DNA from: a virus
Length of the DNA stretch: 35,209 nucleotides
Virus record (IMG/VR): IMGVR_UViG_3300020281_000070
Span: 1 to 35,209 of that record
Strand: one strand, 5' to 3'
Shown here: in pieces, positions 1 through 35,209 of the stretch
Position numbering within the stretch: the stretch's first letter is position 1
Layout of the letters: each line of letters opens with the position of its first letter
Notes under the pieces: generated by a model
Told to the model about the DNA's origin: nothing
Database searches by the model: none
What the model saw: the letters and a program-made list of their open reading frames with translations, nothing else
Position numbers and translations under genes: made by a program

Positions 1-107
1 AAGAGTGCAGCAGCATCTTGAGCATTAGCCTTGCCCTCTTTAAAGGTTGCAATCGTATTGTTTATCGCAGATATTGCAGAAGTAATCGCTGCGAGTTCAG
101 CGAACAT
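1..107 (-). CDS. partial small phage protein, unknown
   Basis: A minus-strand frame opens with ATG at 107 and stays open to the left edge, giving 35 visible residues (MFAELAAITSAI...). It is cut by the window, so its length and function are unknown. The visible part is Ala/Ile-rich and likely helical. It follows the holin-like 54-residue gene with a gap of only 6 bases, so it is probably in the same lysis or tail-end cluster. The ribosome binding site is weak. It could be a lysis accessory protein, but only its position suggests this. Confidence 0.5.
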   Translation of the reverse strand, partial: MFAELAAITSAISAINNTIATFKEGKANAQDAAAL

Positions 108-113
108 GAGGAG

Positions 114-278
114 TTACCCCAAAAATTTACTGGCTATGAGAAGTCCAACCAGAAAAGGATATAATGCATAGACGCTCATTTCTATACGGTTCATACGTTC
201 TGTGCCACGATCAAGGCGTTCCTCGATGTTTTTGTATCTCACCGCACACTCTCTTTCATGGGCTTCTAATTTATCCAT
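114..278 (-). CDS. small coiled-coil protein with one C-terminal membrane segment (holin/XhlA-like)
   Basis: This 54-residue protein runs from ATG at 278 to TAA at 116-114. Residues 1-33 are charged and heptad-like (LEAHERE..., RYKNIEERLDRG...RMNRIE), and residues 35-53 form one hydrophobic stretch (VYALYPFLVGLLIASKFL). A short coiled coil followed by a terminal transmembrane helix is the layout of hemolysin XhlA-type and other small phage holin or anti-holin proteins, which sit in the inner membrane and act at lysis. The start overlaps the stop of the preceding gene by 8 bases, suggesting coupled translation. The lysis role is inferred from architecture and position at the end of the late module; a small membrane-anchored virion or exclusion protein is also possible. 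Confidence 0.65.
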   Translation of the reverse strand: MDKLEAHERECAVRYKNIEERLDRGTERMNRIEMSVYALYPFLVGLLIASKFLG

Positions 279-438
279 GTAGAACTTGCCACCAAGCTTT
301 TTTAGGCTCTACCCAGGGTTTACTTAACCAAAGGTTATTTTCTAGTAAAGCAAGCTTTGCTTTTAAACGACCTCGTTTATCACCTGACGAGCGTTTTATA
401 CGTTCTTTTAAATCAATAATTTCTTGTTTAGTATTCAT
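271..438 (-). CDS. small basic protein, unknown
   Basis: This 55-residue frame starts with ATG at 438, overlapping the TGA of the upstream gene (ATGA). It ends at TAA 273-271, overlapping the start of the holin-like gene. The N-terminal 32 residues are helical and Lys/Arg-rich (KQEIIDLKERIKRSSGDKRG...). The C-terminal third is Trp-rich (NNLWLSKPWVEPKKAWWQVLHG), which suggests an interface or membrane-surface segment. The tight overlaps on both sides support it as a real gene in a translationally coupled trio. I do not recognise a family. Confidence 0.6.
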   Translation of the reverse strand: MNTKQEIIDLKERIKRSSGDKRGRLKAKLALLENNLWLSKPWVEPKKAWWQVLHG

Positions 439-746
439 GCAGGTACATCTTCTGGTTTATCGTAAAAAGTTAAAGTAGGTTCATACTTTTCTCGTTCTTC
501 CGTAACCGTTAGCTTTCCTTCTTCGTCATACACTACACCTGTTGTAGTGCTGCCATGATCCACAATGCAAATTTTTCCAAAATATTTATTAACATCATAC
601 TCGTCAACAAGATACGTATTAGCTTCGCTGCTCATGTCTCGCGCAACAGTTTTTAACTGAACAACAGTCGGATAGGTTTTTTCAACGTCATTTTCTCCAA
701 CTTTATAGGTATGTGTCACATCTTCAAGAACAATTACGTTATACAT
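435..746 (-). CDS. conserved-type hypothetical phage protein downstream of tail fibre
   Basis: This 103-residue acidic protein starts with ATG at 746, preceded by a good GGGAGG site 9 bases upstream that lies inside the end of the tail-fibre gene. It has no membrane segment and no motif that I recognise. The predicted strands (MYNVIVLEDVTHTYK..., KICIVDHGSTTTGVVYDEEGKLTV) suggest a small alpha/beta or beta fold. Its position directly after the last large fibre gene fits a fibre chaperone, a small virion protein or a lysis-cluster member. None of these can be chosen from sequence. Confidence 0.7.
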   Translation of the reverse strand: MYNVIVLEDVTHTYKVGENDVEKTYPTVVQLKTVARDMSSEANTYLVDEYDVNKYFGKICIVDHGSTTTGVVYDEEGKLTVTEEREKYEPTLTFYDKPEDVPA

Positions 747-2658
747 ATTCGATTACCTCCCAATCAACTTGATACGCCACAGTTGAATTTGCCCTATAAA
801 ACGTAAGCGTTGTTCCGTCTGTAATCGTTCCTCTAGGCGGCATAATGTCGTTATTTGCACCTACACTAAAATTAATAAATGACTTGTTAGGATCAATTGA
901 AGAAATTGTTACAGTTTGCGCTCCATTTACACTGGAAGTAAAATAACCTCTTTGTATGCTTTTAATGTTACTAGCTGGCTGCAAATCAGTACCTGGAGTT
1001 AATTTTTTACCAACAAGAATTTTAGTCGGACTTATTGCTGTTCCGATTGGAAAAATTCCTGACCCTTCTGTAACAGTTCCATCACTATTTAAATAATATT
1101 CTTTGCCAGCAACTTTGCCTGACTGGTTTTCATTAACGCCACCTAAAAGCGTTATATCCCCACTAGCATCAGCACTAATAGCGGATTCAGCTATACCTAA
1201 ATAATCAAAAAAATCTAAATTAGAAATAAACACTTTATTATAGTTTAGATATTCAAAATACGAACCACCGTCTGAACTTAACGTAGTATGCTGCGTACCC
1301 CCAACATCATGGTTATTATTGGCTTCAAATAGGTTGTACCCACGGAGAGTAGCGTAGCTTCCAGCAACAACGTAAGAATGACCCGTAGTAGGTGTTGAAT
1401 TAACTGTTTTTGAGATAGTTCCGTCAGTGTTTATCTTAAAAAAATAATATCTCATAGTTTGTGTGCTGCTGGCGGAAGGAATGTATGGCACACAAAACGT
1501 ATCTACTGCTCCTTCTAAAACATTAATGCCTTGTACTCGCATACCATCTGCATAAGCGATTGCTATACCACCTTTAGTTCCTGTGTCGGCTTGTCTAATT
1601 AAGGTCCCAGTTGTAAAAGCAGAACCAGTGTTCTTAAAAGAAACAATAGCTCCTTGATGACTAACTGCTGCCAAACAACCTTTTGAGTCACACTTTATTG
1701 ACTTCCAGCTATTCTCACCGCTATTCATACCGTTGCCCCAAGCACTACCATCTACTCCTGCGCTTGCGCTTAGCCTTACAGTATGAGACTGTGAAATATC
1801 TCCATTTGCTGCTACATCAATAGCCCAAGCTATTGTTTCGTTACCTGAAGCTGCAATAACTACAATCTGATCATTTAATGAATCAAAAGTAGCACAAAGA
1901 TCAGCAGGATGATAATTACCTGCTGAATTAGTTGAATTTATTGCAGTGCCAAACGTGCAACTATTTTGAGCATCAGCAGAATAATCAATTCTCCTACAAT
2001 GCCAACCGTAATAATTAGCCCCAGCACCACCAGTTCCGACTGCATATATTTTCCCAGTATCATCTTTTACTAAAGAAGCTTTCCTAGAATAGATTTTATT
2101 ATTATTATTATTAGTAATAGTAGGGTCCATATACGCTGTGGAGCTTAGACCATTTGCTGCAACTTTCCATTTTGTAATTACCATTAAATTTGCAGTAGAT
2201 GAATCTTTATATCCTAACTCAATCCAACCACCGTTTATTGAGTCATAAATTACATCAATTGATCTTCCGTTTACTCCATAACTTTGCCCGTAAGAAAAAC
2301 TAATATTTGTACTAAATGAAACAACATTTGCAGAAGTTTGAGTACAGGTCCCAGCAGCTAAGACTGTTCTGCGGGTATTACTGTTAATTGGTTTATTTCG
2401 TATATAGGCCACTCTACCGCTTGCTGCATCAATGCGTGACCAATGATAACCAAACGCATTACCTGTATTATTGTAATGTAAAAAACGTGCGCCTGTTCCT
2501 GTACCAGACCAAGCAGTAGGACCAGCAGCAGTTTGTTTTAAAACTTTGCCTGACCCGTCTATTAATACTGGATCTCCAGCGGAAATTGCATTTGCAGCAG
2601 TGAAGCTCGACTTTGTTAAAGTGCCAGAACTGTCACCACCACCTAATTTAACTGGCAT
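739..2658 (-). CDS. large tail fibre / receptor-binding-type protein
   Basis: This 639-residue protein is rich in Gly, Ser, Thr and Asn and in short beta strands, typical of virion fibres. ATG at 2658 is preceded by AGGAG 8 bases upstream. The N-terminal part (SFTAANAISAGDPVLIDGSG, then ...DGTVTEGSGIF..PTKILVGKKL near residues 515-555) resembles the capping or chaperone-like modules seen at fibre ends. The middle (residues about 60-480) has many WIELGYKD / AVSHQGAIVSF type strand pairs, suggestive of a beta-propeller or beta-prism body. The last 75 residues (IKSIQRGYFTSSVNGAQTV...) are of a kind common at the C-terminus of marine phage fibres. It is likely to contact the host surface. The role is inferred from composition and position in the fibre cassette. 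Confidence 0.75.
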   Translation of the reverse strand: MPVKLGGGDSSGTLTKSSFTAANAISAGDPVLIDGSGKVLKQTAAGPTAWSGTGTGARFLHYNNTGNAFGYHWSRIDAASGRVAYIRNKPINSNTRRTVLAAGTCTQTSANVVSFSTNISFSYGQSYGVNGRSIDVIYDSINGGWIELGYKDSSTANLMVITKWKVAANGLSSTAYMDPTITNNNNNKIYSRKASLVKDDTGKIYAVGTGGAGANYYGWHCRRIDYSADAQNSCTFGTAINSTNSAGNYHPADLCATFDSLNDQIVVIAASGNETIAWAIDVAANGDISQSHTVRLSASAGVDGSAWGNGMNSGENSWKSIKCDSKGCLAAVSHQGAIVSFKNTGSAFTTGTLIRQADTGTKGGIAIAYADGMRVQGINVLEGAVDTFCVPYIPSASSTQTMRYYFFKINTDGTISKTVNSTPTTGHSYVVAGSYATLRGYNLFEANNNHDVGGTQHTTLSSDGGSYFEYLNYNKVFISNLDFFDYLGIAESAISADASGDITLLGGVNENQSGKVAGKEYYLNSDGTVTEGSGIFPIGTAISPTKILVGKKLTPGTDLQPASNIKSIQRGYFTSSVNGAQTVTISSIDPNKSFINFSVGANNDIMPPRGTITDGTTLTFYRANSTVAYQVDWEVIEYV

Positions 2659-3388
2659 TGATATTCTCCTGTTGATGAATTAGCTCTAACATACCTTGCT
2701 CTGGCATCCATTCTAACCATGTTGTGATAATATATTTGTCTTGGGTTTTAGAAGGAAGCCCCCTGTGATACCAAGGCGGCTGGCTTGGGATAACCATCGC
2801 GTTTCCAGCAACAGGAGGTATAATCGCATTTGCTAAAGTAACTTCTGTGCAGCCGCCGTCTGTTACATCATTCAAATACAAAATAGGCGCAAGAATCCTT
2901 CTGTGCATTAAATGATTGTCAGCTTCACAATGAATAGCTGGATAACCTTTTGAACCTTTTGGGTATTTCTGTATTTGCAATGAAGAAAGATATACTGGTC
3001 CTTCCGCCATGTTGTAAGGAGCATTATCAGGATTGATTGAGGCAACAGCATCTATCCAACCTTGCAAGTAATCAGCACAAATGTTTTTAAATTGTTTCTT
3101 CAATAAGTTTGTAATTTTTTTATGTTTCTCTGGCTGACAAACCCATTGATAGCCTAAAGGAAGATTTAATCCTTCGTTCATCAATTGCAAATCGATACTA
3201 TCTTTTACTATTGACGCATTTTGACCACTTATTGTAGAACCAACATGGGTTAGTCCTGCTGTATGACAGTCCTCAAAAAACTGAATAATTTCTTCGCATT
3301 CTTTTTTTGTTAATACAGCTTTATATAAACCAATAAAATCAGAAAGTAATGGTTGTTGTTGTGCAATGGCTGTATTACTTTGGGCCAC
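2648..3388 (-). CDS. 2-oxoglutarate/Fe(II)-dependent oxygenase (prolyl-4-hydroxylase-like)
   Basis: This 246-residue protein is read from GTG at 3388, which has an AGGAGG site 6 bases upstream. A longer frame from ATG 3424 exists but lacks a site and overlaps the upstream gene by 35 bases. The C-terminal half carries the double-stranded beta-helix signature. H153 and E155 (AIHCEADN) are in the place of HxD/HxE, with MHRRILAPILYLND after them. The distal iron ligand is H208 (PWYHRG), and K218 (DKYIITTW) is the likely 2-oxoglutarate ligand. Known enzymes of this family hydroxylate protein side chains or small molecules using O2 and 2-oxoglutarate. The gene lies between fibre genes, so a virion protein or host-surface target is conceivable but unproven. 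HxE instead of HxD is the one unusual point. Confidence 0.85.
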   Translation of the reverse strand: MAQSNTAIAQQQPLLSDFIGLYKAVLTKKECEEIIQFFEDCHTAGLTHVGSTISGQNASIVKDSIDLQLMNEGLNLPLGYQWVCQPEKHKKITNLLKKQFKNICADYLQGWIDAVASINPDNAPYNMAEGPVYLSSLQIQKYPKGSKGYPAIHCEADNHLMHRRILAPILYLNDVTDGGCTEVTLANAIIPPVAGNAMVIPSQPPWYHRGLPSKTQDKYIITTWLEWMPEQGMLELIHQQENINAS

Positions 3389-3389
3389 C

Positions 3390-3833
3390 TTAAACCTCCT
3401 TCCAGCCGATAGTCCCGTCAACATAAACTAACTGGGTAGATTTATCTGTTAACAGTTCTCCGTCATCAGCAGTAGAATTAATATTTGAACCATTCCTACC
3501 AACAGTTACTGTTCCTGCCCCTGCATTATGAATAGAAACAGAATTTCCTGTTGACGGGCTAGATGGTAATGTAATCGTAACAGCTGACCCTGAGTTCACA
3601 ATTAATTGATCTCTAGCTACGGCTGTATAAGCTCCTGTTTTTACTGACCAGTTGTTGTATGCGCCACCAGCCCCTGCTGCTAACTTTACAGCTGTTACGC
3701 TTCCATCTGCAATTTTATCTGTTGTAATATTTGAATCAGCAATCTTTGCAGTTATAACTTCACCATCAACAATAGAAGCTCGTCCTACCGAGTTTGCTCC
3801 CATTACTCCTGCTTTAACTTTAGTTAGAGCCAT
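3390..3833 (-). CDS. small tail-fibre-like virion protein
   Basis: This 147-residue protein has an N-terminal run of near-repeats (GEVITAKIADSNITTDKIAD...SVTAVKLA, residues about 24-52). The same repeat type occurs in the 364-residue fibre gene further right (VTQDKIADDAVGADQLASNAV...) and in many phage fibre shafts. The C-terminal half is beta-rich (SAVTITLPSSPSTGNSVSI..., TQLVYVDGTIGWKEV), like small fibre caps. Start ATG is at 3833; the stop TAA at 3392-3390 lies just before the oxygenase start, and its last codons hold that gene's ribosome site. It is probably a short fibre or fibre-tip component. Confidence 0.7.
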   Translation of the reverse strand: MALTKVKAGVMGANSVGRASIVDGEVITAKIADSNITTDKIADGSVTAVKLAAGAGGAYNNWSVKTGAYTAVARDQLIVNSGSAVTITLPSSPSTGNSVSIHNAGAGTVTVGRNGSNINSTADDGELLTDKSTQLVYVDGTIGWKEV

Positions 3834-4125
3834 ATCGATACTCCATTTCGCTTATTTCCACAACACCACGTTTAAACTCTGCTACTCTGTCGTTTGTAAA
3901 AATATTTTCTGCAACACAAGCCGCCATTACTTCATCAAACCTTGAACTTTCTACGTTTACTACCCAATTTCTGTTACTCATAAGTAAAGCAGTATCTGCA
4001 ATAATTTGTGTAGAGCTACGAAAAAATGCACACATTTCTGTTTCTGTTAAAAGGTTTAGCCAGACAGATGCAGGAAATGATAAGTTTCCTCCACTGTCTA
4101 CCCCTACATATTTATAGTATTCCAT
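3820..4125 (-). CDS. hypothetical protein in fibre cassette
   Basis: This 101-residue protein overlaps both neighbours by 14 bases (stop inside the next gene, start inside the previous one), which supports real coupled translation. It has an N-terminal beta-like segment (YYKYVGVDSGGNLSFPASVW) and a helical acidic remainder (TETEMCAFFRSSTQIIADTALL...). No membrane segment and no recognised motif. A small fibre-associated or assembly protein is the reasonable guess from context only. Confidence 0.65.
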   Translation of the reverse strand: MEYYKYVGVDSGGNLSFPASVWLNLLTETEMCAFFRSSTQIIADTALLMSNRNWVVNVESSRFDEVMAACVAENIFTNDRVAEFKRGVVEISEMEYRYGSN

Positions 4126-5107
4126 AGTACACCGCCAAATTATCTAACCATGCGTGAACTTCTTCTTCATCATATACGGCGGGAGCGCCCGCAAACTGAT
4201 TACCATAAACTGAAAATATATACTTCCTTCTACTTCTATAAATTATGAAAGAGCTTGCACCTGTTGGATAACCATTCGTTGCTGGAGATCCAAAATGAGC
4301 ATTAGTTATAAATCTTCCAGTTGTTGTATTTCCTATAGCGCCGTAAGGACCAATCGCATAAGGGGGAGATTGAGTATAAGAAAGATTGGAAATAGCGCCA
4401 CCAATTATTCCGTTTCCTGTTGGCCCAAATATGGGAGTCTTCAAATAAGTTCCAGCCCCATAGGCACTAGGCATCAAACCTGATGAATAACTCAACGAAC
4501 CGTCAGATGCGCTAATGGTAACCGTGGTTCCCCGATAAGGTACACCTGTGGCAGAGCTACCTCCCTGCGGCCCTGCGGCCGAAATCGCAAAATTCCCAGA
4601 GCCATCCCCTCCTACCCTATACAGCGGGCCAGTGGAATCACTTCCATACCAAATACCATTTATGCCAGCAATCCCTTGAGCATTTCCTATTGTCGTAACT
4701 GTCCCTGCTTCGTTAACTTTTGAAAAATAGTATGTATTCGGGGAAGTGGTCGTGTCTATGGTTAAAACGTACCAAAGATTGTCCGTTTCATCCATGTAAC
4801 AACCAGCTAATCTATCTGCATTTGCAGATCCAGCGATTTCAGCGATTGTCATGTCACTATTCCAAACGCCAGACGTTAACTGCCCACCATCTTTATCGTA
4901 AAGCCTAGCACTAAAAGAATTTACCGAGTTTTGTAAAATTCTTATTGATCCTCCTGCTGATGTGCCTCCTGTAAACGCTGGAAGGTGTACATAGGCCGAT
5001 TCATTATTATCATAATTGTAGTAAGGAGTAACAGAGCTTTTATCTCCGCTTGGGAACATAGGTAAGCTACCTCTTCCACTTCCTGATAGTCTAGTTAAAC
5101 CAGCCAT
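4112..5107 (-). CDS. Gly/Ser-rich tail fibre-type virion protein
   Basis: This 331-residue protein is rich in Gly, Ser, Thr and Tyr with repeated short strands (DNLWYVLTID..., NTYYFSKVNEAGTVT..., GINGIWYGSDSTG), like a fibre body or propeller. The N-terminus (MAGLTRLSGSGRGSLPMF) is glycine-rich and may be an attachment peptide. The C-terminal 60 residues (FIIYRSRRKYIFSVYGN...) are more compact and could be the tip domain. Start and upstream stop share a base (TAATG at 5107). No enzymatic motif is seen. The fibre role is inferred from composition and neighbours. Confidence 0.65.
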   Translation of the reverse strand: MAGLTRLSGSGRGSLPMFPSGDKSSVTPYYNYDNNESAYVHLPAFTGGTSAGGSIRILQNSVNSFSARLYDKDGGQLTSGVWNSDMTIAEIAGSANADRLAGCYMDETDNLWYVLTIDTTTSPNTYYFSKVNEAGTVTTIGNAQGIAGINGIWYGSDSTGPLYRVGGDGSGNFAISAAGPQGGSSATGVPYRGTTVTISASDGSLSYSSGLMPSAYGAGTYLKTPIFGPTGNGIIGGAISNLSYTQSPPYAIGPYGAIGNTTTGRFITNAHFGSPATNGYPTGASSFIIYRSRRKYIFSVYGNQFAGAPAVYDEEEVHAWLDNLAVYYGIL

Positions 5108-5415
5108 TACTCATCATGCCCCATCATAACCATGTTTACACTTGCGACTGTGCTTCTACCGATCACATAATCACTAGCCCCTGCCACTACTGGCGAAAAA
5201 CTTAAACTTTCATCTGGCCCAATCTGAGTGTTTTCCAATAGCTTTGTAGCATTAGCAAACGTAGCAGAACTATCTCCAACACCAAGCTGAACAAACGCTG
5301 TTGATGAACTCCGATTAAGTATATGAACAGTATAAGTTCCTCCAGAAGAACCAGCCTGTCCTATATTCGCTGTTGTGTTTGCGCTAAGATCCACGCCTGA
5401 TATTTTAACTGTCAT
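5107..5415 (-). CDS. small beta-rich virion protein (fibre/decoration type)
   Basis: This 102-residue protein has an all-beta pattern (TYTVHILNRSSSTAFVQLGVGDSS..., ESLSFSPVVAGASDYVIGRS). It has one-base TAATG junctions on both sides, so it is translated in step with the two neighbouring fibre genes. The pattern resembles small phage proteins that cap or join fibres, but I cannot assign a family. Confidence 0.65.
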   Translation of the reverse strand: MTVKISGVDLSANTTANIGQAGSSGGTYTVHILNRSSSTAFVQLGVGDSSATFANATKLLENTQIGPDESLSFSPVVAGASDYVIGRSTVASVNMVMMGHDE

Positions 5416-6509
5416 TACAATTGCCCCATAAAAAAGACTTTACTGGTTGATATTGATGAAGCAGTTTGGAAAGAAGGTGGGCTACCTGCTCCAGCAGAAG
5501 TTAAAACCTGACCTGCATTACCTGTTGCCACCGCTACAGGATTACCTGACGCATCATAACTAATTATGTTTCCATCTGTCCCAGATGCCATCTTAGCAAG
5601 AGTTACAGCATCGTCTACAATAGAAGCAGTTACCACTGCATTTGATGCCAATTGATCGGCTCCCACGGCATCGTCTGCTATTTTATCTTGAGTCACCGCA
5701 TCGTTAACAATTTTAACAGTAGACACTGTATTGTCGTCTGGTGTGCCAACACTCACAGTAGAAGCTGAAATACGCATTACTTCTACTAAAGCTCCATTTG
5801 CAGGAGCTTCAGAAAATGTTAACGTTGTTCCACTAACCGAATACGTATTCTTAAACTGGTAAACACCGTCAACGTAAACGTCTGTGTTATTTTCAGTTAA
5901 AGGGTCAGCACCTAAAGTAAACGTAGTATCTGAGCCATCACCTGTAAAATTGTCTACAGCCAGCGTTGCCCCACCGCCACCAATCTCGCCCCAATCTGAC
6001 CCATCATAGCCTTCAAACTGTGTTTCAGTGGAGTTAAATCGGAAATACCCAGCAGCAGGAGATCCAGGTCTTTGTGCTGTTGTCCCTACAGGAATGTGCA
6101 TTGAGTCAGTGGCAGACCCTACATCCAAAGAAACATCAGGGGATGTATTAAGAATACCTACACGATTATTACCTTGGTCTACTTTTAGTACAGTGTCATC
6201 TGGACCTTCATCTTTTACATCCTGTAAAAGCGCAGAAGTCATCCGTATTTCTACTTTAGCCCCTGCACTAAAAGCTGCTGCACTCGTATTATCTTGACCA
6301 CGAGTAACTGTTAACGTAGTCCCAGATATATTAGTTACTTTAACAACTTCTACCGTAGTGCCATCACCGTTATCTAAAGTAACGTAGGCATGATGCCCAC
6401 CACTAATCGTGGGAAAACCTGTAGCACTAGCAATCGACAATGACGTAACAGAGTTATTTATCCCTGAAGATAGCGTAGTGCTGAATTTATTTGCAAACTT
6501 TACGCCCAT
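5415..6509 (-). CDS. tail fibre protein
   Basis: This 364-residue protein has modules recognisable from phage fibres. Residues about 1-95 hold a collar-like domain (SIASATGFPTISGGHHAYVT..., VVKVTNISGTTLTVTRGQDN...). A small domain follows at about 190-250 (VYVDGVYQFKNTYSVSGTTLTF), of a type repeated in many podovirus fibres. Residues about 255-330 carry shaft repeats (NTVSTVKIVNDAVTQDKIADDAVGADQLAS...). It is likely to attach to the tail knob through its N-terminus and carry receptor-binding partners encoded just downstream. Confidence 0.8.
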   Translation of the reverse strand: MGVKFANKFSTTLSSGINNSVTSLSIASATGFPTISGGHHAYVTLDNGDGTTVEVVKVTNISGTTLTVTRGQDNTSAAAFSAGAKVEIRMTSALLQDVKDEGPDDTVLKVDQGNNRVGILNTSPDVSLDVGSATDSMHIPVGTTAQRPGSPAAGYFRFNSTETQFEGYDGSDWGEIGGGGATLAVDNFTGDGSDTTFTLGADPLTENNTDVYVDGVYQFKNTYSVSGTTLTFSEAPANGALVEVMRISASTVSVGTPDDNTVSTVKIVNDAVTQDKIADDAVGADQLASNAVVTASIVDDAVTLAKMASGTDGNIISYDASGNPVAVATGNAGQVLTSAGAGSPPSFQTASSISTSKVFFMGQL

Positions 6510-6521
6510 GCTTTTACGCCT

Positions 6522-6953
6522 TTACGAAACGGTAATTACCCAAGTAATTGTCATCGAATCGTTGCTAGATTTATTAATAGTTGTATACACGGTCCTACAT
6601 AGCATTGTACCGCCAGAAGAGGCATTTAATATACCTGCTTCTACCAAAGCACCTGTACCTGTACCAGCACCAAAAGTAGCTACATAAGTTACTGTGCCAG
6701 CCCCTGTATTAACAGTAGTGCTAGTTAAAGCAACTCTAGCTGCTTCTGCGCTTAACGAAGTTTGACCTGCTGCAGCTGCTGTGTTGTTTGTGCCTACAGC
6801 CATATGGCTCATAGCAGATGCAGTCGTATCTTTCATACGAGAAGCAACGTAGCCTTTGCCAGCTGTAACCACTAGGTTATCAACCTCTCGGACGATTTCA
6901 TCATTCAAACGAATAATTAATCGGCCTTTCATATTTAAATCATCTGAAATCAT
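6522..6953 (-). CDS. virion structural protein, tail-fibre cassette
   Basis: This 143-residue protein begins at ATG 6953 with GGAG 7 bases upstream; a second ATG at codon 8 lacks a site. It has a strand-rich N-terminus (KGRLIIRLNDEIVREVDNLVV) and a low-complexity Ala/Thr/Gly centre. The pattern 'KGYVASRM...SHMAVGTN' is one I associate with small phage structural proteins upstream of fibres. It is probably a tail or baseplate-like component; the exact place in the virion is unknown. Confidence 0.65.
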   Translation of the reverse strand: MISDDLNMKGRLIIRLNDEIVREVDNLVVTAGKGYVASRMKDTTASAMSHMAVGTNNTAAAAGQTSLSAEAARVALTSTTVNTGAGTVTYVATFGAGTGTGALVEAGILNASSGGTMLCRTVYTTINKSSNDSMTITWVITVS

Positions 6954-6962
6954 TGTCTGCTC

Positions 6963-7604
6963 CTAGCCATTAAACGTTGCCGTATTCATGGTTGAGTTAT
7001 TTAAAAGAGAAAGAGTACCACTTACATAATTAATTGACAGCACTTCTGCTACAGAAGCACTATCAGCTAATGAATTTAAAGCAAAATTAACCGTTAACTG
7101 ATCCGATATAGTAGCTGAATCAGCCAGTGCTTTGCCAACAGAAGCTGTAAAAACATCACTCATTCCCACAACATTCTGTTTAAGGATCGACTGAATTGTT
7201 TGACTATCAAACACTTCATCTACTGTAAAGGCATCAGAAAGCGGTAAACCTATAGTTAGTAAGGGTGAAATACTGTCGCTCATGCTGACAGAATCACTAA
7301 ATGTTCTAAGGATATTCAGTAATGGACTAAAGGAGTCACTCATGCTGACTGAATCAGCTAACGCTTTACCCACATTAATAGCAGGAACATCAGCCATACC
7401 TATGCTATCTGCTACCGCTTTACTGTACGCAAATACAGGTGCATCGCTAAAACCAAAAGAATCACCAAAAAACTGATTTAAAGAGTCTGGATCAAGCCGA
7501 ATATCGACCATCTGTATGTTTTGATAGGTCAATAAAGCTTCTGGCTGAGTATGAGTAATCTCTGCCTTAATGTTTTGGAAGGTAATTGTTACCTTGCTGC
7601 TCAA
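6963..7604 (-). CDS. repeat-rich virion protein with DSVSMSD repeats
   Basis: This 213-residue protein is built mostly of degenerate tandem repeats with about 20-30-residue spacing. Their core is (L/F)(A/S)DSVSMSD, followed by a short hydrophobic run such as SPLLNIL. About seven copies run from residue 60 to 195 (DSIGMAD, DSVSMSD, DSVSMSD, SDAFTVDE, VVGMSD, DSATISD, DSASVAE). The N-terminal 40 residues are a separate beta-like domain (KVTITFQNIKAEITH...). Repeats of this style occur in phage and surface proteins as fibrous shafts. It overlaps the upstream BppU-like gene by 4 bases. A slender fibre or spacer role is inferred. Confidence 0.65.
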   Translation of the reverse strand: MSSKVTITFQNIKAEITHTQPEALLTYQNIQMVDIRLDPDSLNQFFGDSFGFSDAPVFAYSKAVADSIGMADVPAINVGKALADSVSMSDSFSPLLNILRTFSDSVSMSDSISPLLTIGLPLSDAFTVDEVFDSQTIQSILKQNVVGMSDVFTASVGKALADSATISDQLTVNFALNSLADSASVAEVLSINYVSGTLSLLNNSTMNTATFNG

Positions 7605-7975
7605 TCGAAATCGCTCCTAACCTTTAGTTTAACAAGGTCATATACCGTGTGAATACCACCATTTGAAAAAGTAATTTCTATTTCCCCTTCAAATGTACCT
7701 TCTTTTGTCAGTGTGCCAGCAGGAAAGTTAGTAGTTACTTGCCCTCCAGACGCATTGGTTACTGTACATGTTAGAGTAGATAGCACTGTAGTCGTACCTA
7801 CTTCTCTGATCCGTAGCCTAACTGTTGCTCCAGTTAAACCAATTGCTGCCCAAGTGTCACTGTCACTTGAATCTAATGTTTGCCCTGTTGCTGCTGTGGA
7901 AGAGTCTTTCAGGGTAAACGTCAACTCAGGTAACGTATCACCCGTGACTAAATTTAATGTGCTTGAATATGCCAT
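7601..7975 (-). CDS. BppU-like N-terminal domain virion protein
   Basis: This 124-residue protein has the pattern of the phage baseplate-upper-protein (BppU-like) immunoglobulin-type domain: GDTLPELTFTLKD near the N-terminus, GATVRLRIREVG at about 49-60, TCTVTNASGGQVT at about 69-81, and GTFEGEIEITFSNGGIHTVYDL at about 92-113. In other phages this domain attaches fibres to the tail. It sits between the giant internal protein and the fibre genes, where a fibre adaptor would be expected. Confidence 0.7.
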   Translation of the reverse strand: MAYSSTLNLVTGDTLPELTFTLKDSSTAATGQTLDSSDSDTWAAIGLTGATVRLRIREVGTTTVLSTLTCTVTNASGGQVTTNFPAGTLTKEGTFEGEIEITFSNGGIHTVYDLVKLKVRSDFD

Positions 7976-7993
7976 GTTCTATTCCTGTATACC

Positions 7994-10900
7994 CTAAATT
8001 ACATTATAAAAAGGGAGTAACCTGTCACCAAAAGTTTTCCCCACATTAAAACCGTTTGTTAGAGCAGTATCAATTGTTTCTGCTGTAGGTCCTAACAACG
8101 GAATAATAGGACTTTTACCCCATTCTGCTTGTTGATGCATCATATTTAATAAAGTAAAAGGCCCTAATACTCCAGAACGATCAATAATTTCACCAGAATA
8201 TTCTGACCAACTCATCCTATCTGATCTAAAGTATTTATCACCAGATTCTACTCCTGGTAATATCCATGCTAATCCATTCTTAGCATACTCACGTAGCTCA
8301 AGACCAAACATAGCTAATGGAAAAACAGCTAACCCAGCAAGTAAAACTAAAGCTCCTGCTTCTGTCATACGCTGGTAAGGCATTTTGTCTGCATTAGCCA
8401 AACGAGCTTTAAATTCTCTTTTGCCACCACCAAGAATTACTTTACCGTATGCATAGAAAAATGACTTCAACTGCCAAATTAAAGCCCAACGTGGGTCAGA
8501 TGCCCACACTGGACGTTCTGCTGCATTAGGTCTAAGTATTGAGCTTTCTACAAACCGTTGTAATCCAGCCCTTACTTTCTTGCCTACAGGGCTAGTAAAC
8601 TCACGGCCTCCTTTTACCCATGCTTTTACTTCATCTGGAGTTAAACCTAGCTCGTTTAAATAACGCAAAGAATTTTCGTTTTGAGTAGCAGGGTCAGAAT
8701 GTCGAATAATAAAGTTAACTCCCATGTTACTTGCAAAAATTCTAGTAAAACGGGTAAAAAAGTTTAACCCTGTTATTTTAAAGAAAACATCTGTCCATTC
8801 ACGTACCTTTGGGTCCATGTAATCTAGCTCAGCTTGAGTCATCCAAGCTGTCGCCACAGTTTCATTAGTAATCACAGCAAGGTCCCGTGCTAATGTTTCA
8901 GCTTCTTTGTAATTCTTGATTGAGTTAAACAATTCAACAAACCCTGCTTTAAACGCTGCAAAGTCTTTTGAAACAATTAAAGGTCCTGCTAACTCTGGGA
9001 TACTGGCAATAGCAGCAAAAGGTAGAATAGTTATTATCTGTAAAAACTGACCGTATGAATTAACTTTTCTCCATAACGGACTAAGTGGTTCATTCTGATA
9101 ACCTAAATAGGTATGAATAACATCAAAAGCTTTTGCTCTCATTTCTGGCGGTAGCTTATCAAGTTCAGGACCTAATAAATCATTTCCTGCTGCGTCTTTA
9201 GTATAAGCATTCCACTCAACCCGTTTAATCGTACTATGCAGATATTCAAGCAATGAGTCTGTGGGATCTTTTATGTAGGGCGTACCTTGTAACTCACTAA
9301 GCCCTACATTCTTTGTAAACTTCAACTCTCGTTCAGTATATTGAAGTGGATCTACTTTCTTTTCTTCAACAGTTTTATCAGGCATAGGCGTACCTTCTAC
9401 ATCATCTTGTAGCATGTCATGCCTACGCAAAAGACTAAGAACCACTTTTTTAATTCTTACCCTTTCTCTATTGATCTCCATTTCATCAGTGAGCTTTTTA
9501 GCCTCGATATTTTTTCGCAATACAATTTCTACAAACCCATCAGGCTCAACTGCAATGCCCTCTAAATCAAGAACAGTAGGAAAATAATTCTTTAACATCT
9601 CAATGGATGCATTCTCTTTATTATTAGGTCCAATGTAATCTTCATAAAACTTTTCAAGAAACTTACGGACCTTATATTCAACGGATTTTTTATCCATAGA
9701 CTCAGTAGGAATGCTTGACTGCGCTCTTTCTATTCCTGCTTTGATCTCAGGATCACGTAAATCTGTTATAGGTTTACCTTCAGTACCTAGAGCTTTTTTA
9801 AGTTCTTCTTGCCAATAGTCTCTTGCTCTACCCACATCTCCAACAAAACCTAAAGATCGCCCCTCTGGCGTATAATCTTTTCGACCTTGCTGCGCTCTTA
9901 TGTAGAAAAAATCAGCAATACGGTTTAATGTCGCTCCGTATTTTGCACCGCCTAGAGTTCTTAAATAGCTATCAGCCGTTTGAAGCATTGACCCAAGAGC
10001 TTTAACGCCCCTGCTTTCAACAATTTTATTACGTAATCCAGCCGCTTCCCGTACCGCTTGCTTTAATTTATTTGGTTCAGTTGTAGGTTGTGAAGGTTTA
10101 TCTTTTACCGCATCTAACTCTGCTTGTTTCTTAGCTTCTCTTTCTGCAATTTGTTTCTTAGAAGGATTCCTAAAACCAGTTTGTTGCCGACTAAACTCAA
10201 GCTGACCTTTGCGAGTTGCTTTATTTGGTTTCTTGCCTAATACTTTTTCTGCTATGTTAACTACTTTTTCAACGTTAGCTTGTGACCTACCCGACTTTTT
10301 ACTTCTTTCAACAATAGCGTTAATGACAGTATCACGAACAAAGTTATTAGTTCCTCCAGACGCTCTTCTAGTTTCCATTACATTAGTAATAAAAATTTCA
10401 AAATCAGCATCAATAGGGGTATCGCCTATTCGTCTTAACTTTCTTGATCCTGCTTTTCTTAAAGCTCGATAATAACGCTCCATCCTTGCAACGATGTTTT
10501 TATAGGTTTTTTCAACAATATTTTTTGGTTTTTTGTTTTTAAATTGTTTACTAGCCCATTTAGAAACTTGATCAGCAAAATATTCTTCAAATTGAAGGTC
10601 AGGATTATTTGGGTATAAATCTTTTAAAATAGTATAAGGTTGTCCTGACTTTTTAAAATTTTCAAATAGCCTATTGTATATCTCTTTATTAGAATCTTTT
10701 TTAAGATCATCTATAATGTTTTTAAATAAAGCATGACCTATTTCATGTGACGCAGTTAACATGTGTTCTAGGTTTTTAGCGTTTGCTTCTGTAGTAGGAG
10801 TGCCTTTAGTATCATCAATAATAGCAATAGAATTAACATTGCCATCTTTAATATTATTATCTTTTATAAGCCTACCACGCAACGTAGGTTTACTTTCAAA

Positions 10901-13900
10901 ATCAACTAATGCTCTGTTTACATCTTGCACCATTTGCTGAGAAAAATTTTGTTCTAAATCTAATCCCTCTGCCAACATTGCTTTTAATTCAGTTAACGAG
11001 AAAATAATTGGTGCATTTTTTAACCCTGCTGCATCTAAAGCAAAGTTTATAAACTTAGCTACTTCTTGTGTGGCCCTAGATTTAAACCCATATACTTTAG
11101 TGTTATCTAACTTGGTATTAGCAAATTTACCTTGGTTTTGTTTTTTCTTATTACGTATTTGCTCTTCTGCATTGTTAACGATAGCCTCGGCCCTTGCCGT
11201 ACCTTCTTCTGCATTCTCTTTGCGTAAATTATCTAAGATTTTGTTTTCTTCGCTATTAAGTTTTGCTTTCCTTTCGTCTACTCTTTTAGCTGCTTGTGCA
11301 GCTTCTCTCCTTCCTTGAGGAGTGCTTTCAACAGGGTCTTCAGGTCTATTAACTGCGGTATCTTGTGCCATGCCAATTTTGGCTTGACGTAACTCTTCTT
11401 GAGTATTTATTTCTTGTATTGCAGTTTCACTTTCTACAACGTCAGGGTCCTCAACTACTCCTGATACAGTAACAGTGTTACCTTCTTCGTCTACAGTTTG
11501 CTCTAAAGCAACCCGTGATGCAGCTTGTTCATATTCACCAAAAAAGTATTCGTTTTCTATCTCAGCTTCAGCAGCATCAATAGCTTCTTCACCAAAATCT
11601 TCTGCAATCTTTTCACCATCAAGAATAAGATTGCCTCGATAATCTGTATTATTTGTGCCATCAGTGTAATCGGTTCTTCCTGTGCCTAATGAACCATCAG
11701 GGTTACGTTCATTCTGTAAAACTCTCATTAAAACAGCGTTGGTATAGGCTATTTCATTTCGTGCATCTTGTTCAGCTTGATTTTGTGTCGTTGTTTCAGG
11801 ACTAAGAATATATTTAATAGAATAACTTTTGCCTTTTGAAGTCCAAACAAGAGGGCTATCAGAAATTTGCTCTCCAGTTCTATTATTAATAACTGGTTTT
11901 ACTTTGTTTATATTAGGAGTAGAAGGACTTCTAAACATTTTAAAAACAAGTGAGCCACTTATAGCGTCTGGGTTATCAGGAGAATAAGTTCCATCTGACA
12001 TACCAAATATATCTGGTATATCTCTATGTCGTATTTCATACCCATTAGATAAAAACTCAGAAAGACCTTGTGTAAAAGAAGCCCTTACAGAAAAACGATT
12101 TGAAAGATTCCCTCTAACTCCTGATTTAAAAGCAGCATCTGATAAAAGCCTAGCCCCTAACGCAGTTATTGCTATAAGGTTAATAGGCTTGAAGTCGCCT
12201 ACGTTACCATTTTCATCAACGGCAGCCATTTCAAAACCAGACTCTTCTGCAAATCTTCCTTCTTGAGCCGACTCAAACACATCTGCTAAAGCGTCTTCTA
12301 TTGTTCCTCTTCTTGTTTCTTTCTTATATATAACTTTCCCATCTTTATCTCGCAAAAGATTTCCTTTCTTATCACGTAAAGGAAAACTTACTTGGTACTC
12401 AATAATGTTGTCAGCGTATTCAACAACTTGTAATAAGTCTGTGCCGTCTTGATCTTTTAAACGAGAAACAGCACCGTCTATATTAGGGGCAGACGTAGCA
12501 GGAATTATAGCGATGTTAGCAGCAGGGTTTTGTTTCTTTGCAGCTATGGCTGCTTTTAAAGCAGCCGCTGGAATTGATTGAGCAAAATCATTAACTTCAA
12601 AGTAATTGTCAGGGAAGTCAAAAAGTTCAAGGTATTCTTTTCGGGCTTTTTTAAGGCTATCAAATACTTTACTTGTTGCTCTAGCCTTAAACTTCTTATC
12701 TTTTCTACGAGATGCTATTTCTCTAAGAAACGCTTTTCCTTCTGACGGGTCTGTATTAAGTAACGACTGTTCAGAAACATCACCTATATTTTCTCGTTGA
12801 TCTAAACTACCATCAATTTCAGCAATAACCGCCCCACCTTCTGCGGTTTCGTTTACATTAGGAGTAGAGGAACGTCCTGTCATCTGCTCCAATTGAGTAT
12901 CAATTTGCTTAATAAAAAAAGAACCTACAAGTTCTTCCTCAACTAATACATTTCTTATCGCACGTAAATTTTCACTTGCTGTTGTCTCACCATTTACTAC
13001 AGACTCAGGGTTCTCTCTTCTAATCTTTTGATCTTCAGCCCTAAGTTTTGTTATTTCATCTTGGAGTAGAGTTAAAGTAGCTTGGTCTAAATCGTCCCGT
13101 GTTTCAGTTTCACCAAAATCAAGTTGTCCTTGTTCTGGCTCTACATCAAAATTAAACTCGCCTTGAGTGGGTTTGTTTTCTTCGGTTACTAACTCTTGCC
13201 TTGCTTCAAGTGCTTTTTCATAAGTCGTTTCAGCAACTCGCCCACCTTTAGGCATTAAATTTCTTGCTGCTTCTACTGCGTTATCTTTATTCTCTTCAGA
13301 CGTTACTTCTTCAGAAACAACGTTACCTTCTCCGTCTAATGCCTGAATAACAATGCTTTGAGGATCTAATGTCTCAGGAACTGCACTGTAACCAAGGGCT
13401 TCTTTAAGAGCCGTATCACTTGCCCCTGCTTTAACAACTTCTTCTGCAAGTTGTTTGCTAGTGGTAACAATAGTCCCTTTGCCTTTTATAAAAGCAGTGT
13501 AAGCTTCGTTGCCGTCAATAACAGCAGCTTCTACGTCTCCATTTTTATTTGCGTTTTGTACTGGGGTAGCACCAGGAATAAAGACTGCTTGCTTAGAACT
13601 TGTTCTATCAAACATAGCTTTTAGCTGAGCTTTAATGCTTCGATCAGACTCAACAGTAGGAATAGCAGTACCCATAGGGCCGTACTGTTGTTCTGTAATT
13701 TGGTCACTTACAATTTGGTCTTGGCCCTGCCTTAAAAAGCTACTTGCTTTACTCATAACATCGTTAGAGTTAACAGCAGAAATAACACCTCCTACTGTAC
13801 CTCCAGCACCACCAATACCAGCACCACCAAAGAATCCAGCAAACGCTGCTTCAGCTAAACGTAACTGCCCTTCTTGTGCAGTAAACTCATCATCCATTGC

Positions 13901-14821
13901 TCTACGGTTTGCTATAGCAATAGATTCTTGAACTGTTTCAGTAGCTGCTTCTACTGCACCACCACCAAGAATACCTTTGTTAATATCCTTCGCTAGTTTG
14001 CCGTACCACGAGCCACCTTCAGTTGCTCGTGATTTAGCTACCTTGCCAAACAGTTTAACGAGCGCAACTTCTCCACCTACGCCTACGGCAGCTTGTGGAG
14101 CAGCTACACCTAAAGCACGAAACGCTTGGCTTCTATCGGGGTCTCTACCAGAGTCAAGTGCTTCAGAAAAAGCACTACCAGCTAGGGGTGGGTACTCTGC
14201 TGCAAACGCACCGCCTATGGCTCCTCTACCTACGTCCCTTCTTAAAAGACCTGCACCTGCATCTTTTTTAAGCTTGGCAAATGCTTGTTCTAACAAGGCT
14301 TTCTCATCAGCAGTTGCAATGCCTTTTATATTGCGCTGAACGGTATCACGTAATAAACGATTGGCTGCAGCCCTGTTACCAGCAGTTATAAGTCCTCTAC
14401 CTAACCCTGCTACTAACGCACCAGTACCTGCTCCTGCAATAGAAGTAATAGCAGAAGGAAGCACTTGACCACCTGCTTTAAATGCTTGGGTAACAAAACC
14501 GTCAAAAGTAGGGTTATCTAGGAACTCACCAAAAGATTCAATGCCTGAAAGATAATCAGGAATAAAAGACTCACGAACTCTTGCTTTACGTATATTAGCA
14601 GCAGCGGCTTCTTCGTTACCTGTTAAGGTATTAAAAATACCTTTGAAATACTCAACATCTGTTTTGAGGCCCTCTATCCCTACAGTAACGCCTCTACCAA
14701 AAGTTTCTCCTAAAGAGGCAGGTCCGATTTTATCAGTATCTACTATCTCATCGGGGCGTGGGGCTGGCCTACGAGGGGCATTAAAACTTTCATCAAGTAA
14801 ACGATTAAATAGCTCAGACAC
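7994..14821 (-). CDS. giant internal virion (ejection) protein with zincin-type metallopeptidase motif
   Basis: This 2275-residue protein starts with GTG at 14821, sharing a base with the upstream stop (TAGTG), with AGGA ahead of it. Residues about 95-360 include Ala/Gly-rich hydrophobic helices (GAGTGALVAGLGRG, FFGGAGIGGAGGTVGGVISAV) that could enter a membrane. A zinc peptidase signature HEIGH is at 1359-1363, followed by EEYFADQ near 1412-1418, a plausible third ligand. The C-terminal 500 residues hold a conserved-looking region (LPFAAIASIPELAGPL..., WALIWQLKSFFYAYGKVI) and a hydrophobic helix near 2155-2175. Giant proteins behind the tail-adaptor genes of podoviruses are stored in the head and injected to cross the cell envelope. 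The peptidase may cut envelope or host proteins. Domain boundaries between these points are not clear to me. Confidence 0.8.
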   Translation of the reverse strand: MSELFNRLLDESFNAPRRPAPRPDEIVDTDKIGPASLGETFGRGVTVGIEGLKTDVEYFKGIFNTLTGNEEAAAANIRKARVRESFIPDYLSGIESFGEFLDNPTFDGFVTQAFKAGGQVLPSAITSIAGAGTGALVAGLGRGLITAGNRAAANRLLRDTVQRNIKGIATADEKALLEQAFAKLKKDAGAGLLRRDVGRGAIGGAFAAEYPPLAGSAFSEALDSGRDPDRSQAFRALGVAAPQAAVGVGGEVALVKLFGKVAKSRATEGGSWYGKLAKDINKGILGGGAVEAATETVQESIAIANRRAMDDEFTAQEGQLRLAEAAFAGFFGGAGIGGAGGTVGGVISAVNSNDVMSKASSFLRQGQDQIVSDQITEQQYGPMGTAIPTVESDRSIKAQLKAMFDRTSSKQAVFIPGATPVQNANKNGDVEAAVIDGNEAYTAFIKGKGTIVTTSKQLAEEVVKAGASDTALKEALGYSAVPETLDPQSIVIQALDGEGNVVSEEVTSEENKDNAVEAARNLMPKGGRVAETTYEKALEARQELVTEENKPTQGEFNFDVEPEQGQLDFGETETRDDLDQATLTLLQDEITKLRAEDQKIRRENPESVVNGETTASENLRAIRNVLVEEELVGSFFIKQIDTQLEQMTGRSSTPNVNETAEGGAVIAEIDGSLDQRENIGDVSEQSLLNTDPSEGKAFLREIASRRKDKKFKARATSKVFDSLKKARKEYLELFDFPDNYFEVNDFAQSIPAAALKAAIAAKKQNPAANIAIIPATSAPNIDGAVSRLKDQDGTDLLQVVEYADNIIEYQVSFPLRDKKGNLLRDKDGKVIYKKETRRGTIEDALADVFESAQEGRFAEESGFEMAAVDENGNVGDFKPINLIAITALGARLLSDAAFKSGVRGNLSNRFSVRASFTQGLSEFLSNGYEIRHRDIPDIFGMSDGTYSPDNPDAISGSLVFKMFRSPSTPNINKVKPVINNRTGEQISDSPLVWTSKGKSYSIKYILSPETTTQNQAEQDARNEIAYTNAVLMRVLQNERNPDGSLGTGRTDYTDGTNNTDYRGNLILDGEKIAEDFGEEAIDAAEAEIENEYFFGEYEQAASRVALEQTVDEEGNTVTVSGVVEDPDVVESETAIQEINTQEELRQAKIGMAQDTAVNRPEDPVESTPQGRREAAQAAKRVDERKAKLNSEENKILDNLRKENAEEGTARAEAIVNNAEEQIRNKKKQNQGKFANTKLDNTKVYGFKSRATQEVAKFINFALDAAGLKNAPIIFSLTELKAMLAEGLDLEQNFSQQMVQDVNRALVDFESKPTLRGRLIKDNNIKDGNVNSIAIIDDTKGTPTTEANAKNLEHMLTASHEIGHALFKNIIDDLKKDSNKEIYNRLFENFKKSGQPYTILKDLYPNNPDLQFEEYFADQVSKWASKQFKNKKPKNIVEKTYKNIVARMERYYRALRKAGSRKLRRIGDTPIDADFEIFITNVMETRRASGGTNNFVRDTVINAIVERSKKSGRSQANVEKVVNIAEKVLGKKPNKATRKGQLEFSRQQTGFRNPSKKQIAEREAKKQAELDAVKDKPSQPTTEPNKLKQAVREAAGLRNKIVESRGVKALGSMLQTADSYLRTLGGAKYGATLNRIADFFYIRAQQGRKDYTPEGRSLGFVGDVGRARDYWQEELKKALGTEGKPITDLRDPEIKAGIERAQSSIPTESMDKKSVEYKVRKFLEKFYEDYIGPNNKENASIEMLKNYFPTVLDLEGIAVEPDGFVEIVLRKNIEAKKLTDEMEINRERVRIKKVVLSLLRRHDMLQDDVEGTPMPDKTVEEKKVDPLQYTERELKFTKNVGLSELQGTPYIKDPTDSLLEYLHSTIKRVEWNAYTKDAAGNDLLGPELDKLPPEMRAKAFDVIHTYLGYQNEPLSPLWRKVNSYGQFLQIITILPFAAIASIPELAGPLIVSKDFAAFKAGFVELFNSIKNYKEAETLARDLAVITNETVATAWMTQAELDYMDPKVREWTDVFFKITGLNFFTRFTRIFASNMGVNFIIRHSDPATQNENSLRYLNELGLTPDEVKAWVKGGREFTSPVGKKVRAGLQRFVESSILRPNAAERPVWASDPRWALIWQLKSFFYAYGKVILGGGKREFKARLANADKMPYQRMTEAGALVLLAGLAVFPLAMFGLELREYAKNGLAWILPGVESGDKYFRSDRMSWSEYSGEIIDRSGVLGPFTLLNMMHQQAEWGKSPIIPLLGPTAETIDTALTNGFNVGKTFGDRLLPFYNVI

Positions 14822-17172
14822 TATTCTTCCTGATTCGCTCTAGCTCTAGTATTATCTCTAGCAATTGTCACCGCTAAATCTTGAATCTCTTTTAGTTTAA
14901 TTTTATTTTTAAACGCACCAATAGACATTGATTTCCCTGCTTGGCTACCAGATTGGTAAGATATTTTTGTAGGCTTATCAGGATCATCAACGTACAAATT
15001 GCTTATATTGACATCATCTACGTTGACTGACGGAGAACCACCAAAGAAACTAGGCTCAATAAGATTACCTATAGCAGCAGAAACAAGTGATGCTCCTGCG
15101 TCACCTAATAACGTAGCTGTCCGCTGTGGATTGTTTTTATCAACAAATCTAGGATCTTGTCTATTTCGTCTAAGCTGCGACAATAAAAAATTAACTTCTT
15201 GCAATGGGGTCAAACCCTGTTCGTTTTTCTCTGTGCTTTTTAATAACTCAGGAGTTAACCTATTTGTTAAATTAAAGACAGTATCTGTATATTCGGCTAT
15301 CTCGTCATAAGCCCCTTGATTTTCCTGTGTAGCAGATTCCCTAGACTTAGTTATTGCGTTCATCAAAGCTGCTCGTGAAGTCTGCCTATCGCTAGTAGCT
15401 TTAAATTTGTCTAAAGAAGAACCTGCTGCATCACCACCAATAGCAGTTATATCTAGCAACTCCCTAACAGCGGATCTTTGTTCTGCATCTGGAGCCATTA
15501 CAGTAAGCATTGAGTAAGCAATAAGCTGCCTGTCAGGAGGCAATTTGTTTTTAAAGTCTTCTATTTTTTCAATACCTGCTTCTTCAAACGCTTTTGCAGC
15601 TATCTGGGTTTGTTTTTCAGTAAAGGTTAATTGACCGTTATCAACAGCAGCGTCTATGGTACTTACTATGTTTGCCCTAAACTCTGGAGAAACATCCTTA
15701 AACTGATTAATGTTATCGTTAGGATCAATAACCTTTCTTAATTTTTCTTCAATCCCTTTAAACTCAGGTGCTGCCATACTTTTAGTAGTAGCACCTGATT
15801 TAATTAACCGTTCTTTTTCTGCTTTTAAGCTATTTAGCTCGTCTAAACGTGGGCCTGTTATAGTGTTGTTTTCAACATCTTTTTCAAGCAACGCTATACG
15901 TGTATCCAAAGAGTCTTGAATTAATAGATCGTATTTATCTGCTTCTGCTTCTACTTTAGAAAGGACATTGTTTCTTTGTTTAAGGGCACGATCATACTTT
16001 TCACGATTTTGTGTAGAATCGTCAGCATCTAAAGCTTTTTTAGCTTCATCAAGTGTTTTGTTTCTAGCTTCTAAGCGGCCTTCAAAAACGCCTTTATCAC
16101 GTAAATGAGCTTTAAGTTTTGCTGCATTAGAGGTACTAAATAGTTTAAATTCATCATCTCCTACCAAATTATCATAGGCAAGTCCTGAGTATCTATCAGA
16201 TGTAGCGGTAACAGTCATTTCTCCGCTGCCTTCTTCAAAAGACACCTCGCCTTCTACCCCTTCCATCTGCTTATTCTCGTCAAGAGACTGTTCTAAGAGG
16301 TTTAAACGTTCCACTGTTTCTGGGTCATCAGGGTTTAAAAACTCTCGCCCTAGCTTTAACATGTACGCTCTTTTTGCATTTCCTTTAAGCTCACCCAAAG
16401 TACCAAGAACTTCTCTTTCAAGTAACGCATCTTGAGCTAAAGAAACTTTAGATTGAATAGCTGCAGATATTTTGCTGTTATTTTCTAACATCTCTGCTTG
16501 AGTATTTCTGGCATCTACCGCCCCAATCAAAGTATTTTGAATGTTAGAGTAAGCTACTGGATCTAACTCATTAAGACTTAGCTGGATGCGCTCATTTAAA
16601 AGATCCACAGCTTCATCAAGAGACAATCGGATTACTGTTTCGTCTGCCCCACTACCAGCTTCTCTAGTTGCAACTCCAGGTTCCCCTGACGCATATCTGC
16701 CTGTAGCTGTAAGGAAAGTTTCCCCGTTTACAGTCTCTACTCGCACGTTGTCGTAGGTAAAACCGTCTGGGCTTTTCAGCGTATTTAGTTGTTGTAAAAG
16801 ACCGCCTTTAAACTTACCTGCTTTTAAAGCACCATAAGTATTCTTATCTTTTTTAAGTTCGATAAGATTACCGCCCTCTTCAAGATTACCAACTCCAACA
16901 TAAGGTTGAAACTCGTTTAAACCAGCTAAAGCTTGACGGGTTTGATTATCTCTTATTGATTGTTCTTCCTGTAGTCTAACGGTACGTTCGTCTAAAGCTA
17001 AAGCTCTGTCTTGCTGAGCAGCAGCCCGATCATACTGCCCTAACCGTTGCCTCTCTAATTCAAGTTGTTGATCTCGATACTCTTGATTTTGACGCATCCG
17101 TTCTTCTTCAAGATCAAGACCACGCTGCCGTGAACGATAATTTAATACTTGTCCTAGTACACCATCTACCAT
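14821..17172 (-). CDS. coiled-coil internal virion / ejection protein
   Basis: This 783-residue protein starts with ATG at 17172, with AGGAG 7 bases upstream. Residues 10-80 are a strong charged coiled coil (YRSRQRGLDLEEERMRQ..., LELERQRLGQYDRAAAQQ). More heptad-rich stretches lie around 350-470 (EARNKTLDEAKKALDADD..., RALKQRNNVLSKVEAEAD). No enzymatic motif is seen. It has the composition and position of the internal core proteins of T7-like podoviruses (the gp15/gp16 region), between the small gp14-like protein and the giant protein. The assignment is by architecture, not by clear sequence similarity. Confidence 0.7.
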   Translation of the reverse strand: MVDGVLGQVLNYRSRQRGLDLEEERMRQNQEYRDQQLELERQRLGQYDRAAAQQDRALALDERTVRLQEEQSIRDNQTRQALAGLNEFQPYVGVGNLEEGGNLIELKKDKNTYGALKAGKFKGGLLQQLNTLKSPDGFTYDNVRVETVNGETFLTATGRYASGEPGVATREAGSGADETVIRLSLDEAVDLLNERIQLSLNELDPVAYSNIQNTLIGAVDARNTQAEMLENNSKISAAIQSKVSLAQDALLEREVLGTLGELKGNAKRAYMLKLGREFLNPDDPETVERLNLLEQSLDENKQMEGVEGEVSFEEGSGEMTVTATSDRYSGLAYDNLVGDDEFKLFSTSNAAKLKAHLRDKGVFEGRLEARNKTLDEAKKALDADDSTQNREKYDRALKQRNNVLSKVEAEADKYDLLIQDSLDTRIALLEKDVENNTITGPRLDELNSLKAEKERLIKSGATTKSMAAPEFKGIEEKLRKVIDPNDNINQFKDVSPEFRANIVSTIDAAVDNGQLTFTEKQTQIAAKAFEEAGIEKIEDFKNKLPPDRQLIAYSMLTVMAPDAEQRSAVRELLDITAIGGDAAGSSLDKFKATSDRQTSRAALMNAITKSRESATQENQGAYDEIAEYTDTVFNLTNRLTPELLKSTEKNEQGLTPLQEVNFLLSQLRRNRQDPRFVDKNNPQRTATLLGDAGASLVSAAIGNLIEPSFFGGSPSVNVDDVNISNLYVDDPDKPTKISYQSGSQAGKSMSIGAFKNKIKLKEIQDLAVTIARDNTRARANQEE

Positions 17173-17181
17173 TTATAGCTC

Positions 17182-17829
17182 CTATAAGAACGGCAACGCC
17201 ATAATAGCCATCGCACCTAACCCACCAATCGTAGAGTATTTATTGGCTTTATACTGCGCTCTAGCTTGTGTGTAAGCGTTCTTTCTTTGTGTTGCATCAG
17301 CAGCTGCACTACCTAATTGCTGTAAGCTAGTACGATTTACGCCCTGCCCTATGTTAATAAGATCAGCTAAAAGCTTTTGATTTGCATCACGTTGAGCAAT
17401 ACGAGCATCTGCAATAGATTGAATGCCACCTAATGTAGTGCCACGATTAATATTTCGCTGCATTTCACGTTGTTGAGCAGGAGTTAAAGCCGTGCCATAA
17501 CGAGATAAATTACGTTGGGCAATACCAGCTGTTCTTTCTCTTGCCATTGCTGCATCTTCTCTAGCTGAATCAATTAAGCTAGTATCTGTGCTGGCCTTCT
17601 CAAGTAATTCTTTTTCAAAGTCTCTGTAATCTCTAATGTAATCAAGATAATCCTGTCGGGTCATGTCAGCGAAAACTTTGTCAGGATCGTTAACAGGATC
17701 TAACGTAACCTCCGTAGCACTATCAGCAGTTTCTGTTGGCTCGTCACCTGTATTCGGTATGCCGTCAGGACCGTTTTCTTGGTACTTTCTTGCAGCTTCA
17801 GTCGCTTGTTGGTACATGCCTTGTGCCAT
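17182..17829 (-). CDS. internal virion protein, gp14-like
   Basis: This 215-residue protein is Ala/Gln/Arg-rich and mostly helical. It ends in a hydrophobic segment (YSTIGGLGAMAIMALPFL) that could insert into a membrane. The middle (REDAAMARERTAGIAQRN..., RYGTALTPAQQREMQRNI) resembles small internal virion proteins of T7-like phages, which form part of the ejected channel. The start shares a base with the upstream stop (TAATG at 17829). Assigned by architecture and gene order. Confidence 0.6.
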   Translation of the reverse strand: MAQGMYQQATEAARKYQENGPDGIPNTGDEPTETADSATEVTLDPVNDPDKVFADMTRQDYLDYIRDYRDFEKELLEKASTDTSLIDSAREDAAMARERTAGIAQRNLSRYGTALTPAQQREMQRNINRGTTLGGIQSIADARIAQRDANQKLLADLINIGQGVNRTSLQQLGSAAADATQRKNAYTQARAQYKANKYSTIGGLGAMAIMALPFL

Positions 17830-18488
17830 TATGAAACCCTTGTTGTCCCTGAATTAAAATTATAATACATTGGATCAGTGATAGGGTTTGATTGCGGAGA
17901 AGTTAAAGGATCAGCTAAAAATCTTTCCCCTCGCCTTTGTTGCCTTCTATCTTTCATACCAGCAAACCCACCGCCTTCTTTAAATGCATCATAGCCCCTC
18001 ATCCCTGCAGCTAAAGCCATACCTGCACCTGCATCAAATTTAGCCATTGCAGTTTGTTGATTAGCTCTTGCTCTAGTTAAAGCATCAGAAGTTGCTAACC
18101 TAGACGCTTGTGCCATACCAGTTTGTGCTTCAGCAGCTTGTCCTCTAGCAGTACCAAGTACACCTGTAGCCATGGTATTTCTTACATCAGTAGCAGCTTC
18201 ATCGGCCTTTTGTAACTGACCACTAATCGCTTGAGAAGTATCACCCATACGTGAGACATCAGAAGCCCCACGAAAACTAGCTTGACCAGTTAAAGCTTGC
18301 ATTACATCTGCGTTTGCACGGCCTCTAACTGAGTCTCTAAAATTAAAATTACGAGCAGTATCACGCATCTCACGTAATTTAGGCGCATAGTTTTCATTAA
18401 AAAATAACTTCTCTGCCCTAGCTACAGCTGCACTGGCCTTCTCTGCTTCAGAAGGCTCATAATCTTGTTTTTTAGGTCTACCACCCAT
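17829..18488 (-). CDS. Ala-rich internal virion protein
   Basis: This 219-residue protein is read from ATG at 18488 (MGGRPKKQDYEPS), which has AAGGAG 7 bases upstream and overlaps the preceding TGA (TGATG). A start 13 codons further upstream would have no site. The protein is Ala/Arg/Gln-rich and helical, with a short hydrophobic Gly/Ala stretch (FDAGAGMALAAGMRGYDAF, about 157-175). It is related in style to the next gene and is likely another ejected or core protein. No family recognised. Confidence 0.6.
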   Translation of the reverse strand: MGGRPKKQDYEPSEAEKASAAVARAEKLFFNENYAPKLREMRDTARNFNFRDSVRGRANADVMQALTGQASFRGASDVSRMGDTSQAISGQLQKADEAATDVRNTMATGVLGTARGQAAEAQTGMAQASRLATSDALTRARANQQTAMAKFDAGAGMALAAGMRGYDAFKEGGGFAGMKDRRQQRRGERFLADPLTSPQSNPITDPMYYNFNSGTTRVS

Positions 18489-18901
18489 CAAACGCTCCTT
18501 GTATAAACAGAGTGGTTTAGCTCCCACCCTTTATCTAACCAACGCTGTGCAAACGGTTTTGGTGTTCGCACTTCTAATTCTGTATACCCTGCCTTACTCG
18601 CTTGTTCAGAAAAGAAAGTCATGTACTTTAATACACAATCCTTCCCTTTTTCTTCTGCCCATGCTATCCAAATTAGCAAAGTTGACGTTCCTGCATACTC
18701 ATCTTTTAAACCAGTAGTTATAACAAACCCTTCTGGAGCTACCCACAGGTGTGCTTGTCCATTAACACAAGCTGCATATACATCTTCTGGTATAAAAGTT
18801 AATTGTTTCTGGTCTGTTAATATCTCCTGTATTCCATCTTTAACCCAAGGCCAGTAATCCCGAATATCAGATAACTGCGGCTCATCGGATCTCTCTTCCA
18901 T
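18488..18901 (-). CDS. GNAT-fold-like virion protein (T7 gp13-like position)
   Basis: This 137-residue protein starts with ATG at 18901, with GGAG upstream. The order of elements fits a small GNAT acyltransferase fold: strands QAHLWVAPEGFVITTGL and STLLIWIAWAEEKG, a helix KYMTFFSEQASKAGYTELEV, then PKPFAQRWLDKGWELNHSVY, the usual final strand-helix-strand. T7 gp13 and related podovirus proteins at this genome position also look GNAT-like and act in virion maturation. I see no clear acetyl-CoA pyrophosphate loop, so it may be structural rather than enzymatic. Confidence 0.6.
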   Translation of the reverse strand: MEERSDEPQLSDIRDYWPWVKDGIQEILTDQKQLTFIPEDVYAACVNGQAHLWVAPEGFVITTGLKDEYAGTSTLLIWIAWAEEKGKDCVLKYMTFFSEQASKAGYTELEVRTPKPFAQRWLDKGWELNHSVYTRSV

Positions 18902-19568
18902 ACCTGTTTCTCCTCCTGTTCAACGGTAGGAATGGTCCACCGTATCTCACTTTCCTAGCTACGCCAGTGTCAGACTGCTTCGCTCTACGCTCTGCTTCTA
19001 CCAACCCAACGTTATATAACTGCCTATAAACATCTGCACCCTGTAAATCCGTCCAATCTCTACTAGGCATACGTAGTAATCGAAACAAAGTGCCATTTAC
19101 AATCGCTTCTCTATAGTCATCCATGATGTCATCGTTACAACTGGTTGACGTATGTAACGGTTTTAACTGTACTCGTAACCTTGTACTACTTGCCGTTGTT
19201 TCATTAGGTACAGGTACAAGATAAAACAGTGAACGAGACTGTTTAACAAAGTATTCAGGCGTACCATAGTAAGAAGGCTCACGCCATTTAGGCTTGCGCT
19301 CTTCTAGCAATGAAGTTGAAATAGGCTCTAAAGCATCTCCATTAAACAATACCCACATAATTTTATGGACTGCGGTATCAGTAGGTGGCTCAAGATCATA
19401 TTCATAAATACCAGACACCGTTGTAATTGGGTCTAGCTCAGCTTGATATACTCCAGCTTTCTCGCACAACTCAATAACTGCAGAACGAATATTAGACTCT
19501 ATTAAAGAATCAGGGCAGTTTTGAACCATTGGTATAATGTCAGGCAATAAAGATTCATATGTAGCCAT
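18882..19568 (-). CDS. head-tail connector / tail tubular-type protein
   Basis: This 228-residue protein starts at 19568 in a TAATG junction with the adaptor gene. The opening (LLPDIIPMVQNCPDSLIESNIRSAVIELCEKAG) is a helical pattern common in phage connector or gateway proteins. The middle is beta-rich (TVSGIYEYDLEPPTD..., KIMWVLFNGDALEPIS), followed by YREAIVNGTLFRLLRMP and a basic C-terminus (LNRRRNRYGREIR). Beside the DUF6682-type adaptor it is best read as a tail-tube or connector component; its exact ring is uncertain. Confidence 0.65.
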   Translation of the reverse strand: MATYESLLPDIIPMVQNCPDSLIESNIRSAVIELCEKAGVYQAELDPITTVSGIYEYDLEPPTDTAVHKIMWVLFNGDALEPISTSLLEERKPKWREPSYYGTPEYFVKQSRSLFYLVPVPNETTASSTRLRVQLKPLHTSTSCNDDIMDDYREAIVNGTLFRLLRMPSRDWTDLQGADVYRQLYNVGLVEAERRAKQSDTGVARKVRYGGPFLPLNRRRNRYGREIR

Positions 19569-20614
19569 TAGTTAACCCCCATCCCACGCATAGTTGTAGC
19601 TTGTGCCTGATTACCTACGTCTAAATTAGGAGTCGTAGTCAAATCGATTTGAGATTTACCAGTAACAGAAGTAATAAACAAATTATAATGTGCGCTGGCT
19701 CGTTGTTGATTACCTACAAACTCGCTGTCTTTCATGTACGCCATGTATAAAACGTAGTTCATTACAGCATTTGCAAAGACATCTGGTACGTCCAGATTGC
19801 CGTTTGCAGCTACTGTTGTTGGGTTAGCCGAATAAATAATTTCTAAAAAAGAAGAGGCCCCACTAGCAACCCCAGGATAAACATAATAATTACGAGGGTT
19901 TTGATCTTCATACATATAATGTTTAATTAACGAGCCGTGTTTAGCGTCACCTTTTACAGTAGGATCATGCCAAGACGGTTGTATTGAGTCTAATGAGTCT
20001 CTTGAAACTAATCGAGTAGCTCGTTTCCCTGTGCCTACTCTTGTGCCTGTATTAACCTGAAAGCCCATTCCAGCATGTTGCGTACAATAGGTGTATAACG
20101 TAGGTGCGCCAACTGCAACGGTAATCTTCGTGAATGCCGTACCAGATCCAGGTGTGCCTGACGTTGTTACGCCTGTTGTATACTCAGAACCACCGCCATG
20201 TGAGCCATTAGCCGTTGTAGAAAACCGTAGCGGATGCCCACTGTTACTAGAATCAGACTGATCAAAAGTATAAGTGCTGCCCTCTTCAAGCGTCAATGTT
20301 TGAAAAGAACCGTCAATATAAAACTTGTTACCGCCAGAGTTAACTACAGTTACAGTGTACGTCTTTTCAATCATTGCCATATTGCGTACTACACGCAGCA
20401 AACGATTACCGTCATCAGGTATCGTTTGTTTAGTGCCTTCAACTAACGCAACTGTTGCATTGGTGGCAGTTGCATCAGGTTTTAATAATGCTATTTCTCT
20501 CTGAGCATCATTAACCCAAAGCACTAATTCATTAGTAGAAGACCAGCGAATACCAGCTGTATCTTGAAGCGTTTGTTGAACTCTATCTAAAACACTTTGA
20601 ACTGTAACAGTCAT
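19568..20614 (-). CDS. phage adaptor protein (DUF6682-type) with an inserted cupredoxin-like domain
   Basis: This 348-residue protein is a mosaic. Residues 1-82 and about 195-330 match the phage adaptor (DUF6682) pattern: ELVLWVNDAQREIALLKPDA, then SRDSLDSIQPSWHDP, HYMYEDQNPRNYYVYP and AVMNYVLYMAYMKDSEF. Between them, residues about 84-188 form a separate beta domain (YTVTVVNSGGNKFYIDG, TYTFDQSDSSNSGHPLRF, PTLYTYCTQHAGMGF). Its H127, C177, H180 and M183 are placed like the His-Cys-His-Met ligands of a type-1 copper site. The same domain style is frequent in marine phage virion proteins. The adaptor connects portal and tail. Whether the insert binds copper or is only an exposed decoration on the neck is unknown. 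Confidence 0.8.
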   Translation of the reverse strand: MTVTVQSVLDRVQQTLQDTAGIRWSSTNELVLWVNDAQREIALLKPDATATNATVALVEGTKQTIPDDGNRLLRVVRNMAMIEKTYTVTVVNSGGNKFYIDGSFQTLTLEEGSTYTFDQSDSSNSGHPLRFSTTANGSHGGGSEYTTGVTTSGTPGSGTAFTKITVAVGAPTLYTYCTQHAGMGFQVNTGTRVGTGKRATRLVSRDSLDSIQPSWHDPTVKGDAKHGSLIKHYMYEDQNPRNYYVYPGVASGASSFLEIIYSANPTTVAANGNLDVPDVFANAVMNYVLYMAYMKDSEFVGNQQRASAHYNLFITSVTGKSQIDLTTTPNLDVGNQAQATTMRGMGVN

Positions 20615-20617
20615 TTA

Positions 20618-21040
20618 TCACCTATCTAAATAGGCTTGCCATGCAGCTTCCCTTTCATCTGTTGCTACAGTACGGCCAGCAACTCGATTGACAGCGGCAG
20701 CTTTTGGAGAGTTATCTGCTTTAAAATCTTCAGGATTACTCTCATTAACAAGCGTTTCTATGGCAGCTACTACAGTGTCTAAGTCCTCAAAAGTTTTAGG
20801 CTCATCATTAAGATTAATCTCAATGTCAGTATCCATTGCAGCAACTTCTTCTACCCAAGTTTCAGCAGGTTCTTCAGCCGATTCCACAACTGGTTCAGGT
20901 GCGCCTGATAATTTAGCCCCCATTTGCAATGCAACGGAACCTATCTCATCAGAAACTTCACGCTCAACTCCTGCTTCAAATAAAACAACTGCTCCACTTA
21001 ACAATGCTACTCGCAGATCAGATTCAGAAACTACTTTCAT
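20618..21040 (-). CDS. conserved-type phage protein between capsid and adaptor genes
   Basis: This 140-residue acidic protein has an N-terminal domain (SESDLRVALLSGAVVLFEAGVEREVSDEIGS), a Glu-rich linker (about 45-80) and a compact C-terminal helical domain (VVAAIETLVNESNPEDF..., PKAAAVNRVAGRTVATDERE). The C-terminal pattern is found in small proteins of many tailed phages next to head genes. Its function is not known to me. Position suggests a head-completion or assembly role. Confidence 0.65.
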   Translation of the reverse strand: MKVVSESDLRVALLSGAVVLFEAGVEREVSDEIGSVALQMGAKLSGAPEPVVESAEEPAETWVEEVAAMDTDIEINLNDEPKTFEDLDTVVAAIETLVNESNPEDFKADNSPKAAAVNRVAGRTVATDEREAAWQAYLDR

Positions 21041-21049
21041 AGTTGCTCC

Positions 21050-21472
21050 TTATTTAGACTTCTTTGTTGGACGGCTACCTGTTTTATTCCAAGCATTCAT
21101 ATACTGACGCAAGCTCATGCCTGTTTTTTTCAATTGCTCTGCAGATACATTAGCAAGCATTTTGCCGTTACGGTTTATAACCTTTGAAGACCCTGTGCCA
21201 AAAGCTCTACGATTTGTTTTTGGTGGTTTAGGCGGTGACTTTACATCAGTCACTATTTTTTTACCTTCTCGTAACCGCTGTTGGTCTAAGGTGCGTTTTG
21301 CAGCTTTAGGACCTTCAACAGTAACTTTAGATTTTCGACTTTGCTGTGCAGCAGCACTGTCTGGATACCGCTTTGCAATATTAGCTTTACCACCGTCACC
21401 TTTAGTACGGGTTTTCTTTTTTACTTTATTCTCTGACCTTCTTGATCGTAGGTTCTTTCGAGGCATAACCAT
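21050..21472 (-). CDS. Lys/Arg-rich basic protein
   Basis: This 140-residue, strongly basic protein begins at ATG 21472 with GGGAG 6 bases upstream. It is largely disordered in appearance (RSRRSENKVKKKTRTKGDGG, SPPKPPKTNRRAFGTGSS) and ends in a short helix (SAEQLKKTGMSLRQYMNAW). It could bind nucleic acid inside the head or act as an assembly factor. It lies just after an inverted repeat that may reduce transcription from the capsid genes. No family recognised. Confidence 0.6.
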   Translation of the reverse strand: MVMPRKNLRSRRSENKVKKKTRTKGDGGKANIAKRYPDSAAAQQSRKSKVTVEGPKAAKRTLDQQRLREGKKIVTDVKSPPKPPKTNRRAFGTGSSKVINRNGKMLANVSAEQLKKTGMSLRQYMNAWNKTGSRPTKKSK

Positions 21473-21491
21473 AAGTTACTCCCAGTAAAAT

Positions 21492-21517
21492 GAGTCCTCC
21501 CCCGAAAGAGAGGACTC
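21492..21517 (-). terminator. hairpin after capsid genes, probable weak terminator/attenuator
   Basis: GAGTCCTC at 21492-21499 and GAGGACTC at 21510-21517 form an exact 8-bp inverted repeat with a 10-base loop. Read on the minus strand the hairpin is followed by ATTTTACT, a short T-rich tail. It lies in the 53-base gap after the capsid-associated gene. It would let the capsid genes be made in excess over the downstream genes. The tail is too weak for a confident full terminator. Confidence 0.55.
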
Positions 21518-21525
21518 GATAGGTT

Positions 21526-21969
21526 TTATCCTACAATAAGGTACATAGTTAATGTACCAGAGGTAGCACCCGTAGCAGGTCCTGCTTGTACTGTCACATC
21601 AATTGTGTCATCAGCAGAAAATGCTACTGGGGCAGTCGCTGTACTACCATGAGTAGCGTTACCTATTGCAAAGCTAGAGGCTGTGCCGCCAGCTTGACCA
21701 ATAGTTGAGCCATCAATGAGAGAAGCAGCTGCGCCACCGTACCCTACGTCTAAGACGATAGAAGGTGAGCCACCAGTGTCAAGGTCAGTCGTAGTTAAAA
21801 TAACACCATAAACTGTCTCACCTTTAAACACATCAACCATCTGAATAATATCAGAAGCTGAGAGTGCAGCAGTGATTGAGTAAGATGCTACCCTAACTCC
21901 CAAATTACCTTGGGGAAAGTTCTGGAACGCAGAGTTGCCAGATACAGAGTCAGATGTAAATGTCGCCAT
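21526..21969 (-). CDS. small capsid-associated (decoration-type) protein
   Basis: This 147-residue protein, directly downstream of the coat gene with a 13-base gap, has strands such as GVRVASYSITAALSASDII, ETVYGVILTTTDLD and SGTLTMYLIVG, a beta-sandwich-like pattern without charged clusters or membrane segments. Small all-beta proteins right after the coat gene commonly stabilise the capsid lattice as decoration or cement. The role is inferred from position and fold pattern. Confidence 0.65.
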   Translation of the reverse strand: MATFTSDSVSGNSAFQNFPQGNLGVRVASYSITAALSASDIIQMVDVFKGETVYGVILTTTDLDTGGSPSIVLDVGYGGAAASLIDGSTIGQAGGTASSFAIGNATHGSTATAPVAFSADDTIDVTVQAGPATGATSGTLTMYLIVG

Positions 21970-21982
21970 TTGTCATTCCCCC

Positions 21983-23128
21983 TTATTGAGCAGTATCAAG
22001 AGCGATAACACCAAAGTCCTGAACGGAGCCGCTGTGATCACTGTTGTACTTAGGTTTACGGAGGCCAAAGATTTTGCCTATTGAGATACCAGCTTGGTTC
22101 TCGTAGTCAAAAGTATCTTCAACGATTTCAGGCAACCCAATGTCAGCCATAGCTAGGGCCTGTGCGCCACAGAACAAGGCTCTCGCACCTGTTACGTCAG
22201 CGTTTGCGCCCCACTTGTAGCCAGCTGCACCAGCATTAGAGCTAGTACCCGAGGTTGCGCCAGATGTGTTGTAAACGTGACGGAACTCATGGACCATTAC
22301 GCCATCAACCATCAAGCTAGAAGTGCCTGAGAACAGTTCGTTCTGAGGTCCTCTAATTGAAGCTTGTCTGACGTTAGCCAAGAAGTCTGAGTCAAGTTTA
22401 AGATCAGCCATCTGAGAAGGCGTTACAAATAAATGAAACACCTCTTGGTTCCCTGCAGCACGCATACCACGGATATAGTTATCCTTGGCATAGGCTTTTA
22501 GATCAACAATATGTCGATACTTTAGAACGTCAGTAGCAGCTACTGCAGTAGTGTCACCTGCTGCAAGGTCATTGCCGTTGACTCTTCTGTGCCTGTCACC
22601 TGTAGGAGCAGAAACATCAGAAGAAAACTCAAGGTCTGCCAAATCATGTCCTGCTGTTGGAGATGCATTTCTCAATGCGCCATTTGTTTTGTTGGTGTAA
22701 GCAATACCAGAAAGCGTTAAAAACGCCAGCTGGTCTATTCGATCAGACATAGCATATGCTAGTGCATCACGAGATTGCTCACGGAAGTTAACAACACTCT
22801 TCTGGTCGGCCAATCTACCAGACATGCGGTTTGCAAATCGTAGTTGATCTAGCTCGATGGTGATGTCAAAGCTTCTGAGTGCTTCTTCATTACCTTCCAG
22901 AGTGTTATCACCAGTGATACCATCGCCTGTCATATCCGCTAATAGCGTAATGACTGCTTTAGTACCCTTTTCATTCTTTGTTAATTCGGTTACACGCTGA
23001 ACCATAGCGTTCTGACCAGCCCCTGCGAACTGATTAATAAACGACATGTTACGTGCAACTCGCCAAAAGTCGCGTGACCAAGCGGTTAATTGGTTGCTAG
23101 TCAGCGACGCAAAGTTAGTAAGAGCCAT
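21983..23128 (-). CDS. major capsid protein (DUF4043 / N4-gp56-type)
   Basis: This 381-residue protein has ATG at 23128 with GGAG 8 bases upstream. The pattern NQLTAWSRDFWRVARNMSF, VQRVTELTKNEKG, DGITGDNTLEGNEEALRSFD and DQLRFANRMSGRLADQKSVV (residues about 10-130) is that of the DUF4043/N4-gp56 major capsid family, an HK97-fold coat protein. It assembles the icosahedral head on the scaffold encoded upstream. It has its own sigma70-like promoter and a long structured leader, fitting a need for very high expression. Confidence 0.85.
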   Translation of the reverse strand: MALTNFASLTSNQLTAWSRDFWRVARNMSFINQFAGAGQNAMVQRVTELTKNEKGTKAVITLLADMTGDGITGDNTLEGNEEALRSFDITIELDQLRFANRMSGRLADQKSVVNFREQSRDALAYAMSDRIDQLAFLTLSGIAYTNKTNGALRNASPTAGHDLADLEFSSDVSAPTGDRHRRVNGNDLAAGDTTAVAATDVLKYRHIVDLKAYAKDNYIRGMRAAGNQEVFHLFVTPSQMADLKLDSDFLANVRQASIRGPQNELFSGTSSLMVDGVMVHEFRHVYNTSGATSGTSSNAGAAGYKWGANADVTGARALFCGAQALAMADIGLPEIVEDTFDYENQAGISIGKIFGLRKPKYNSDHSGSVQDFGVIALDTAQ

Positions 23129-23336
23129 TTCGGTTCTCCATTATGCGTTACACTTTGGGCATAAGCCCACCCTAGCCGTTTTATGGTACGGCTAATCCGT
23201 TTCCTCGTATCGTGAGGTACGTCTTAGCGCAAGTTTGAACAAGGCGCGACCCTTGGAACCTTTAACGTCTGTCAGACGAGGCCGTTTTTACCGTGTACGA
23301 CACGCTCTAATATCGTTTAGAGGGACGAAAGACTGT
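23129..23336 (-). ncRNA. structured 5' leader of the major capsid mRNA (seven successive hairpins)
   Basis: This roughly 200-base region has no gene. Read on the minus strand, after the predicted promoter it contains seven short inverted repeats in a row: 23305-23322 (CTCTAA/TTAGAG), 23292-23304 (CGTGT/ACACG), 23266-23278 (CGTCT/AGACG), 23240-23255 (CAAGG/CCTTG), 23203-23217 (CCTC/GAGG), 23173-23194 (TAGCCG/CGGCTA) and 23157-23168 (GGGC/GCCC). The last ends about 20 bases before the coat gene's ribosome site. It could stabilise the mRNA, be processed into a small RNA, or control translation. No known RNA family is recognised. Confidence 0.55.
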
Positions 23337-23366
23337 ATATTAGTAACACTCAACCAATTTGGTCAA
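23337..23366 (-). promoter_or_regulatory. sigma70-like promoter for the major capsid gene
   Basis: On the minus strand a -35-like TTGACC (23366-23361) and a -10-like TAATAT (23342-23337) are separated by 18 bases. An 11-base palindrome (ACCAA-T-TTGGT on the plus strand, 23353-23363) overlaps the -35 and could be an operator. The next 200 bases are the structured leader and then the coat gene, so the element sits where a strong late promoter is expected. Confidence 0.6.
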
Positions 23367-23367
23367 G

Positions 23368-23622
23368 TTATTTTCTGTATCTTCTCGTTTTTTTCGCTAC
23401 TTTTTTAGGTTGAGCAGAGAATTGCTTGCCTCTTTTGGTATCTGCCTTCTTTTTTCGGCTAGTGGCAGCATATTCTTTAGAAGAAAGCCGTTTTATAGCC
23501 TTTTCAGGCAAATATCTTTCACCTGTAGCATTAGGGCCTTGCGTACTAGGCTTACCAGACTTAGTTCGCCACTTCTGCTTAGTCCACTTCTTTAAACTTT
23601 TCTGAGATTTTTTTAAAGCCAC
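23368..23622 (-). CDS. small Lys-rich phage protein
   Basis: This 84-residue, highly basic protein starts with GTG at 23622 immediately after the upstream TAA. A central conserved-looking part (KWRTKSGKPSTQGPNATGER..LPEKAIKRLSSKEYAATSR) is flanked by Lys/Arg tails. I recognise this pattern from many marine phages and large DNA viruses, as a small protein of unknown function. It is the last of a chain of basic genes between scaffold and coat, so a role in DNA condensation or head assembly is conceivable. Confidence 0.75.
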   Translation of the reverse strand: MALKKSQKSLKKWTKQKWRTKSGKPSTQGPNATGERYLPEKAIKRLSSKEYAATSRKKKADTKRGKQFSAQPKKVAKKTRRYRK

Positions 23623-23736
23623 TTACTTTTTCTTCCGTTTTTTCAACTTCTTAAAGTCTGCGCCTGTAATTTTGTCCCTTGGTTTAGCTACCCTAGCAAG
23701 TTTCTTTTGCTTTGAAGAATATTTTTTAAAAGGCAT
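23623..23736 (-). CDS. 37-residue Lys-rich micro-protein
   Basis: ATG at 23736 shares a base with the upstream stop (TAATG), and TAA at 23625-23623 abuts the next start. The sequence is MPFKKYSSKQKKLARVAKP and ends in KKLKKRKKK, about 40 percent Lys plus Arg. The perfect junctions on both sides argue for a real gene despite the small size. Function unknown; part of the basic cluster between scaffold and coat genes. Confidence 0.65.
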   Translation of the reverse strand: MPFKKYSSKQKKLARVAKPRDKITGADFKKLKKRKKK

Positions 23737-23957
23737 TAGCTTTTATAACCTCCTCCAGCTTTTTTATAAGCACGAGCCAGCATTTGCGCTTTGCGTCCAC
23801 TCCATTGCCCAGGTTTACCCCCTTTTCCACCTGCTTTTATCTGCTCAAACAGACGTTTCCGCATAGTGGGCTTGGTGTAATTACCTGCTTCGTTAACTCG
23901 TGACTTAGATTTTGGCTTGGCTTTAGCTTTTGGCTTACCAGTTCTACGATTTACCAT
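23736..23957 (-). CDS. small basic phage protein with a conserved VNEAGNYTKP-type core
   Basis: This 73-residue protein has a basic N-terminal tail (NRRTGKPKAKAKPKSKSR). A conserved-looking core follows at residues 21-73: VNEAGNYTKPTMRKRLFEQI, GGKGGKPGQWSGRKAQMLAR, YKKAGGGYKS. This core is widespread in marine phages and virus genomes as a small stand-alone protein of unknown function. TAATG junctions join it to both neighbours, so the cluster is translated as a unit. Confidence 0.75.
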   Translation of the reverse strand: MVNRRTGKPKAKAKPKSKSRVNEAGNYTKPTMRKRLFEQIKAGGKGGKPGQWSGRKAQMLARAYKKAGGGYKS

Positions 23958-24127
23958 TACTTACCCACCTTTTTCTGAGCTTTCTTATGAGCAGCAGTAA
24001 AACTAGCCCCTGCTTTCATTTCTTTACGCATCATAGCCATGTGCTTTGCGCTATGATGCACCGAATGCTTCTTCAAAGTAGCTTCTTGCCGTGCCGTTAG
24101 CTTCTTTGCAGTAGGTTTTTTCTTCAT
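23957..24127 (-). CDS. small His/Lys-rich phage protein
   Basis: This 56-residue protein runs from ATG at 24127 to TAA at 23959-23957 (TAATG with the next gene). It is helical and basic (TARQEATLKKHSVHHSAKHM, MMRKEMKAGASFTAAHKKAQ). The HHSAKHM...MRK.M..G.SF..AHK pattern is one I associate with small phage and environmental-virus proteins. Function unknown. Member of the basic cluster. Confidence 0.7.
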   Translation of the reverse strand: MKKKPTAKKLTARQEATLKKHSVHHSAKHMAMMRKEMKAGASFTAAHKKAQKKVGK

Positions 24128-24128
24128 G

Positions 24129-24245
24129 TTAGTAACCCATTCGCTTTGTAGATTTTTTCTTCTTCATAGCTGGCTTTTTCTTCTTTTTCATGCCGTTCAT
24201 GCCGTTCATTTTCTTCTTGCCACCGCCTTTTTTCATACCGTACAT
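24129..24245 (-). CDS. 38-residue Lys/Met-rich micro-protein
   Basis: The frame runs from ATG at 24245 to TAA at 24131-24129 and encodes MYGMKKGGGKKKMNGMNGM followed by KKKKKP and AMKKKKSTKRMGY. It is almost entirely Lys, Met and Gly. The same type of peptide is common in marine phage genomes near scaffold and coat genes. Its low complexity makes function prediction impossible. It lies in the same orientation and spacing as the other basic genes, which supports it. Confidence 0.6.
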   Translation of the reverse strand: MYGMKKGGGKKKMNGMNGMKKKKKPAMKKKKSTKRMGY

Positions 24246-24274
24246 AGCTTTTTACTCCTAAGTTATTGAAATTA

Positions 24275-24562
24275 CTACCATTTTACTTTGTGTGACCAAT
24301 ATCGCGCAGATAATTTAGAAGGATTGGCATCTTGTGCGTTGTGTCGCGCATAATATGACCTCTTTCTAGCCTTATCTTTCGCTGATTTTGGATTTTTCCC
24401 AGCACCACGGACCCCTTGCTGACCAAATCGGATTGTTTTTATCTTATCGCCTTGTTTTGCGACAACAACGTGGGATTTAGTGGGGTGGTTTGGTGTGCGT
24501 TTTGGCTTGTTATAACCAGATACACCTGCCCGTGCTAGTCTAGGGTCTTTCTTTTTAGGCAT
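24275..24562 (-). CDS. small basic phage protein (YWSHKVKW C-terminus type)
   Basis: This 95-residue protein starts at 24562 in a TAATG overlap with the scaffold stop. The pattern LARAGVSGYNKPKRTPNHP, KTIRFGQQGVRGAGKNPKS, RSYYARHNAQDANPSKLSAR and YWSHKVKW is a recognisable conserved protein of many tailed phages and environmental viruses. It is basic and rich in Gly, Lys and aromatic residues. Its function is not known. Coupled translation with the scaffold suggests head assembly. Confidence 0.75.
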   Translation of the reverse strand: MPKKKDPRLARAGVSGYNKPKRTPNHPTKSHVVVAKQGDKIKTIRFGQQGVRGAGKNPKSAKDKARKRSYYARHNAQDANPSKLSARYWSHKVKW

Positions 24563-25569
24563 TACAAGACATCTCCTCTAAGCCTTTTCAAAGTTGCTTC
24601 GGGCAAAGCATCAAACTCTTCAGTAGTCATGTTGTGTATGTCCAACGCTTTTTCGCCCTTGGCTGCAGAACTTTCTCCTGGTAATTCAGGAGGTTGAGAG
24701 TCAGCTGCCTTTAGTTTTTTACTAACCTGAGAGCGTTTTTTCTGCTCTTTAGCCTGACCCAAAACAGGAACTTCTGCACCTGTAGAAGAATCTATCATAT
24801 TATTTTTCTGAAGAACATAAGTTGTCGCTTCTTCCAGTGCTTCTACAGGATTCTGCCCTGCAGAAATAAACCCTGTCATGTATTTATTTACTTCATCAGT
24901 CAACTCTTTGTTAAATTCAGGAGCATTAGCGTCAAATATAGGGAAAGCTTCTTCAATTGCAGACGCAGCATCACGTATAGCTGTTTCGGTAGAACTACGA
25001 GTTACTTTAGATTCAATATCTTTTGTTAACTCTGTTTCTATTTGAGTGCGTTGCGCTTGCCTAATCTCCTTACGAATAGCTCTTGCTTTGTCTTTGTCAC
25101 CATCAAGTACAGCGTCCATGTACTCATCTTCTTTTGCGTCAAAGTCATAAGCATCAGGAGCTTCTTCAGCCGCTTTTTCTGCTTCTTCAGTCTGTGCAAT
25201 CCGTTTCTTTAACGCCTTGTTCTGTGCAAGCACTTCATCAAGCCGTGATTTAGGGATCATAGGAGACTTAGTTTCTTTTTTCTCAGGCTCTTCTTTCTTT
25301 TCTGCTTCTTCTGCTACAGCTTCTTCCGTTTCATGTGAAACATCTTCTTCAACTTCAGCTTCTGTTTCTTCCTCTACTTCAGCTTCTGTTTCTTCCTCTA
25401 CTTCAGCTTCTGTTTCTTCCTCTACTTCAGCTTCTGTTTCTTCAGCCTCTTCGCCAAAAGCAAAGTTCATATCAATGTCATCACCTTCTTGCGCTTCTAT
25501 TGCATCAGCCCCAGGCATAGTCTCATACTTGATTGTTTCTTCGGTTGTATCTTTAGCTTGTTCACTCAT
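24562..25569 (-). CDS. capsid scaffold-type protein with acidic repeats
   Basis: This 335-residue, very acidic protein lies between portal and coat genes, the usual place for a scaffold. Residues about 40-75 are tandem copies of EETEAEVE, followed by more Glu-rich sequence to about 100. Residues 105-190 form a coiled-coil-like region (KSRLDEVLAQNKALKKRIAQ, KARAIRKEIRQAQRTQIE). The C-terminus is a short basic then acidic helix (NMTTEEFDALPEATLKRLRG), like coat-binding ends of scaffolds. It would direct capsid assembly and leave or be digested before DNA packaging. The assignment rests on position, charge and helical pattern. Confidence 0.75.
   Translation of the reverse strand: MSEQAKDTTEETIKYETMPGADAIEAQEGDDIDMNFAFGEEAEETEAEVEEETEAEVEEETEAEVEEETEAEVEEDVSHETEEAVAEEAEKKEEPEKKETKSPMIPKSRLDEVLAQNKALKKRIAQTEEAEKAAEEAPDAYDFDAKEDEYMDAVLDGDKDKARAIRKEIRQAQRTQIETELTKDIESKVTRSSTETAIRDAASAIEEAFPIFDANAPEFNKELTDEVNKYMTGFISAGQNPVEALEEATTYVLQKNNMIDSSTGAEVPVLGQAKEQKKRSQVSKKLKAADSQPPELPGESSAAKGEKALDIHNMTTEEFDALPEATLKRLRGDVL
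25352..25447 (-). repeat. 24-bp in-frame tandem repeat in the scaffold gene
   Basis: A 24-bp unit (plus strand ACTTCAGCTTCTG then TTTCTTCCTCT) occurs about 3.8 times in tandem at 25352-25375, 25376-25399, 25400-25423 and 25424-25447, with the last diverging at its end. It encodes the 8-residue EETEAEVE repeat. Copies are identical at the DNA level, so the expansion is recent or is kept uniform by recombination. Length changes would stay in frame. Confidence 0.9.
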
Positions 25570-25580
25570 TGAATAGTCCT

Positions 25581-27740
25581 TTAAGTAGGTAAGTTTTCAG
25601 GGGTACGCATGTTAGGTATATCTGTCTGCGCTGGTTTCTTTGCAGCCGTCTGCATTGCTGTAGCAGCAATACGTGCAGCTGCACTGGTGTTCTGCTGATT
25701 TGTTCTGACCTGATTCGTTGCTGCTGATAGTTGTCTACGCAGTTCAAGTTCTTCCTGCTTCATTTGCATCTTGGCTTGAAGCTCTGCAATCTTCATTTGC
25801 GGTTGAACTTGAGCCGTATCCTGAACCTTAGACATATTAACCGCTGTGTCTGATTGGAGTTTCTGAACTTCAGCCTCCATCTTCGCAAGCTCAAGCTGCA
25901 CTTGCTGCATAGCAAGTTCTTGCTGTATCGCCATTGCTTCTGCTTGTTCTGGTGTAGGTGGCTCTTGTCCTGTCATTGAACGAATGCGCTGAGCCAACTC
26001 ATCTTTCTTAGCAAGATGTGAATACTGAATGATTGCATCATCAGGTATCGCCACACCAACCTGCCGCAAATTAAGGGCTTCAGCAAACTGCACTTCATCA
26101 AACGAATCACGGGCAGGAGCAGTCGATACAATTACGTCATACTCACCTAATGTCAGGTCATTTATAATCCTACCTTCAGGCGTTTCAACGTTAATCGCTA
26201 CTTCTTCTCTTGGCTCCATTGGCATATCTTCATTTGTCACCATGATAATTCTTTCTTCTGTATAGAAGGTTTGTAACAAATTAAGCACACGCTCTGCCAG
26301 ATACTGACGAGTCTTTCGCAAGTTATCTAGCGGAACCTGAATCATTATGACCCCACGATTCTGCTTTGCTTGGATCGCTACGCCACTCACTTCAGCAGAG
26401 TCTGACCCCAGCATAGAGTCATTGATACCAGAGATCGTTTGTATATTCGCAGCAGCTTTCTGCCCGATTCGGTCTAGCCCCGTAGGTATTTGATTTGGTT
26501 GGATTTTTACAGGAGGAGTAGAGCCACGGTTGTACTCCAGCACTAGCCCTGTTTCTGCGCCATGCTCCTCAAGGTCATCTGCTTGCATACCAACCAATGA
26601 GCCACTTTCTACCATCCAGCCACTGTTTGCAGTGGTGTTGACAATATGTAGTTCTTGGCTGGCAATCTTATTAAGTTGTTCTTGCGGTGACAGTAAGTTA
26701 CGCACCATGCCAAACGGACGGCCTCTACGGAAATACGCAAAGAAAGGCACAACAGTAAAGTCATTGTAAGGAGAGAAGTCATCATGCAGCACCACTCTGT
26801 CAGCGGTCACTGTCCAACGCACCCTACGCTTAACTTTAGAAATAATGTTTAACCCGTATTTTTTTGCAAACTGTTTAGTCTTTCTATCGCCCCATGCTTC
26901 AGGTACTTCTCTTTGATCCCCTGTGTTTGGGTCAACAAAGCAGTCAACACGCTGTAGCTTTTTGTATTGCCGTTCTATGACTCTAACGGAGCGCACATTT
27001 CTGTAGTCATCTTCACTTGGTACACCTGACCCAAAGTAGTCATCAGTCGGGTCAAGATCACCAAATCGAGTTTCTTCATACTCAATACTGTCACGCCCGT
27101 AGCTGTTGCCGTTCTCAGCGACAAAGCGGATCTTCTCTGCCTTATCTTTGCCGTATAGCTCTTGTATCTCGTCAAGCGTCATCCAACGAGTTTCAAAAAA
27201 CTCATTCCAAGTTTTAGGGTCAGAGTCTTTGGCATCAGGGTCAATCAATATATCAAGGGGGTCTTTTGCGGTGATGCGTATCTCACCTTCAACGTGATCG
27301 CTGAAATCCATACGCACATCAAAATACCCACGCCCGTCCATAATCAGGCCGTCACTGAATACCTGCTGCTCCACCCAATCCAACTTGTTGTTATCGGCAA
27401 TCTGCATAAACAACTTGTTGAGCGTTATTGCAATCTCATTGTCACCGCCCCTTCTGGGCTTAAACTTAATGTCGGCCCTACGAGTGGCTTGCTCACCCAA
27501 GACGGTGTTGATAGTAGGTAAGATAGTATTGATTGTTAATGCAGGTCGGCCTTCTGCTTCAAGGTTTGCTATATCCTGTTCGTCCCATTGATCGCCTCTA
27601 TAGAAAGCATCGCATCGTTTTGCCATCTCAATGTAATCGAGATGCCCATTGTCTCTTGCTCTGGTGTATCGACTCCATTGCGTTGTTGCAATTTCTTGCT
27701 CTTCTGCTGGAGAAACATTTCTACCTTTAATCTGCGCCAT
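25581..27740 (-). CDS. portal protein (P22-type)
   Basis: This 719-residue protein matches the P22-like portal family pattern: YIEMAKRCDAFYRGDQWDEQ near residue 35-55, GRPALTINTILPTINTVLG at about 65-83, then DPLDILIDPDAKDSDP and LSPQEQLNKIASQELHIVNT further in. Residues about 590-690 are a long Gln/Glu-rich coiled coil (MQQVQLELAKMEAEVQKLQS), the region that forms the barrel in this family. The portal forms the dodecameric DNA entry ring at one capsid vertex and docks the terminase encoded just upstream. The start ATG at 27740 is 2 bases after the terminase stop. Confidence 0.9.
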   Translation of the reverse strand: MAQIKGRNVSPAEEQEIATTQWSRYTRARDNGHLDYIEMAKRCDAFYRGDQWDEQDIANLEAEGRPALTINTILPTINTVLGEQATRRADIKFKPRRGGDNEIAITLNKLFMQIADNNKLDWVEQQVFSDGLIMDGRGYFDVRMDFSDHVEGEIRITAKDPLDILIDPDAKDSDPKTWNEFFETRWMTLDEIQELYGKDKAEKIRFVAENGNSYGRDSIEYEETRFGDLDPTDDYFGSGVPSEDDYRNVRSVRVIERQYKKLQRVDCFVDPNTGDQREVPEAWGDRKTKQFAKKYGLNIISKVKRRVRWTVTADRVVLHDDFSPYNDFTVVPFFAYFRRGRPFGMVRNLLSPQEQLNKIASQELHIVNTTANSGWMVESGSLVGMQADDLEEHGAETGLVLEYNRGSTPPVKIQPNQIPTGLDRIGQKAAANIQTISGINDSMLGSDSAEVSGVAIQAKQNRGVIMIQVPLDNLRKTRQYLAERVLNLLQTFYTEERIIMVTNEDMPMEPREEVAINVETPEGRIINDLTLGEYDVIVSTAPARDSFDEVQFAEALNLRQVGVAIPDDAIIQYSHLAKKDELAQRIRSMTGQEPPTPEQAEAMAIQQELAMQQVQLELAKMEAEVQKLQSDTAVNMSKVQDTAQVQPQMKIAELQAKMQMKQEELELRRQLSAATNQVRTNQQNTSAAARIAATAMQTAAKKPAQTDIPNMRTPENLPT

Positions 27741-27742
27741 TG

Positions 27743-29380
27743 TTATGCACTCATCGATGACTTGGTTCGTTCAGGCTTCAGCATACTGTTCAGCCTGTCA
27801 CGCCAACTGGGTGTATGAATTACAGGGGCTTGATAGCTAGAAAATTCGGTCATCATTAGACCCAGCCACGCCAATGCGTCTACTTGGTCATCATGTATGC
27901 CGCTAGGGAAACGCAATAGCTCTGCAACTAGCGGTCCTGTAAAGATCGCATCTTTGGGGAAATACACCATTCCTTGTTGCATCCGTCCCTGTATTGCTCT
28001 TGCCCTAGCTTCTTTGTCTCTTCTACCTGTCTTCAAGTCCTTGATATATATCTCGTATAATCCTCTCTCCCGTATCCGTTTCTCCAAAAACGGACCTAAT
28101 GCCATTTCAATGTGTCCTTTCTCAATGCCCACCATTGATGGTTTCCATTCTTCATAGAGATCAAGTATGCGCTCTACGATCTCGAAACCGTCAAATCTAC
28201 CACGTACTACGTCAATGACAAAGAGTTCATCTACGTCATTGACTCCTACGACCATACCTACGGTATAGTCATTTCGATCACGTTTACCTATCGCCAAGTC
28301 CCAAGCGCAGTAGTAACGCATGGCATCTGGGTCAACCTCATCGTCATCATAATACTGAATCATCTCACGAGTGAAGTATTCGCCATCATCTGATACTGGA
28401 TTCTGCTGATACAGCGCAGACCAATCACGAGGCCCTACTGCACTGCGAATCTGACCCAAAGCCGCTAAACTGTATCTTTCTGGGTGGAGTGCTTCTCCAT
28501 GATCACGATATTCTTCTTTCTCTTCTGCGATGGCAGGGTAGCGTACAACTTCCCAAACGTCACCGCCCTCATCAGCCGCTTTAAGCAATCGCCCAGCCAA
28601 GTCATCGTCATGCCAACGAGTAAGTATGACCAGAATGCCCCCACCAGGAGCCAATCGGGTATAGGCTGTGGAAGTGTACCAATCCCAGTTAGCCGATCTA
28701 TTATTCTCCGACTCACTGTCCTCACGGTTCTTAATAGGATCGTCAATAACGAGAACGTGCGCTCCTTTACCTGTGATACCACCGCCAACACCTGCCGCCA
28801 CATAGCCGCCACCGCCTGTAGTCAACCACGCTTCAGCCGACTGCGAATCTGGGTCAAGGCGTGTTTGAAACGCTGTTTTGTAAGTTGGCTCACGCAATAG
28901 TTGACGAACTTTACGACTGAATCCCATAGCCAACGAGCCTGAGTACGAACACGAGATAAATTCGTGTTCAGGATTTCTGCCCAAGTGCCAAGCTGGGAAG
29001 GAGACAGATGCAAGCGTACTTTTTCCATGACGAGGCGGCATAAAGAGCATAAGCCTTGGAGACTTTTTTGCCACCACATCCCGACTGAATTGTTCCAAGC
29101 GTCTGCAAATATCTTTATGAACCCACCCTGCTTGATAATCTGCGTTAAACCGTTCAACAAACGGGAGTAGCCTTTTGCGAGTAAGGATTCGGAGGGCGAG
29201 TTCTTTTCGTGCTTTGTCTTCAACGCTTAACTCCTCTACTGTTTCTTGTGTTTGAATGGGTGCTGGTGCAGGAAGTGACTCTGTTCGATCAGCTTTACAG
29301 TAGACGCAAACGCCATCTGTGCCACTAAACAGAGTTTCTACGTGAAAATTGGTGCAAACGTTGCACTGCTTTTTAATCAC
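27743..29380 (-). CDS. terL: terminase large subunit
   Basis: This 545-residue DNA-packaging motor starts at ATG 29380, overlapping the small-subunit stop (ATGA). Residues 6-28 hold a CxxC...CxxC zinc-ribbon-like motif (C6, C9, C25, C28), an uncommon extra. The ATPase domain has Walker A PPRHGKS at 115-121 and Walker B HVLVIDDP at 208-215. The RNase H-like nuclease domain follows (YYCAWDLAIGKRDRNDY, MVGIEKGHIEMALGP, and HDDQVDALAWLG near the end). The protein cuts concatemeric DNA and pumps it into the procapsid through the portal. Confidence 0.93.
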   Translation of the reverse strand: MIKKQCNVCTNFHVETLFSGTDGVCVYCKADRTESLPAPAPIQTQETVEELSVEDKARKELALRILTRKRLLPFVERFNADYQAGWVHKDICRRLEQFSRDVVAKKSPRLMLFMPPRHGKSTLASVSFPAWHLGRNPEHEFISCSYSGSLAMGFSRKVRQLLREPTYKTAFQTRLDPDSQSAEAWLTTGGGGYVAAGVGGGITGKGAHVLVIDDPIKNREDSESENNRSANWDWYTSTAYTRLAPGGGILVILTRWHDDDLAGRLLKAADEGGDVWEVVRYPAIAEEKEEYRDHGEALHPERYSLAALGQIRSAVGPRDWSALYQQNPVSDDGEYFTREMIQYYDDDEVDPDAMRYYCAWDLAIGKRDRNDYTVGMVVGVNDVDELFVIDVVRGRFDGFEIVERILDLYEEWKPSMVGIEKGHIEMALGPFLEKRIRERGLYEIYIKDLKTGRRDKEARARAIQGRMQQGMVYFPKDAIFTGPLVAELLRFPSGIHDDQVDALAWLGLMMTEFSSYQAPVIHTPSWRDRLNSMLKPERTKSSMSA

Positions 29381-29886
29381 TTAGGCTCCAGATACGCAGT
29401 TTCTCTCCCTGCAATCTCCAGTAGTTCCTCATCAGTCAGTCGCTCCAACTGCTTAGCAGTCGTATTGATGCTAATGTTCACCTGCGTAGCATTATCTGGC
29501 TCTCCTAGCCCGTGCAACTTGACCAAAGAATCTACTGTGTTCTTCATCTCTGTTGCATTCGCTGCTGCAGTATATGCCTCCATATACATCTGGTGTGCGT
29601 TGTTGCGACTAAATCTGACTTCTTCTCGCATCTGTTCCCGAAAATACTCTAGTGCTTTAGCTACTTTCGGTAACTTTGATGCATTGAGCGCAGCGGTGTA
29701 TGTGCCATACCCTGCTGAGCGACCTGCTGCAGCCACTGTCATGCCACTGCTAATCATTAGCACCAGCCGTTCCTGCTGCACGGTCAACTCGCCAAGCTGT
29801 AGGCCCATGTAAGGAACATGAGATTCAAACTCAGCATGAGGCATTTCTGCCAAATCAGCGGATAAGGGGTTCTCCACTTCGCTCAT
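29377..29886 (-). CDS. terS: terminase small subunit-like DNA-binding protein
   Basis: This 169-residue protein lies directly upstream of the large terminase, overlapping it by 4 bases. A helix-turn-helix-like part (TVQQERLVLMISSGMTVAAA, GRSAGYGTYTAALNASKLPK, residues about 35-75) is followed by a long helix (VAKALEYFREQMREEVRFSR) and an oligomerisation-like C-terminus (LERLTDEELLEIAGRE). This is the layout of TerS proteins, which recognise the packaging site and recruit TerL. The start ATG at 29886 has no clear Shine-Dalgarno site, so the true start could be internal. Confidence 0.8.
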   Translation of the reverse strand: MSEVENPLSADLAEMPHAEFESHVPYMGLQLGELTVQQERLVLMISSGMTVAAAGRSAGYGTYTAALNASKLPKVAKALEYFREQMREEVRFSRNNAHQMYMEAYTAAANATEMKNTVDSLVKLHGLGEPDNATQVNISINTTAKQLERLTDEELLEIAGRETAYLEPK

Positions 29887-30158
29887 CAGCGCATCTTATA
29901 CACAAGAACCTAGTATGCACAAGGGTCTGGGAAAAATTTTGCAGAAAAAAATTTGAAAATTTATTCTGAATCGCTGAGCCATCATCTCCCCCCTCCGCGC
30001 ATACCAACACCGTTCCCCCTTTTTCGCAGCAGTGGAACCTTGTATCGCATCGCCCACTGGAACCTTGTCGCGCAGTAACCCCTAAGGACTCGTCCCTCGC
30101 CCTTATGTGTAGTGTACCTTCTCGCAATTATGCATTCATTTCACACAAGGAGGCCATC
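29887..30158. other. divergent intergenic region between leftward and rightward modules
   Basis: This 272-base stretch without a convincing gene separates the two transcription directions. The left part (29930-29970) is AT-rich with runs of A and T. TGGAACCTTGT occurs twice as a direct repeat (30033-30043 and 30058-30068), 25 bases apart. The right end holds the first copy of the 27-bp promoter-like element and the AAGGAGG site of the first rightward gene. A 90-codon minus-strand frame here (29855-30127) overlaps the small terminase start in another frame and the promoter element, and is unlikely to be real. Confidence 0.6.
30089..30115 (+). promoter_or_regulatory. 27-bp promoter-like element, copy 1
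   Basis: CTCGTCCCTCGCCCT-N3-GTGTAGTGT, the first of three copies. All three are identical at 24 of 27 positions, the three differing bases being the central N3 (TAT here). It ends 43 bases before the start codon at 30159. Conserved position and plus orientation in front of three rightward genes indicate a transcription start or control element. Length and strictness are like promoters of phage-encoded single-subunit RNA polymerases, but no such polymerase is in the window, and a repressor or antitermination site is possible. Confidence 0.65.
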
Positions 30159-30473
30159 ATGGCTAAGAAAGAAGAAAAGCAAGACGTTCGATTCATCAAC
30201 TCATTCGTATGCAAGAGAGCTAAAGGGAACCGACCTTTCGTCCTAGCTGCAATCGGAATCAAAATCGAGGACGCACTAGCGGAGATCGAAGAACTTGCAC
30301 AGAGCGAACACTGCTCAGAAGGCTGGCTGAACATCGAGATCAAAGAATCTAAGAACGGCCACATCTACGCTCAACACAATACTTGGACTCCCAACAACGA
30401 GACTCCAGACGAAAAAGTAAAGCGTCTAACCGCTGAACTCAAAGCCGCAAAGGCAGCGAAGAAAGCATCCTAA
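30159..30473 (+). CDS. early-type hypothetical protein
   Basis: This 104-residue protein starts at ATG 30159 with AAGGAGG upstream; a start at 30105 would lie inside the promoter-like element and lacks a site. It is charged, with a likely alpha/beta core (RPFVLAAIGIKIEDALAEIE, EGWLNIEIKESKNGHIYAQH) and a Lys/Ala-rich helical tail (VKRLTAELKAAKAAKKAS). First gene of the rightward module behind element copy 1. I do not recognise a family. Small host-takeover proteins are usual at this place in podoviruses. Confidence 0.75.
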   Translation: MAKKEEKQDVRFINSFVCKRAKGNRPFVLAAIGIKIEDALAEIEELAQSEHCSEGWLNIEIKESKNGHIYAQHNTWTPNNETPDEKVKRLTAELKAAKAAKKAS

Positions 30474-30491
30474 CCATTCACTCACTAACAC

Positions 30492-30511
30492 GGCCTCTCA
30501 CTTGAGGGGCC
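30492..30511 (+). other. RNA hairpin just upstream of a ribosome binding site
   Basis: GGCCTCTCA at 30492-30500 and TGAGGGGCC at 30503-30511 can pair over 8-9 bases with one G-T pair and a minimal loop. There is no T tail; the AGGAGG site of the next gene begins 3 bases later. It is more likely an mRNA processing or translation-control hairpin than a terminator. Confidence 0.5.
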
Positions 30512-30526
30512 AAGGAGGTTCTACCA

Positions 30527-30751
30527 ATGAACAGACTCGCAGACATCTTCATACTCGCAGTTCCGTTCTTATTATCAGCAGCAGTCAGCATCATAATGAT
30601 CATCACCGTAGGCATAGTATGGTGGGATATATCACCAATATTCTCAATCGTATTCTGTGCTATCGCCTCAATAGGTACACTCGGCTCATTACTTGTAACT
30701 TATCTATTCGCCAAAGCAGCCATCGAGGAGGGCAACAGATGGAGACTATAG
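30527..30751 (+). CDS. small membrane protein with two or three hydrophobic segments
   Basis: This 74-residue protein has AGGAGG 10 bases before ATG 30527. Hydrophobic stretches at residues 6-31 (DIFILAVPFLLSAAVSIIM then IITVGIVWW) and 37-62 (IFSIVFCAIASIGTLGSLLV...) suggest an inner-membrane hairpin. The C-terminus is charged (AAIEEGNRWRL). It overlaps the next gene by 13 bases. Early phage membrane proteins of this size often alter membrane potential or block superinfection, but nothing here shows which. Confidence 0.7.
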   Translation: MNRLADIFILAVPFLLSAAVSIIMIITVGIVWWDISPIFSIVFCAIASIGTLGSLLVTYLFAKAAIEEGNRWRL

Positions 30752-30927
30752 ACAAAGTGCTAGATTCAATCTCTTCAGGTCCAACCAACAACGAACACCG
30801 TGACAAATGTATCGCTGAAGTCACGATCATGCTCTTCTGGTCGCTGTTTCTCGGGACCAAACAGGGTCACATCATCCGTAAGCATGGCGCATGGATGACC
30901 ACCGAAAAGCCTACTCATCCTGAGTAG
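30739..30927 (+). CDS. small early-type hypothetical protein
   Basis: This 62-residue protein starts at ATG 30739, with GAGGAGGG just upstream inside the end of the membrane-protein gene. It has a hydrophobic stretch (CIAEVTIMLFWSLFLGTKQG, residues 24-43) that may be membrane-associated, and a His/Thr-rich C-terminus. Its stop lies within the stem of the following terminator. No family recognised. Confidence 0.65.
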   Translation: METIDKVLDSISSGPTNNEHRDKCIAEVTIMLFWSLFLGTKQGHIIRKHGAWMTTEKPTHPE

Positions 30928-30938
30928 GCTTTATTTTT
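30906..30938 (+). terminator. intrinsic terminator
   Basis: AAAGCCTACTCA (30906-30917) pairs perfectly with TGAGTAGGCTTT (30921-30932) around a 3-base loop, followed by ATTTTT. The 12-bp stem and T tail make a strong rho-independent terminator at the end of the first rightward transcription unit. It overlaps the last codons of the preceding gene. The A-rich left flank would let it also act from the other strand. Confidence 0.9.
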
Positions 30939-30979
30939 CGCGGAGGGGAAGGATGTGCGTGCGATCTACTCAGGGATGG

Positions 30980-31006
30980 CTCGTCCCTCGCCCTCCTGTG
31001 TAGTGT
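30980..31006 (+). promoter_or_regulatory. 27-bp promoter-like element, copy 2
   Basis: Same CTCGTCCCTCGCCCT-N3-GTGTAGTGT element, with N3 = CCT. It lies 41 bases after the intrinsic terminator and 42 bases before the start codon at 31049. The order terminator, element, ribosome site, gene supports a transcription start here. Upstream it shares ATGG, and downstream CAC, with copy 3. Confidence 0.65.
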
Positions 31007-31048
31007 CACCTTTTGCATTTACATTTTTGTTACTAAGGAGTAGTACCA

Positions 31049-31321
31049 ATGGCTAAGCAACAAACGCTCGACCTAGACGAACCAACCAGAGTAGACAAGA
31101 TACTCGCTAAAGTGAAACCAATGTACCACAAAGCAAAGGCGAAGGCTCAGCCCTACGCTAAGTCTGCATTTGAGTACGCTAAAGAGAACCCAGGTGACGT
31201 AATGATCGGCTTGATTACGCTCATGGTGTGGGATATTGAGGACTCAGTGGACGAAATCGAAGAAGCATCTAATGTTTCTGCGTATGTGGACGCATCTAAC
31301 TACATGGACGGGGGGCGCTAA
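31049..31321 (+). CDS. small early-type hypothetical protein
   Basis: This 90-residue protein starts at ATG 31049 with AAGGAG 8 bases upstream. The N-terminal half is basic and helical (RVDKILAKVKPMYHKAKAKA, PYAKSAFEYAKENPGD), followed by a short hydrophobic helix (DVMIGLITLMVWDIEDSVDE, about 50-69) and an acidic tail. The layout suggests an amphipathic or membrane-associated protein. Function unknown. It is alone behind element copy 2, with the iteron region after it. Confidence 0.7.
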   Translation: MAKQQTLDLDEPTRVDKILAKVKPMYHKAKAKAQPYAKSAFEYAKENPGDVMIGLITLMVWDIEDSVDEIEEASNVSAYVDASNYMDGGR

Positions 31322-31700
31322 GCCCCTTTGCCGCAGGTGGTGCGGGGATGTGCGTGCCAATGCCCCACAGCCTCACGGGGCCACAGCGTGCGCCTACGTG
31401 TGCCATGTGTGTCAAGTGTGTGTCACCCGTGTGTGCCAACTACAAATCATATAAGTCTTTGATTCATATACACTTTGTAAAATGTGTGTCATGTGTGTCA
31501 GGTTTTTTGTTTTGTGGTTGGTATATACATATGGTTTTTTATGAATATCAAGGTGTTTTTACAATGATTTTAGAAAAAACTGAAAACCAAAGAAAAAGTA
31601 GACACACATGGCACACAGTTGATTTTACTAAGAAAAAGCTGGCACACATGAGGCACACATTAAGACACACAGCCCCAAACTAGACACACCAAGGCAATGG
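31322..31700. repeat. mirror-image 9-bp iteron clusters around an AT-rich centre; candidate replication origin
   Basis: A gene-free stretch between 31322 and 31764. On the left side the 9-mer TGTGTGYCA occurs at 31406-31414, 31417-31425, 31430-31438, 31483-31491 and 31492-31500, with a near copy at 31397-31405. On the right side its reverse complement TGRCACACA occurs at 31609-31617 and 31640-31648, with one-mismatch copies at 31600-31608, 31651-31659 and 31663-31671 and a two-mismatch copy at 31682-31690. The centre (31501-31595) is rich in A and T. Two GC hairpins (31331-31345 and 31362-31381) precede it. Six plus six inverted iterons around an AT-rich core resemble replication origins with initiator sites. 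A repressor-binding region or an RNA that folds back on itself is also possible. Confidence 0.65.
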
Positions 31701-31727
31701 CTCGTCCCTCGCCCTTGGGTGTAGTGT
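31701..31727 (+). promoter_or_regulatory. 27-bp promoter-like element, copy 3
   Basis: Same element with N3 = TGG, 11 bases after the last iteron and 37 bases before the start codon at 31765. It would start transcription of the middle rightward cluster (31765-32841). Its closeness to the iterons could also let transcription activate the candidate origin. Confidence 0.65.
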
Positions 31728-31764
31728 CACGATTTTACCATTCATTTATATGTAAGGAGTACAT

Positions 31765-31992
31765 ATGCCAAGTGTAGAAAAGAAACAAGAGTACGTGAAG
31801 TTGCAAGACGAACTCTTGCTTGCATTGAGCAAAGAAGCAGGATACCACCAAGCCATACTGGATGTAATTGGCTTCTTGAAAACAGCAAAAATATGCCATG
31901 ACGGAAGAGGCAGTATTGCAATCAAGAAAAGAATCGAAGAGCTAGATGAAGAGTTTGATGCAGAGGAGAAGTTACATGCTGAAGATTCTTAA
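31765..31992 (+). CDS. small helical hypothetical protein
   Basis: This 75-residue protein starts at ATG 31765 with AAGGAG 7 bases upstream. It is charged and helical (KKQEYVKLQDELLLALSKEA, IKKRIEELDEEFDAEEKLHA), with a small Gly-containing turn in the middle (CHDGRGSIAI). It could be a coiled-coil dimer. No family recognised. First gene behind element copy 3. Confidence 0.65.
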   Translation: MPSVEKKQEYVKLQDELLLALSKEAGYHQAILDVIGFLKTAKICHDGRGSIAIKKRIEELDEEFDAEEKLHAEDS

Positions 31993-32137
31993 TCTTGAAG
32001 TAAGAACTAGCTGGGATGATCTTGTTGAAGATGATCCTGTGTGTGTGAGCATCGATGAACTATTGATGCGTGAGGATGCAAGGGTAGAGTTTGATGCCCT
32101 TGTGAATATTGATACTAATGGAGTAAATTACCAATGA
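31976..32137 (+). CDS. small acidic hypothetical protein
   Basis: This 53-residue protein is read from ATG 31976, which has GAGGAG 8 bases upstream; an in-frame ATG at 31946 lacks a site. It overlaps the previous gene by 17 bases and the next by 4 (ATGA). Strongly acidic (WDDLVEDDPVCVSIDELLMR). Small acidic early proteins of phages sometimes mimic DNA or bind host enzymes, but nothing specific is visible here. Confidence 0.6.
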   Translation: MLKILNLEVRTSWDDLVEDDPVCVSIDELLMREDARVEFDALVNIDTNGVNYQ

Positions 32138-32841
32138 CTAAAGACACTTGTACATTTCTACTAGCAGCACTAAACGAAATAGCTGAGAAGAAAGACGCTC
32201 AGCACCTACCCACCAAAGACGCATTGTTGGCTGATACAGTTTTGAATCATGCCCCCGATGACGTAGTACCCATGAAAATTGCCGTGGCATTCCATGTATT
32301 TCGTGAAGCACGCAGGGGTGCAAACGAAATCACGGGTGAATACCTTGGCCCCAAACCAGAAGCACTACTCAGCTTCACACAGCGAGTAATGAACAAGGCT
32401 TGCTGGCTGGCGAGAGCGCAAGGCATAGCCCAGACAATACAAGACCAGGAAGAAGAGGTACGAGGCACAACAGGCATCGACTTTGCTCAAGACTCAGGCG
32501 AAGAACGAGGTCAGACCTATATCTCTCGTGACCGCATTGAAGACGTAATCATTTCTGATTTTGCAGATATGGCAGCCATGCACTCTGTACTATGCGATGA
32601 GATGGACTACCTTGGCGACATCGAGCCATTGGTGCTATTCGGACAACGTACCAAGATCGAGAGAATCGATGAAGAGACAGGTGAAGTATCTGATGAGTGG
32701 GTATCTGCCTTTGAAACATGCAGCTGGCCTGATGCATTGAACCAGATGGACAGCATCGTGGACGGCTTGCGTAATGACAACACTAAAGAATCTCTAATGG
32801 ACAGAATACGTGAGCGTATGGGAGAGAAAAGCGCAGCGTAA
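32134..32841 (+). CDS. hypothetical protein, middle rightward cluster
   Basis: This 235-residue protein begins at ATG 32134, overlapping the previous stop (ATGA). It is mostly helical, with acidic segments (QDQEEEVRGTTGIDFAQDSG, IERIDEETGEVSDEWVSAFE) and no membrane segment. I see no nuclease, helicase or polymerase motif. It could be a replication-associated or regulatory protein given its place after the candidate origin. I do not recognise it. Confidence 0.7.
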   Translation: MTKDTCTFLLAALNEIAEKKDAQHLPTKDALLADTVLNHAPDDVVPMKIAVAFHVFREARRGANEITGEYLGPKPEALLSFTQRVMNKACWLARAQGIAQTIQDQEEEVRGTTGIDFAQDSGEERGQTYISRDRIEDVIISDFADMAAMHSVLCDEMDYLGDIEPLVLFGQRTKIERIDEETGEVSDEWVSAFETCSWPDALNQMDSIVDGLRNDNTKESLMDRIRERMGEKSAA

Positions 32842-32848
32842 CGTTCAC

Positions 32849-32935
32849 CCCGTCTGACAGTAGGCTCCTAGATATGAGTGCTAAATTGGTATTAACTCCT
32901 ATACTTATATCTCTACTCGTCAGACGGGTTCTTTT
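32849..32935 (+). terminator. long bulged stem-loop with T-rich tail (terminator or structured RNA)
   Basis: Three contiguous pairings form one arm. CCCGTCTGAC (32849-32858) pairs with GTCAGACGGG (32919-32928). AGTAG (32859-32863) pairs with CTACT (32913-32917). AGATATGAGT (32870-32879) pairs with ACTTATATCT (32903-32912), with one G-T pair. The only interruptions are a bulged C (32918), a 6-base bulge GCTCCT (32864-32869) and a 23-base loop. TTCTTTT follows, which fits a terminator. Both the bulge and the loop (AACTCCT) contain CTCCT, complementary to a Shine-Dalgarno sequence, and the next gene's GGAGG lies 10 bases after the stem. A regulatory RNA is therefore also possible. Confidence 0.7.
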
Positions 32936-32947
32936 ACTGGAGGTCAT

Positions 32948-33127
32948 ATGAAACAGGAAATTACAATAGTAATCAAGAGTGAAGACGGTGAGTTGTTAGA
33001 CATGAAGGAGCTTGTCTCAACTTATCTCCATTCGGATGAGGGGATGGGGCTTGTGCGTGCCTGTATACGACAAGAGTTAACGTCTTTAACAACGTTCTTA
33101 ATTGGAGGTGAAGATGAGCGACATTGA
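32948..33127 (+). CDS. 59-residue hypothetical protein
   Basis: ATG 32948 has GGAGG 4 bases upstream. The protein begins MKQEITIVIKSEDGELLDM and contains KELVSTYLHSDEGMGLVRAC, a strand-then-helices pattern without known motif. Its 3' end overlaps the next gene by 14 bases and holds that gene's ribosome site. Compact spacing and the strong site support it as real. First gene of the last rightward cluster, after the stem-loop. Confidence 0.65.
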   Translation: MKQEITIVIKSEDGELLDMKELVSTYLHSDEGMGLVRACIRQELTSLTTFLIGGEDERH

Positions 33128-33440
33128 TCCAGCAACAGCAATACGAAACTTGTGTCAGCACATTGGAAACAAACGTGCCACTAAAACGATAAAGCACAGG
33201 TTCTTTTACTACAACTACACCAATGATCAGACAGGATTCATTGATCGTAATGGCGATCCAATGCTTGAGTACATGGATTACATGCCTGATTACATTGTAG
33301 ACATATGTAATGCATGGCTAGGTAACACAAAAGCTGATGTGGAGGCAGCAGTGGCGTGCGAGATAGCAAGTGATTGGAGTGACTTTGACACGCACTTTGT
33401 AAGACGAGGTGTAATGGAGCAATTAAAATTGGAGCTATAA
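33114..33440 (+). CDS. hypothetical protein upstream of the tas locus
   Basis: This 108-residue protein is read from ATG 33114 (MSDIDPATAIRNL), with GGAGGT 4 bases upstream; an in-frame TTG at 33102 would be a worse start. It has aromatic-rich parts (HRFFYYNYTNDQTGFIDRNG, LEYMDYMPDYIVDICNAWLG) and a helical C-terminus. No enzymatic motif recognised. The gap to the next gene is 2 bases, so it is co-translated with it. Confidence 0.7.
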   Translation: MSDIDPATAIRNLCQHIGNKRATKTIKHRFFYYNYTNDQTGFIDRNGDPMLEYMDYMPDYIVDICNAWLGNTKADVEAAVACEIASDWSDFDTHFVRRGVMEQLKLEL

Positions 33441-33442
33441 AG

Positions 33443-33814
33443 ATGGGTAGATATTACAGCGGAGACATCAAAGGCAAGTTCTGGTTTGGCGTGCAACCCA
33501 GTAACGATGCAAACTTCTTTGGCAAAGAAGGACAACCTTTTCACTTAGAATACTATTTTGAGAAAAACGATCTGCCGAAGATCCAAAGCGGTATTGATAC
33601 GTGCTTAAAAGAACTTGGTGATATGAAAGCAGAACTCGACAAGTTTTTTGATGACAGAGAAATGTATAACAAAGAAATTTTGCAACAACTTTTCGATATA
33701 CCAAAAGAAGAAGTAAACAGGCTTCTTGGATGGTACGCACGGCTTGAACTCGGTAACGAGATATTAAAGTGCGTGAAAGAAAACAATGAATGTTCATTTA
33801 GTGCAGAACTCTAG
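33443..33814 (+). CDS. hypothetical phage protein (GRYYSGDIKGKFWFG-type)
   Basis: This 123-residue protein has a GGAG site 8 bases upstream. The N-terminus GRYYSGDIKGKFWFGVQPSN, followed by FHLEYYFEKNDLPKIQSGID, is a pattern I have seen in small phage proteins of unknown function. The rest is helical and acidic (KAELDKFFDDREMYNKEILQ). It lies in the operon leading to the tas gene. No function can be given. Confidence 0.7.
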   Translation: MGRYYSGDIKGKFWFGVQPSNDANFFGKEGQPFHLEYYFEKNDLPKIQSGIDTCLKELGDMKAELDKFFDDREMYNKEILQQLFDIPKEEVNRLLGWYARLELGNEILKCVKENNECSFSAEL

Positions 33815-33825
33815 GAGGAGTAAAA

Positions 33826-34113
33826 ATGTTTATAGCAGGTACAATCGCAGCAATTGGTATGATCTTTCTACTGTTGAAGTTCAATCTGAAACGGGTAGTT
33901 AAGTTTGATATCGCCCTTGATGTCATCATCACATTCTTCTTTGTGTGGATCTTCTTGGGTACATTCTCAGGTATGATGGCTGGCCTTGTGGCTGGTGCTA
34001 TCGTATCCATCTTCCTATTCGTAGCGAAGAAATTCATACCGAAAGAGGAGCTAAAGTTCGTCAAGACTACCAGCTTCCCCTATCGTAAATTCATTTGGGT
34101 CAAAGCCCAGTAA
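33826..34113 (+). CDS. small inner-membrane protein
   Basis: This 95-residue protein has AGGAGGAG 6 bases before ATG 33826. Hydrophobic segments at residues 1-18 (MFIAGTIAAIGMIFLLLKF) and 30-68 (DVIITFFFVWIFLGTFSG, MMAGLVAGAIVSIFLFVAKK) suggest two or three transmembrane helices, with a basic C-terminal tail (SFPYRKFIWVKAQ). It sits 19 bases before the tas gene. Whether it has any part in that system is unknown. Confidence 0.75.
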   Translation: MFIAGTIAAIGMIFLLLKFNLKRVVKFDIALDVIITFFFVWIFLGTFSGMMAGLVAGAIVSIFLFVAKKFIPKEELKFVKTTSFPYRKFIWVKAQ

Positions 34114-34132
34114 TAGCTTTCAGGAGGAAAGT

Positions 34133-34993
34133 ATGAACCACAAGCAAACCATGCTTAAAGCAGCAGTCAATGGCTTCTACTCAATGCAAAGCACACGTAT
34201 CAAAGTGGGCAATGCTGTAGTAGGTAACTTCAAAAGCAAGATCGGACAGGAGCCTAGCAAGTCAGAAGACACACTGGATGCTGATGCCAAGCTATTACTG
34301 TCTAATCTACGCACTTCATACAAAAAGATTACTGATGGCATCGTCAGTATGACACCACGCAAGTTCAAGAAAGACGGACTCATTGATGCCTACTCAGAGT
34401 TCTCTCTTGTGCAGCAGTACGTCAATCTTGTAGATGCAGAGGACGCAGCGTTCAAACAGATTGAGTACAGCGTGAAAGAGTTTCCCATATGGAAAAGCTT
34501 CCTTGAAGATGTGAAAGGTGTCGGTCCTACTATGGCAGCAGTCATCATCGCAAGTTTTGACATACACAAAGCAGAGTATCCCAGTTCTTTATGGGCCTAC
34601 GCTGGACTAGATGTAGTCAACGGTGCAGGTAGATCCAGAAAGAAAGAGCATCTGGTAGACCAAACATACATTGACAAAGATGGTAAGGAACAAACCAAGA
34701 AAGGTATCAGCTTCAATCCTTTTCTCAAAACCAAACTAATCGGTGTGCTTGGTGGCTCATTCGTCAAGACTAATGGTGTCTACCGTGACATCTATGACAA
34801 CTACAAACACCGCATTACAAACATGCCAGCCCATGCTGAGAAAACAAAAGCACATCTCAACAACATGGCAATACGGTACACAGTTAAACGATTCCTTGTG
34901 GATCTATACTCCGCGTGGCGCAAACTAGAAGGGCTTCCTGTTGCAGAGGAATACAGCAAAGCTAAGCTGGGTATAGATCACAAGGTTGCATGA
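34133..34993 (+). CDS. tasA: Tas protein, nuclease-less TasA type (IS110/Nop-like domain)
   Basis: This 286-residue protein has AGGAGG 5 bases before ATG 34133. Residues 1-115 are helical. Residues 127-140 form a helix-hairpin-helix (VKGVGPTMAAVIIA), followed by SSLWAYAGLDVVNGAGRSRK (151-170), GISFNPFLKTKLIGVLGGSF (191-210) and a terminal helix (YTVKRFLVDLYSAWRKLEG). This is the pattern of the C-terminal domain of IS110/IS116-family transposases, to which Nop-domain Tas proteins are related. The N-terminal RuvC-like catalytic domain of IS110 enzymes is absent, and no HNH or RuvC motif is fused, so it is not a transposase. A 36-bp guide array begins in its stop codon, which identifies it as the RNA-binding effector of a TIGR-Tas system. 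Without a nuclease it may bind and block DNA or recruit a partner. Other standalone IS110-like proteins exist, but the array makes this reading strong. Confidence 0.88.
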   Translation: MNHKQTMLKAAVNGFYSMQSTRIKVGNAVVGNFKSKIGQEPSKSEDTLDADAKLLLSNLRTSYKKITDGIVSMTPRKFKKDGLIDAYSEFSLVQQYVNLVDAEDAAFKQIEYSVKEFPIWKSFLEDVKGVGPTMAAVIIASFDIHKAEYPSSLWAYAGLDVVNGAGRSRKKEHLVDQTYIDKDGKEQTKKGISFNPFLKTKLIGVLGGSFVKTNGVYRDIYDNYKHRITNMPAHAEKTKAHLNNMAIRYTVKRFLVDLYSAWRKLEGLPVAEEYSKAKLGIDHKVA

Positions 34994-35209
34994 GTCAGGT
35001 ATGCCAAGAAAACCATTGGTTCAAAACGAGTCAGAACGTACAAGAAAACCATGCATTTCAAACGAGTCAATCTAGCTTAGAAAACCAAGTGAGATAAACG
35101 AGTCAGGAAGCAAAAGAAAACCATAATTTATTAACGAGTCAGATGAGATTAGAAAACCATTGTACATAAACGAGTCAGGACATCTAAGAAAACCATGGTT
35201 GAGAAACGA
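34989..35209 (+). repeat. TIGR array (tandem interspaced guide RNA), 36-bp period, continues past the window
   Basis: The array alternates two constant 9-mers with two variable 9-mers: AACGAGTCA, N9, AGAAAACCA, N9. AACGAGTCA begins at 34989 (degenerate CATGAGTCA, overlapping the tas stop codon), 35025, 35061, 35097, 35133 and 35169, with AACGA of a seventh unit at 35205. AGAAAACCA begins at 35007, 35043, 35079, 35115, 35151 and 35187, all exact. First variable blocks: ggtatgcca, gaacgtaca, atctagctt, ggaagcaaa, gatgagatt, ggacatcta. Second variable blocks: ttggttcaa, tgcatttca, agtgagata, taatttatt, ttgtacata, tggttgaga. All three forward frames are broken by stops in the variable blocks, so it is not a coding repeat. 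Known TIGR arrays give 36-base guide RNAs with two 9-base spacers that pair with opposite strands of one target. The array is probably transcribed with the tas gene. Confidence 0.92.

Follow-up and report, generated by a model that had tools for sequence, protein, structure and literature searches.

The 35,209-base viral contig IMGVR_UViG_3300020281_000070 from IMG/VR, a fragment of a phage genome that was analysed over its whole length and is called the window here, contains a mirrored array of 9-bp words in a gene-free gap. This array is very probably an iteron replication origin whose words would be read by a predicted winged helix at the C terminus of the phage's own primase-helicase, and we conclude that it is an origin representing a variant of the P4/SaPI type. 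The assignment proposes origins and an initiator for two large phage groups, most of whose members are uncultivated, and the words found in them, at least a dozen, form a natural data set on DNA recognition by a winged helix and on how initiator and origin remain matched although both change.

The mirrored array of the window

The window derives from a tailed phage with a portal of the P22 type, and its leftward structural genes and terminase are followed by small early genes running rightward. The large terminase subunit (27743–29380, − strand) was used as the anchor for finding relatives, and the small subunit, TerS, is encoded at 29377–29886 (− strand). The 443-bp gap between flanking open reading frames that holds the putative origin (31322–31764) is preceded by a small early gene (31049–31321, + strand; family 6, 40 members) that recurs beside the arrays of family A, the group of relatives that includes the window. 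A 235-aa gene with no assigned function (32134–32841, + strand) recurs 0.5–1.5 kb beyond the array in the same family. Two similar leaders (GTAGTGTCAC ... AAGGAGTA), at 31000 and 31724, precede the genes of 31049 and 31765 and are perhaps promoters.

The gap contains seven exact and five one-mismatch copies of TGTGTGYCA. There are eight exact copies in the entire window, seven of them within 31406–31648, compared with a mean of 0.55 and a maximum of 3 upon shuffling of the window; first-order Markov simulations never gave more than one exact copy per 250 bp. On the + strand the sites begin at 31351 (one mismatch), 31397 (one mismatch), 31406, 31417, 31430, 31483 and 31492, and on the − strand at 31600 (one mismatch), 31609, 31640, 31651 (one mismatch), 31663 (one mismatch) and 31682 (two mismatches). 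The left arm, on the terminase side (31397–31500, + strand, first copy CGTGTGCCA), comprises six copies, with an additional outlying near copy at 31351–31359 (TGCGTGCCA, + strand, one mismatch), and the right arm (31600–31690, − strand, first copy TGTGTGTCT) likewise comprises six if the two-mismatch copy at 31682 is counted. The words point rightward to the left of the core and leftward to the right of it, so that the arms face each other. The core itself (31501–31599, 99 bp), a putative DNA-unwinding element, is 75% AT against 58% for the window, a content reached by only 0.4% of 99-bp windows. The general features of an iteron origin, namely repeats and a putative AT-rich unwinding region, are therefore present. 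These data confirm the mirror-image clusters around an AT-rich core described in the first-pass annotation and bear out its count of six words per arm, with the two qualifications given above; the directly abutting 9-bp units that it mentioned are found as three pairs (31397/31406, 31483/31492 and 31600/31609). An open reading frame of 111 residues (31348–31683) that crosses the array mainly reads through the repeats and was taken as spurious. A blastn search of the array region against phage records gave no match.

Conservation of the layout in related phages

Relatives were collected with the 18-mer formed by two abutting words, which gave 50 stretches in public viral contigs, and by a terminase search, which gave 80. 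The mirrored cluster with its repeated spacings is present in most loci that reach the site, and this comparison, which the first-pass annotation had proposed, shows that the mirror layout is kept. The array-bearing phages fall mainly into two groups with different terminases, family A and family B. In family A the array lies 1–3 kb from TerS on the early side, and in family B it lies 130–330 bp upstream of TerS and 2–3.5 kb beyond the primase-helicase gene. Facing abutting pairs were sought at separations of 60–160 bp in the 78 family-A arrays that contain two or more abutting pairs, and 65 of the 78 have such pairs 66–160 bp apart, mostly around 85 or 107 bp, two values that differ by two helical turns. 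The core between them averages 73% AT against 53% for the locus and is the more AT-rich of the two in all 65. A single array is found in the window, in G001, G002, G003, G005 and G007, and in the complete circular family-B genome G008.

Variation of the repeat words

When the array site was scanned without a preset word, the words themselves proved to differ between phages. Those seen at the site are TGTGTGYCA, TGTGTGTCC, TGTGTGTCG, TGTGTACCA, TGTGTACAA, TGTGTGCAG, TGTGTGACG, TGTGTGACA, CTGTGACA, CTGTGTCAG, TGTGTAGCAG, TGTGTGTACG and others; the words of family B include TGTGTGYCA, TGTAGTCA, TGTGGRCAA, TGTAGGCA and TGTTGGCA. In most phages the word is identical in both arms, and mixed arrays are few. 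Judged from the sequences, such concerted change is the signature of binding sites that track a changing protein. Because the layout is kept while the word changes in concert, we regard the array as protein-binding iterons and not as drift of a simple GT repeat. The words are indeed GT-rich, but the position and layout have been kept in tens of phages while the words changed, including to TGTAGTCA and TGTYACGA, which are not GT repeats. Functionless drift is refuted by this conservation and has a negligible probability, in agreement with the first-pass view that the symmetry was too regular for it.

The same pattern bears on a partition or incompatibility site and on pairing of the two arms into a structured RNA or a long hairpin. 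The inverted arms do provide stretches of 28–30 nt that are 80–82% complementary. Copies within one arm, however, change together and stand at varied spacings, neither of which pairing needs, and the neighbouring genes that were searched include no partition gene, so that these readings are very improbable.

Covariation of the word with the primase-helicase

The best candidate for the protein that reads the words is, from sequence comparison, the phage DUF5906 primase-helicase, a D5-like AAA+ helicase with an N terminus that is probably a primase of the archaeo-eukaryotic type. Its gene is present in 19 of the 30 family-A records searched, including G025, which has a TerS close to that of the window and carries both the gene and the array. 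No such gene is found in the 35-kb fragment; the window phage would encode the same initiator, as its near relative does, outside this fragment. The first-pass annotation had suggested that an initiator gene might be found next to the array beyond the window; a candidate does exist, but it is 9–14 kb from the array in family A and 2–3.5 kb in family B, and does not adjoin it.

In family B, 15 unique primase-helicases from TGTGTGYCA phages were compared with 10 from TGTAGTCA phages. The two word classes are separated by nine fixed differences, all located at residues 727–752 of 758, with none in the first 689 residues (Fisher 2.6e-10, treating columns as independent). Core identity is 87.8% between the two TGTGTGYCA subclades and 87.8–88.0% between either of these and the TGTAGTCA group. 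Among control proteins, the DNA polymerase has one fixed difference in 642, and the nucleotidyltransferase and the exonuclease have none. The changed stretch has a limit on either side and shows no marked excess of divergence at its four-fold sites, and the phages L337 and L342, which differ in both wing and word, are nearly identical in the DNA that immediately follows the primase-helicase gene. These observations make a simple linked exchange unlikely. One ancient exchange of the 3′ end of the gene could nevertheless lie behind several of the nine changes. There are two exceptions: L330 combines a TGTGTGYCA-type wing with a mixed array, and L344 has an intermediate wing and an array of TGTGGGCA.

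Over the whole protein, variability in 25-residue windows peaks in this same region, at residues 790–814 in family A and 732–756 in family B, and AlphaFold2 models of the C-terminal region predict a winged helix with the variable residues on the wing in both families. Foldseek searches with either C-terminal model returned no significant match, and a profile search of the C terminus against PDB sequences found nothing. In family A, where close pairs are few, the wing also diverges between phages that share a word (48% at 76–84% core identity), and covariation of wing and word is only suggestive there. The family-B covariation indicates that word specificity resides in the putative initiator and, together with the kept mirror layout, supports the first-pass reading of the array as a candidate origin.

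This covariation also weighs on a role as an operator array through which a phage regulator, possibly the initiator in autoregulation, would control the early genes. The family-B array does lie between divergently transcribed genes, and that of the window is in the gap ahead of a + strand gene. On the other hand, the family-A array is not at the divergence point, the covarying protein is a helicase-primase and not a small regulator, and an operator would not need facing pairs kept constant on the two sides of an AT-rich core. We consider this explanation unlikely, though operator function could be an additional role of the array.

As a replication origin, the array would act through its 9-bp words as iterons bound by the winged helix of the primase-helicase. 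With the arms opposed, two helicase rings would be loaded face to face across the AT-rich core, which they would then melt to set up two forks, so that binding would initiate replication. It is possible, and we put it forward tentatively, that the word switches fast and repeatedly together with the hypervariable wing of the initiator while the mirrored architecture stays constant, the recognition code being under diversifying selection. By analogy with proposals made for PLE and Odn, the pressure behind such selection would perhaps come from nucleases directed at the origin, from satellites, or from related phages that infect the same cell and use the origins of one another.

The terminase small subunit and packaging

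The nearness of the array to TerS in both families, at the distances given above, is what would be seen if it were a packaging (pac or cos) site bound by TerS and cleaved in the AT-rich core. In the L069/L079 pair the word changes along with residues of the TerS helix-turn-helix (IAAAARGAGY in L069, IRAAARAVGY in L079 and L127), and the 53.9-kb record G004 stops precisely at an abutting iteron pair (G004:C1:53870–53887), which may be either a break in the assembly or a physical end. The hint from L069 and L079 that TerS is the reader was overturned by wider sampling, because near-identical TerS proteins were found beside different words. The TerS proteins of L228 and L235 are 99.4% identical, with one difference in 161 residues, and adjoin TGTGTGTACGG and TTGTAGCAG, respectively; identity is 98.75% for L221/L222, 98.2% for L032/L297 and 96.9% for L217/L229, all of them pairs with different words. 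TerS was rejected as reader on the basis of these proteins, 96.9–99.4% identical beside different words. In family B, the TerS of the TGTAGTCA phages L338 and L342 is likewise 92% identical to that of TGTGTGYCA phages. The covarying residues sit in the primase-helicase, and many contigs run uninterrupted through the array. Overall, a packaging site is quite improbable.

In many family-A relatives (e.g. L088:6675–7190) an HNH/endonuclease VII-like gene lies between TerS and the array; neither the window nor its closest relatives have it. As a possible reader of the words, the HNH endonuclease next to TerS (family 4) was set aside on account of its absence from the window.

GC skew and the cultured relative KPP25

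The first-pass annotation had also named cumulative GC skew as a check. The minimum in the window, at 30,920, is indeed near the array, but in many relatives it is not, its position varying between −1.3 kb and more than +4 kb, and in the cultured Pseudomonas phage KPP25 (AB910393) the sign is opposite, the cumulative skew following transcription with a maximum near the divergence point. In the absence of a consistent mark at the array, GC skew was dropped as evidence for an origin.

KPP25 and the phages close to it carry a gene for a homologous primase-helicase (30% identity over 97%). In the equivalent gene-free gap KPP25 carries a mirrored TGTYACGA array (26394–26825) around a stretch that is among the most AT-rich of its genome, and a second mirrored array of the same word is located at 58257–58542, half a genome away. 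The word occurs 22 times altogether, where 3.7 copies would be expected. The two arrays are alike in their opening layout (L485 and L486) and stand 31.9 kb apart on the 64.1-kb circular map; possibly they are two origins or a pair resembling ori and crr. No array was found in the parts of Aeromonas phage phiA008 that were read. Being cultured, KPP25 makes the origin idea directly testable.

Comparison with known replicons

The satellite phage P4 shares with these phages a DUF5906 helicase fused to a primase; the DUF5906 match is found in the proteins of G025, family B and G020 and in P4 alpha. Alpha binds the repeats of its origin, short iterons as here, with a C-terminal winged helix (PMC4234260), which is a solved domain in P4 (1ka8) and a model in the relatives. 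The type-1 repeats of P4 are 9–11 bp apart and occur in both orientations, with crr running ++ −−, but P4 ori lacks the two symmetric arms of the mirrored arrays described here. Alpha also has a zinc-ribbon/Toprim primase and a C-terminal match to Pfam Pox_D5; the relatives' primase-helicases match neither of these, the only primase match being a weak one to RepB_primase in family B. P4 needs both ori and crr, whereas family-A records and the complete G008 have one array and KPP25 has two. With no Toprim primase and a single array, the array phages are not P4 replicons in the strict sense.

SaPI Rep and SCCmec Cch2 are self-loading D5-type helicases of mobile elements whose C-terminal domain reads origin iterons, and binding, apparently as two hexamers, is reported (PMC7581432). 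The likeness lies in these described features; the SaPI origin, however, is directly downstream of rep, whereas the arrays here are 2–14 kb from the primase-helicase gene. RepA of the Vibrio PLE offers a parallel in the covariation of its DNA-binding domain with the origin iterons (PMC8263062), but it belongs to the RepA_N family, with an N-terminal DNA-binding domain and semi-palindromic iterons of about 30 bp, and has no mirrored 9-bp arms. ORF904 of the crenarchaeal plasmid pRN1 similarly joins a prim-pol type primase and a helicase to a C-terminal winged helix, but the pRN1 origin is a large stem-loop without iterons (PMC4234260), unlike the iteron-based arrays here.

Additional repeats and genes

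Several other features were observed in these loci. In family-B loci such as L374, L380 and L385 a second type of array directly precedes TerS, consisting of palindromic AAGTTAGTG units placed 9 bp apart in opposite orientation at about 140–330 bp from TerS; it may be an operator or a packaging site. Tandem 12-bp repeats (ACTGCCCACACG) on one strand accompany the iteron array in L097, L139, L330 and L322. L090 has ten copies of TGGTTTT, mostly 36 bp apart, about 4.8–5.1 kb beyond TerS, and a similar repeat (AGAAAACC) is present near the right end of the window. A transposase-like gene of the window (34133–34993) with a match to the IS110/IS116 family (Transposase_20) is also present in close relatives. 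An early three-gene set in L148 (3660–6360, corresponding to G003 43660–46360) and its relatives encodes a ThiF/E1-like protein and includes a weak JAB-like match, which hints at a module for ubiquitin-like conjugation or anti-defence.
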